From Collybia mongolica (lineage: Eukaryota; Basidiomycota; Agaricomycetes; Agaricales; Clitocybaceae), in the NCBI GenBank assembly GCA_013420905.1, contig JAAXNY010000016.1, positions 744,001 through 808,000 on the forward strand: DNA of 64,000 nt. The letters are read 5' to 3'. Positions 1 to 64,000 of this stretch are shown piece by piece. Made by a program: the position numbers and the translations under genes. How positions within the stretch are numbered: position 1 is the stretch's first letter; the number at the start of each line of letters is the position of its first letter. Under the pieces are notes generated by a model that was not told where the DNA came from, ran no database searches, and was given only the letters and a program-made list of their open reading frames with translations.

Positions 1-43
1 TTGCCACCAGCTCTTTCTCCAATGCACCCTTTTCCATAAAACT

Positions 44-881
44 ATGGCTAAGTCTACCGCATTTCAAAAAGCAAAGCAATCTTGCAAGGTGGCATTGTCT
101 TCGGGCTCATCCCAGAGAGTTAAAGGTAGATACTGTGATTTTCAAATGGAAACATGTTACCTATTATCACATTTTGTTTCACCAGGTACACGGATAAATA
201 CATCAGAGACAATGGCAATGGAAGCAAAAATGAAGAAAATGAAAGGTATTACTTTTTTTTTTGCATACTTCCTATACCATACTAATGTGACTAGCTGAAC
301 TTGTAGCCCTTCGCAAAGCTGCCCATGCTAAAGAGCAGCAGAAGAATGTCATACCACGCCCACCATGCGGTGTCGCAGGGAATGGATTCAATCTCCAGGC
401 TGAAATGCAACTCCAAGATGATTCCGATTTATACAAGGCCATTCGTGTAAGTTTTACTTCTTAAAACCCTTTGCTCCAATCTTTTTTCTTACAAGTAATA
501 GTGCTGTGTTCGTAGTTTAGTTGGTAACGCAGGCCTCAACTACTTGGTTGTTTGGCACAGGCAACCTACAGTAGTCATTAGTCAAATCATCTGCATGGTA
601 AGTCTTTTCTTTGCTGCTTTGTTACTCATTTAAATAATTTATTTCAGGCCGAAAGTCGGCATACATACCTCAAAAAATTCCATAATGGCTGGGCCACTCA
701 AGAATTTATCAAGTCACATTTGAAGAACAAATGCACCTATGCTCATAAATGTGGGTATACAAATGAGACTGGAAATACAGTAGGGGGCAGTAATGCTGAT
801 GATGAGGAGGAAATGGATGACGACATTGACTTAAATGAGCATGATGAGGATGAAGTAGATAGTAGTGATGAGGGGGAATAG
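44..881 (+). CDS. Five-exon hypothetical protein, 207 aa, acidic C-terminus
   Basis: I do not know the function. Splicing exons 44-125, 186-245, 295-446, 502-597 and 648-881 (all GT-AG) gives one open frame of 207 codons. The N-terminus is Lys/Ser-rich. A central part contains VIPRPPCG, then NAGLNY and a WATQEF motif, and the last 40 residues are Asp/Glu-rich, ending DSSDEGE. From memory, similar proteins with a 'PRP...NAGLNW...NWAT.EF' pattern are common in transposon-rich mushroom genomes; that recollection is unverified. The consistent splice phases argue for a real coding history. The gene is followed by repeats rather than other host genes, so it may be transposon-associated. Confidence 0.6.
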
Positions 882-1089
882 GATGGGGACCAGAAGGGTG
901 AGGACCAGGAGGGTGAGGACCAGGAGGATGAGCACCAGGAGGATGAGGAAGGGAATGAATCAGAAGCCTACTAATCATTAGAATATTTTTAAATGTTGAA
1001 TCACACAAATTTAAACATCTATAAGAGGATGAAATATCCAAATAAAAATGAGTGCATTTCAACCTTTCAATGGATGAAAAGTTAGTACT

Positions 1090-1572
1090 ACTTTCATCTG
1101 AAAACAATCCAGTAAAATGATGAAAAAGAGGATGAATTTAAGTGAGGAAAATGGGATGAATTCGAACATATGATTTTCATCTCTCATAAAATGCCAGTAT
1201 TTTTGCCCTTGATAGTATGAAATTCATCCCTCATGTAAGACTTGCAAGGGTGTTATTCTCACCCCTTATTAGTATGAAATTCATCCTTTTTGAAAGGTTA
1301 GTATAGCACCCTTGATAGTAAGAAATTCATCCCATGAGGGTGAATTATGAGGGGTATGAATATGGACAAATTTTGCATGAAATTCATCCATCAAATTATA
1401 CCTGAAAGGGGGGTTTTCCCTCCATTTTTCCCCCTACAGGGGGTGTGTTTTCAAACATCTTTGAGATGAAATTCATTACATTTTAGGATTGTTAATTGAA
1501 TGAATTTCATATTTTTAATGTATTATTTCTCTTATTTAAGAGGATGAAACACAGGGTTGAATTTCATCTATT
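1090..1572. repeat. Cluster of palindromic ATGAAATTCATC-type motifs
   Basis: About ten degenerate copies of the near-palindrome GATGAAATTCATC lie in under 500 bases, for example near 1149, 1217, 1274, 1320, 1375, 1463, 1498 and 1555. They occur in both orientations and are separated by unrelated AT-rich sequence. No ORF covers them. Such clustered palindromes resemble the subterminal transposase-binding repeats of DNA transposons, but I could not fix element ends. Confidence 0.6.
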
Positions 1573-2085
1573 CTCAGTTTCACAGTGCAACCAGACTGCA
1601 AACGCAACACTGTGATTTGTTAGAATTATACAGAGATTAGTAATGAGAAAACCTACCCAAATGGCCCCATATAAATGCTTGTCATCCTGAAGCTGCACCT
1701 GGAGACAGAACCCATTTCCAGTGACACCACACAGTGGGCATGGAATAGGACTCCCTACTTTTTCTTTAGCATGAGCAACTTTACATAAGGTGGTGAGTTC
1801 AGCTGGTCAGATTAGCATAATAAAGATAAAAAAAAATTAAGTAATGGGTGGAAGTTGTTGGTCTTTGTTCATGCAATGCCAGACTGCCCATTGCCCTTGT
1901 TGACCTCATTGTAATGAAGTCATCTGTAAAACAGGTCAATGTTAATGTGCTTTGGATTAGATTGGATAGACAGACATACTGAAACCCCCTCATTGTCCAC
2001 CTGCACTTTGAGGTCAACAAAGTGGTGTACTATGTTGAGGACATTGTCAGGCATGGTCTTGTCCTGCATACCAATGATGTCCTTT
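1573..2085. other. No convincing gene; minus-strand ORF remnant at the right end
   Basis: The stretch holds a possible minus-strand exon remnant (about 1920-2093, containing KPKDIIGMQDK). It is cut by the insertion point of the hAT-like element at 2093/2094. I do not recognise the protein and see no promoter or RNA gene. Confidence 0.4.
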
Positions 2086-2117
2086 GGTTTCCTCAGTACT
2101 TCACACTCCCCCACATC

Positions 2118-2390
2118 CTGCAGAGGATTCCGATCGGAATCCGGAATTCCGACAGGAATCTGATCGGAATCCAGAGGAATGCAGGAAGATTTTGAAAAAG
2201 TTTTAAAACAGAAAATTCCTTTGAGGAATTCTGCAATATTCCGCTCGGATTCCGCTCAGAACACAGAATTCTGATTGAAATCATCGGAATTCTGCAGAAT
2301 TCTGAGGAATTTCTTACAAAGTGTGGAAGAAGAAAATTCTCAAAGGAATTCCACAACATTCTGCTCGGATTCTGATCAGAATCATAAGTT
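2118..2390. repeat. Left subterminal GGAATTCC/GGATTCC repeat array
   Basis: Many degenerate copies of GGAATTCCG, CGGAATCC and GGAATTCTG lie just inside the left terminal repeat of the hAT-like element. They are mirrored by an array at 3482-3711. Placement directly inside both ends suggests transposase binding sites. Confidence 0.75.
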
Positions 2391-3481
2391 TTAAGTCAAA
2401 ACAGTCAATAAAGTCAACAGTATATCTAACATTTTGAAGTACTAAATTACTCTCTTTCAGCCTGTCTTTTTAAAATCTGTTGAGTATGATAAAAAAGCAC
2501 TCTATAATTAATAGGATAAAACATGTATTATTACTAAATATAATACATATATGATAAGATAAATTTAATATAGGCGGGGCCCCTGCCCCTGCCCCCCCGT
2601 CGTCCTCGTTGGCCCCCGCGACATCGTCAGCAGCCTGCGCTTCAGCAGCGATGGCACTGGCCGCTCTACTTGCCGCTGTCCCTGTCCCCGCCACCGTCCT
2701 CGTGGTGGTGGTGGTCGTCTTTGTTGTAGTTGTTGTTGTTGTTGTCGTGCCGTTGTTGGTGCTGCCGCTGCCGCTGCTGTTGCTGTTGTTGCTGCAGGCC
2801 TTGTCAGCACTGTTGCTGCTGTTGCTGTTGCCGTCTTCATTGTTGTCATTGTCATTGTCGTTGCCGCCTTCCTCACTATTGCTGTTGGCGGCCGTATTGT
2901 TTGTCTTGAGTTCCTGAAGTGGGGGGGAGGGGGATGTGCTGCATGGTGAGCATGTGGGTGAGCAGCGGTGTATGACTCACCTGGTTCTGCCCCTCGGGGT
3001 GCCCTTTCCTCATCGTCCCCTCGTTCCGCGTCCGTTTCTATCCTTCTCCCCACACCATCTTGTGCGTCATCATGTTGACGTTGGTTGGCGTTCAATGCGT
3101 TGGCGTTGGTGGCGTGGGTGCGTTGGTGTTGGTGTCGGCATTGGCGGTTTGGTGGACGTCGTTGATGTGGTTGAAAAGAACCAACGAAGACGTGGCAACG
3201 GTAATGTGACCATTGCACGTGCCTCATAATCATGTGACCTAAGTCTGTTGACTTGAGGCCAGTGAGCCGGCAGCTAGAAATGCCTGCCTTGCCCAATGGT
3301 TATGAATGCCAAACATATTACGTAATTTTCGTGCCTGTACACGTTTGAACCTAGTTGGATGCAAATTTTTCACCGCCATTATGTGATGTTATTAATAACA
3401 AATAGTATATATAATTTGTGTAAATAAAATTTATATTACTAATCTGATTAGTAATCAAACACGTGACCACAACGCGTCGTC

Positions 3482-3711
3482 ACAACGCTCCGGCATTCCA
3501 TCCAGGAATTCCGATAGAATTCCTGTGGACTCTGTCAGAATTTCAGTATTCTGAAGCCGGAATTCCTGTGGAATTTCATTCCGCTCGGAATCCGTTCGGA
3601 ATTTTTATCTATTTTTACAGCCATTTTCTATTACTTCTACAGCCAAAATTCCGACAGGAATCCACTCGGATTCCTGTCGGAATTGAGGATTCCACTCGGA
3701 ATCCGCTGGAA
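3482..3711. repeat. Right subterminal GGAATTCC/GGATTCC repeat array
   Basis: This is the mirror array of the one at 2118-2390, with motifs such as GGAATTCCTGTGGAATTTC. It sits just inside the right terminal inverted repeat of the hAT-like element. Confidence 0.75.
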
Positions 3712-3743
3712 GATGTGGGGGAGTGTAAAGACCTCGGTTTCCT

Positions 3744-5590
3744 GTAGGATCATTATTAGCATTTATTAATATTCTTAAATGAAGCCTTATAGTTTGTATT
3801 GGAATTCAAATGACTACTACAAGTATTACTATAGTAATTGTAATCTAATATTGTACTAATTGTAATCTATCAATGAAGAGTTTTTACTACAAGGGGGAGG
3901 ATGGGAGGCAGCCAACAGGCAATGGTGGTGGTATGAAAGCAAGAGGGAAAGCATGTGAAAGCAGCTGCCAATGCATGATATAACTCAAAATGTTTAGCCA
4001 TCAGGCATCTCAGTCAATAGGGCCCTGTGATCAAATCTGGGAATGCTGACAAATTTTATTTATTCAAATCCTATATTATTCATTATAAATAGGAGGCTAA
4101 AAAATGTGCACCCCACCAGGTTTGAACAGTCACAGGGAGGATTGTTACATAATATTAAAATGTTTGGCATGGATAACTGCTGGGCAAGACTGGCATTCCC
4201 AGCTGGGAGATAAATGGCCTCAAGTCTACAAAAATAGGTCACATGATATTGAGGCATGTGCCACAGTCACATTACCATTGCCATGCCTTCATTGATTACT
4301 TTCAACTACATAACCCCACCAGCGCGCTGACGCTGCAAAGCCCGCTACTTTTCCGATTTCACCATTATTGCATGGCTCTCGGGGCACCTTAGAAGTTTAT
4401 GTTATGTATTTGCTTCACTAAAACATTACTGCAGTCAACAATCTCACACAATTATTGTTAGGGATAGATATAGTTATGCTCAATGACCTGGTTCTGTACC
4501 AGGTCTGGCACAAAAGAAGCCAGCACACTTGCCTGTTACAGCAGGTTTTGAACAGACTGGCACTTGCATGAAAATTCTTTGATGTCACAATTTCACAAAT
4601 GTTGTGGCCTTTTTTGGACAGTGTTGGGTATCTGGTTAGGGAGCCATATTAATTGATAATTGCCTGCTATTGGCATATACTCCTGTGAGGTTATGCATGT
4701 TTATGGGGGTCCCAAAAAAGGGTTTATGTCATTTTGTTAACTCATGACATCTTCACGCAAGTGCCATTCCATTTGAAAACTGCTGTAACTAAAATCATAG
4801 CCTCAAGGTTCCACAGACTAGTTGCTTTTCAAAGTGTTACAAGCCAGGCATGTCAATGTTATCAAGACTGTGGGTTCTGTGGGTGGTCAAAAGAAAAAAA
4901 GCAGTCAAACCTACCATCTCTGATGTTGAGGATGAGTAGATATATGTGGATAATTGCTATATAATTATAAAGTTGTAATTGCACCTGAACACTTTCTATG
5001 TGTGGCAGGAGGATTTTGCAATTTAGGTCATGCCTGAGCCATAGTGCAGATAAAAACTTGGATATTTGGAGGACTGATGTCCATCCAGATAAGAATCTGG
5101 CCAACATTGTCCAGATAAACATCACCCCAATCTGATGTTTTGGGATCAGGCCTCTGCTGGCATTTTCAGGGGTCCTGATGGACCATGGCCTATTTTACCA
5201 ATCAAATAATGACAAGAATTTAATCATCCAGTCTCATGCTAATACAGACTATGAAAATAGTCCCAATAATTGGAAATCAATCTCCAGTTATGTCATCTTA
5301 CTTAGAGACTTGAGAGTTGGAATAGGGTGATCCAGCACACCAATCACACTACCTGGACATTTCACATGACATGTGTATCACATGGACATTTTAATTTCAC
5401 ATTTGTTTTTGTAACAGACTCACATATGATTTATAGTTGTTATAGGAGTTATTTTATTTATGTATTTACACAAGCCATTTTGTATACTATTTCAATATCT
5501 CTTCAATCCATTCTTCTCATTTTTTTATTCTCTTGCTGCTAATTTCAACAACCTGACACTGTCAGTACAGTTGCTCAAACTCACACTTAT
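3744..5590. other. AT-rich intergenic/transposon-derived DNA without a gene
   Basis: Six-frame inspection gives only short ORFs with no recognisable domains. A near-perfect hairpin (GACCTGGT/ACCAGGTC stems) lies at 4485-4505. The sequence is AT-rich and CpG-poor, like nearby transposon remnants. Confidence 0.5.
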
Positions 5591-5599
5591 CCAATCACA

Positions 5600-5925
5600 A
5601 ATACAGCTTGTGTTGTTGTAAATGCTCCATGACCAAGTGCAAGATGTAGTGGTATTCATGTTGGGTGTGTGTGTAGATGAGGATATCATCCAGATACATG
5701 CATACCATGCCTTCCATGATGAGATTGTGGAAGATATCATTCACCATTGTTTGGAAGGCCACTGGGCTGTTCATCAAGCCAAAGAACATAACAAGCAGCT
5801 CAAAGAGTCCCCTGTTTGTACAGAAAGTGGCTTTCCACTTATTGCCTTCCTTGATATGAGCATTGTTGTATTTCCATCACACATCCAGCTTGGTGAAATA
5901 ATGGTAAACATCTTGCAATGACTTG
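5600..5925 (-). pseudogene. Ty3/gypsy reverse transcriptase, palm half, decayed
   Basis: Minus-strand translation gives the central and palm part of a gypsy reverse transcriptase: KLDV, then a TGA stop where Arg is expected, WKYNNAHIKEG, FTKLD/KATF-type motifs, MFFGLMNSPVAFQ, and the catalytic YLDDILIY. Fungal gypsy elements have exactly this motif order. The 5' half of the domain is not upstream on this strand but lies at 5985-6357 on the plus strand. The fragment ends near HKLYL with no RNase H or integrase following, so it is a truncated relic. Confidence 0.85.
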
Positions 5926-5984
5926 CCAAAGCTTTCCACAAGAACTCTGAAGTAAAGTCATTCTGTGATGCAACACCTGACTAC

Positions 5985-6357
5985 CTACATGACTGCAAGG
6001 ATGTCTTCTCCAAAATTTTTTTTATGCACTACTGGAGCACAAGCTATGGGTCCATGCAATTAAACTCATCCCCAGCACAGAAAACAAGCCCTGTAAAGTC
6101 TACCCACTATTAATTGCAGAACAAGGGGATTTGGACAAGTTCTTAGAGGAAAACCTTACATTGGGTCAAGTCCAACCATCCAAATCACCAATGGCCACAC
6201 CATTCTTCTTTGTCAAGAACAAGGATGGTGCACTCCACCCTGTCCAAGACTATCACATGCTCAACACAATGGTAGTGAAGAACAAATACCCACTACCACT
6301 CATTTCCAACCTCATTAATCAACTGTGTGGAGCAAAGTGCATGGATCTTTTTAGGCT
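5985..6357 (+). pseudogene. Ty3/gypsy reverse transcriptase, fingers half, inverted relative to neighbours
   Basis: Plus-strand translation gives the N-terminal part of a gypsy reverse transcriptase: DCKDVFSKI, a frameshift, HAIKLIPS, LDKFLEENL, PSKSPMATPFFFVKNKDG, QDYHMLNTMVVKNKYPLPLI. It stops near CMDLFRL, just where the next block (KLDVRWGYNN in intact relatives) should begin; that block is on the opposite strand at 5600-5925. The stretch from about 6131 is open, while upstream sequence is frameshifted. Confidence 0.8.
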
Positions 6358-6959
6358 TGCTGCCAAAGTGCACAACAAAAAACACCATCACCTCCCTCAA
6401 CCTGGTTACCTGTTGGACCTGCAGGCATCATTGTCAGAGTTGTCAGAGTTATGTGACAAATCTGGGACATCATGTAGGTCACCATTATTGGATGGCAGGG
6501 GTCTGGCACACATAGTTTGATTAAGTGATATAGCCAATGCTGTGCATGGCTAGTCTGAGTTCTTTTACAGACATTTCAACTAAAAAGCATGGACTGCAGA
6601 GCATATGATAGCATGAAAGCCTGAGGTTCTCTGTTATTGACAGGTTATTGAAAGCAGTCACTTCTGCAAGCAGCCAAGTACTGTCAAACCACTACAAACA
6701 ATCACATAATGAGCAAGTGAATATTGTTTTGTTGTTTTAAAACAAAATCATACAGAAAAATAAATTGTTTTTACTAACAACTAATGCAGAATATCAATAC
6801 AACTTAGAAAGCAGAGTATCAAGTCAAAACATATAGATAAAAATGCTCAGGAACATTTAAACTAAAAAGTCACATAAGTGGTTACCAATTTTTGTGAAGA
6901 ATCAAAAATTTTGGCCCACTGCAAAAAGGAATGACCTCTATCTATAAATAGGACTTGGA
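6358..6959. other. Decayed sequence between gypsy fragments
   Basis: This lies between the inverted reverse transcriptase fragment and the protease fragment. It is AT-rich with no readable protein motif on either strand. It may be degraded protease-to-RT linker or unrelated insertion. Confidence 0.4.
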
Positions 6960-7424
6960 AGTGTGTGCTTCTCCTGTTGTTCTGCTTTGACTTTGTTGGT
7001 GCAGATGTGGCATTTTGCTGGACATTGGCTCATTTTCACCTTGTTTGTCTGCCAGTCCACTTCTGGGTTGCATTTGCACTGACATGTGTACCCAAGGATC
7101 ATGTCTTGTTTACTGAGTCCAGTGACTGCAAACTGTGCACATTCTGAGTGTCCATTGTATCACATGGCAAGATCCACCACACTGCTGATTGCACCAGCTT
7201 CATTGAGTGTTCCATCCACATTGTATACCAGAACAGGCCACACAAGGGAGCATACTGTGAGTCAGTTGTTCTGGATAGATATACTCTGTGTCAATGAAAA
7301 TGCCTGTTGCACTGCAGTCTAGAAGTACACTTGTCATAAGGTTTTTGCTGGTGTCAGTGGTTTGTACTTTGACTTGGAGTTCAAGGGACCTTGGACCCAG
7401 CATTGCATCCACTTGGGAATGCAA
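6960..7424 (-). pseudogene. Ty3/gypsy gag-protease region, decayed
   Basis: Minus-strand translation shows a retropepsin core: SVLLDCSATGIFID corresponds to the usual LLDSGATG active-site loop, with DSG altered to DCS. After an interruption comes AQFAVTGLSKQDMILGY, which matches the flap and ILG part of fungal gypsy proteases, then NPEVDWQTNKV. The fragment is in the same orientation as the RT palm half at 5600-5925, so both may belong to one minus-strand element. The non-LTR element starting at 7617 is inserted just upstream of it in gag-like sequence. Confidence 0.75.
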
Positions 7425-7598
7425 ATGTGGTGTGCAGGTTTTGGAGTGGTTCAGGATATTGCCATGTGGCTCAGGGTTGTAATGTATTATCTACAAGTGA
7501 GTCATTGTACTCCAACTAGTAATCTGATGTGCAGGTGCAAGTACCAGTGCCAATGTGCAATGACAGTACTGATACCAATGTCTGATGTCCAATGTCTG

Positions 7599-7616
7599 AT
7601 GCCACCAATGTGCAAA
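7599..7616. repeat. Left target-site duplication of the non-LTR element
   Basis: The 18-mer ATGCCACCAATGTGCAAA here is repeated exactly at 24598-24615, directly after the poly-A tail. This defines the 17-kb interval as one insertion plus whatever inserted into it later. The first A is ambiguous with the poly-A. Confidence 0.9.
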
Positions 7617-7744
7617 ACATCGCTTCTTGACTTGTTACCATGATGTGCACAGCCACAGTCATAGTCATCACCATCATCCTATGCACCCTGCTGCCCTAGA
7701 TCACCTCCAATAACTCTCTACCAGCCAAGCCCCGTGCCTCTGAC

Positions 7745-8156
7745 ATGGGCAAAGACAACCCCCCCAGCTGATCTTGACAATTGGCGGAACGTGCTTCTAA
7801 ACCACCAGATATCCGCAACTACCTTTGCAGGTCCTCCTCCTCTGCTCCATCCAGGAGCACCACTCCTCAGAGGCCCCTGGGCCTACCTACTATTGCACAA
7901 TGGGTCTTCTTTTGACCACCCATGCCTGCACCCACATTGGAGGAGGATTCCTCCACTCCAATGGACACCGTGGGAGACAATGACACCGTCACATTGTCAT
8001 CTGCCAAAGGCAAAGCACCAGCTCCACCTCCCCAGGACCGAGAGGAAACCTTTGAGGGGGTGAAGAAGGACTCATTCCAGGAGAGCTTCAATGACCTCGC
8101 CGATGTCTTTCTCCCAACTGGTTCAAGAGAATTGGCAGAGCTTGATGTCAAGACGG
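7745..8156 (+). pseudogene. LINE ORF1, 5' part
   Basis: The frame starts at ATG 7745 (MGKDNPPS) and reads through two TGA codons, QLAERASKPPDIRNYL, a Pro/Ser-rich stretch and another TGA before PMPAPTLEED. It then runs open to the gypsy insertion point at 8156 (LAELDVKT). It continues in frame at 19776 when the gypsy element and one copy of its 4-bp target duplication are taken out. The product would be the nucleic-acid-binding ORF1 protein; this part is low-complexity. Confidence 0.7.
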
Positions 8157-9075
8157 TGACAGTACCGAGTTCACTGGGAGTGTGTTAAGTCGTCGGACTT
8201 GTAACTCCGAGCGGGCCTCTAGTTGTAAAATAATAGAGGAATTCCTATGCAGAAAGAGCGAAGATCAACGTAGCAAAGGCAATGGGAATATACCGGAGAA
8301 TGGTGTCAGACGGCAGGTGTGAAGGGGGTCGGAGATCGTCGGAGTCGGTGGTCACGACTTCGGAGGCGCGTCGGTCGGCGACGCAGTACGACTGTACGGT
8401 GAACAGGACTCGGCGGTGCGATGTCCGAGCGTTCGGCGTAACAGGTTCGGTGCGGGATGCGACTTCGGTGCAAAGTTTGGACGCGTCTTATAAGAGAGCG
8501 AGAGCTCCGTAGAGAGAGAGAGAGAGAGAGAGAAGGTAGTTGATATCCGTCAAGTAAGTAAAATACAGAGGTATTTATACTAAAAGTTGTACCCTAGGCC
8601 GGAGTCTGTGTCTACAGATGTGACCAAGGAAACATGAAGGAGGAGATAGATAAATTAGATACAGGGTCGGTGTGGGAATGCGTCGTTATGTTTCATACTA
8701 CAAGGCGGACTCTATACTTCGGTGTCTGTGCCCACCGGGCACGTCAGTGTGGCCATACCAACAATACGTACATGTTGAAGGAACATGAAGACGTGACTTC
8801 GGAGTCGGTGGTCGGCGGCGCGATCGACGAAGGGATATCCGGCGGCGGCGGCGGCGACGGAGCCACGGCGGGAATCGTTGAGGAAAGCAGTCGGCATGAT
8901 GTTCGGTGAGAGTCAATACTTCGGCGGCAGCGAACTCGTGATATGGGACCGGCAGTGGTTATTCCGTATGATCTCGGCGGCGGCGCATGTTTACTCGGTA
9001 GTGGGGATTTCCTAGGTCATGGTGCAGTTAAGGAAAAGACCATTTGACACGCATGGAGCGAGGCCATGCTTGTCA
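8157..9075 (-). repeat. Left LTR (3' LTR of the minus-strand gypsy element), 919 bp
   Basis: It begins TGACAGTACC and ends GCTTGTCA. Relative to the right LTR I count four transitions, a GA microsatellite two bases longer (around 8513-8535), and absence of the 77-bp duplication. The sequence just right of it, read on the minus strand, ends GAGGGAGA, a plausible polypurine tract. Confidence 0.95.
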
Positions 9076-9840
9076 TCTCCCTCGGACTGAAAATTGACCG
9101 TCCACGGGTAATCGGGGTTCGGCGGAAGAAATGGCGGCGTCGTCCCGAAGGCAATCAGCGGTAATTTATGAAGCATCACGGAAATGTAGATCTCGCCTGG
9201 AAGGTGATCTTCATGAGTGTACCCGCTTGTCGGAGATCACGTAAAATAGCTGGGTGGAGGCAGCGCCGTCGTCCTAAAGGTGATTGTAGGTGTTGGGAAA
9301 TGATGGATCGGTGACCATAGGAGTCGATGGCGGGACCGTCGAGAGGGCGGAAGCATTCGGTGATTGGATAGACAGATTGAAAGAGACAAGTCCATGATAA
9401 ATAAAATCGGGATGAATCAAAGAAAAACTAAAAAAAATCAAAATACATAAAATATGTGAGATGAGGATTGGAGATTGAGCGGAGCTTGGTAAAGAAAGGA
9501 CGACAGTAATGAAATAGGTGGCTGATAAAATGAAACAGAGGATTCTATGTAGGGGAAACGGAGGAGGCGTCAGTGTTGTTCGAAAGGTAGTCGACATCGG
9601 CGGGAGGGAGTCAAGGCGGCGGCGGCGGCACAGGTTACTTGATAAACGGCGGCGGCGTTTTGAGAGACCGGCGGCGTGGATCGACTGGTAAGATTTTCGT
9701 TTATTTGCCGGATCAGGGGTGTGATCGATCCCACGTGCGCGAAGCACGGGGACTCTTGGAAACGTGGCTAGTGGGGACTCGACGCGTGATCGCGTGTTCG
9801 ACTTTGCCATTTTTTACCCTTTAGTCTTTACTACTTCAAC
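9076..9840 (+). promoter_or_regulatory. Probable promoter/5' region of the antisense accessory gene
   Basis: This 765-bp non-repeated stretch lies between the left LTR and the ATG of the accessory gene. It includes an AT-rich block at about 9398-9450 in otherwise GC-rich DNA, and runs of GGC/CGG triplets at 9600-9680. Minus-strand ORFs here are arginine- and leucine-rich shadows. Promoter function is inferred from position only. Confidence 0.4.
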
Positions 9841-11984
9841 ATGTCGACCCCCGCTCCGGACTTCAATGGTGACCTCGCCTATGTGCAAGGGATGCTCGAC
9901 GCGAGCGGATTCGGTCTCGATGACGCAGTTGTGGAAGAGACGGAGAACGGGATCTTGGCGTTTTCGAAGGCAAAACGGCTGGTGAAGGCCAAGGTGAGTG
10001 GAGATTTTATTTCTATTATTTGTTTCCTAGTGACCGAGGGAGCTTTGTAGGAGAAGATTGACCATCTTACGCGCGCGAAAGTGCTAACGGACGTCGACCT
10101 GAAGGTGCAAATTGGGAAGTTCCACTCATGGATCCGGACGCATATCACCGAAACCTGGCGCATTCTGGGTGTCCCATACGCCGTGTGGTTGGATTCAAAT
10201 CCGGTTGACGATGGGCCGGTGACTACTGAGGATGCCTTGGCACCGGAGGAGATAGAAATGAGGGATGGAAGTCCGAAGAAAAGTTCACGTCCGGCGGAGG
10301 GTAGGGAAGATGCGATGGAGGTGACGGAAGAATGGGAGATGACCAGTTTGGCGGTAGCACGCCCGAAGACGACGCCGGCGGCGGTACGAGACGAAGATGC
10401 CGAGGACGAACGCGAAGTTCGGGCCGCCGTCAGAGCGGGGAAACAGAAGGCGGTGGAGGGTGAAGCTCGAGAAAGAAGTGGTACATTTGGAGGGTCCGAA
10501 TCGTCGGGACGGGACATGGTCAGAATGCCGGCGTCTCAGCGTCCCCAACCGCGTCCAATTGCGATGATGTCGACTAGCAGGATTGGAAGGAGCATTGGTG
10601 GGGCTTCGACGGCGGTGGTTAGAAAAGAAGTTGTGGTTACTGGACTGGAAGGGAAGGATACCGGTTCGCAGTCTACGATGGCCCGTCGCCCGGCTGCGCG
10701 CCGTGGCATCGTTAGCAAACCCACGATCGATACCAGCGAGGACGAGGAACCGACGACTCCTTCCAAGGCGCAACGGATCGAAAGGAAGCGAACGGCTACG
10801 TCTCCACCGGGTTCCCTCAAGAAAACCAAGCAAGCGCGGACGGAGTCGCGATTGCAGCTAGAGGTGTCGGTGCCTCCGCGCTCCGAGGCATTTCTGAGTG
10901 GAAGGAGTGCTCCCACCGTGGAACCGGAGGCGATCGACATACCGGATGACGATGATGCGGAAGGGGAAATGGAGATAGATGAGGACGAGGCTGCGGGCTC
11001 TTCGGCGGTGAAAGGTGGAAAGGCGAGGAAGATCCCCCGGGTGGCGAGGATGATTAGTAATGACCAACGGCGCATCGAGGAGGCGAAAGCCGTCGAATAC
11101 TTCTACGAGGATCAGGAGTCAGTGCCGAAAGCGCACCTTGATTCTTTTGTTTTGTACGTTTTGAACACTCGGGTCCCGAGTGACAAGGTGTGTGATAAAG
11201 CGTCCCTATTAAAGGAAGATATTGACTTTGCTTATTGTAGATGTACCCAGACAGATGCGCTAGTTGCCGCATGTCAAAGGTTTTGATGTGCGGCGGCCCA
11301 CCGGGAGGTGTCTGTTACATGTGCAAGAAACGCAAACAGAGGTGCTCGGCGTTCGTAGCGGAACAAGACGATCCTGAGGTGAAAGGCAAGGTAAAAGGGA
11401 AGGGGAAGACGGTGCCGAAGGCAACTTTGAAGTCCCAAGGTACGAGCCGGTCGGTGATGGTGGATGACGACGGGTTGGAGGTTATTCGGTCAAAGGTGAA
11501 GCCGGCCAGAAAGACTGCGGCGCCGGTGGAAGGGAAACTGGAAGCTGTGACACCGGCGATAGAAGTCGTGGACCCGGAGGCATCGGCGGATGACAAGGAG
11601 AGCGACGAGTTGGAGGATGATGAGGACGGCGTCGGATCAACAGACAAGGTCGCGGTTAAGATTGAAAGAGCTAAGACTACACGGAGGACGGCCCGTCAGA
11701 GGACGTCTGTTGCCGAACCCTTGTGGACGCCTGTTCAGTCAGCTCAAAGCCAGGGGTTAGGACTGCACGGGCGCCCGGTCGCAAGCCATTTGGTCTCGAC
11801 ATTGGATTTGGACAATAGGATCGGAAGCGCGGAACGCCAGCTTTCCCGGATCCTGGGTCGGATTGAAGAGATCGAATGCGACATGGACGTTGAGTATACG
11901 ATGCTGGCGGCCTTGCATGATGCGAAAGCCGCTTTGGAGAGGAAGATCGAGGAGAGGAATAGGGTCGCGTCTGGGAGTCGATAG
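9841..11984 (+). CDS. Retrotransposon-borne accessory gene: Zn2Cys6-like, coiled-coil protein, 677 aa
   Basis: Exons 9841-9993, 10051-11187 and 11241-11984 join in phase 0 across two short introns (57 and 53 nt, GTGAGT/TAG and GTGTGT/TAG) to give 677 codons. Residues 1-120 look globular (FHSWIRTHITETWRILGVPY). Residues 120-360 are Ser/Pro/acidic and probably disordered, with Lys/Arg-rich patches. Residues 436-465 hold six cysteines spaced C-x2-C-x7-C-x7-C-x2-C-x6-C followed by basic residues, like the binuclear zinc cluster of fungal transcription factors. The last 60 residues form a likely coiled coil. It faces opposite to gag-pol and converges on the integrase. A DNA-binding, chromatin or transcription role is inference; no standard retrotransposon protein matches. 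Confidence 0.85.
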
Positions 11985-12269
11985 GCGGCGGCGGTATCGT
12001 TCGGCGGACATGTCTTTAGAATATACATATTTAGATTGTCACGCCTTTGAAATATATATATATTAGTCTTCTTGGTAAATCAGTGTGAATAAGATAGAGG
12101 GAGATAATTGTCCCTCGGACTTTGATACAAAGTCCGAGCGACGGCGGTGACCTATGATGTATGGTGCCGGCGGTATGTACGGCGGCGGCGCAATTGGGTT
12201 TTTCGAAGGATTTTTGATAGATGGTTCGTAGATGACGAACTTGGTGGGCGATGTCGAGGTGTTTAGTGA

Positions 12270-13459
12270 TCATTGTTCCTCCTGTTCATCTTCGTCGTCG
12301 AAGTCAGTACCGAGGAATTCTTCATCGGGTTTGTCCAACGTTTCGCGGCGCCGAAGTTCGGCGCGAGAGATGTCGATTTTCTCGAAAAGGTCATTGGTGG
12401 GGATAGTGGTTCGGGCATAATACGGGATGACACGGAAAGCGCCGATCGGCGATGCTAGCACCGTACCATCCAAGTCTGCTACAATATAAGCCCCGCCGCG
12501 ATTGCGGGATACGACAACGTAGGGACCGAGGTACCGGGGTCGCATTTTTCGGTCTAGAGATTTTTCGATTTTGGTGTTCCGGATGAGTACGAGTGCTTTT
12601 TAATCTTTGTAGCGTGTGCCTCCAAGAATCGGTGCATGTGTTGTTGGCGGGCACAGTGAACTCGGTGCCGGAGGTCTTCGATGTCTTCTTTTCGGCATTG
12701 CAACTGGCGCGCGCGTTGGGTGAGGAGATCTTCGGAGGTGAGCAATGCGTCAGGAGGGGGAAGGAGGTAGGTCGCCTTGTTGATGTCGAAGGGGAGTATG
12801 GGATGGATACCGTGAGCAGCGAAATAGGGACTGTACCCCAATGTCCGAGTCGGCGTGATGCATTCGGCCCAGAGCGCCGAATAGAATCCTCGGTGCCATT
12901 TCTTCTCGTCTCCGTCGGCGATCTTGTAGAGGACTTGTCGGAGGTCCCAGTGTTTGCGTTCCACCAGGCCGTTGGCTCGGGCGTTGTACCCGGATACCGG
13001 TATGTGCTTGATCTTGTACCGCTCGGTGAGGTACTTTGCGGCTTTGACGAAAGGGCCGCCATTGTCGGTGACCATTTCGGAGAGGGCTCCCCACCTGCAA
13101 ATGATTTCTTGGAAAATAAAGTCAGCAATTGTCTCATGGTTCTCGGAACGTAACATGCGGGCTTCGGGATAAGAAGAAAGAGAACATCGGGCATGTACCA
13201 CGTATCGGAAGCCGCCTGCCCTTGGTAGCATCATCGTGTCGATGTAGACTTTGCGGAACAGGGGGGCAGGCATAGCGACTACCGGCGGTATATTAATTTG
13301 TCGCGTCTGTCGGGTTTGGCAGATGTGGCAAGAATCCACAAACCACTTGACATCGGCTTGGAGAGACGGCCACCAGAAACGGACGACGAGGTGTGAACGT
13401 GTCGGATAGAGACCCCGATGACCAACGAAGTCGTGAGCTTCGATGATCAACGGTAGCCG
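12270..13459 (-). CDS. Gypsy integrase with SH3-like C-terminus, interrupted by a frameshift
   Basis: The frame continues that of the RT ORF beyond a TGA at 13460-13462. An HHCC zinc-binding domain (HDFVGH...CHICQ) is followed by the catalytic core with Asp in VYIDTM, Asp in VTDNGGPF and Glu in GLVERKHW. The last D and E are about 34 residues apart, close to the usual 35. The first frame ends at 12554. The C-terminal part (RNTKIEKSLDRK, RPRYLGPYVVV, a GPY/F-type module) resumes in another frame to 12270. The shift maps to an A-run on the coding strand (T-run 12597-12601), consistent with loss of one A. The tail is acidic (FDDEDEQEEQ). Confidence 0.9.
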
Positions 13460-16042
13460 TCAGAGCGGCGGTATGACAACTTTATGAAATCCGTGAAAGT
13501 TCTTACGCCATAATACTTTACCCTTCATAAAGAACTGTTGAGCGTATCGGAGGAGCGTCTTGAAGTTCTGTTCGGTGATGCCATCGGGCCGCTTGAGGTC
13601 TCGGAGGAGGGCTACGACAGTGTTGAGTCTGAGGTCTGCTTTGTCTTGTTGAGCGTTTCGGGGAATTGCTACTTCAGTGTCGGGCGGCGTCGGCGGCGGA
13701 GTGAAGTCGGGGGTCGTGTCGATGGAGTCGGTCATGATTGTTCGGTGAGGGAGTGGTTGGTGTTCGGCGAGTCGATAGTTGAAGGTGTAGGCTTCGGAGT
13801 CGTGCGTGGAGAGAGTGAGAAGTGACATACTAACGCGTTGACCGCGTGAAACCGACAGGGGATTGATCATATGCATGAAACCGTATGCTTGGTCGATCCA
13901 GTCTTCGAAATCATCTTCTTCTTCCGGAGGGTCATCGAGCTGCGCGGGCCGACGAGAGAGTCCGTCGGGGCCATGTGTCGCGCCGGGGACGTGGACGAGT
14001 TTGAAGTCGAAGAGGAGGATTCCGGCAATCCACCGGTTGATCGTCGCGTTCAGTTGGATGTCGGGATTGTTCAACATGCCTTTGATGTACTTGGCATCGA
14101 CTTCGACAGTCAGGTTCTTGACGCCGATGATGTATAGGCGTGTGGCACGGAGACTCCGAAAGAGTCCGTAGAGTTCGAGCTTCGGTTGGGAGTATCGGGA
14201 TTCGCGTTCGTTGAGAAGGATGGAGCCGAAGCGACTCGGGTATCGTTTGGTATCGGAGTCGGGGAGGAGTTGGGAAAGAACATAGCCGATTGCGATATAT
14301 GAAGTGTCGACAGAGAGGAAAACGGTTCGGTCGCTGTGGTAGTCGATGGCTTTGACCGCCGGAGAGGTAATGATTGCTCGTTTGAGTTCCTCTTGAGCGG
14401 CGATCTCTGTCGGGCCGAATTCGAAGTCGACATTCTTTCGCGTAAGCCGAGTGAGCGGTTGGGCTATCATCGAAAAGTTCTTGATGAAGATGCGCATGAG
14501 TCCAGCGGTGCCTAGGAATGCTCGGACTTCGGAGAGGTTCTTGCAGGGACCCCAATCGCGGATCTTGGCTACTTTACTGTCGGCGGCGCGGCGCCCGTCG
14601 TAACAACACATGTGGCCGACGATGAGGGCCTCGGGCACGCATAGGAATGCCTTCGGTCCGGACCAGGTACATCCGACGTACCGGATCCGTTGGACAATTT
14701 GGTTGAGGTTCTGGAAGTGTTCCCAGATGAAGCGGCGAATGCCCGGATTGGCGGCGATGGTTTCGTAAGTGCCGTCTGCTTGTTCGTACTGAGTGAGTGG
14801 TCCCTTGACTGGTGCGTCATCAAGGAAGGGAATGGTGACGTCGGGGATCTCATCTTGGAGGACATATGTGACGTCGGCGTGGAAGATCGGGACGGAGTTC
14901 GACCATCCCATCGGAACGCAGGTGAGGCGGAGAGTGCCGAGAGGTGTTTGGAATGTGGTGAGGTCTCGGGATTCTAGCGCGAGTGCACGTTCGTCATAAC
15001 CGACGAATAGATCAAGGAGCCCGTAACATGCGCGTCCGCCGCATGATTCGGCGAGTTGTTCGGTGTAGGGGGGAACGCCGGAGTCCCGAATGGTGACGGT
15101 GTTCAGTGGTTGTAGATCGTGGACTAGGCGGAGCTTGCCAGCAGCTTTCTTCAACACGGTGAACCATCGGGATCTGTATGACGAGTTCGATTGTTCATAG
15201 ACGCCGGCAGCGATCTTTTCACGGACAACGTCCAGGACTTGGTCGTAGATCCCCGGTGGGATCGGCATGTTTTTGAGTACCCATGGAACATGTTCCATGA
15301 TCGGCATTTGGACAGGAGGGAAGAAGTCCGATCGGAATGAACCTTTTTGTTTTTCGGTCCAGGCGAATCCTTGTTCGTGTTTCATCATGAAGTTGTGCAT
15401 GAATCGGCGTTCCTCGTCGGTGAGGAAGCCGGGTGGATGGTTTTCTTCAATGATGTCATAGGCGGCGGCGTCGTACCGACCGGTCGGAGTGAAGTCGGAG
15501 GTGTGTGGGGAAAGAGTGGGGAGTTCGGCGAGTGGGTCGCCGGTGATGTTTCGGACTATTCGGAACTCTTCGGGCAGAGTTGCACCTACGGGTTTGATTT
15601 TATGAGCCACGGGCTTGTACTTCTTCTTGCCCACCAGTGTAGGTCTTTCGGCGTTCGGTGGTTTCGGCGAATCCGGCAATTCGGTCGGTGAGGTTCGGTG
15701 ATAAAATGAGTCGCTCGGTCGCGCTTTTGGTTCGGACGTGAAATAGGGTATAAATGAATCGATTGTTGAACTAGTAGATGTAGAAGTAACGAATGGAGGA
15801 GTAGGGGTATCTATAGATGTCGGCGGAGGTGGGTCCGCCGACTCGGTGTCTACTCGGGAAGCGGGTCGGAGGGAGATGGCATAACCGGGAATGGACTGGG
15901 TATCGTATATTTCGGGGACGGCCTTTATATCTATATGCTCGGCCAGTTTGAAGGCCGATATGACGAGTGGGAAATCTCCTTGAGTGTTTGGGTTACTCAA
16001 ATCCTCGATATTCAAAAACTTTCTTGGTAAGTGTGGTCGCAA
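13460..16042 (-). CDS. Gypsy pol: reverse transcriptase and RNase H, 860 aa
   Basis: The first 170 residues are Pro/Thr/Ser-rich linker. The reverse transcriptase follows with GVYEQSNSSYRSRWF, KLRLVHDLQPLN, LLDLFVGYDE, FQTPLGTLRL and the catalytic FLDDAPVKGP (FLDD in place of YxDD, about residue 407). RNase H shows the acidic residues in LSVDTSYIAIG, KLELYGLF and VEVDAKYIKGML, then the HVPGATHGPDGLSR end motif. The ORF overlaps the gag-protease ORF by 31 nt in the -1 frame, so expression by -1 frameshifting or from a separate ATG is possible. It ends in TGA directly before the integrase in the same frame. Confidence 0.93.
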   Translation of the reverse strand: MRPHLPRKFLNIEDLSNPNTQGDFPLVISAFKLAEHIDIKAVPEIYDTQSIPGYAISLRPASRVDTESADPPPPTSIDTPTPPFVTSTSTSSTIDSFIPYFTSEPKARPSDSFYHRTSPTELPDSPKPPNAERPTLVGKKKYKPVAHKIKPVGATLPEEFRIVRNITGDPLAELPTLSPHTSDFTPTGRYDAAAYDIIEENHPPGFLTDEERRFMHNFMMKHEQGFAWTEKQKGSFRSDFFPPVQMPIMEHVPWVLKNMPIPPGIYDQVLDVVREKIAAGVYEQSNSSYRSRWFTVLKKAAGKLRLVHDLQPLNTVTIRDSGVPPYTEQLAESCGGRACYGLLDLFVGYDERALALESRDLTTFQTPLGTLRLTCVPMGWSNSVPIFHADVTYVLQDEIPDVTIPFLDDAPVKGPLTQYEQADGTYETIAANPGIRRFIWEHFQNLNQIVQRIRYVGCTWSGPKAFLCVPEALIVGHMCCYDGRRAADSKVAKIRDWGPCKNLSEVRAFLGTAGLMRIFIKNFSMIAQPLTRLTRKNVDFEFGPTEIAAQEELKRAIITSPAVKAIDYHSDRTVFLSVDTSYIAIGYVLSQLLPDSDTKRYPSRFGSILLNERESRYSQPKLELYGLFRSLRATRLYIIGVKNLTVEVDAKYIKGMLNNPDIQLNATINRWIAGILLFDFKLVHVPGATHGPDGLSRRPAQLDDPPEEEDDFEDWIDQAYGFMHMINPLSVSRGQRVSMSLLTLSTHDSEAYTFNYRLAEHQPLPHRTIMTDSIDTTPDFTPPPTPPDTEVAIPRNAQQDKADLRLNTVVALLRDLKRPDGITEQNFKTLLRYAQQFFMKGKVLWRKNFHGFHKVVIPPL

Positions 16043-18645
16043 TCATTGTTGTGGATGGAATCGGGCAGCGGCAGCTTGTACCGAGGAGTGCCGCGTCGGA
16101 CCGTTGGCAATGCAACGACTTTCTTGGAGTTTGGGTCGTGTATGGTGATGGTTTGGTCGCCGTTCCGATGGTTGTTGACTTGGGAGGCGGTGAGAACGTC
16201 GAAGGGCCTACCGAGGAGGATGTCGTATGCAGGATTGTGGATCACATGAGCCTGGGGGTAGAGTTTGATGCCGTGGACTTTGACCATGAGGTTCTCGACG
16301 ATACCCTTGGTGGTATCGGTAGTTCGGTTCACCGATGTAAGGGAGATCTTGTACATTGGGTTAAGACTTCGGTTGAGTGTCAACCAGACGGCTTCGGAGA
16401 TGGCGACGATTTCGGAGCCGGGATCTAAAATGGATTCGATCTCATGGAGACCTTCGATGATCGGGGTGATGGCTCGGAGCGCGTGCGATTCCGTGGCAAC
16501 GACCAGGTGTTTTCCGATTTGTGGGGCTTCCAGGGACTGCTGGAAGACCTGACGGGTGTCGGTGGTGACGTAGGTGGCTGCGGTAGTGATGTTATTGGGG
16601 ACTTTGCGCGTTGTGGTTGCCTCTTTCATGTGTTTGCGCACTTCCGGCGAGGTGGCTAGGATCTCGCAGGCACTGACCGTGACTTGTGCATCGAGAATTC
16701 GATCGTACAACTTGGTGCCGATGGCGCGGTCTTTGACCGGAGCGGCGTACCTGAAGTTCGGCTCTTCACGCGGCTTAGGGTCGTCACGGTTGTAAGTGGC
16801 TTTAGGTGCGGCGGCCTTGTCGGCAGCAGGCTTCGGTACCGATGGTGCGACGGCGGCAGACAGTTGAGTTGCCGAATGTGATGCCAAGGGTCGAGAGGCA
16901 GAGGTGTTGTTGGAACCCGATCCCGACGGGGTTTCCTTTGCTTTGCCTTTGTTGCGTTGGGTCAACTCGACGCCGTCAAACTTGGCCTTGACTCTTTGGC
17001 GGAGTTCGAACAGCTGGTGTTCGGCGGCCTCTATTTCGGCGATGGCTTCGTCGCGGGCGTCGTCGTCAAGACGCTCTTGCATATTGACCTCGGCGGTCTG
17101 CTCGTTGATGCTGTTTTCGACGGCGGGAGAGTATATTTCGAGCATCGCGGTGGTGCGCTGTCTTTGGGTTGCAGGTTGTGCCCGATCGATGGACATCTGC
17201 ATGTTTTCGCCGTTTTGGCCGCACGGGATCTGTGAACCGTCGGCCATTACGAGTCGGTTGCCTTCCCGTTTGATACGGTTCTCGTTGATGTACCGCATGG
17301 CGATGTCGCAGTTTCGGACGCCGTGCCCGTTGACACCGCAGAAGTTGCAGATGTACGGGCCGCGATTCTGCGTCGGCGCCGACGCGCGTTGCTGCTGTAG
17401 TAGCGGCTGTAACTGGTTCGCGAAGGTGGCGGCGATGGTGTTCGCTATGGTCATGACGTCTTCGGTTTTGATCCCTGGTTCGGCTTTGATTCCCGGGGCT
17501 TGGGGAAGAGGTTGATAGATTTCCGGGGCTGGTGCGGCGGCGGCGGCCGGTGCCGGAGGCTGATGTTGCCCGTATTGGTATGGCTGTTGGTACGTGCCGG
17601 GCTGCTGTGGATACGACGGTGATAGCGTGCCGAACGGCGGTACGATGGTCCCTGTGCCGATATAGGGATGATGATTGATCGGAGCGGGCTGTGTCTGCGG
17701 TGCCGGTGCTGCATAGGATGCCGAAAATGAATAAGGGTTCTGCATGTCGATGATGGCTGACCCTTGCATGATAATGACGCCGGTCTTGAAGAGATCTTCT
17801 AGCTTGTAGGGCTCGTCTATGTGCTGCGTCGGGTTCTGGATCTGCATGCGGAATACTATCTTCGATGCAATGTCGGGTGGGAGAGCTCGGAGGAAGTTCA
17901 TTGATACTTCCCGCTTCCCGATCCGGTCTTTGCCTTGTAGGTATTCGACGATGGTGGAGTATTTTCGGAAGAAGTCTCCGAATTCGGCGAGTGTCTGAAT
18001 ACCGTTCCTCTGGGTTGCTCCGACGAGCTGATCGAGGTTGTTGATCCGAAAACGTTCTTCCAAGATTGCTCCAGGATACAGGGTCGTGATTGCGTCTTTG
18101 AACTGGGCATAGGTCTTATTGACGTCGGCGAACTCGGGCCGCCTCTGCCAGAAGTGCACGGTCTCGACGTCTAAGTACTTTACGATGTCCCTTTTGCATT
18201 CGGGATCGGGAAGTTTGACGAGGTCGGCGAAGTGTTCGAAGTCGGTGAAGAACCTCTGAAGTGAGGTGGCCTGGCCATCAAACTTCGGCGCCGTGTTGTG
18301 TGTTCGGGCCGGCATGTGGTAGACGGTCGGGCCCATTGCAAGAGCAGGGGATGGTGTTTCGGACATGATGAGTGGAGATAGGTGGTTCGGATCTAGTCGG
18401 GGTGTACTGGTTACAGTAAGGGATGATAGAGTGGATAGGGTTGATGGAGTGGAGAAATTAGAGCGTGTGGGAGTGGACGGGGATGTCAGAGCGGTGAATG
18501 ATTCGTCACTGGAGAAGTCGGAGGCAATGGAAGGGTCAGGCGTGGTGAGGGAACGGAGGGGCGGTAACGAAAACTCAATATCCGAATAGATTGTACTATC
18601 GCGTTGCCGGACAACGGTGTTCGGAGGCGTTACCGACGTACGCAA
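16012..18645 (-). CDS. Gypsy gag-protease polyprotein, 877 aa
   Basis: Residues 1-120 are Ser/Thr-rich. A gag capsid-like helical region (FDGQATSLQRFFTDFEHF to LEDLFKTGVII) follows, then a Gln/Pro/Ala-rich linker, and a CCHC zinc knuckle CNFCGVNGHGVRNC near residue 431. A retropepsin module near residue 740 has active site ILDPGSEIVAIS (DPG in place of DSG/DTG) and a downstream ILLGRPFDVL motif. The ATG at 18645 leaves about 135 nt of leader to the right LTR. The ORF is unbroken, unlike integrase. Gag packages RNA; the protease matures the polyproteins. Confidence 0.93.
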   Translation of the reverse strand: MRTSVTPPNTVVRQRDSTIYSDIEFSLPPLRSLTTPDPSIASDFSSDESFTALTSPSTPTRSNFSTPSTLSTLSSLTVTSTPRLDPNHLSPLIMSETPSPALAMGPTVYHMPARTHNTAPKFDGQATSLQRFFTDFEHFADLVKLPDPECKRDIVKYLDVETVHFWQRRPEFADVNKTYAQFKDAITTLYPGAILEERFRINNLDQLVGATQRNGIQTLAEFGDFFRKYSTIVEYLQGKDRIGKREVSMNFLRALPPDIASKIVFRMQIQNPTQHIDEPYKLEDLFKTGVIIMQGSAIIDMQNPYSFSASYAAPAPQTQPAPINHHPYIGTGTIVPPFGTLSPSYPQQPGTYQQPYQYGQHQPPAPAAAAAPAPEIYQPLPQAPGIKAEPGIKTEDVMTIANTIAATFANQLQPLLQQQRASAPTQNRGPYICNFCGVNGHGVRNCDIAMRYINENRIKREGNRLVMADGSQIPCGQNGENMQMSIDRAQPATQRQRTTAMLEIYSPAVENSINEQTAEVNMQERLDDDARDEAIAEIEAAEHQLFELRQRVKAKFDGVELTQRNKGKAKETPSGSGSNNTSASRPLASHSATQLSAAVAPSVPKPAADKAAAPKATYNRDDPKPREEPNFRYAAPVKDRAIGTKLYDRILDAQVTVSACEILATSPEVRKHMKEATTTRKVPNNITTAATYVTTDTRQVFQQSLEAPQIGKHLVVATESHALRAITPIIEGLHEIESILDPGSEIVAISEAVWLTLNRSLNPMYKISLTSVNRTTDTTKGIVENLMVKVHGIKLYPQAHVIHNPAYDILLGRPFDVLTASQVNNHRNGDQTITIHDPNSKKVVALPTVRRGTPRYKLPLPDSIHNNDCDHTYQESF

Positions 18646-18760
18646 TTCAAAGGATACCCGAGATATCTGCAGGTTGATAGGGTCGTTAACTGCGCGGTTA
18701 ACCTCCTCGCGGAGATTCTGTGCTGCAACACGGGATCTTCTGCCTTCAATGATTGGAAAT

Positions 18761-18778
18761 CCCTCGCGGTGGGCTCCA
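18761..18778 (-). promoter_or_regulatory. Candidate primer-binding site
   Basis: Read on the minus strand, three bases past the 5' (right) LTR the sequence is TGGAGCCCACCGCGAGGG. It could pair with a tRNA 3' end finishing in CCA. Position and the TGG start fit a primer-binding site; I cannot name the tRNA. Confidence 0.55.
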
Positions 18779-18781
18779 AAA

Positions 18782-19775
18782 TGACAGTACCAAGTTCACT
18801 GGGAGTGTGTTAAGTCGTCGGACTTGTAACTCCGAGCGGGCCTCTAGTTGTAAAATAATAGAGGAATTCCTATGCAGAAAGAGCAAAGATCAACGTAGCA
18901 AAGGCAATGGGAATATACCGGAGAATGGTGTCAGACGGCAGGTGTGAAGGGGGTCGGAGATCGTCGGAGTCGGTGGTCACGACTTCGGAGGCGCGTCGGT
19001 CGGCGACGCAGTACGACTGTACGGTGAACAGGACTCGGCGGTGCGATGTCCGAGCGTTCGGCGTAACAGGTTCGGTGCGGGATGCGACTTCGGTGCAAAG
19101 TTTGGACGCGTCTTATAAGAGAGCGAGAGCTCCGTAGAGAGAGAGAGAGAGAGAGAAGGTAGTTGATATCCGTCAAGTAAGTAAAATACAGAGGTATTTA
19201 TACTAAAAGTTGTACCCTAGGCCGGAGTCTGTGTCTACAGATGTGACCAAGGAAACATGAAGGAGGAGATAGATAAATTAGATACAGGGTCGGTGTGGGA
19301 ATGCGTCGTTATGTTTCATACTACAAGGCGGACTCTATACTTCGGTGTCTGTGCCTACCAGGCACGTCGGTGTGGGAATGCGTCGTTATGTTTCATACTA
19401 CAAGGCGGACTCTATACTTCGGTGTCTGTGCCCACCGGGCACGTCAGTGTGGCCATACCAACAATACGTACATGTTGAAGGAACATGAAGACGTGACTTC
19501 GGAGTCGGTGGTCGGCGGCGCGATCGACGAAGGGATATCCGGCGGCGGCGGCGGCGACGGAGCCACGGCGGGAATCGTTGAGGAAAGCAGTCGGCATGAT
19601 GTTCGGTGAGAGTCAATACTTCGGCAGCAGCGAACTCGTGATATGGGACCGGCAGTGGTTATTCCGTATGATCTCGGCGGCGGCGCATGTTTACTCGGTA
19701 GTGGGGATTTCCTAGGTCATGGTGCAGTTAAGGAAAAGACCGTTTGACACGCATGGAGCGAGGCCATGCTTGTCA
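18782..19775 (-). repeat. Right LTR (5' LTR of the minus-strand gypsy element), 994 bp
   Basis: It matches the left LTR except for four transitions, a GA tract two bases shorter and one 77-bp tandem duplication. It begins TGACAGTACC and ends GCTTGTCA. For the minus-strand element this is the promoter-bearing LTR. Confidence 0.95.
19291..19444. repeat. 77-bp tandem duplication private to one LTR
   Basis: The unit starting CGGTGTGGGAATGCG at 19291 repeats at 19368. The left LTR has only one unit. The copies differ slightly (CCTACCAGGCACGTCGG against CCCACCGGGCACGTCAG), so the array has begun to diverge. Confidence 0.9.
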
Positions 19776-21395
19776 ATGGCCACATCATTGCTCCACAACA
19801 CCACAGAGCTTATGAAACTCTGGACTGAAAAGGGATACCATGTCCCTCCCCACCTCACTGACACCTTTGCCACTGAGCTCCTACAGGACATTTACTTGGC
19901 CTCTGAAATCGGTCTCATCTGGCACATTGCCAATGGGACTTCTTAAGTTGCCGCCCTACAGCAGGTCATTGACAGCCTTTGGAGCCAGCTCCCCCCTGAC
20001 ACTCCTCCCCCTCCTAAATATGGTCCATCTGGGTCAGGGAAACAGCCCCCCCATTTGTCCAATGCTACCTCCCACCCTGCTGGCCTCTGCAGGCCCTGGA
20101 AGAAGCTCATTCCGGCTTGGTCATCTAGACAGCCTCCCCCCCCCCTGCCCAGCCCAACCCTGGCCTCGTTTGCCTCTACCACAGCCACCACTGCCCCTCT
20201 CCCCCAACCTCCCCCTTCTAAGCAGAGGAAAGGCACCTCTGCCATGGCTGAGGGACTTGTCCAGATGGCCAAGTCCTTCCCCTCGGCTCCCAATGCATCC
20301 ATCATCCAGGTGCAACAGATAGTTGTGGGCGGGGCTGCTGTTTCTCACACAAACACTGAACAGGCTTGCACCAATGTAAAGTGTTCTACCACCCATGGCT
20401 CCTCTCGGAAGGAAGTCGTGGTCTTCTGCTCCCTGTCGGTATACTGGGACAATGCTCCCGTTATTCTGACAGTCAACAGTATTCTTGGTTCTAATCAACA
20501 AACTGTCTGTGCCATTGTGGAATCACGAAACCATCTTGGAGGTTTGTCCCTCATCATGGATTCTGTGCCTTCCAAAGACAACCTCCAGGTCCTATACCGG
20601 TTCTTCAATGCCAAGGCAAAGGAGGCTCGGGGGGCCAAGGCAGAGACACAGGTCAAGGTCAGGTCTTCCAAGACCTTCCTCCACATCCCCAACTTCCCCT
20701 TCTTCAGCACCACCATCATGTATGATGATGCCAGAAAGCCCATTCCCATCACTCCACTGGAGGTCAAGGCCATTCTTGAAACCTGCAAATGGAAGGGTGC
20801 AATCCATCTGTACCAGGGGGCACTCCCCCACATGGTCAGAAACTCTAAGGCGTTGGACTCGTGTACCGTGTTCTTTGACATCTACAACTCCCATGGAGGT
20901 ACCCACCTCCACAGCCTCTGGAACAAGAGCTTCATGCTCAGGTCCCAGTCTCTTACCATCCTGCCTGCTGATAAGCGGACAGGCATACCTATCTGCACAA
21001 AGTGCTGGAGGTTTGGCCACCACAAGGAGGTTTGCCCCTTCAGAGCCCAGTTGTGCTCTTACTGCAGTGGGCCCCATGATGCCCACAACCACCATGACTT
21101 AGTGGCATGCTGCAAGGCCGCCCCCAAGGCTACCCCACCAAGGCTCGCCATGCCAGCAGGCCACAAGTGCCCCCATGCTTCCTGCTGCATCAACTGTGGC
21201 CTCACCCATGAGTCTGACAATAGAAGGTGTTCCTTTTGGAAACACTGCTATGATGCCAAATGGCTAGTGGCCAAGTACACTGCCCAGAAGGTAGACAACA
21301 AGCTTTTACACTTTGTGCCCTCCACTAACACTCCATTTCTCACTGTTACAGGAGACAGGCTCCAAGGACACAGGGAGGATACTCGAGTGATTTGA
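19776..21395 (+). pseudogene. LINE ORF1, 3' part with CCHC zinc knuckles
   Basis: This continues the ORF1 frame from 8156: MATSLLHNTTELMKLW, a TAA stop (GTS*VAALQ), Pro-rich linker, then an unbroken stretch from 20055 to 21395. It ends with zinc knuckles: CTKCWRFGHHKEVC, CSYCSGPHDAHNHH and CINCGLTHESDNRRC. Such ORF1 proteins bind the element RNA. The central part (KVRSSKTFLHIPNFPF, LEVKAILE) looks like an ORF1 core. The stop and frame problems in the 5' part make it non-functional. Confidence 0.85.
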
Positions 21396-21413
21396 CATAA
21401 AGTTACTTGATTA

Positions 21414-22110
21414 ATGTCTAGTACAACTTCTAATGTAAACACGCTCAGAATCTACTGCCAAAATGTCGGGTGCAAACAACACTGGACAGTTGACCTTTTA
21501 GAATGCCATAAGGATGTCACTGACATTCTCTTCCTGCAGGAGCCGCCATGGGCCACTGTACGGTATACAGCCTCCTTGACCAAAAAAGATGGGGTCCCCA
21601 TCCACCCAGACTGGATTCCCATGTTCCCCAAAGGGTTCGATGTGGCCAAGGATTGGCTGCGAGTCATGGCCTATGTCAACCAAGCTATCCGCTCAGTCAA
21701 GCCTAAGCTCCGGTCAGACATCATCAATCACCGTGATGTCATGCTTGTCACTGTACGGGGCCATCTGGGCCCAGTGCATTTGATGAACATCTACTCGGAT
21801 GAGAATGGATCTGCAATCTGATTCCTTGAGAACCACCTGGATGACTTCCCCAATGTTAGCTACATGGGGGGCGATTTTAATTGCCCCTCATCACATTGGG
21901 ACACTACCCTCACTCACGAGCACCCCATGGCCAACAGGCTCATGGAGTGCACGGCTGCCCTCAGCCTTGAGAGGATCACCCCCCCCCCTCGGGTCGGGTC
22001 ATGCATATGCCGTATAACTCGGCTCTGCGAGGCTCAATCCTTGACCTCGTGTTTGTCCCGGCATTCCGGGGATACACAGCTGACCTGATGCTAGGTGAAA
22101 AGGGTGAACC
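21414..22110 (+). pseudogene. LINE ORF2, AP-endonuclease domain
   Basis: ORF2 begins at ATG 21414 (MSSTTSNVNTLRIYCQNV). Endonuclease/exonuclease/phosphatase-family motifs appear: LFLQEPPW, VHLMNIYSDEN, then after a TGA at the end of the first ORF (21821), MGGDFNCPSSHWD, and after a frameshift LDLVFVP and GEPDHFPLLLDI. The Asn of QNV, Glu of QEP, Asp/Asn of GGDFN and the SDH-equivalent PDHF can all be seen. The chain is broken by one stop and one frameshift. Confidence 0.85.
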
Positions 22111-24567
22111 TGATCACTTTCCTCTACTTTTAGACATCCCCCTCAGGGTCGAGTTCCCCAAAGGGAAGATGTCAATTAAAGTCAACTCCGAAGAAGAAGA
22201 CAACTTCCTTGCAGAAGTTTGGTTGCTCCTAGGACTCATCCAGATCCCTGACATCATGTCAGCGGAACAAACTCAACTGGTTGCTCAGGCAATAGCTAAG
22301 GGCTTTGAAACGGTGTGGTCTCATCACGCTAAGGCTAACTGGGCTTGCGCCTGGTCTAAGTCTTGGTGGGATTCTGACTGTGCCAGGACAAGGTCTGACA
22401 CTATGGGATCTGATCTCCCAGAGGACTGGGCAGCCTTCAAGGCTGCCACATGCAAAGCAAAATGCAAGCACTTCAATGAATGCATCAATGAAATTGCACA
22501 TACCAACCTCAGGCCATGGGATCTCATGGACTGGGTGGGCCCCCTGAACACATTGGGTAAACTGCTAGAGAAAATGTTGTCCATTAGGATGCAGTTTGAA
22601 GCTGCTCAACATGGTGTACTCCATCCCAATCAGTTCAGAGGGGTCTGTCAGAACTCCACCGAGGATGCTGGTTGCTTCCTCACACATGTTGTCTGGGCCA
22701 GATGGCATGCCAAACTCAAGATGAGTGTTGTCGCTTTTGACCTCACTCAGTTCTTCCCCTTGGTAAACCATGAGGTCCTCCTACACATCCTCAAGGGACA
22801 GGGATTTGCACCAGAAGTGGTTGTGTTCTTCAGGTCCTATCTCATTGATTGTCATATGAGGTACGTGTGGGATGACAAATTGTCCCCACTCTTCCCTTCC
22901 AGTGTCAGTCTGGGACAGGGCAGAGCCCAATCCTCTCTGCCCTTTGCCTTGCACCCCTCCTCAAGGAATTTGAACAGAGGGTCCACACAGCATCTCTAAT
23001 ATCCTATGTGGATGACAGCACCATCATTGTGCAGTCGGACATGTTTGACCAGAACCTCACTAAGCTCAAGAGAGCCTACAAAGTCATATTTGAGCTCACC
23101 CAGGCAATGGGTTTGGTGCTCAAGCACAATAAATCCAAGGGGTTCCACTTCTCTCAGAAACATGGTGATGTCAACCCTGACATTGACCTTGGCTATGCCC
23201 CATACACTGGGGACACCCCCCTCCATCCTGGCACCATTTGGCACTATCTCAGGTTCTTCTTTGACCACCCCCTTACATTCAGGGAACATGTCAAATGCTA
23301 CATGAACAAAGCCCTCACTTCTGTGAAGGCCATGCTCTCCCTTGGCAACTCCATGTGTGGGCTTAGGCCCAAACACAAGCAAACACTCTACCAAGCCTGC
23401 GTCCTCCCTATTGCTACATATGGGAGCAGGCTTTGGATGTACAAAGGGGCCCAAATGGCGGGCCCTCTCAATAACCTCCGGAAGATGCAGAGGCGTGCCT
23501 GCCTCTGGATCACTGGTGCCTTCAAGATGTCCCTGAATGGGGCTGCCAAGACCCTTGCAGGCATCCCTCCTATTCACCTTCATGTTAAGAAGTTGGTGGA
23601 GAGGAGTCATGTCTGCTCCCGCACACTTCAGGCCTCACACGCCTTCCGCCACCTCATCAACGGGAACCACAAGTTCTCCATCAAGACCCTTAACAGTTGC
23701 AACCCAAGCCACAGGCTTGGGAAGCTTGTATCTCCTGTTGTAGAGGCCTGGTCTAACCTTGGCCTCTCCTCCTTGGACTTGGACCCTGTCTACCCTCTCA
23801 ATCAACTGGGCATGCACCCCAAGGACTTATTCCCTGGCTGCATTGTCTACAATATTGTCACGCCCCCACCCAAGGGGAGTGACCACCATGAGGATTTCAT
23901 GAAAGACCACACCACATCACTGAAGAGCACTGTTGACATGGCCTCTCATTCCCCCTGGAGCATCTGCATCATCACTGATGCATATACTCCCCCCCCTCCC
24001 ATGCAGTCAGTGGCGGTCTACCATGTCTGGCATGCCGGGGACCTATGCAATGACTGGTATGCCACCGGCCTCTCTATGTCTGATGATGCCGAACTGTGAG
24101 CAATCGCAGAGGGCATCCAACAGGCCTCTGATATTGGACTTGAGGACATCCAAGATGTCCACATCTTCTCCGATTCCACCAATGCCCTCCAGCGTTCCCT
24201 TGATGCATCTCACCACTTGGGTTGGGCATCCACCCTCAAAGTGTGCAAGGTGCTGCTGCCTTGGCTGTGGCTCCACACCATTCACAAGATCCACCTCCAC
24301 CACATCACTGATGGAGTGGAGATCAAAGACCACCAACTGGCACACATCAGCACCATCTTAACTCGTGTTGAGGCAGGCAGGGCGCCTGTTATCTCTGCTG
24401 ACTTCACAAGATGCGAGGCAGTGACCTGTATGCTCAACAGCTGGAAATCTCTCTTCCAGCTCAAGAAGTATATAGGCTCCAACTTCTTGACACTCTATGC
24501 AAGGAAAGACACCCCGCTCACTCTGACCCATGTAAACAGTGGGCCATTACATATGGCTGGTATATAA
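22111..24567 (+). pseudogene. LINE ORF2, reverse transcriptase and RNase H
   Basis: After the endonuclease the frame reads to PWDLMDWVGP, where it jumps directly to LNTLGKLLEKMLSIRM. Related LINEs have a hundred or more residues in between, so there is an internal deletion of the first RT blocks. VVAFDLTQFFPLVNH, a frameshift near 22920, then ISYVDDSTIIVQ (catalytic YVDD) follow. The C-terminal RNase H shows IITDAYTPPP, a TGA in DAEL*AIAEG, and HIFSDSTNALQ. The frame ends at 24567 shortly before the poly-A tail. Confidence 0.88.
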
Positions 24568-24597
24568 AATGATGAACCAAAAAAAAAAAAAAAAAAA

Positions 24598-24615
24598 ATG
24601 CCACCAATGTGCAAA
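24598..24615. repeat. Right target-site duplication of the non-LTR element
   Basis: Exact copy of 7599-7616, directly following the A-tract at about 24578-24597. Confidence 0.9.
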
Positions 24616-25323
24616 GTCAGAGATAGTATGTGTGGAATTGGGCATTCCCCTTACAATCACTCTCCCCATTGTGATGCCCAGTGTGACACAACCCCTTACC
24701 CCCTTAAGTTAACTTAACAGTACCATTTCCAGGTCTTGAGTAGATAATAAACAACAACCTGCAAGTAGATTAGACTTTGTACTCCCTTGCACTTAATATT
24801 GTGATTTGACCAAAAAGAAAAAACAAGAGTCCCTATACCCAGAACTGTAATTCTTTTAATATAACATGCAATTTTTAATTATAATTACAACATGTTTGGA
24901 CTTGCTAAAAAGGGGAAATATCTGCACATGCATGTGACATTTTGTCCAGACCTTGCAGTGCACACTTTTTATGTATGGCCGTGTACTGCACCACAATTCT
25001 TCTGCTATGAAGATCACATGTTACTAATCATAGGGGTAATATGGCTGCAGTATCGACATGCATACATCTCAAACAGGCTGCAGGTTACTATGTCTTCACT
25101 GTTACTTCCTGCCTCGCTGGAGTCCCGCCTCTTGTGGATTCTCCTACTCGCATACTTACTTGGGAAAACACCACCAGTCCCCCAAATTCGCCTATTGGAT
25201 ATTTCTTTAGGCGGCAATAACCGACGCAGTACCTTACGTGGTCACGCTTGGAAAGTATGTCTTCGTACAAGAGGGCGCAGAATATCAGCATCATAACATC
25301 AGCATCAGCGGGCTTTTCGGGGA
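24616..25323. other. Intergenic, transposon-derived on the left
   Basis: No supported gene. The first part is the continuation of the decayed sequence split by the LINE; base composition rises towards the gene at 25324. Confidence 0.4.
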
Positions 25324-26804
25324 TCAGACGCCGTGATGTCTATATCCGGGAGCCATACTCTTCCTCGCCTCGGATTTCGGGTCGAAGTCTGAGGTAGCAT
25401 CCAGGTCACGATTGACCTCCACAAGGTGTGAGACGTTTACCGCAACACCTCTCCGGTTCATACGGAACGTTCCAGCATCTGAGAGCACACCACTTTGACC
25501 AGATGGTTCGGTTTGACCACTCGAACTGATGCCGAGCGCCACTCGTAAAATAATCATGCTGAACGTTATACCCTGGTTTTCGTGCGGGTCATTTTGATGG
25601 ATATTGGATCCTGAAGGTTTCGTCACTTACAAGCAACTGAGCTGTCTGAATAGTATTGGTTCCAAATTCGTTGATTTGCATGGAACTGAAATGACTCACT
25701 ATATCAAGAATGATAAATTGTCCATTTGAGTTCAACAGGTAGACCGCAACTAATGCCACCAGTCCAGATGAATAGATTCCTGCCGATTCCAAAAGGATTA
25801 TCTCCACGATACGCGACCTTAGGATATATGGGTCTGTGCGGAAAGTGTGGGATGACGTACGAAGGCTGAGTAAACACGGCTACGTTGGCCGGGATCACGG
25901 AACTTCCGAATTGATAACTGACTTTTTAGTATACGATAAGCGATGAGTGCTGTCACACTTATCAATAATCGCTCTGGAGAGGGGCTCAAACGAACATACC
26001 TGTGCAGACAACATTTGTGCCCAATGTCATACAGATGAAGCTTGTGACGAGAGGGATCAAGTTCAACAGAAATATTCCGCCTTTTTTCGTCTCGCGAAAA
26101 GCGTGCGTTGTTGCGAATCCTACGGCTAGGAGAATCGATATCATCAGTTTATATGCGGGTATAGGAGGCTGAATAGCCAATTACCTCCAGTGCCCAGCCA
26201 CAACAGTACCGGTAAAATCAATATCCACCACCTTCGGTTCCAGACCACATAGCATCGATATATCTACATATACAGAATTTAACCAAGGTACTCAGCAGAA
26301 CCAGGTCCTTACCACAAAGCTATCTCCTGTGAGTGTTAAGGTGACATATACGGCCGTCTTCGCCACTTGCAACGGATTTGACACATTTTCATAGTAAAGA
26401 AGAGCGCCCTCCGGTGCATCAAGGAATCCTGTGATCGCGCGGTTTACGTCAATTATCCAATGCTATATTGTATCAGATCCGAGCTGTAAGTCGCTGTGCC
26501 TTTTCAAACGTACAGCCGTGGATTGAGCCCATATCAAACAGAGAGTCAGCATGAGGGCAAAATTGGATTTGCCCTGCCGCCGAGAGACGATCGCCCAGAT
26601 CGTGGCAACGAATAGGACAGTGAACATCCCTGGAATGTTAATTGAGTCAAGGGCATGATTTGGATGTTAGAAACGGGTTCGCACCATAACCCAAGGTCTC
26701 AAGAATAAGCGCTATCAACTGAGAGTGTATTGATCAATACAGACACTCATGACACAGGACGGACTCACAGACGCTCTATCGAGAGAGATTGTGGCGACTC
26801 CCAT
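25324..26804 (-). CDS. Basidiomycete multi-pass (7TM-type) membrane protein
   Basis: I start the gene at ATG 26804 (MGVATISLDRAS). Short exons then read LILETLGYG, MFTVLFVATIWAIVSRRQG, HWIIDVNRAITGFLDAPEGALLYYENV, TAVYVTLTLTGDSFV, IYRCYVVWNRRWWILILPVLLWLG, and TTHAFRETKKGGIFLLNLIP. Two later exons give RIVEIILLESAGIYSSGLVALV and a Ser-rich cytoplasmic tail ending at 25324. The order of hydrophobic segments and the IYRCYVVW and ES(G)AIYS motifs are typical of a large Agaricomycete family of integral membrane proteins of unknown role, predicted to have about seven helices. Most introns are 50-55 nt. One donor (after exon 1) is non-canonical-looking, so that boundary is uncertain. No obvious lesion. 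Confidence 0.8.
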
Positions 26805-27924
26805 GGTAGGGACGGAGCAGAGAAAAATATCAGAGGGAAGTACATTTCGGCGGTGTACACAAAGACTTTTTATGATTGGGGATTTGACCTTAACCGAAAG
26901 GGGCATGGTGATGAGGCCTCAGAGAGGTCTCTGAATTGATCGGAGTTGAGAAGACTGATGAATTCGCTCACCACTTCTTCAAAAGGACTCGGCCTGCGGA
27001 GGCATGTGGTTTATTCTCGCGTCCACGGCAACGACGATTGCAGTTCATGATCAAAACCAACAAGCAACATGGATTGTGACTGATGTTTTGTGAAGTCTCC
27101 ACGGTCGAGTGTTTTGTAGGTCGAACTTCTATCTAGTCACAAAAGTAAATATCAGTGGAAAACATATCCACAAGGGGTTAAACTTACCGCCCGCTGCTGT
27201 CGTGTGAAATAATCCAATTCGGTAGCGGAGCCGGACAGAAAACGAAAATGCTTAGCGCTTAGGAATGATCTAGAGGTCAGTCAACTCAGGGCGAAGTCCC
27301 TCTGGTTTTTTTTTGAATGTCACCACATACAGAATGATCCTTCGTTCAGCGTTAGGTCTAAGGGTGCCGGTGCTTAAAGTCATAGTAAGAAGCCATCTCA
27401 GTCAGGCCGAGTCCTTTGTTTGAGCGGGGGCGAGCGGTTCCACACCGCCAACATTCTGGCTACATACAAACCGATGAAGTGCAGTCTCTAAAGAGGAACA
27501 GGAGGAGTTCTGGCTTAAACACCGTGAATTCATCGGCAACGTGGGATCGTACAATCCGAATTGTTCGCCATGAAATGGTGTTGTTGTCTCGTCTATTTTT
27601 CGGACCTTGAAACTCAAACACCGCTCATGCATGGGTGGGGTATCGTTTTGAGTGTCTGGCTGTCAGGGTATGGCTGGAGTCTCAAAGCCCCAGGTAGAAG
27701 AATGGTGATGAGACCGGGGGCGTTTACAAAGCATGTAACGCCTTATTGCTGACGACAAGACGGAGATAGGTTACGCGGTTTGACGTCGGCTAGTAAATTT
27801 CTAACCGAGCGGAGGTATGGGTCCTATTAATAGTATTGTTCGTAAAATTATAGACGGGAAAAACTTCGGCGGGATTGTTAACAATGCTCTACGTAAGTAA
27901 CTGCAAAACGCCATGGAAATGCAA
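26805..27924. other. Intergenic, no supported gene
   Basis: Only short ORFs without domains or consistent splice signals. The interval is shared between two genes on the minus strand and should hold the promoter of the membrane protein gene and the terminator of the UbiA gene. Confidence 0.5.
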
Positions 27925-28972
27925 TCAATACCTAATCAATACCCGAAAATAGCCCATCTATGATGGGCCGGAAGTAAGTGTACGAAGAGAAGCCAAAGCT
28001 GTTTCATGATAAGTGGACGGGCACATGGCATTTTGGAGCCAGACTTACATTATAGCACATGAAAGTTTTCTTGTCATCCCAGGCAGAACGAAGGCGATAG
28101 AATCGCCACCCAACGAGGAACCCAAGCGCACCGAGAGAAAATCGGCTATATAAGCCTAGATTCCACAGCTGCCCAAGGACATAGGACCAAACGACGAGAG
28201 CAAGAAAAGTATATACACGTGATATATTGGGGGCATAGATGGGGAAGGTTAGTCTACCCAAGGCAGAGTCCCCTTCCGCATCAGAAAAGTCCTGGGCATG
28301 TATTGTTGTGAGGACGAGCGATACGCTGCAGATGAGCGACTTCAATGCGACCCGGTCAAGTTGGGACCTATTGCCTAAAACTCACCATGAGAAAATACCA
28401 GCACGTCGCAAAGTAATCACTCACCCATGATCGTTGTCGCGCCTAATTCGAAGGAAGCGTATCCAATAGCGTTGATGACATTTTTCCCGATCCAATGCCC
28501 AGACAGTCCATACTCGTCGTAGGCGATGAGAGCCGTGGTTAACAAGAAGGTGGCATATATGACCCCCCAGCCATATGGAGTCGATGCAAAGGTACATAAG
28601 GGCACCAGCAACCATCGTAGATAAGTAGCGTTACTTTGTGATATGCGCCCTGAAGGGATTGGGCGCCAAGGGTGATTTACCGCGTCTTCAGGGAGACTCT
28701 TATATTGATTAGATACGTTCACTTGTAGAAGGTGCAGCCAAGTCCAAAAAACTGCATAGATGAACCCCCCTGCAGAACCAACAGGAGCAGCAACGCATGC
28801 GAAAAATGTCTGTTTACATAAAATGGTCAACTTCTTGGTTTGAGGATATGATAGATGTGAAACTGACGATTGGAATTACGATAGTTTTGAAGTCTGTGGA
28901 TGTGAAGAGAAATAATGTCCAAGAGAAATCCTTGATCCTCGAGAGCGTAGAAAGGTCCCTAGGTGCAATCAT
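27925..28972 (-). CDS. UbiA-family prenyltransferase or terpene cyclase, 282 aa
   Basis: Exons 28972-28868, 28809-28425, 28374-28049 and 27957-27925 (introns 58, 50 and 91 nt) join to 282 codons. The start at ATG 28972 gives MIAPRDLSTLSRIKDFSW, followed by FTSTDFKTIVIPI, usual for fungal UbiA proteins. The first metal-binding motif is NVSNQYKSLPEDAVNHPWRPIPSG; the second is HAQDFSDAEGDSALGR (DxxDxxxD). Several hydrophobic helices fit a multi-pass membrane enzyme that uses a prenyl diphosphate. Family members either transfer the prenyl group to an aromatic acceptor or cyclise farnesyl diphosphate; sequence reading cannot decide which. It diverges from the P450 gene across 0.5 kb, suggesting co-regulation. 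Confidence 0.9.
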
Positions 28973-29469
28973 CCAGGTCTTCTCTGATGAATTGGGGGCG
29001 TTTGATTTCTACGGCACCTTCTAAGTTGCTCTCATGGGGCATTTGAATCTCGGAATAAATGATGAAGCCTGCGAATGATTGGGAGACCGGTACTCTCTTC
29101 CATATCCGTTTCATCGGAACACTCCATAAACATAGCACTACGCTCGCGGAAGACGGAAAGGACCGCAATGGGAATGCGGACATGCAACAGGCATGTAAGT
29201 CGTCCAGAATTGGATTGGAAACATGAGATGTTCAAAGATGGCAGAAAGTTAAAAAGGTCGTTGATGTGAATCCGTCCAGGGCCGAGATATCGGAGTTTTC
29301 CCGATCCAACTCAATTCTACAGAAACCGAAATTCTCAGTACACAGCCAACCTACCAACAAACCAACATCATGGACGTGACACACACGACTTCGTCTAAAT
29401 GCACCACATATCATACAGACTTCTTTCATCGCCGACCTCCGCCAACGATATTCTTTTAGGACAATTGCC
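28973..29469. promoter_or_regulatory. Divergent promoter between UbiA and P450 genes
   Basis: This 497-bp interval separates the start codons of two outward-facing biosynthetic genes. Short ORFs here have no domain. Shared control is inferred from arrangement; I do not see a recognisable operator. Confidence 0.55.
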
Positions 29470-31344
29470 ATGATCAACGGTTGGCATTTGGTGCTTTGTT
29501 TGGGTCTTTATGTCCTCTACCTAACCCACAAGATACTTCGAAATCCACTAAGAAAATTCCCGGGTCCGCTTTTGGCGGGTTGCACACGTTGGTATAAGGG
29601 GTATTACGATGTTGTGAAGGATGGGGGATTTCTCTCCCACCTAGAGAACTTGCACCGTATTTATGGTAAGTCTAACCGCGTTTTTCGTTATCCAAGCCTT
29701 ACTTTCTCTATCAACTAGGACCCGTGGTCAGAACTGGACCGAATGAAGTACGTTCTACTGAAAATGAGTTCATGGACTTAGCTCACTTCTCCATCCGCAG
29801 CTTCATTTCGTTGATCCAAAGGCGTTAGATATCTATGCCGTTGGGTCAAAGTTCACAAAAGATCCGTTCACCTATGCAGCTTTCGGACAAGATTTGTCTT
29901 CTTTTGGAACGGTGGATCCACATTTTTCAAAAGTTCGCAGAGAAGCGTTAGGCCCCCTCTTTTCCCGACGGTCTATTTTGAAACTCGAAAGTGTAGTGCA
30001 AGAAAAGGTGTTTCTGGTTATATACATACCGCATACAGCTAAACGGATTGTACCTTTCAGGTCGATAAACTAATTTCACGTATTCTGTCATATCAAGACG
30101 CGAAGCCATGTAATCTGTCCATGGCGTTTCGGTCTGCCACTTTGGATATCATCACATCCTATTGTTTCGCACAGTCTTTTGATACTTTGGATGAACCTGA
30201 CTTTCGGCACCCACTTGTCCTCGCCATCTCATCCGCCATAACTGTGATATGGACACTGAAATATTTTCCATTTCTCAAATTTGTCAGTGATCGCGCTCCG
30301 AATTGGCTTGCGGTCTGGTTAGCTCCTGTTTCCAAAGGATATTTTGACCTATTCGACCAACTCTCCCACTATCTCGATGGCGTCTTGGCCAATCCTGAGA
30401 TTTTGGAAACTGCGGGCCACGAAACCATATACCATCATCTCTTATCGCCCAACAAATTACATCACCAGGTCCCGTCGAAAAAATCACTATTAGACGAATC
30501 TCTCACACTCCTCGGAGCTGGTAGCGAAACTCTCGGCACTACTGTGACTTTGGGTGTTTTCCATGTCCTCAATAATTCCACCGTCTATCAGAAATTGGTT
30601 CAAGAGCTAGAGGCGTCGTGGCCTGATCCTACCTTTCCAATGACCTACCAGGCACTGGAAAAGTTGCCGTACCTCGTAAATCCTATACTGTTTAAATATG
30701 GGAAACGGTGTTGACGAATGTTACAGACATCAGTTATCAAGGAGTCTTTAAGGCTTGGTCACGGAGTCGTTACGCCTATTCCGAGGGTGGTCAAACCTAC
30801 AAACGTCCAAATATCAGGTTATGACGTCCCAGTTGACGTGAGCACTCTTGAACTTTTATGTTGAATTTATTTTTCTATCTTCCTTGACGCCCATAGACTG
30901 TCGTCGGTCTTGGAGTGACATTTGTACATCTCAATCCAGATTTATTTCCAGAGCCAATGAGATTCTGGCCAGAAAGGTGGAACAAACCCAATGCTAAGGA
31001 ACTGGAGACATCTTATTTGGTCCCTTTCTCTAGAGGGCCAAGAATGTGTTTAGGTATCAAGTGCGTACAGTTTATCGTTTACCCAACGTCCGTTGAGCGA
31101 TTATGACGGAAACTCAGCCTGGCGTGGTGTGAGCTCTATCTCCTGTTCGGGAACATTTTCAGGAAGATTGATCTGGAAATTCACAACACGTCGTAATGGC
31201 TTATATGTTCTCTGCGCATATGGTCCCGCCGTTGACCTTGACTACAGGCTCAAAGATTTCGAATTCCGTCAACACTGGACACCGGTCTTCCGAAACCGGC
31301 CTTTCCACGCGCTCGTGAAGGAAAGGACTCGGATAAAGACATGA
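29470..31344 (+). CDS. Cytochrome P450, trichodiene-oxygenase-like class, 497 aa
   Basis: Eight exons (29470-29665, 29719-29747, 29801-30007, 30061-30675, 30727-30837, 30897-31060, 31118-31192, 31248-31344) give 497 codons with consistent phases. The N-terminus is a membrane anchor (LVLCLGLYVLYL) followed by KFPGPLLAG. Further motifs are GPVVRTGPNELHFVD, the I-helix LLGAGSETLGTT, the K-helix ESLR, the PERW motif, and the heme loop PFSRGPRMCLG with the Cys ligand, then INLAWCELY. These match fungal class II P450s related to trichodiene oxygenases. It would hydroxylate a lipophilic product at the ER membrane, probably that of the neighbouring UbiA or reductase enzyme. No lesions seen. Confidence 0.93.
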
Positions 31345-31893
31345 TAAGTACAAAAGGACATGGACGCTGTTTTTTAGGAGCATTGAGAAGTTTTACACCT
31401 GAAACAGTATTCAAATTTGGAAATCAAGAGATCCTTAATTATTAGTCCCGTTACAACAGCACAATCACTTCTTATCAAGCGAATGACCAACATCACCGCC
31501 GAAACAGCTTCGAGGATTCTGTATACCAGCTACGGGTCACGCTTCAATCGACCTTGATGCAATGTTGTTAGGCCATTGTTGAGAAGCACCAACGCCTGTT
31601 CTTCTGTTTCTGATGCCATGAAATATTATCTTCCTTTCTAAATGACGGCACATCACCATCAAGAGAAGGGATTGAAGCTTACACAGCTCGGTCTTCAGTC
31701 CATCGCTACATTGTCACCCCCGCGAATCCATATGCAACAGTTCAACAGCTACTGCCAAACCCGGTCTTTCCGGAAACAGACAACCAAGCATCTGATATAT
31801 GGGGAACGATGAGCCGTATCAAATTTATGTCATCGCATCTCACGGCTGTCCCCATAATCAAAGGTCTGATTCAATTTGAGACCACAGAACGCA
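31345..31893. other. Intergenic between P450 and NRPS-like reductase
   Basis: No ORF of interest. It holds the terminator of the P450 gene and the promoter of the reductase gene, both on the plus strand. Confidence 0.5.
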
Positions 31894-34800
31894 ATGCCAT
31901 TCGCAACTCTACAAGGAGCATCGTCTTCGACGTTTCGGCCCCCACCACTCGATGGTTCGCTCACATTGCCTGAAGTGTTTGACTTCCATGCAGCGAATAA
32001 TCCAGAGCATCCTCTATTTCGATACGAGGATCTTGATGGGCTACACACAATCCTATGGTCGTCTGCCGTTCAGGCCTTTCATACAGCAGCCCAGCTAGTA
32101 CAGAACTATGTGCCACCTGATACCGAAACCACCTCGCCCAAAGTGATCTCGATCCTTGCAGCTACAGGTGAGTAACAATTCGTTTATTTTTGTCCTTTGC
32201 TAACGCTCTCCCAGACTCGATCACGTATTTTGCCCTCATCGCGGGGATTATGCGGGCGGGATTTCAAGCATTCCCTATTTCACCACGTAATTCCGCTGTG
32301 GCAGTAACACATCTACTTAAGTCAACTGGTTCAACGCACCTATTTGTAAGTTCCGACCCCGCAATGCAGGTCCTCGCGAAGTCGGCGTTGGATGCGATAA
32401 TCCCCGGGAGCGCGACTCCAATAATGCAACTACCAATGCCCACATATTCCACTCTGTTTGGATCGAGCACTCGGAACCATCTTCCTCCTATGGAGAAGGT
32501 TGATCTCAATCAACCTGCAATTATACTGCATTCCTCTGGTCAGATTCTCTACTATATCCTGGTCTGCGCAGCTAACCGGCCATTCTAGGGTCCACTGCAT
32601 TTCCTAAACCAATTAAATTTACATACCGTACTTTGTTGCAATCTGGTCTTCTACCATGTAAGCTTTATCCAGTGTAGTAATTCTAAAAATTCTTACCACT
32701 GGTTCTCCTTTAGACTACGGAGAAACTGACATATGCGATGAGACTCTATCATCTCACGCAGTTCCAATGTTCCGTAAGCCAAACATTCTCAAAGATTTTA
32801 CTGCTGATGTTTACACTTACGAGATTTAATGGGGGTCGTGCAACTTCCGTGGACTGTGTGTATCTGCACAACGAACAGGAAGTGGGAGGATCACTGATAT
32901 CACATACAGGCATACTCCGGGCTAACCATTGCCGTATTCCCACCCACTCTGCCACCCGCGATACCAACTCCCGACAAAGTGTTTGCGGCTGCTCTGGCAA
33001 CTAATTGTAGTTTGGTCTTCTGCGTACCCGTGTTTTTAGAGGTGTGTTGGCTCAGCCACGTAAATTTTATTGAGGCCCATTCTTTCCAGAGCTGGGCTCG
33101 TGATCCTACTCGCCTGCCCGCTTTGCAGAAATTTAAGGCATTGGTACGGACTTCGTATCATCTACCTTACTCTTTACTGAATTTCGGGGCAGATTTTCGC
33201 TGGAGGACCACTACAACCAAGTGTTGGAGATATGTTGGTGGAGAACAATGTCAACATCGTTCCACTGTATGGCTTGTACGTCCACCTTCTGCCTCTCCTA
33301 CTGCATGGATCATGATGGTGTCGTAGAACAGAGACCGGGACAGTAACTTTGTTCCTTCCCAGTGAGACCACACGATCACGTTCATTGATAAAATCTTATG
33401 TTGGTGGCATTACCCAGAACAACCCCCAAAAGAAGGCTGGGATTACTTTAGGGTCTGTATTAGGATCATTCAGCTTCAACCGTTTGATTCTAATGGTCAC
33501 TCGTTATTTAGTTCTCTCCACATTGTAGCCCTGTCTGCGTTCCTTTGGAGGATCAAGAAGGCGTCTATCATCTGGTAATGAAGGTGGGAGTCTATCGGCT
33601 TTGATCCTTTTCTTTTTATTGAGATGTTCGTATGTAGGAGACCGCGACGCACACGCCCACTGTTCTCAATATCACTGTTGATGGCGTCAAAGCCTTGAAT
33701 ACCAATGACCTTCTGGTCCGGCACCCCACGAATCCAGAACTTTGGAAGGTCTTCGGGCGGCAAGGTACTTTATACGAGAATTTGCCTCTAAAAATAAAAT
33801 TAAAGGAATCCCAATATGAACCCCTTCACAGACGATCAGATAATGCATTCCACGGGTGAAAAGGTATGATGCGCCGAGATTCAATCAGTCAGAACGCTAA
33901 CAGACTCTTTAGACGAATCCAGTTCCACTTGGTACATTGAATTTCATACCGTATCTTACCATCATTGATGCGGGCCATTAGAGGCAATTCTCATGAAAGA
34001 CACAAGAATCGCCAGTGTCGTTATGTTTGGTCGGAGTAAATTCCATGCTGGGGTCCTCGTCGTCCCTGATCAGCCATTTGAGCCTTCTGATCTAACCCGT
34101 CTCGCCGAATATCGAAACGCCATATGGTCAGTTACCCAGCGCCCTTCATAGTCGCGCCGCATTGACATTGGCATAAGGCCGACCGTTGAACAGGCAAACG
34201 GTTTCGCACCGTCTCACTCAAGGATCTTCAAAGAGGTACACAGTTTTACTCACAACTAATTTCATTTGATAGCTCTGTCAAGATGATCATTGTTGCAGAT
34301 CCCAAAAAGCCTTTTGAACTCACTGCCAAGGGAACCCCACGTCGGCACGTCGTGTTAGATGTCTATGCAGACGAGATCGAAGCGGCCTACGACGCTGTGG
34401 AACAGTCCTCCCAGGTCCACCTACAACCTCCCCCCGAGTTCACACCCGAAGCAACACTGTTATTTATTCGCCAAGCTCTCGCTGAAGTCATGCCAAAAAT
34501 GCCAGCAGATGATGATGATATTTTCCAACACGGCTGTGATAGGTATGTTCCAACTCTCTCATAACCGCATTGTGTATTATGCCAATGTCGCTACTAGCCT
34601 GCAAGCAACGTGGCTACGGAACACGATCCTCCATGCCATTCGTGTGTCCGTACTAAGGGTTAATACACGGACGCTACCGTATAACTTCGTCTACTCCAAT
34701 CCAACGATACGGCAATTAGCAAATTACGTGATGCAGGTTGCGCAAGGTGCGCAGCCCTCAGCAGAACATGCATATGAGAAAGCAGCAGCCATGAAGGCAA

Positions 34801-36150
34801 TGGTGAAGAAATACACTTCCAACTTCCCTCGTCACATGCCTACCAACAATGCGCCTCCGCAAGGTTGTGTCCTCCTGACCGGAACAACAGGCGTATTGGG
34901 GAGCTTTATACTAAAATCCCTTCTTGAAAAGTTAGACGTAGATTTAGTTTTTGCGCTGAATCGCCCAGATGCGAAACATGGCAAGGGTATTCGGGAGCGG
35001 CAGAAATCTGCCTTTGAAGCCGCTGGAATAGAGGCGAGCTTGATTGACTCTCCAAAGCTCCGACTGCTCGAGGGAGACCTTAATGCACAGAACTTTGGTC
35101 TGTCCCTGGAGACGCACGAAGAGGTTCGCGTGAAGACCACCACAATCATCCACAATGGTTCGTGCTCTTCGATGCGCTCAATCTGTCAAGTCTAAGATGC
35201 TTCGATATTGATATAGCATGGCATGTCGAGTTTAATAGATCGCTGTCGTCCATGGAACCGCTTGTTTCAGGGACGCGCCAATTGATTGACTTTGCACTTA
35301 CAGCCCCCCATCCCAACCCACGTTGGCTGGTATTCCTCAGCTCATCCTCGGTAGTGCTAAGTGCGTGTAATCCGTAACTCCTATTTCGTTCCACACTCAA
35401 TCAGAACAGATTGGTCAGGCAGCGACACCGCTCCCGAAGGGCCTGTTACCGACCCTACCGCTTCCATGGGCTCCGGGTATAGTGATTCGAAATGGGTCAC
35501 AGAACGGGTCTTGGATGCAGCCGCTAATTATGGGCTTTCCCCAATTGTGATTCGCCCCGGCCAGTTATGCGGAGGTATTGGAGGAGCGTGGAAGACAAAT
35601 GAGTGGTTCCCTGCACTAGTTCGGGGCAGTCAGGTCTTCGGGTGCCTACCGGACATATCTGGGGTATGTTTGACACTGTTCCTGATCCTCGGGGACACTT
35701 GTCTCACTCATCTTTTTCTCCAAGGTTGTTTCCTGGTTTCGTACGTCTGCTGCTGCGAAGGTTGTGGTAGAACTGTTGGATAGCAGAGAGCGATACTTCC
35801 AGATAGCGCATCCGTCCCCGATACCGATGTCTACAGTCTTGCAGACGCTGTCCACTATCTTCGGCATTCCAATCGTCCCATATGCGCAATGGCTGGGCGC
35901 ACTGGAGGCTGCTGCCTCGGGGGGAAACCCTGGAACTGATAATCCGGCCGTACATCTGTTGGAGTTCTTTGCCTCCCGGAAAAAGAACGCGGAAACCGCG
36001 GCTGACGGCGTTGAGGCATTGTTTGGAACTTCGTTGGCGACAACTCTCGCCACGGCCTCCGCGCCGTCGTTGAGGTCGGCAACGAAAATCGGTCGGGAGG
36101 ATATTGAAGCCTGGGTTGCGTATTGGCGCAGAATCGGGTTTCTGATGTAG
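31894..36150 (+). CDS. NRPS-like carboxylic acid reductase (adenylation-thiolation-reductase)
   Basis: By eye about 21 exons with introns of 45-70 nt join to roughly 1,050 residues without a stop. The adenylation domain has the P-loop SSGSTAFPKPIKF, HLMGVVQLPW, FAGGPLQPSVG, LYGLTETGT, and a Gly-Arg-Gln-Asp motif, with HSRIFKEM and ADPKKPF near its end. The carrier domain shows HGCDSLQATWLRN, with the phosphopantetheine Ser. The reductase domain has the Rossmann motif LLTGTTGVLGSF and catalytic Tyr/Lys in GYSDSKW. Enzymes of this layout activate a carboxylic acid with ATP and release it as aldehyde or alcohol using NADPH. The substrate cannot be read from sequence alone; an aryl or terpenoid acid is plausible given the UbiA and P450 neighbours. 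Confidence 0.92.
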
Positions 36151-37024
36151 ATGATATTATGCAAAGTAGTTAGAATATTTGTTGTCAAGGTATGCGCGTT
36201 CGACAGCTGTACGGCACCCAAGGAACATGGCAAAGTCTGGCCTACGCGGTCGATGAGTTTCGGGTGTCGCACTTTCTATATGATAAAAGGTGTAGCTGAG
36301 TCCAAGCGGGTGGGCGAGCAGGACCGTCGGTATGTGTCAGTAGTGAATCGCTACGAAGACCGGCTTCAGAAAGGAATTATTGTATATGTTTGACATTGGT
36401 GTACTCTTCTGTCCAATCCTCAACATTGATTTGTCTGGCGCAGCCCCGGTATCAACAAGTAGTAAATCGTTCACTTTGGCAATGAATTAGTTGGGCAGCT
36501 CTAGACTTCTTCTCATGGTTGGAAAAGTAAATTCCAAAAGGAAGCAATACAAATGTGGCTGGAGCGAACATTCCGATGCTTTCGACGGAGACTCGAGGTC
36601 TGGAGCGTGTGGGATTTGGGTGACACCATACCGTCTGAATGTTGCCTCGGGGTCGAGATGGGATCTTGTTTCGTGTGAAGGTGCCGCGCGACGCATATTT
36701 GTCTATAGACAACAATGGCCCGGAATTTTTGATACAAAATGAATCCGACTTGTGTGCATGACTGTCCAGTGTGTGGAGGTGCATGGGATCTGTAAATTGA
36801 CATGGGAAGAGGTCAGATCAATGTGGCAGTGCCTCTTGTTTGGTGTTGTTCGTTCATGCTATATAAACCCCCTAACATGTACTCCAGTTTCCCACCTAAG
36901 ACCCACTGGAACTCATGGGGCTCTCGTCATTCAAACCACGCGCCATCACATGCAGCAGCGTTAAACCCACTTCATTATATCAGGTATATGGCACTCCCCT
37001 AACAAATGCCTTAGACTAAGCTCC
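36151..37024. other. Intergenic, no supported gene
   Basis: The ORFs here are short and without motifs. It separates the biosynthetic cassette from the transporter gene. Confidence 0.5.
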
Positions 37025-39267
37025 ATGAACCCAGAAATGTCACGATACCAACAAACGACGCGCTCTGCGAGTGAGAACAGCGCAGCTCCAGGTGCAGAGC
37101 CAGGAATAAACCCCCGTCGTACCTCCTCAGCAAGATTCAGGCGCTTCAAACAGGATTGTGTGGTAGAAGTCTCAGATTACTCGGCGGAGGATGCTTCAGT
37201 CAAGCGATTGAACAACACAGAGCTCATAGACTTTATGAAGCTCCCCGATTCATTACAGGGCTCTACCAGCTCAGAGTTGACGGGGACTGTACCTGTGCAC
37301 ACTGGGGTCAGATGGATCAATATCGGTGGGATTGATTGGGATGTGATGAGTGCGCTGGCGCTGAAGTACGGTGAGGGATCTTGTGGTTGTCCGTGGCTCT
37401 CTATTCTGAATCTTTACAGAACTACACTCCCTAGCATTAGAAGACGTCATCCACGAACAAGGACACAACCAGTCAAAGGCAGACTATTACCATGCGCATC
37501 TGTTTATCCGGATTCTCTGCCATACGCTTGACCCAGATATGGACCCCACACCTGAATATCCACCTGTGGGCTCCAAGGACTCGATTCTTGAGCGAGGCGA
37601 TTTCGATATGGCGAAAGCGTCTGTATCCCATGAAGCTTTGAAGAAACCCCCAGCGTCGGAGCTCACACCTCGTTTCACAGGACTAGCTGGGTTCTCTGCG
37701 CCGGTAAGTATGTCTTATCGTGATAAAATTCCCACTATTCAATGCTCTCGCTATACAGGACCGCCAACGCCAGATACTCAAATTACGTGCGCTTACGAAA
37801 GGGGATCGCGTGAATGTCAAGCACGAACCCATGTTCATATTTCTCCTCCCTAACGGTAAGTTCTATATCTTGTCTGTGCTATGGCGCTAAAACAGAAGTA
37901 GGAACTGTGATCTCTATCCATCCAACCCCGAACCTTGACTTTACAACTCCAATAAGCGACCGTATCCTGCAACCCGATTCCGTCCTCCGTATATCCGCAG
38001 ATGCCTCCCTCCTCGTCGAGAGTCTACTTGATCTTGGTACAAATCCCTCAGAAACCCCATACATAACCTTAAATATTTCCCACTCCAGTTGTAGATCGTG
38101 TCCTTGAGGTAACCGATAAGTATCAGGACAAGATTCACCAGCTCGAACATGATGTTCTCCTTAAACCCAACATGGGTACAGTCCGCAGTTGTATGTCTCT
38201 CCTTTCCTTTTTGTGCTCTCCTATCCCCTTCTTTCCCCTACTGCTACCACTCACTTCTTCGTCTTCTAGTGCACATTCTCTCTGGTGACCTGATTATGCA
38301 CAAGCGCACGCTAGAACCGATTAAGGCGATGCTCTATGGTTTGCGGCGGTACGACACGGATCGCTACATCGCCCTGGCGAGCGACGCCGACGCGGTCGCA
38401 GGACCTGGGATAGTGGAGCATCAAATCGCAGGACGGAAAGAGGGGAATGGGGGCAAGATCCATGGGTACCTGAGCTACAAGGCCAAAGTGTATTTAGTAC
38501 GTCACACTTTCTTCGTACACTATGGTGACAGGTGTTCAAAGAATAGGGCAGGCAGATGTGTACGACCACATGGAATTTACTCTGACGAGCCTGGACATGT
38601 TTGCAGCGATTGCAGAGAATTTAATCAATTATGCGTTCAACGTACGTCCTATCTACTACCTGAATTCCCTTGTACAGCCGCTGATGAGCAGGGCTATAGA
38701 TGGCCTCGTATGAGATGAACCAAGTCATGTAGGTCTTCCTCTATCCCACACCGCCCGCGAATTGCAGTTGGGTCTTTGGTGTCAGATGCTGACACAGGCA
38801 CAGGCGTCGGCTCACTCTTGCTACAATCATCTTTCTGCCGCTTACCCTCTTGACGGGGTACTTTGTGAGTCTATCCCTCCTATCTCCATGGTTGGCTGAC
38901 CCAAGCCGGACGTAGGGTATGAACTTCCAGCCGTTCCCTGCTGTTGACGAACACTCGGACATCCTGTGCGTTGTGGACTCCAACTTGTAAAGAGCCCTGA
39001 CTCCTGACGCCACCCACAGGTTCTGGACAATTGCGCTGCCCGTGATGGGTGCGTTGATCCCGGTGTTCATGTTCACAGATATCCAGCGTATCGTACATTA
39101 CATAAGAAAGTGGATGGCTACTCGCGCAAGCGTCAAGGTGCGTTTGGATATTATGCTTCCATACATCTTGTGTCTCGCGTTTCTAAATCTTCCGAATATC
39201 TCCCCGGATTCTTATCATCGGCTGACTGGTCTTTTCGTTGGCTGTGTAGGGATATAAACTGGCATAA
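37025..39267 (+). CDS. CorA-type divalent metal (Mg2+) transporter
   Basis: ATG 37025 opens an N-terminal cytoplasmic region (MNPEMSRYQQTTRS). About ten introns separate exons reading INIGGIDWDVMSALALKYG, ELHSLALEDVIHEQ, YHAHLFIRIL, RILQPDSVLRIS, VDRVLEVTDKYQDKIHQLEHD and GDLIMHKRTLEPIKAMLYGL, then YDHMEFTLTSLDMF. The pore end has two helices around the family signature: TIIFLPLTLLTGYFGMNF (GMN) and WTIALPVMGALIPVFMF. The last small exon (39250-39267) ends GYKLA. The LEDV...Q pattern, the LxPLTLLTGYFGMNF segment and C-terminal topology are diagnostic of CorA/ALR-type channels. Membrane location (plasma, vacuolar or mitochondrial) is not clear from sequence. No defect seen. Confidence 0.9.
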
Positions 39268-40443
39268 TTCTTCAAACAGGTGGCTTTATTGGAGATAGAT
39301 ACCAAAGAATTTGGCGCAGAACAATGGGCAATATTCCTGGGGGGATACGCCATTATGTTTAGCTCACGACTTGGCTCGCTCAACATGACGTGATGCTGAC
39401 TCCTGCGTTTGTAGAGAAAGTATCCACAGCTCATGGATATTAATGTTATCTACAATAGAATAGCTTAATTTTGGCCACATAGTATTGATACGTATCAGAG
39501 TTTGGCCTAAAGTAAAGCGGGTATTGTTCTATAGTTGATGTTACTTCACGAATTGCCGTTGTAGAGCAGGTGACCTGCAGGTGATATAAAGCAGGCGACT
39601 ATAGTCAGGTGATGTAGAAGCGCTTTTTTTTGTATCGCATGGCTACGTACCATCATGAGGTCGATTCATAAGGTTAATCAACAAGTTCGCATCTCGTCCG
39701 AGTCTTCCAACCCTTGCCCACTTAAGTGTACGAGCACGGGTTGACTATTTGAATAACTTTACCAGAAGCTCAACTTACCACGATGATTCACCCACTTTAT
39801 CGTAGCAATCCTCTTTGTGGCATTTACACGATCTCGAATTGTACGCTTCTCGGCTCGGTTCCATCGCCTAAAGCCGTCCAAGGACCTCAGTATAAAGCCG
39901 GAGTGGGTGATTCTTGCACTCGTGAGTGATGTGGCTTTCACCTGGATTCGCGTCCCTAAATATAGTTGTGCCGATGAACTGCAGTCATGAATATGTCAAG
40001 AGTAAACCACAGTCGTGGATAAAAGATTCTACTCCAAGTCTTATTTTGATCACTGGATCTATTCTTCGATCATATGACAGACAGGTATTGCGATTCTGTG
40101 ATTGCTCACGCATTAGTTTAACTGGTAGCCTTGGCACAATACCCATTTCTGGCTCGTCACATTTTACCGATGCGATGCAACTCGAGCCATGAGGTCGATC
40201 CACCGTCTTGACAGAAACAAATGAAGGGCAACATGCTGATAACACCGGCAGTAGGACATGCGTTTGGATCTATAACATTCTTGATTTCGCCAAGGTCCCA
40301 GTCTGTGCTCCGGTGCTGATCGCGACCACATGCTTATGGCTCTAAACCGCTGTCAAGGCTGTTTTTGAGGAGATATAAGGATAGACTCTCCCTCTAGTAT
40401 CCTTACTCTTTCGAGCGCCCGTTCCGTAAACATTGGCGTGAAC
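39268..40443. other. Intergenic; protease promoter at the right end
   Basis: No gene found. The last 130 bases resemble the upstream region of the second protease copy (reverse complement of about 52620-52750), including the CCACATGCTT and CTAAACCGCTGTCA blocks. A likely TATA element ATATAAG is at about 40373-40379. Confidence 0.55.
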
Positions 40444-42493
<2,050 letters not shown>

Positions 42494-43342
42494 ATAGTAA
42501 TAGACTGGTTTAAAATGCCTTAGAAAGTGGTAGCCTATTTGTAAATATGGATCGTTGCCAATTGAACAATGACACGAAGTAGAGCAGCTTTACATTAACG
42601 TCTGATAAATCACCTAATCAGTATCACAATAGAGCTGCTGAGCATCAACGTCACCGAGAGTGACCACCGTACGCAAACACGATCCGGTTGTTCACTCATA
42701 GCAGTGAATTTGATTAGGGTATTATTTCAAGTGACGTGATTACGGGACACGAAGTTATGGAATAAGAAAACAGTGTTAAGGTCCTTGATGCAACTCCAGG
42801 GCTTGAACGCCCCCCCATTGCTTGTCGTAAATGAGTCAATCGATTCAATGATTTTGTCGATTGTCGACCTTCGCATCGGATCCGCCCGGAAGAACAAAGT
42901 TGACTTTCTTGAAATATTCGCTGATTTTCATCGAGTAGGTTGTTGCGGTCGTCAGCGGTAAAATATGACTGCTACGCAAGATTGATGGGGCGGCGCGTAA
43001 TGGGGACGGTCACCCGTTCCGTAGTACTGTTGCTGCCCTGTTGTGGCTTTCTGCTACTATGCGTTGGATCCAATAAAAATTCTGGATGATGAGGGTAAGG
43101 TTAAGTATGTCATTATCCGCCGCAGGTTGGTAAACCTGTTGTAATATATTTAATTTAACACATTTTATAAAGCAGGGGGTCGGGCGCTTACGTTTTACAT
43201 TAAACTCGTTAGCCTACAGTGCCAATAAGATACTAGCAGTAATAGGAACCACAATCGGTGCAATAGGTCTAGGAACTTGAAGTGCAGATACAATACTGGC
43301 AATGACTCCAAGCATTGACAGGCCCCCCACAGAATTGAACTA
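42494..43342. other. Spacer between protease copy A and the transposon stack
   Basis: Nothing recognisable as a gene. The left part may include the protease 3' region. Confidence 0.5.
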
Positions 43343-45479
43343 CAGTCGCGGACAACCAAACACGACAAATGTAGTATCTCACCCAAAAATAAAAAAATTG
43401 GGCAATCTGACTTCAGATTCGAACTCAGGATGGCAAAATACGTCAAAAAACACTCCTCCGAAGTTTTTCCCACGAGCAGTTAGAATGGCCAATTTTTGTG
43501 AACAAATTTTTGACATTTTTGGAGGGCACATCACCCAAATACAGGCAACCGGTGTGCCTATCATAGCATCAGGGTGCATCATTGCACTTCGCGACACTGA
43601 ACGGTGACCCTCAGTAAAGAATAGTCAGAAATTTCGACCTTAGTCAAAAAATACATTTTTCGGCTAACTTTAAGCTCACAACTTTTCTCCGACTATGTCG
43701 AAATTCTGGACTAGGAATCAACTAAATACTACTTTTTTTTTTCTGAGGGTGACCCTTTTGCTTCCTTACAGCCCATGCTTTACCTTTCAACCCAAGATGA
43801 TAGGGACTCATGAAATGCCTGACTGATGAATTGCCAAATCATGTTCATCAAGCACCTTGTATGCCATGTTCTTTGCATTGTCAAAAGACTTCCTGGGAAC
43901 TTGCCACTAGTGGTATTTTACCCATCCCCAGTACTGTACAGAATATAATCAGTTGTAATGATTTACATAATCACCCAAAATCATACAAGTTCAATTGGAT
44001 TCGGCTCACAATGAAACTTGTGCACATCTGGCTTTCAAATCCTTCACATCAAATCTGTGCTCTCAACAGCTGTGGTGGCAGGTCTAGGCTGGCCCTGGGT
44101 TGATCCCAAAGCCCTGAAATATTTCTCTTCTCTTTCACATTGTGGCATGCATGTATAATAGGTGAGCTCCCAGGTTAGAATAGTACTGGGTGGTGTTTGC
44201 TTTGGTTGACATTGTCAATTTTTTTTTGGCTGAACTGCTCAATATTTTTTCTTATTCTTCTCGGAATCATATTCAGCATTGATAAAGCTGTCAATTGCAC
44301 TATTTTATGTATTTTTAGCGATTTTTTTGAGGGTTGGCCAATATTTTGGGGGTCAAAATTTCGGGACCTTGGAAATCGGACAATTGGCTTGTGGAATTTA
44401 ACTTAAATGGACCTATATATGATCTTTTTTTTTTTTTTTTGGTCATATAATAATATTAAGCACATGTGGGTTTGACCCAGCTACATGCGGGCATAAACAC
44501 CTATTACCACTAAGTAATCTGTAATGGGCCATCAGGGTGGAGCTGTACACTAAGTTGCTCTCCAGGTCATATTACGGGTCTAGACTGAAGATACCTGCAG
44601 TCCAACGGTATTGTACTGTACCATGTCTGAACCTCCCAATGCCTTAAAGGTTTGCCTTTGCTTGTTGGGGCATGGTCCCCTCCCTTCATGTTGGTACCCC
44701 ATTCCACTCCCCTCCTGGTATTTTCAGGTTGCCCTGGAAACCCATTACTCCCCCCCAGTGTCAAAGATAAATGTACAATCTAAATGAACAACCCATACCT
44801 CAAACCTGCTCCCCCTCTCCTGAATCCCCCCTATTACTTTCCCCCCTGTTCCACACCGCTCTCCCAAAGCGATGACTCCCCTCCAAAATGAGGCCACCAG
44901 ATCCCACCATTGGTCAATAAACTGGCATTCTCCCCAAGAGGTGTGCTCTGTGCAGGGACAGTAGCTGATCGGGGGCCAGACCCCTTCCTCCTTTTGTGTT
45001 TGGGTGTAGTGGTTAAGTGAGTATGAATAAATCATCAAAAATGTTGGCAGTGATGCTCCTTAAGGATCTGCGCAAAGCAGAGTACTAGAGTTGTGGTGTC
45101 CTTGTGTGGCCTGGTAGTTGATGAGGTGGATGTGAATGGATTAGTGAAGCCCCCAGTACAGGCAAGATGAGATGACCCTGCAGATAGTCAGGATCAGCTC
45201 TGATAAGTTAAAAATTTGGATATGGTATAAAAGGATGGTGGCCCAGGCTGAAGGAGTGGTCTGATGAAAGGCGATGTCAATTAGGGATGAGGTGTTAGGT
45301 AGTTTAGGGATGACCTAGTGCAGGAGGGATGAATTCCCATGGTCAGATGGTGGTGGTAAAAGATCAAGAAGCATCCGGACCTATATATGATCCCCAAACA
45401 GTTTAAAGAGCAGTCTGATAAGTTGCCGTGGTTGAGAAAGCTTTTCATTTTTTTTATCGTGTTTGGTTGTCTGCAACTG
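43343..45479. mobile_element. Tc1/mariner-like non-autonomous element with TA duplication
   Basis: Left end CAGTCGCGGACAACCAAACACGA (from 43343) and the reverse complement of the right end, CAGTTGCAGACAACCAAACACGA (from 45479), differ at three transitions. Both ends are flanked by TA (43341-43342 and 45480-45481). TA duplication with these ends indicates a Tc1/mariner-type element. No transposase is readable. It contains a later 952-bp retroposon insertion, so the original element was about 1.17 kb. Confidence 0.8.
44425..45376 (-). mobile_element. Retroposon with poly-A tail and tRNA-like boxes, nested insertion
   Basis: The segment is flanked by a perfect 16-bp duplication GGACCTATATATGATC (44409-44424 and 45377-45392). 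On the minus strand it ends in 16 A, so it is a target-primed retroposon. About 30-60 bases before the tail, the minus strand shows A-box-like CTTAGTGGTAA (about 44504-44514) and B-box-like GGGTCAAACCC (44468-44478) at tRNA-like spacing. No protein motif is seen in its 952 bp. It may be a SINE-like element or a mobilised non-coding transcript; the boxes sit near the 3' end, which is unusual for a tRNA-headed SINE. Confidence 0.7.
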
Positions 45480-45708
45480 TACATCAAACGAGACATGGCT
45501 TATCGACTTAAAAAATAATTTCCATGCTAGATTTAGTGGGCTTTTGGGCGTGAAAAAAGTGGATGGGCTGATACCTAATATCCCTACTACTTAGTTGTGC
45601 ATCACCGTCGATTTTGAACTCCGGAGTTGTTAAGAGACATGAAGATGATGAAGACAAAAGAGCATAAGTCCCTAGCACCATACTTCTATGAGGCATTCTT
45701 AACATATA

Positions 45709-47234
45709 CAGTCAAACCTGCCCTAACCCATACCTCCGGTAACCCATAACTTGTTAAAACCCATAGGTTTTGGGCTTCCACGGACTTCTTTTGCAGGGAA
45801 ATTCAGGAACCCCCCCATACCCCATAACCCATAGGCCCAGACGAGGATCATAACCCATATTTTACCTAAAATGAGCCCACCAGAGGGTGATCTTGTGGAG
45901 TAATTTAGTGTCTACATGTAACATAATTGTAACATAATTTATAATACATTGTCACAATTTGAATCAGAATGCCACCTGACCGAGGGCTCATGAACAAGCA
46001 AACATCTGGAGTGAAAGGGGACAAGAAGCGACTGACATACGTGTTCACAATGAACGCTGATGGCAGCGAGAAACTCCCACCCATTATCATTGGCAAATTC
46101 CAACGACCGCGGCCTTTTCAACGCAAGTCAGGTGCACAGTTAGGATTCTATTATCGGAGCAACGCAAAGGCTTGGATGACCATGGTTCTTTATCAAGAGT
46201 GGCTTCATGACTGGGATGCGAAGTTGCGATGCAATGGGCGGAAAATTGTTTTATTTCAAGATATTTTCAGTGCACATGTCCCACCTGACAACCTTACAAA
46301 CATTCACATTGAAAACTTCACACCAAATCTCACAGTGCACGTCCAGCCAGCCGATGCAGGTATCATTCGATGCTTCAAAGCTCATTACCGTGCCAGTTTC
46401 ATGAATCGGGCCATTGATTGGTATGACAGCGACATCTCCCCTGCCCATATTTACAATATCAACATTCTCGAAGCGATGCACATGGCCGACATTGCCTGGA
46501 ACAAGGTTGACACCACAATGATCCGTAATTGTTGGAAGAAGGCAGGAATTCTTCTAGACACACTTTTAAATCCCACCTCCTCGACTACCCCCATTGTCCC
46601 TTTATCTTCTCTCCTCAATGACAACCTCGAAAATCCTATTGAAGCAGCAGAGAAGGAAGTATCCGATTCCCTAGCCCATCTTGAAAGGATCGGCGTACTG
46701 CAACCACGGAACCGAATGGATCTGGACGAGCTACTCAACTCAGTAAACGAACATAACATATATGATGAGGGAACAGAGGAGGACATCTGCTGAGCGGTTT
46801 TGGAGTGGCGCAAGGCAGAGCAGCATAGAGAGAAGAATGCTGGTGATGGTGCAGATGATGACTCAGACGAGAGTCCAGAGGTCAAACCATCTCACCAGGA
46901 GGCACTTATTGCTGCCTTGACACTTTCGAAGTATGTTGCTGACCTCGATGAACCTTTTGCACGCAAGTTGGAGGTCATTCTCGCGAGCTTTGGTCGCCAA
47001 ACATGCTTGGATGCCTCCAACTCCCTTCGACCTACAACTCTTACCAACTTTTTTACACTCCGAGCCCCCTAGATGCTTGTAGTCATAGATATATACACAG
47101 ATGCATTATATTATATTAGCACTTTAGAAGCCTCAGAGAGGACCCTACAACAACCTCTGGCACAACCCATAACCCTTGATAACCCATAGATTCTGGCTTC
47201 CACGAAAAGCTATGGGTTAAGGCAGGTTTGACTG
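45709..47234 (+). mobile_element. Pogo/Tigger-like DNA transposon
   Basis: The termini are CAGTCAAACCTGCCCTAACC from 45709 and its near-exact inverted copy ending at 47234 (TTAAGGCAGGTTTGACTG). Both are flanked by TA. Subterminal AACCCATA motifs are repeated near both ends. The interior encodes the C-terminal part of a DDE transposase. The element is 1526 bp, short for an autonomous pogo element, and the N-terminal DNA-binding half is absent or unreadable. Confidence 0.88.
45969..46793 (+). pseudogene. Pogo-type DDE transposase, truncated, 274 aa
   Basis: The ORF starts in the catalytic domain with MPPDRGL, normally just after the first catalytic Asp. Motifs of the DDE_1 (CENP-B/pogo/Tigger) family follow: PPIIIGKFQRPRPF, WLHDWDAKLRCNGRKIVLFQDIFSAH (second Asp in QDIFSAH), VQPADAGIIRCFKAHYR (third Asp) and IRNCWKKAGIL. 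The first Asp and the helix-turn-helix half are missing because the upstream frame is closed. A second ORF (46800-47072) reads the acidic tail. Presumably inactive but able to reveal past activity. Confidence 0.85.
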
Positions 47235-47962
47235 TATGCCACATTGGAGCGCTCACCAAACGCCCCTACAGCTCCCCGTGGTGGTGCTGATGGGAGGTGG
47301 CAGTGCTCGCAGCTTGGCTATGTTCCCCGAGCCAAACAATTCAATCCTCACAGGGAGGCTTTCGGATCTCCGTCGACTGAAACAAGACAGTCTTGCTCAA
47401 AACCCAAGCCCAGCAATCTAGGACCGTTGTTACTGAACTTCGAACCGAAACTCATAAGCACCCACGGCAACTTATAAATATCACGCACTGGCGGTGATAT
47501 TCCCTGTATCTAGTTTCCTAGGAGGCCCGACGATGTCAGAAAATGAATAGTGGGAAACAACCACGGGTGGCATACCAAGAAGCAGTCGCCAGTGTGCAGC
47601 TGGAACTATGAAGGTCCTCCAACAGGCGGGTATTTGTGCAATTCCCACCATGTTGATCGGGCCGCACTGTGACGAGATGACTATAAGTATAAGCGACTAA
47701 ACTGCTCTTGTCCGCTTCCTCCACCTTCGCTCTTTTCCCCCCACAATTCGAAGTCTAGCTCTTTAACCAGTAGCGGCGACTTGGGTGTGAGCTAGGTGCC
47801 TTCACCATCGTCGTCGCTCATCCTTCATGTAAGTCATTGCATACCACACCGTCTTCCCCCCGTTCTTGCGTGTATCTACTAACCCTGACCCCGTGTCTTT
47901 GCAGAATTAGAATTAGACCATATCCATAGAATATACGTTCTTGCAACACCTCCGCTGCGTTC
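47235..47962. other. Upstream region of the membrane-anchored protein gene
   Basis: No ORF worth calling. A possible 5'-UTR intron runs from GTAAGTCATTGC (about 47831) to TTTGCAG (about 47905). Confidence 0.45.
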
Positions 47963-48706
47963 ATGGCCCGACGCACAGCCCTTACATTCACGCTCCTTTT
48001 CTACGTCACCCTCATTTTCACCCTTGCCGGCTCGGCCGACGCTAAGAGCTTTCAGCACATCCAGCACCACGACCATGCACGCTTTATCACGAAGCGTTTG
48101 CCCCTCCCCCAGAATTCCGGCACTCCCTTGATCCCTGTCGCGCACTCATCAGCTGAGACATCGCCCACATCTACCGTCTCCGTCTCGAGTACCTCATCAG
48201 TCCCCCCTTCAACCTCTGAATCCTCACAGTCGACACCGGTCAGTTTATCAATGATCAGTACATCGAGTTTTCTAATCACAGTCTACTCCCATTAGGCCTC
48301 GGCGTCGAGTAGCAGTACGTCTCTATCCCGAACCGAAACTGCAACCTCGTCTCGATCAACCACCACGTCAACCAAGGGACCGAAACCTACTACAGCACCA
48401 CCGCCGGAAGAACCCATTGTAGCCCCCCCACCACCACCACCACCACCTTCACCGGTTGAGGTAGTGAAGCCAACAATCACGAGGACCCAAGAGGTCGATG
48501 CTGCCACTGCGACCAGCACGGAGGAGCCTTCAAACTTGCCTCAGGACGGTTCAACCAAGACCAAGGCCAGCAACCCACTATCCGTGATGGTCATTGTGGG
48601 GGCTTCAATAGCAGGCAGTGCTATCCTTTGGACGGTGTTCCGTAAATGGAAGCTGAAGAGATCCAAGAGATTTGACGCGCGGCTCCGGCCCATAACTTTC
48701 CCTTAA
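47963..48706 (+). CDS. Ser/Thr/Pro-rich single-pass membrane protein, 228 aa
   Basis: Exons 47963-48238 and 48296-48706 join across a 57-nt intron in phase 0 to give 228 codons. Residues 1-26 are a signal peptide (LTFTLLFYVTLIFTLAG). The middle is Ser/Thr-rich with a run of nine prolines, and likely heavily O-glycosylated. A transmembrane helix (LSVMVIVGASIAGSAILWTVF) near the end is followed by a short basic tail (RKWKLKRSKRF). This architecture resembles fungal wall-stress sensors of the Mid2/Wsc kind, but I see no cysteine-rich domain, so the role is unassigned. The gene lies between the two decayed protease copies. Confidence 0.8.
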
Positions 48707-49944
48707 TCAGGGGGGTGTCCACGGAACTTACCTCTGCGGCCCGGGGGTACCTGTAATCTACGTAATGGCGGATAGGCGAAACGGATACCATGAAATCGCC
48801 TCTATTTTTTTGTTTACCTTAACTTCAGAAATAATTGCACACGTACACATCATAGCTCAATCCACTACATGATGGTTGCATATTGAATGCGGGAACTTAG
48901 TCCACGGGATACATCTGGTAAAAAAAAAAATACATTCATTCGCGTTACTATAGTTAATGAAATCTGTAGAGATTCTTCGAAGGACAACATGATATTTGCT
49001 TCGTAACAGCGACGCGATTCGTGTGTTTAAATTCAATCCAAAATCACGACTCCCTTGCGGTATGTCAAGTCTATAAGAACTAGGACGTCATAAATCACAG
49101 TGAGCGCCAATAAACCCCGACCTAATTTCGTTCAGTTGCTCATTTTATGTGACGTCTGCGGGACTTTTCTATAATGTGGCACTACTCTTAATTAGCCAGT
49201 ATGGAATTATGTGGTGTGAGAGAGACAAAACTGTTGAAAAAGGAAGGCATATCGCTCTTCGATGCACGCAGTGAAGGTGGAGCCGGTATGAATCAAACAC
49301 CGTATGGCGTGGAATGTTTTGTGGTTCGCAATCATAACATGACGTCACTTCAATTATCAATGCTTGCCACCAGATTCGAGTGGCATCCAAACATCCTTCT
49401 ATAGGAACAGACACCAACTCTCATGTCGGTGAACAGAGCATAATCCGAATCAGAGGTTGCACCACTCCACTCATCTGATATAAAAAGACATTTTAAACAA
49501 GAAATCTACTATTTCTGTATGCGATGCATGTTGGTCCCATAATTCCCTGACATCTGTCTATGTTGCACACCCAAATATGCCCTCCCAGATATACATCAAC
49601 CAGTCTTCATGACTTGGAGCGAGGACAGACCATTCCTGTATAATCAGAATTTTACCACATATCATTTCTCCTGACATGGCGAGTACTACAGCACATTTCT
49701 ATTGGCCAATGCGCTCACAGATAGAGAGTACAGAAAGGCGCACTGTCTGGCGATTTCATCTTCAAATCGACTCAAACTTGCCCCAGTACGTCTAATCTCC
49801 CTCCCCCCTTACACAAGTCACTCATCCATTAACTCTAAAGAACAACTAATATCACAACAAACAATTACATTTATTACTATCAATCATGACCACTCCGGGC
49901 TGAAGTTTCTGCGAGATTCTTCTTACTCGACCACCCACACATAG
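48707..49944. other. Intergenic, no supported gene
   Basis: Several short ORFs, none with domains. Its last 80 bases contain a possible leader and intron for the small ORF at 49945 (CACACATAG as acceptor). Confidence 0.45.
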
Positions 49945-50214
49945 TCGTACACCACCAACTCGATCTGCGTCTCGAACGAGTCGGCGCAGAAGATTCAATG
50001 CTTCGTCTCCAAGTACTCTGGTGGGAGCGACGACTGGTTCAACGTCGGACCCGGCTTCGACAATCAGGGTTGGAGCCGCCGGGCATGGGATGTTGTTGTA
50101 TTCAAGAATGAATCAGACACCAGGCGAGTCGGGTTCTACGTTAACAACACGGGGAGGACCACCGAGATCAGGTTCCACTCCTTCGAGAACGTCGAGATCG
50201 CCCAGTCCGAGTGA
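49945..50214 (+). pseudogene. Small conserved-looking protein, 89 codons, start exon unclear
   Basis: The open stretch reads SYTTNSICVSNESAQKIQCF, VSKYSGGSDDWFNVGPGFD, WSRRAWDVVVFKNESDTRR and VGFYVNNTGRTTEIRFHSFENVEI, an all-beta-looking small protein with high GC relative to its flanks. From memory similar small proteins (FVSKYSGG...W..NWELVAFKN) are common in mushrooms, function unknown. It is preceded in frame by TAG (49942-49944), which may be an intron acceptor. The only nearby ATG (49886) leads to a stop within six codons, so a start exon is missing or mutated. Confidence 0.5.
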
Positions 50215-50591
50215 AGTAGTACTTAGTGTCAAGATTATTTGATATGCATTCACGGACCGTCATTTCAGGGCTTCGGCCTAAAGTGATAACCAATGTTAAC
50301 ATTTGACCTGTTAGTATTTGATTGCAAGAGATTAAAGACCTCCTATTCATGGGGGTTACGGATGACTGTAAACGCGACCTTCATCACGCAATGATTCGCA
50401 TACTCTGACGCCCCGATATTTACTGCCTATGCACTGCCATTGGAATGCTGCGCGCGCTAGAAGGCTATTGCCCAAGTGTGAGCGAATTGAATCCCGTTAA
50501 TCCAGAGTCCATGGATTTCACGTACACTTCGTATTTATACTCTTGATTAATTGGCAATGCCACTTATTTACAGCTCGGGAGCTTCCGAGCT

Positions 50592-52619
50592 TCATAATGT
50601 GTTGTGGGCTAAATTATTGGGAATACCCGATGCTACGAGAAAGGGTTATTAGCACAGGACACGAAAAATTAATGCCCCCGAAGATACGCACGCATACCAC
50701 TGAGAGCACCTTTCAAGCTCAGCGACTTGATGATGTCGCTCATCTCGGCAGGAGTTGTGTTACCATTTAAGCCGATCAAATACGCGATGAGGCCAGCAAC
50801 GTAACAGGTAGCCTACTATAAAGTCAGGAAATTTTTGAAACTAAATCTGAACGCGCACCGGGGATGTACCGGAAAGATTGTTGGTTACCTTGGTTTTCCT
50901 GATATTTAACCGGTTCTGAGAAAGGGCAAGGGGAAAACGAACTCACAGTGGAACCGCCAACCCAAGGACCAATAACATTTTGCCCGGGCGCGAAGATATC
51001 GACGACGGAGCCGAAATTGGAGAAAGTTGCACGGGCACCAGCAATAGTGCTTGCCCCAACAGTCACAGCACTCAGAGCCCTCGCGGGGGAGGTAGTTCCA
51101 GCATCGATGTTGCTGTTCCCTGCAGGGACCTGAAATATGACGACGGTGAGAAAGACTGTGGGGCACTCCTAGAGGGGATATTATACAGAAACATGAACAC
51201 CACTAGCAGTAAGCTACAAATCGTAGGTTAGAATATCTGCTCTTAAAAGAATCCAGAGAACTTACAGTGGATATAGCACTATCCAAAACTGTTGAGGCAC
51301 CTCCGCTGAGAGGTACGCAGGCGACGGAAGGGCGGCCCGATGCGCGTGCCGAGGAAGCGACGAAGTTGAGACCAGAGACACTATGAATGTGCCAATACGA
51401 TAACGGGGGTTATGGGCTCATACAAGACGAAACTCACATATCACTGACAGCGCCTAACCTAACGATACATCAAGTTCCCGAAACTTGAAGTCCACATTTA
51501 TAACTCACCCAGCATCGCCGAGAACCTTCACAGCTACGATGTTAGCTTTCTTTCGGGTGCCTTTGTCAGGATTCTGCATTCCCCAAGAACGAGCCAGCCT
51601 GAATACCTTGGCCACGCCATATCGAGTTCCCCCAGCCAAACCACTAAGGTAATCTGGTTAGTGCCAGTTTAACATTAGTAAAGAAAGGCTCACGCGCAGA
51701 AGGTACCATGGCCGTTTCCATCAATATTGCTAGTCGTCAATTTCAGTAATAGCAATGATCTGATATTACAATAGACCAACGGATATCCCCCAAAAGTCGC
51801 CCCCCATTGTGCTCGACCACCGAATTCCGTCTAAATAGATTATGGCCTTAGAAGCATGTAAAGCAATTAGAGGGATCTATCTTACATGAAATATAGAGAC
51901 GCCTTATATTATCAGTAACGCAACTACGTTTAGGATATTATCATGACGTACCGGTATCTGACAAACAGAAAAGAGTTAATAAACGAAGATTCAAGTAACG
52001 GGTGTTCACTTGCCAACGATATAAATATCAACACCAGCACCTGCAGACGAGTCATAGGTGTAGGAAAAACCTAGGGAGCTGCTTGATATCAGAAGGTTGA
52101 AGCGTCGTCAGTTTCAGAAAGGTACCTGGGATTCTGATTAGAAAGTTTTGTGGGTGAGCTCAAGCGCCCGAGGCCCCAAGTTGCGTTTGTTCTACAAAGG
52201 ACGGCTGTAAGCGCGACGCGTCGTGGCTCATAGTAATATGGTTTACTGAATGACGGTGGCCGTCGTGTGCATGACGCCATCCTCAGAGATGAGCTCGACG
52301 TCGGGTAAGGAGCGGAGCAAGTTGATCTCGTCAACATCGAGGTCAGCTTTACGAAAACGAAACTATCGGTCGAAGATTATACTGTTTCCTTGATAGAAAA
52401 CGCACCAGCAAAACCGTTGAGAATCTGCCACTCGTGAGTGACTGTGTGAGCCTTTAACTTCTGCACAACAGTGGTCTTGGAGGCGCCGTCTTTGAGTTTG
52501 ACAATGAATTTCCCAGTGGTCTTGCCATTGTATTTCTCAACGGCTCACAGAGGGGTGGTGCTCACAAACGCAGGGGTAAGAATGGCGGTAGCAGCGAAGA
52601 TAGCTGTGAGGAAACGCAT
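50592..52619 (-). pseudogene. Subtilisin-like (S8) protease, copy B, inverted, pseudogene
   Basis: Reading on the minus strand from ATG 52619: MRFLTAIFAATAILTPAF, then a TGA inside the propeptide start (TTPL*AVEKYNGK), KFIVKLKDGASKTT, TNATWGLGRLSS, the same GC-AG intron before the Asp motif, FGGRAQWGATFGGY, HGTFC in place of [31 protein letters not shown] in place of SGTSM, and an end PNNLAHNTL at 50592. Gene structure and promoter blocks match copy A, so the two are inverted paralogues about 8 kb apart. The early stop and the altered residues next to catalytic His and Ser make this copy non-functional. Confidence 0.8.
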
Positions 52620-55290
52620 ATTCACGTCAGCGTTTCTGGAACCGGCACTCGAAAGAGAGAGAAGGTTAGCGAGAGACCCGACCCTTATATCTCCTCGATC
52701 GGTCATGACAGCGGTTTAGAGCCGCAAGCATGTGGTTGCGATTAGCATCAGAACATAGGGCTTGGCAGGATCAAGAAATCCAGTTTGCAGAAGATCTATG
52801 ACGCGTGTCGTATTGCCCGTGCGATCATCAAATTACCTTCATGGGTTCCCGTCAGACATTGAATTGACCTCATGACATGAGCCGTATCGCACTGGTACGA
52901 TGTGATGGACTAGAAGTGGGTATTGCCAACGGCCAACCGATATATGCACGATGGTAATCGTAGAAGTGATCATATGATCAGAAAATAGGCCCGACAGTTC
53001 AGACACAGAAGCTTCATTCACGACTATGGTTCGACTCTTGATAGCCGTAAGTAGGGGCCAGGAATTGAGTTGAAAAAAAGCCGCTGCACTCACGATGCAA
53101 CAGGGGAATCGGCTGTTCCTGAATTGGAATGACTTCGTTGGTGGCGAAGACGAACCAAGAAAAGTAAGATTCAAGGTCGTATATACGCCATGGACAGGCG
53201 GTTGCTGTACTGTAGGGCAGTCTCTACATCGATAAATAAGGTATAGTAAGAGATTTGAGTTACTAATACGTGCCTGCATATTCTTCTATTAAGCTCGAAG
53301 GATAAAAGCCGAGAGATGAAGACGCCGGCCTCTTAATCGACCTCATGACAAGCAGCTATGTGATGCACCGGATCTTCTGCAAATATAATAAGTGATGTCG
53401 GGGCCTCACTGGAGGATGAAAGTTTTGATACGAGAAAAGTACATGTATAGCTTGTTACACTGAGTAATCTGGACGTGAACGGCTGGTGGATCCGATAGAC
53501 ATTGGACAATATAGAACCTAAATTTAACAAAGTTGATATTTGAGCGTGGCTGCACACGAATAATGAAACATATACCACTCTTGGTACAAGTGAGTACTCT
53601 AGACAAATCAGATAGCGGCAGACGCGCTCTTAGCGGATGATCGCTGCAGATCTAACATGCCCAGTTCCGACACACTCACAAAAAGCTTCAGCCCAAGTGC
53701 CTAGGTACATGTGCGTTGCATTTTTTTTCTTTCGAATATCTGTTCAACGTGGTTCCTTTTCAACCGAACTCAGCCACCTGGTTCTCTCAAGCGCGAAAAG
53801 AGCTGGAATGTTGGTGAGCGTTCAACGTTGTTCAAAATCAACTCGAGCGTTGGAAATGTCATCTCACAATGTTCTGGAAAGATCGCCTAGGCCTTCGCCC
53901 TCATCATCTCCGTTAGGATTCACAATCATGAAAACACGGTCAAGGAACTTGAACTTGGTAAGTACGTATGTAGCCGTTTGTGGTACAAGGCTTTCATGTG
54001 ACCGAAAAGTTGAGCCCGAAACGACCGTCAGTGGTCACGTGGAGTCAGTGACTTCAACTCTCACCTGAAGCTCCATTCCTCTCAATCGTTGAACCTGGTA
54101 TTCGTTATAGATCGTCATATAATTCGTTTCTCGTTTATCAAAACTTTTTTCTTCTTAAACTCTACGGGAACCACACACAACCGGGCGCCCAAACCCTACA
54201 ACGCAGCCCCAAGTAGTCTCTCCTGAACAGACACCAACCTCCTTCTGTACCCCTGAGACTCGGGCACGCGCGTCCGGGAGAAAAGGTCAATATTCCTTAT
54301 TGTCTTCGAACTCAGAACCAGCATTTTACTTTCTACACCCCATGTTGCAGTGATTGTTACGATCTCATTCTTCTGTGCCTCTCGGATTTTTCCTTAGTTA
54401 CCAATCCTTTGCGCCCGGGCCCTCACTTGAAACCAATTTTCGGCAATAATGTTCAGGGCTCATGCATAAAGACATATCATCAATGTCTCAATACTTCAAC
54501 ACAGAGACCAGATATTCACAACAAATGATCATCAAAACTCTATAATGTTCTCTACTTTCATTTGGGTTTTGCAATTCAACCTTCCCTACATGATATGATT
54601 GTCCCATGCTATCCCCATACTACACCAAATCATGGCCACAGCTGTCTTTTGCATGGTAGAAGGTCATCAATGTGTGGGGCAGTGAGTTGTGCAGTTAGAT
54701 CCTCTGTTCCGAGCTCACGGATATTAATACATTATTATAGCACACATGCTACCAGGTGGCATACATGACTCTCATACCACGTGTCCTGAGGCTAGTCATA
54801 AATGATACATCTGCCGACATATGCATTTGTGTACAGTCAAGAGAAACCAGGCTTGCCATTGGAACCAGCATGACCAGCAGCTCTTAGCATTGGTTGGAGT
54901 ATGATTGATGATGCTCCAGTTCTTTGAAGTTTCCCTCTATCCAGCATTCTGTGCCAATACAGAACTAGCTGAGAGGTTTGTTTCTGATTTTAATTATGTA
55001 CTATAGAGCTCCACAGGATTTTTTTGGCCTTGATAAAATACTGATTCCCACCACTTTCGGCTCTTTCTTCCCACTCTTGCTTCGAAATGCCCTCCACTCA
55101 CACAAAAATGCAAGTTTCATCAGGCTCAACACAGGCCTCCTTGTTCCTATCATCTCGCAAGGTCCTAACATTTGAATACCGCAAACCTCCTACATGCTGT
55201 TTTTCCGACACACATATAAAACCTGCCCCAGTCAGACAAAATGATTATCATGGTTTTTCTAGTACTTTCATCTCCAGTCATACCAAGTAT
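52620..55290. other. Intergenic, no gene recognised
   Basis: The first 130 bases mirror the promoter of protease copy A. The rest contains only short or biased ORFs (the longest at 53637-54068 plus has no motif). An AT-rich, CpG-poor block begins near 54300. Confidence 0.5.
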
Positions 55291-56552
55291 ATGGACAACG
55301 TCAACTCCTCATGTGTTCCTTCACCTGAAGTGCCTAATCCATCCTCCCCACTGGTGTTCCTGCCAACGGATGTGGCATATCAGAAGACCATCTCATCCTA
55401 CGTCCTCGTGGGGGTGCTTGGTGTTGGTGCCACATCTATTCAGATCAACCATTTCTCATCACATGACCTAGGTGCTTGTTTGGGATATTTTAACCCACCT
55501 GCGCGCAGACTACAGACTCCTGAGTCGATACCGTGTCAATTTCCCACCCATGGTCTATTATTTGTCAAGGTAGGTTCATGCAGAAGTTTCGACAATCAGT
55601 TCGTAATTGGCTCATACATTTGAACATATTTGTAGGCTAACTTCTCTGATGTACAGGATTTCAGGCTGAAATTTTCAGCTACCGTTTTTAAAAGTAATTT
55701 CTTCCCCAAAGAGCAATTGAATACATTATCTGATCGTGTATCCTGCAGCCGCTCCAGTTGGGGATTGCGCCATGGTGATATGGCTGACTTGTGCACTGTA
55801 TCACGTTGCCGTATCATCCACTGCTTTCCTATTCTTCCTCCGTGTGCGTGCGCTCTATGGGGGCAACTGGTATATCACCATCGGCTTCTTCATCTTGTGG
55901 TTGGCTGTAGGTGGCGGTTCACTGACAACCATAATGAGCTTTTCAGGCGTGCACATCGGTAACACCAAATATTGTACTTACTCCGATTTCAAGCTTTATC
56001 GCAGCATATCCAATATCATCATCGCATGCTTTGACACTTGCATATTTGTGGCGACTGCTTGGCGTGTATCAAATATCCCGGCGGCTAATTTAGCCAAGAA
56101 GCAGACGATTATTAATAATCAGAGGGGGATTTAATAACCTGTTTGGCAAATATACTATTTGTGTGTATAGGTTTCTCTCTGCCAGTTGCCAAAACTTCTG
56201 ATGTCCGTCAACGTTACATAGGGTGGCTACGGTCGCGAACTTGCTGGTTCTGATCATGGATTTCTCACATGGAATTCCACTGGTTTATCAAGTCATTTTT
56301 TTGATCCCCTCAGTGGGGCTGACGAATATCATGGCATGTCGTGTGTTCCGCCATACCAAGCTGAACACCAAAAATGGGGATACCCGTGCTGTGAGCGAGA
56401 TCATGTTCCAGAGAAGCAGTGGTCGTGTGGATGGATTGGGCATTAGGAGTAATCCTGGGTTTGGGATCCACACTTCGATTAGTGAAGTGCTTCCAAACAA
56501 CTATCCAAGTAAACCACCTCACCTTATAAATGAGACGGTTCTGGCTGTTTAG
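55291..56552 (+). CDS. Basidiomycete multi-pass (7TM-type) membrane protein, second family
   Basis: ATG 55291 (MDNVNSSCVPSPEVPN) reads to YVLVG. A 58-nt intron (55414-55471) then joins to VLVWDILTHLRADYRLLSRYRVNFPPMVYYLSR. Later exons contain APVGDCAMVIWLTCALYHVAVS, FLRVRALYGGNW and VATVANLLVLIMDFSHGIP, then IPSVGLTNIMACRVFRHTKL and a Ser-rich tail ending TVLAV at 56552. The WDIL...DYRLL..YR, FLRVRA.Y and TN.MACRV(F/Y)R motifs mark the common Agaricomycete DUF6533-like seven-helix family. Joins near 55590-55740 and 56100-56225 are unclear, and the last join seems one base out of phase, so the gene may be damaged. Confidence 0.7.
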
Positions 56553-56953
56553 CAGCCGTAGCTGACAGCGGCTGTATTTAACCATAGTTTATCCATGACG
56601 TATTTGAATGGTAATCACTAATTCAGAAGTCAAGGTGACCAGGATCAAGGCGTTGAAATCCTAGGGCCGAAAACTGGGAGAAAGTCCAGGTTGGGGCGTG
56701 GAAACAGTCTGCGTCATGAAGAGACTCGAACGCAAAATCCTTCTGATATTCTTGCAGAAAGGATTCACGGTTATCGACTCGAGGACGAAAAACAAAACAA
56801 ATTCCACCCATATGAATCAAACGCACCGCCCAACACCTGCTAGCAACCAGAAAGTTTAGATTCAACACTACTACACCTAACGGCCTTCGAAAAGGTAACA
56901 AAAACATTGCATGTTTATATCGAAACCTCGATATACTTCGACGATATCACTTC
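56553..56953. other. Convergent intergenic spacer
   Basis: This spacer lies between the 3' ends of two convergent genes. No ORF or repeat of note. Confidence 0.5.
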
Positions 56954-57679
56954 TCAGAACCCCACACCAACCTCCACCCCAAACGCCGTCCTCTGAGTCT
57001 TAAACGCGACCTTCCCAACACAATCCCCATACTCATACGCATCTCCAAGAATCAAACCCACCCCGCTCACCGATGTCTTCGGCACGCCAAACGCCATCTT
57101 CGTGTACGGCAGTGACCCACATGTGTGCGTCCCGCTGTTCCACGGGTAATACTCCACGAACCCGACCTGACTCGTGTCGATGCCCTGTGTGCCCGTCGGG
57201 AGCGTGTATGTCCCGACATGGAACCTGCGGCCGGTGACGGTGTCAACGACGGTCCCCTCCCACGTCGTGCCTCCGGTGTTGCGCACTTCTATATTGTACG
57301 TGTTCGCATATGGCGACTGGAAATCTACGGCGCAGCTCACGCCGGGACCACCGTCGGCACCAGTATGACAGTTCCTGTCGTTGGTGGTTGTGCCCGCGAT
57401 GAAGCTAGAGAAGGCGGCATGAATGATAGGCTTGCCCGCGGAGTTGGGGCGGGGCTGCAGGCCGGTGTAGCCGACGTCCTTCTGCCCTTTGAAGTTGAAC
57501 TGTTGGGCGAAGTAGTAGCCGCTTTTGTGAGGAGCGTTAGCAATGGAGAAAGGGAAGGTGATATCTGTGAGGCCTGTGGCGGAAACGTTGGACGCTTCCC
57601 ACGATATGCCTACGAGGGCCGTGGTGAGAGCGGGCATGAGTGACGCTGTGGCAATGATGAGGAATGGAGAGGTCTTCAT
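56954..57679 (-). CDS. Secreted protein, possible DUF3472-like, 241 aa, intronless
   Basis: I start at the internal Met (57679) because it gives a clean signal peptide (MKTSPFLIIATASLMPALTTAL); the frame is open to 57727. The mature part shows a beta-rich pattern: ISWEASNVSATGLTDITFPF, SGYYFAQQFNFKG, VGYTGLQPRP, CHTGADGGPGVSCAVDF, GTTWEGTVVDTVTGRR and VGFVEYYPW. The YF..QF and GYTGLQ pattern recalls DUF3472-type secreted proteins. Cysteines suggest disulfides. Function unknown; secretion is inferred from the signal peptide. Confidence 0.75.
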   Translation of the reverse strand: MKTSPFLIIATASLMPALTTALVGISWEASNVSATGLTDITFPFSIANAPHKSGYYFAQQFNFKGQKDVGYTGLQPRPNSAGKPIIHAAFSSFIAGTTTNDRNCHTGADGGPGVSCAVDFQSPYANTYNIEVRNTGGTTWEGTVVDTVTGRRFHVGTYTLPTGTQGIDTSQVGFVEYYPWNSGTHTCGSLPYTKMAFGVPKTSVSGVGLILGDAYEYGDCVGKVAFKTQRTAFGVEVGVGF

Positions 57680-59025
57680 ATCGTCGAGAGATTTTAGGAC
57701 TTGAGATGTAACGGAGGGCAGATGCATTTTTATAGGGAACCAGTATCATATTGGGGACCGAAACTGTCCCTGAGACGGATGAGACGAGTATGGGACACGA
57801 CAAAGCACAATGAGATTTGGAATGGAAGACGATGCCAATTAGCTTCTTTCAGTTTGAACCAAACTTCGCTTCAGCGACTTGATAGGGGTTACCGCACTTA
57901 CGTGTCGAGAGCTACGGGTTAGATAAGTCTTCCGAAGATTGTGCTATTTTACGAATGTTCGAGATTCTGGGTTGTTAGGGTGGTAAAAGATATAACTGGC
58001 AGGGATTTGCGTGTATATTTGCGATAGTATCCAGAAAGGTATACGGTCGGACAGGCAGCGAATGCATAGAACAATGACGAGAATTTCAATAAGCAAACAG
58101 CATGTGCGGCACAACAGGTGGCGTACGACTCAAAAGTTCGTAACGCAAACTGAAGTGATCACGTGTCTCTGATATTTAAAGAGACAAGAGCGCCCAGCAG
58201 TCGATGGTAAACCGAAAATTGTCCTCGGATACGAGAACGGATAGGACCTAAAGCGGGCTCGAGCCTGAGATTCCTTTTATCGGAGCCTTGATATGAACGC
58301 GGCTTCGAGTTCGACGACACTAAAATGGGAGATACCCAAGATATGCCGTCACAGACTGCAGTTCTCGGACTCCTTCATGGGCCGGGAGAGTGCTCCAACA
58401 TGAATGGAAGCAGAGTCCACAGCTAGCGCTCTTGATCCATGCGAAGAAGCACGCACAGGAGTACATTTAGGTCCAGATACTCCCCTAAACATCTGAAAAA
58501 CCTTTAGAACAGCCAAAGCTCCGAGATCGTCGATGTTCCTATACGTCATGCGGATACCGAAGATTCGGAGCAGAACTATGTCACACAATGCAGGATTAAT
58601 GACGGCGTCGTGCCCGTCCTATGAGCTCAAAAACCCACCACATCCCAGCCATACCACCCCGGGGTTCTAACCATCGTCCACACTGATTGACGTTTATCAG
58701 CGAGTCGGATACCGTGGCGCTCTTGCAACGGCTCATTTGAATCTTGAAGTCACGAAGTTCGGGAGACGTGCGCTCTCACCGAGCGCTTCTGCCTTCAGCT
58801 TGTCGCGATATAGTGGTGGGTGGAGAATGCGAGTTCCAAAGAGCGACCAGCGGCGAAAACCGGCGTGCATCACCTGACTGTACCTATTTGCCCCACGCTC
58901 TCTAGCCAAACACCGTCTAAAATTTGCTTGGTACCGTTTCGTCTCAAAAACGGTTTTTCTCACTTTCACGCCAGCAAACTCCTACTCCTCCCTCACCTAA
59001 CCTAACTCAACAAACCCCACAAAAG
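57680..59025. other. Intergenic, divergent promoter region
   Basis: No supported ORF. The right end is the promoter and 5' leader of the MAM33-family gene: a CT-rich leader at about 58950-59020 precedes its ATG. Confidence 0.5.
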
Positions 59026-60222
59026 ATGTCTGCTATTCGTGCCCTTCGCCAGCTCACTGCATCTTCGAGTCGCGCATTCGCCGCCCGCCAGCTCCCGGCC
59101 GTCGCACGCCCCCTCGCTGCCCGCGTCTCTGCCGGTGCAGCAAAAGTCCCAGCGCGGGCGTTCTCAGTCTCCGCCAGGCGGTTCGGCGAGGGTACGTGTG
59201 CGTCCTGCGTGTCTTGTATGTTTGTGTGAAGGCTGACCTTGTGTCCTGTTTTTTTCTTTCGGGTGTACAGCGGACGTTGCGCTGTCGCAGAAGCTGCAGG
59301 AAGAGCTGAACTATGAGAAGGAGGCGAACCCTGGGCTGGCGGAGACGCCCGAGTTCTTGAAGGCGTTCCAGCAGCAGGGGGTCTGGCAGGTGGGTGCTCC
59401 GCCTCGGCTTCTTCATATCTTAGACCGTTCTGTTGCTGATTCTGGCTTTGAATGTGCTAGATTGACGACACACCAGGGAACGACGAGGTCGTGCTGACCC
59501 GCAAGTTCGGTAACGAGAGGTACGCGTGTCTCGTATTTTTTCCAAGGTAGCAGTGGGGACTAATGCGGCACCTTGTAGCATCCGGATAATGTTTTCTATT
59601 GCGGACATTGAGGACGGCGCACAGGAGGACTTTGAGAACCCTGAGTCGGAGGCGGAGGGTCAGGAAGGCGCAGACGAGCCAATGAACTCGTACCCCATCC
59701 GCACATCCCTCTCCATAACCAAGGTGCGTCACATGTGTGTGTGTGTTATGATAGGTGCTGTGTTAATGGGCGTTTGGTTTGCAGACAACGGGACCAGGAT
59801 GCATTAATGTCGACATGGTGTGCCAGGACGGCCACTTCATCGTGGAGAATGTGTCTTTCTACAAGGACGCGGGTGTCGGTACGGATTTGACGGCGGAGGC
59901 CGACTGGAAGAGGCGGGGAATCTACATCGGGCCTCAGGTGCGTTACGCATAGTTACCGTCTTTCTGGTTTGAAGGTCTGACGGTACAGCTCGTAGTTCGA
60001 TACACTTGACGTGGCTGTGCAGGAAGAGTTTGAGAAGTACCTCCAGGAGCGCGGGGTGAATGAGCACGTTGCGCTGTTCATCCCCGAGTATGCGGAGCAC
60101 AAGGAGCAGGCGGTATGTTTTTGCTTTCTTTGCTCTTAATGTGATGTGTGTGCTAACTCTTTACCACTTTACAGGAATATGTCAAGTGGCTTGGTAATGT
60201 CAAGTCCTTCGTCGATATGTAA
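59026..60222 (+). CDS. MAM33: Mitochondrial p32/gC1qBP (MAM33) family protein, 268 aa
   Basis: Seven exons (59026-59191, 59271-59389, 59461-59519, 59579-59723, 59785-59937, 59996-60112, 60175-60222) give 268 codons in phase. The N-terminus is Arg/Ser/Ala-rich without acids, a mitochondrial presequence (MSAIRALRQLTASSSRAFAAR). The mature protein has LSQKLQEELNYEKEANP, PEFLKAFQQQGVWQIDDTPGNDEVVLTRKFGNE, an acidic loop (EDGAQEDFENPESE), VDMVCQDGHFIVENVSFYKD and the C-terminal FEKYLQERGVNE...YVKWLGNVKSF helices. These are the hallmarks of the trimeric acidic matrix protein p32/Mam33, linked to mitochondrial ribosome function and respiration. No defects; a conserved host gene anchoring this part of the window. 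Confidence 0.96.
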
Positions 60223-62449
60223 ACTTGGCTGGGGAAAATGATTGACGATTTGTTATGCTTATGCCGACTTCCTGAGTGGCACTAAAAGTCTAGTAGTTTG
60301 GTTTATAGTCTGTCTATACTAATTCAATGCATATTTGATACCACCCCTCTTTCGGTCCTCCAGGCGCACTCCGAGCATCATTGCTACTGTCACTTCGCTA
60401 TACTAGTGGACGCCGCGCGCTACTGAGAATTTGTTGCATTCTATGCTATTCAACCTCAGGCCGAATGCGACCTGGACTTACTCGGATGTTTTTCAGCAAA
60501 TTCAAAGCAAAGCCACCTTTGAGCAGGCGCCCCCACTAGCCCGCCTCGCGCCGACCATCATGTCCTCTGCTCTCGTCTCCATCCCACTCCCACCGACGCC
60601 ACTGACGCCACCTCTGCAGCGTCGTCGCCCACCTTTGGCCTCTACGTTCTGTACATAAACGGACAGGTGGCAGCGCATCTTCGCGTTCCTCATGGCTTTG
60701 GTGTCATGTCTGGAACCATGGAAATTTAATCAAGTTTTCATGTTAGTATACTATTATTGTTATTATAAGCCACTGGTAGTGGTAAACAAGAGGTGGTAGA
60801 TTGGTGCATCTTGGATATGTTTGATGGCAGGGTGTCCCTCCCCTCTCCCCAAATAAGGAAATTGTTGTAGCTTGTATTGGCAAATGGCAGGACAGCAAGC
60901 CTTTTTTTTTCTTTTTTTTTTCCTAAAAAGTTTATATACCAATGTATGTAATACAAGCAGTTGTCACCGGGAGAGTTGGCTTATGTACCTTGCGAGTTTA
61001 TGTCGAGCATATTTGAAACCATTTTTATATAATTTCCATTTGTACACGAGGGATATTTTCGGAAAATATTTCAAACATCCTCCACTTTTATCCTGGTGTA
61101 TAAGTTGCTTGCATAGAAACTTGTTTAATGTAGGATACAATGCAGGTGGTCAATACAATTATAATATAGTAAAGCTCACAACTATTATATGTAGGATGAT
61201 ATACTGTATATATAACATGCTCAGGACATCTTTATAGCAGGATGAGATTGTATCACTTAAGCAAAAAGTGTGAAGACTCACCTCAAAATTTGGGTGCATT
61301 TTTGCATTCTGGAGAGGGTGACAGAACTTGATACTACTGTGCAGTTGAAAGAAAATATTATGGCTTCTGGTAAGAGAAGGTTGATAAATGGTGAAGAAAA
61401 TCCATTGTAACTCAAAGGTATTTACTTGAATGATCATTGATTAGTCAGTTAGTTCATGCAAATACCTCCAATCAAGTATCAGCAATAGACACAACACTGG
61501 GTAGACTGGTTTGAATAGTATACAGATTGGAGGAGGTACTTCTTGAACTAGCCTGATTTATTACCTTATGCTGGTGACAGAGATCCCCCTGCAACCAGAC
61601 CCTTCAACTCAAAAGCTGATGAACTCTTTGGTCTGTAAAAGCCTGCTTCAAATGATGTTTTTTGTAAAGTCCATTTTACACAATAATGAGGTGGGGCATC
61701 ATGAACAATGAATTGTTGTGTCTAAAATGCAATGGTGTACAATTACAAGCCATCATTGATCTTACAGGTGTTTTGGAAAAGCTTGTCCCACATGTGTTTG
61801 AGTGATTTTTAAATAAAAAAAAGACAAAAAATCAAAAAATTTGAACTGGTGTCATTCATGGTGTATGGGACTCCAGGACCATGCTTTCATTGTATAACTG
61901 CTGATATGAAGCAGTTTGTGCTCCAGCTTGTTAATGAAGGGTAGCAGATTGACAATATTGCAGCTTTGGTGTCTTGGTAAGAAGCATTTGACACTGGGAA
62001 GGAAAGTACACTTCACATGACAGCATTATTCCACCAGATCTTGGACTTAGAGAGAGGTATAATGAAGATATGGATTAGACTACAATAACAAGAGTACATG
62101 AGTACTATTTATACTAAGTGTAAGTATCATGTAAGTAGTTCCTACTGGAGGGTACAACAATGATCCTAGGATATGGTCAATGTTTAAATAAAGAGTATAA
62201 GAGGTGATCATAACCAGAGGGAACAGGCATGACTGGACATGCAAAGGTATCAGCACCAGCAGCACAAGTATGGGTCCAACAAGATTGAGGAGAGTACTAT
62301 AGCATCTTGTTATGGATGGAATCTGGCAACAGTCCACAATGAGCAGATGGTGGAAGGGTTGCCCATTGCCTGAGCTATCTGAGTCCGAGGGGTTGTCAGA
62401 TTTGTACTTGGTTGCTGTCCTTGAAGATGTGTGTGAGCAATATATTATT
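60223..62449. other. AT-rich, transposon-like DNA without a readable gene
   Basis: Beyond the terminator of the MAM33-family gene the sequence becomes AT-rich and CpG-poor from about 60720. It has a T-run at 60901-60921 and no domain-bearing ORF. Probably old transposon DNA. Confidence 0.5.
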
Positions 62450-62845
62450 TGACAACTCTTGATTATGCTCTTGCCATTTTGTTCCCTTAGTGTTACAAAT
62501 TCCCTTATCATGCACCCTATCTATCTTTTTCTTCTTACTCACTGCTGCTTACTCACCATTACTAATATTGATTTGCATTACTCAGACAATTCTCCATTAG
62601 TCCTATTTATCCCATGCTTACTCATCCCTTTATCTATATAACCAATAGCACTAATCCCTCTTATCTATACAACCAATAGCATAAACCATGCTTATCTATG
62701 CTTATCAGACTCCTACATATATATAGGGATATTCTAGCTTAGTTAGTTCTTTAGCTTGACCTAGCTGAATTTACCTTATTCATCTATTCTTGACTCCTCA
62801 ACACAAACTCAATCCTACTCACCTTACAAAGGGAGTAGTGTATCA
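62450..62845 (+). repeat. Candidate 5' LTR of the terminal gypsy element
   Basis: The block TGACAACTCTTG...AGTAGTGTATCA has TG/CA ends and a TATA-like ACATATATATAGGG near 62714-62727, and lies upstream of a gag ORF. No second LTR or clear primer-binding site is visible in the window, so the boundaries are a guess. Confidence 0.3.
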
Positions 62846-63043
62846 TTGAACAAACAATCTGACTTAGCCCTCTAGTGGGAGTCATTAGACATTGGACTTA
62901 TAGAGTCAACAGTCTTGAGACAAACAAACAATAAACCAGATTGATCTAGAGGATAAGGCCTAAACAGCCATAACAAAAGGTCAAGCTGATCAGAACCATC
63001 AACCTATTCAGGTTTAGATGCAATGGCACCAGCATGATATGGA

Positions 63044-64000
63044 TTGAACCCTGCGAGCAGCAGTGGTAGCAGCAGAAGTAGCAGTAGGCAGAGTGCCTTC
63101 AGCAACAAAGACTTCCAAGATGCAGAAGAACAGCCAAGACTTGCAGTAGTCACACAGACAATAGAAACACCCATGATGCCAAAACCAAAGGCAGAAAGTT
63201 CCAAAAGAAAGGAACCTGAAGAACCACTGAAACCCAAATCACCTGACTCCCCAATACCACCCAATTCTAACATAGAAATGGCAGATGAATGAAGACTCAC
63301 TGAGATCAAACTCAGCTCACCAAATATTTTTGATGGAAACAGAAAGATGACAAAGGACTTTGTCCTTGATTGCAAGATGTACTTGGGAGCAAACAACAGA
63401 ATTTATGACATGGATTGGAAAAGGATCCTTTGTGTGCTTTCCTATATGAAAGGAGGAACAGCAGGATCATGGAAGAAGTCCTGGTATGGAGAGAAAAGTG
63501 ACAACCCAGGCACTTTTACAGATTTTATGACAACAGTCAAAGAAGCATTTTCTGCAGCTGACAAGGCAGGAGACGCCAGACAGACCCTGAAAATGCTGCA
63601 CATGCAAGGAAACATGACAGCAGATGATTACATTGTGGAGTTCAAATCAGCCACATCAGAAAGCCAGATTACCAAAGACAAAGCACTCATCAAGTACTTC
63701 ATGGAAGGAATACCACCCTCCTTGATGCAGAAAATTTTGACAATGGATAACCCATCTGTCACCATCAAAGACTGGTACAAGAAAACATCCATATTTGACA
63801 ACCAATTCAGACATGCAAAGTCAATTGTAGCATGAATCAGAGGAAACACCAGAAAACCCGCAGGAGGAAACAATGGAAAGAAATACAATTTCCAGCAGAA
63901 CAATCCCCAATATGTCCTGAACAACACCAGAGACCCAAACACAATGGATATAGATTGATTGACTATCCAGGAAGGAGATGAACACATGAAGCAAGGATTA
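63044..64000 (+). pseudogene. Ty3/gypsy gag, decayed, runs off the window
   Basis: One reading frame gives a Ser/Lys/Pro-rich N-terminus, a TGA at 63290-63292 (ADE*RLTEIKL), then a gag domain: NIFDGNRKMTKDFVLDCKMYL, DWKRILCVLSYMKGGTAGSW, FTDFMTTVKEAF, and ADDYIVEFKSATSES. Two more TGA codons follow in the same frame (63833-63835, IVA*IRGN; 63957-63959, MDID*LTIQE), each where related gags carry Arg. The zinc knuckle would lie beyond the window. Apart from the stops the frame is intact over 300 codons. Confidence 0.85.

Follow-up and report, generated by a model that had tools for sequence, protein, structure and literature searches.

Our sequence comparisons show that several diverged Ty3/gypsy families in the genome of Collybia mongolica share a gene antisense to gag-pol, in the same interval and the same orientation, with conserved introns and conserved cysteine spacing. 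Judged from its sequence, the gene appears to belong to the element permanently and not to be a stray capture. We favor, with a probability of about 0.5, a reading in which it is the standing antisense accessory gene of a Ty3/gypsy lineage, carried between integrase and the 3' LTR, whose nuclear product would regulate the element through DNA or chromatin. The copy described in detail lies in a window of 64,000 nt, the whole stretch of DNA that was analysed (assembly GCA_013420905.1, contig JAAXNY010000016.1, positions 744,001-808,000, forward strand), and all coordinates below are in window numbering.

The window element carries gag-pol on the minus strand and the antisense gene on the plus strand, with the following features.

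8153-8156, no strand: target-site duplication, left copy (ACGG), from the paralogous empty site
8157-9075, minus: 3' LTR, 919 nt, from LTR comparison
9076-9083, minus: polypurine tract by position, a purine-rich tract adjoining the 3' LTR, read from the sequence
9841-9993, plus: antisense gene exon 1, with the ATG at 9841, from the spliced-frame reading
9994-10050, plus: intron 1, 57 nt, GT-AG, phase 0, shared with family B in column and phase
10051-11187, plus: exon 2, a conserved N-terminal block and then a long, variable charged part, from the comparison of families A and B
11188-11240, plus: intron 2, 53 nt, GT-AG, phase 0, directly before the six-cysteine cluster, seen in A copies and family B
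11241-11984, plus: exon 3, 247 aa, stop TAG, from the frame reading
11256-11345, plus: six-cysteine cluster C-x2-C-x7-C-x7-C-x2-C-x6-C, from a motif scan
11808-11954, plus: C-terminal heptad-repeat helix, residues 620-668, from periodicity against shuffles
12270-13459, minus: integrase region, in two frames in the window copy (12554-13459 and 12270-12599), Integrase_H2C2
13460-16042, minus: reverse transcriptase (RT)-RNase H frame, from frames and profile and PDB matches
16012-18795, minus: gag-protease frame, stop to stop, with aspartyl protease matches under the curated cut-off
18761-18778, minus: primer-binding-site-like stretch adjoining the 5' LTR, read from the sequence
18782-19775, minus: 5' LTR, 994 nt, with an internal duplication, from LTR comparison
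19776-19779, no strand: target-site duplication, right copy (ATGG), paired with the left ACGG

Assignment to Ty3/gypsy follows from the paired LTRs with a 4-bp target duplication, which has one mismatch in the window copy (ACGG/ATGG), and from the order of RT-RNase H and then integrase, with Ty3 among the PDB matches and Integrase_H2C2 in the next frame. An empty insertion site for the window element was found in a paralogous repeat, and an Rfam search of the window gave no match. A preliminary description had placed a gypsy element here. The LTRs and the frames for gag/protease, RT-RNase H, and integrase lie accordingly; our corrections concern the LTR bounds (8157-9075 and 18782-19775), the internal duplication of about 75-85 nt in the LTR at 18782-19775, and the split of integrase over two frames.

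The three plus-strand exons proposed in that description join, across phase 0 introns bounded by GT and AG, into a frame of 677 aa that is open throughout. The longest stop-free frame in the interval 9076-12269 spans 411 codons, a length reached by 0/500 dinucleotide shuffles (maximum, 376), but the exon 3 frame taken alone is within chance, since 68 of the 500 shuffles reach 247 codons. The six-cysteine spacing, which was defined after the sequences were seen, has a single occurrence in this interval and none in 300 shuffles; low-complexity cysteine-rich matches at window positions 2754 and 2760 were set aside. The suggested C-terminal coiled coil agrees with a heptad periodicity at residues 620-668 (the best window chosen) that no residue shuffle matches (0/2000). 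This periodicity is weaker in the family B protein, where 118/2000 shuffles reach the score. Basic clusters are also present in the 677-aa protein.

Within family A, to which the window element belongs, the gene is found in six of seven copies (four unbroken, one split by an insert, and one with a stop); the seventh has lost it, which counts against the reading favored here. The window copy and copies C12-, C5-, and C5+ all retain an intact frame with its start, stop, and two pairs of splice sites, as does C6 apart from its insert, and the intron GT and AG are kept in all five other family A copies compared. Families B and C are further gypsy families, with pol identities of 73-76% and 55-56%, respectively, and an antisense six-cysteine gene occupies the same interval, at a near-constant distance, at 7/7 pol places in family B and 34/39 in family C. 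In the copies looked at, LTRs are identical over 1004 nt (a B copy) and 846 nt (a C copy). The family C gene model has eight exons (seven introns) and is accompanied by a second antisense gene. Family C was sampled at 40 of 110 places, picked across the identity range; these copies differ mainly by CpG-type changes, and a strict motif check matched the intron upstream of the cluster in 26 of the 40 and the downstream intron in 34, so that older C copies lose splice sites. In an old family, D, a diverged gene lies antisense to a gypsy integrase that has decayed. Its presence there speaks for the favored reading, its lack of the third cysteine against it. Scans of viral contigs with the antisense exon 3, the A RT-RNase H, and the B and C integrase regions found no relatives.

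Homology between the A and B proteins extends over three blocks, and the two introns fall at identical columns, in phase 0. Composition-corrected BLAST gave E values of 5.6e-8 and 2.8e-7, which replace an uncorrected value of 7e-13, and the N-terminal, cysteine, and C-terminal blocks were each matched by 0/1000 shuffles. With the cysteines masked, 6/1000 shuffles reached the score of the cysteine block, which we count against the favored reading. Silent sites between A and B are saturated (pS, 0.76; pN, 0.53). In whole-genome protein searches at an E value of 0.001, the matches listed for A did not include family B, nor did those for B exon 3 include family A, and A and C proteins showed no alignment past the cluster (E, 0.017). 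Purifying selection had been proposed as a check, and within family A the signal is only marginal: corrected for CpG decay and pooled, omega is 0.74 (P = 0.037), no single copy is significant, and C6 has an omega of 1.09. In the same test, the controls gag, RT-RNase H, and integrase gave 0.52, 0.57, and 0.67. The view that the gene is maintained is supported by its place, introns, and cysteine spacing, which are conserved in other copies and in diverged families.

The cluster had been likened to the fungal binuclear zinc domain. The Zn2Cys6 pattern joins two C-x2-C-x6-C halves, and its first loop carries basic residues. Like Gal4-type Zn2Cys6 domains (PF00172), the cluster has six cysteines in two C-x2-C-x6/7-C halves and a basic loop, but its first loop is x7 in A, B, and C and the basic loop lies in the second half, so that it departs from Zn2Cys6 in spacing and in the place of the basic residues; it also sits in the middle of the protein. 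The PF00172 profile had no match up to an E value of 10 in the antisense-protein pieces of families A, B, C, and D, and none of the 20 genome places that it finds is at an antisense gene of these families. Membership of the cluster in the Zn2Cys6 family is not supported. No Pfam match was obtained with the 677-aa protein, and none above chance level with B and C pieces; a PDB sequence search with exon 3 returned three matches, all with E values of 1.8 or worse.

By analogy with plant antisense open reading frames (ORFs) and HTLV HBZ, the most likely product is an element-encoded nuclear regulator. A promoter would lie within the 765 nt that separate the 3' LTR from the start codon, and the antisense RNA would be spliced. 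The protein may enter the nucleus by means of its basic clusters, bind metal through the six cysteines, dimerise through the C-terminal helix, and regulate the element by acting at the level of DNA or chromatin. The packaged RNA would be the gag-pol strand, on which the antisense introns should not be recognisable; because that strand hides them, introns would be copied and not removed in retrotransposition, and the antisense position would thus let a spliced gene survive it.

That a single element copy transduced a host gene once is extremely unlikely. Retroelements can take up genes, according to passages in PMC7264820, and the lack of a Pfam match is compatible with a foreign protein, but six of seven A copies have the gene, and families B and C have it in the corresponding position. 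A search of this genome with the 677-aa protein listed 18 matches: 16 lie in A copies and the other two at old repeat loci, one gypsy-like (L035) and one decayed and of unclear context (L036), with no intact host gene among the matches listed. The preliminary description had named absence from other copies, or ordinary host genes as nearest relatives, as signs of a one-off capture; in this genome the outcome goes against such a capture, and a recent one is contradicted. We consider it very unlikely that the gene no longer functions and is decaying as a passenger, retained since the elements are young. An omega near 1 in recent copies and the mainly CpG-type differences among family C copies point that way; homology, introns, and cysteine spacing shared across families with saturated silent sites argue against it, as, in our count, do the control omegas.

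Transcription convergent to gag-pol could instead yield double-stranded RNA through which the element is tuned or silenced, with the open frame secondary. The layout is indeed convergent, and passages of PMC7264820 discuss regulation by antisense RNA in plant elements. Silent sites between A and B are saturated, yet the frame, introns, and cysteines are conserved, as are the N-terminal and C-terminal blocks, which makes this reading unlikely. Somewhat less doubtful is a protein that serves particle assembly, RNA export, or import of the integration complex and does not regulate transcription: a long, charged, variable middle, a helix, and a small basic cluster could bind RNA, and an export factor has a precedent in Cer1 CERV (PMC10309623). 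The gene is a separate antisense unit, which speaks against such a role without deciding the matter. Family A insertion sites are NCGN in 17/17 cases, and the B and C example insertions are also at NCGN. A spliced antisense zinc-cluster regulator that reads CpG/CGG DNA, controls LTR transcription, and steers integration to CpG would explain these sites if a whole fungal gypsy lineage encoded it; we consider so specific a version highly improbable. CGG in the LTRs is enriched in A (0/300 shuffles), marginal in C (12/300), and not enriched in B (247/300), and the idea of a CGG box was dropped as support since family B is without enrichment.

HTLV-1 HBZ is a spliced bZIP gene whose transcript starts from the 3' LTR, and HTLV HBZ is known to regulate its element from the nucleus. 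The Collybia gene is likewise an antisense gene of an LTR element, but it encodes a six-cysteine protein in a fungal element, and the likeness drawn here is one of layout. The HBZ product is nuclear and important in the viral life cycle, as noted in part of PMC11963269. Similar in place are the aORF-3R genes that plant gypsy elements carry (Grande gene23, RIRE2, and Retand TRP28), which in the relevant passages of PMC11963269 and PMC7264820 are antisense, lie between pol and the 3' LTR in most copies, and are suspected of a nuclear or DNA-binding role. The gene described here resembles them in place, orientation, and presence in most copies, but differs in its fungal host, its different protein, its conserved introns, and its six-cysteine cluster. 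The Retand-type TRP28 domain (PF04195) had no match in the 677-aa protein and none above chance in B and C pieces, and the word "intron" is absent from the main text of both plant papers. Fungal Ty3/gypsy elements share the LTRs, gag, protease, RT-RNase H, and integrase, and the antisense gene is an addition to this set; "antisense" and "accessory" are absent from the main text of a 2011 survey (PMC3248453). The system had been put forward as undescribed. Plant gypsy elements are already known to carry antisense accessory ORFs in this position; a spliced six-cysteine version in fungal gypsy elements was not found among the titles and abstract openings listed in searches of open-licence PMC papers.

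An intron-bearing accessory gene should persist in a retroelement only on the unpackaged strand, and this lineage appears to use that, having kept two introns (A and B) or seven (the C model) in many copies over deep divergence. Annotators may meet such genes as host transcription-factor-like genes. Together with the plant antisense ORFs and HTLV HBZ, the gene would be a further, apparently independent candidate for an antisense regulator in LTR elements, in a kingdom, the fungi, where such a candidate can be tested.

The antisense gene lies within a Ty3/gypsy retrotransposon of the family we call A, inserted in another repeat; the paralogous site L116 is uninterrupted and reads ACAG where the window has ACGG-element-ATGG.

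8157-19775, minus strand: Ty3/gypsy retrotransposon, from its LTRs and gag-pol domains
18782-19775, minus strand: 5' LTR, from LTR comparison
8157-9075, minus strand: 3' LTR, from LTR comparison

From the 5' LTR to the 3' LTR, the minus strand encodes a gag-protease frame, an RT-RNase H frame (Ty3 among its PDB matches; Pfam RT_RNaseH match) and an integrase (Pfam match Integrase_H2C2). Aligned with each other, the LTRs show 98.8% identity in a stretch of 596 nt and 99.5% in one of 410 nt. Adjoining the element, within the repeat that received it, is a 482-codon frame with Cys/His-rich stretches (19947-21395), which had no match in a Pfam search and which we take to resemble a LINE ORF1.

As the preliminary description proposed, three plus-strand exons (9841-9993, 10051-11187 and 11241-11984) in the interval between the integrase and the 3' LTR join into a stop-free frame of 677 aa. 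Both introns (57 and 53 nt) are GT-AG. The longest frame was reached in 0 of 500 shuffles, the exon-3 frame taken singly was matched in 68 of 500, and none of 300 reproduced the cysteine spacing. The C-terminal coiled coil also held up, as a predicted helix at residues 620-668 whose heptad signal was reached in 0 of 2000 shuffles; the helix of the family B protein is weaker (118 of 2000). The label "Zn2Cys6-like" did not survive: a Zn2Cys6 profile search of the genome found 20 places, none at the antisense genes of the families examined, and both the spacing and the basic loop differ. Zn2Cys6 should therefore be dropped as a family name.

Judged from sequence, the antisense gene is a conserved part of the layout of these elements, and its expected presence at the same place in other copies was borne out. 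Our survey of the genome (46.0 Mb in 26 contigs) found six copies of the family A gene, five contiguous and one (C6) broken by ~6.2 kb of inserted DNA. Compared with the window, three copies (C12-, C5- and C5+) and, insert aside, C6 have no gaps or stops and keep all four splice dinucleotides; in C12+ there is a single TGA, and the gaps add up to 15 bases. Six of the seven family A places in a pol search carry the gene. At the seventh (C16:20088), the interval from ~9289 to 12052 in window numbering is absent, and a 344-aa transposase frame (Pfam DDE_3 and HTH_Tnp_Tc3_2) stands where the gene is missing, so that the absence looks like a secondary loss. The Tc1-like frame at the site of loss is on the minus strand (L040:1660-2691); a near-identical one lies on the plus strand close to a decayed antisense remnant (L036:6337-7368).

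The pol search also placed family B at seven sites (73-76% amino-acid identity) and family C at 39 (55-56%), counts that are lower bounds, with 53 of 414 candidates scored. Downstream of the integrase and antisense to it is a frame with CEGCRGSNLKVCVGAKGENRCHGCAFKRKPC in the two B copies read and with CTMCATRGDIECTFNGWGKPCVECATAKKGKC in the one C copy read. By coordinate pairing, an antisense six-Cys gene accompanies pol at 7/7 B places, 1592-1599 nt downstream, and at 34/39 C places (pairing 43 of the 110 six-Cys places), where the distance is 4361-4382 nt at 32 and 2513 and 2956 nt at two others. Three of the five misses are explained by a contig end beyond which the gene would fall (C21:92, C16:1380 and C18:3696); C4:179397 and C23:115299 are real. 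The C six-Cys matches are stop-free in 107 of 110 cases, over at most 73 codons. LTRs flanking the gene are identical over 1004 nt in a B copy and 846 nt in a C copy (one copy each, the left C LTR being covered in part), and the gene-bearing families have been recently mobile. Between the integrase and the six-Cys gene of family C, upstream of the latter in pol order, lies another antisense gene (L039:1956-3203, minus strand; C6:2276894-2278141). Its product contains basic clusters as well as a long C-terminal part, and the last exon of the gene has 112 genome matches, some of them fragments.

Homology links A (677 aa) with B (506 aa in a by-eye model). One-to-one composition-corrected BLAST gave E values of 5.6e-8 (A residues 4-101) and 2.8e-7 (416-663). 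For the N-terminal, Cys and C-terminal blocks alike, none of 1000 shuffles reached the observed score; when its cysteines were masked, the Cys block still outscored 994 of 1000. Both introns occupy identical alignment columns in phase 0. Between the two, pN is 0.53 and pS 0.76, so silent sites are saturated. Counting against the homology, genome-wide searches with A and with exon 3 of B did not retrieve the other family at E 0.001. The family C gene (by-eye model: eight exons, 520 aa, GT-AG introns of 47-65 nt) has, like A and B, an intron that precedes the first Cys by four to five residues. A and C do not align beyond the cluster (E 0.017), so that the case for C being homologous is made by place, orientation, intron and spacing. 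Family D, which is old (C9:2063401), contains a decayed gypsy integrase and, antisense to it, a gene that is related to A (phmmer 7e-14 one-to-one; E 2e-9 in the genome-wide search with A) and lacks the third Cys; no relationship to B was detectable. In the integrase, identity to A is 80% for B, 59% for D and 43% for C.

Selection was assessed from the distinct changes that the other five A copies show, against a neutral spectrum drawn from the element's non-coding sequence with CpG included. The pooled changes gave a dN/dS below 1 (N 94, S 64, one stop; omega 0.74, p 0.037); copy by copy none was significant, and C6 gave 1.09. The same model gave 0.52 for gag (p 1e-5), 0.57 for RT-RNase H (p 2e-4) and 0.67 for the integrase frame (p 0.08). 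The within-family signal is marginal, and the case for a maintained gene thus rests on the between-family comparison. Differences among the 40 of 110 family C copies fetched are mainly of CpG type, as neutral decay predicts; three of the 40 have lost one Cys. In family A non-coding sequence (8157-9840, 11985-12260 and the introns), 113 of 1605 positions that are CpG in the window vary between copies, against 17 of 3330 for the remaining C or G positions. This is the pattern that CpG methylation of repeats, if present in this fungus, would be expected to leave.

In the model that we consider most likely, a promoter within the 765 nt upstream would drive an antisense transcript that is spliced and encodes a nuclear protein; this protein is predicted to carry a metal cluster and to dimerise through the helix at residues 620-668, and may regulate the element. 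The introns could be retained because of the antisense position, as the packaged strand holds them in reverse. The chief rivals to regulation are a role of the protein in the particle, in export or in import, and an RNA-level role of the antisense unit. Antisense additional ORFs are known from plant gypsy elements; for gene23 of Grande, a promoter upstream and a nuclear product are reported (PMC7264820). The fungal gene differs from the plant ORFs in protein, introns and host, and a literature search of partial coverage found no fungal description of such a gene.

Family A duplicates a 4-bp target on insertion, with a central CG on at least one side in 17 of 17 cases (8153-8156 with 19776-19779 in the window; loci L044-L071), for which chance is ~2e-23 at the window's CpG frequency with sites treated as independent. 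Two-sided pairs are identical in 10 of 16, and five of the six mismatched pairs differ at the central dinucleotide by a change of CpG type. Both flanks of a B copy (ACGC) and the left flank of a C copy (ACGG) are likewise CG-centred. Such a target, if strictly CpG, would be uncommon among gypsy integrases.
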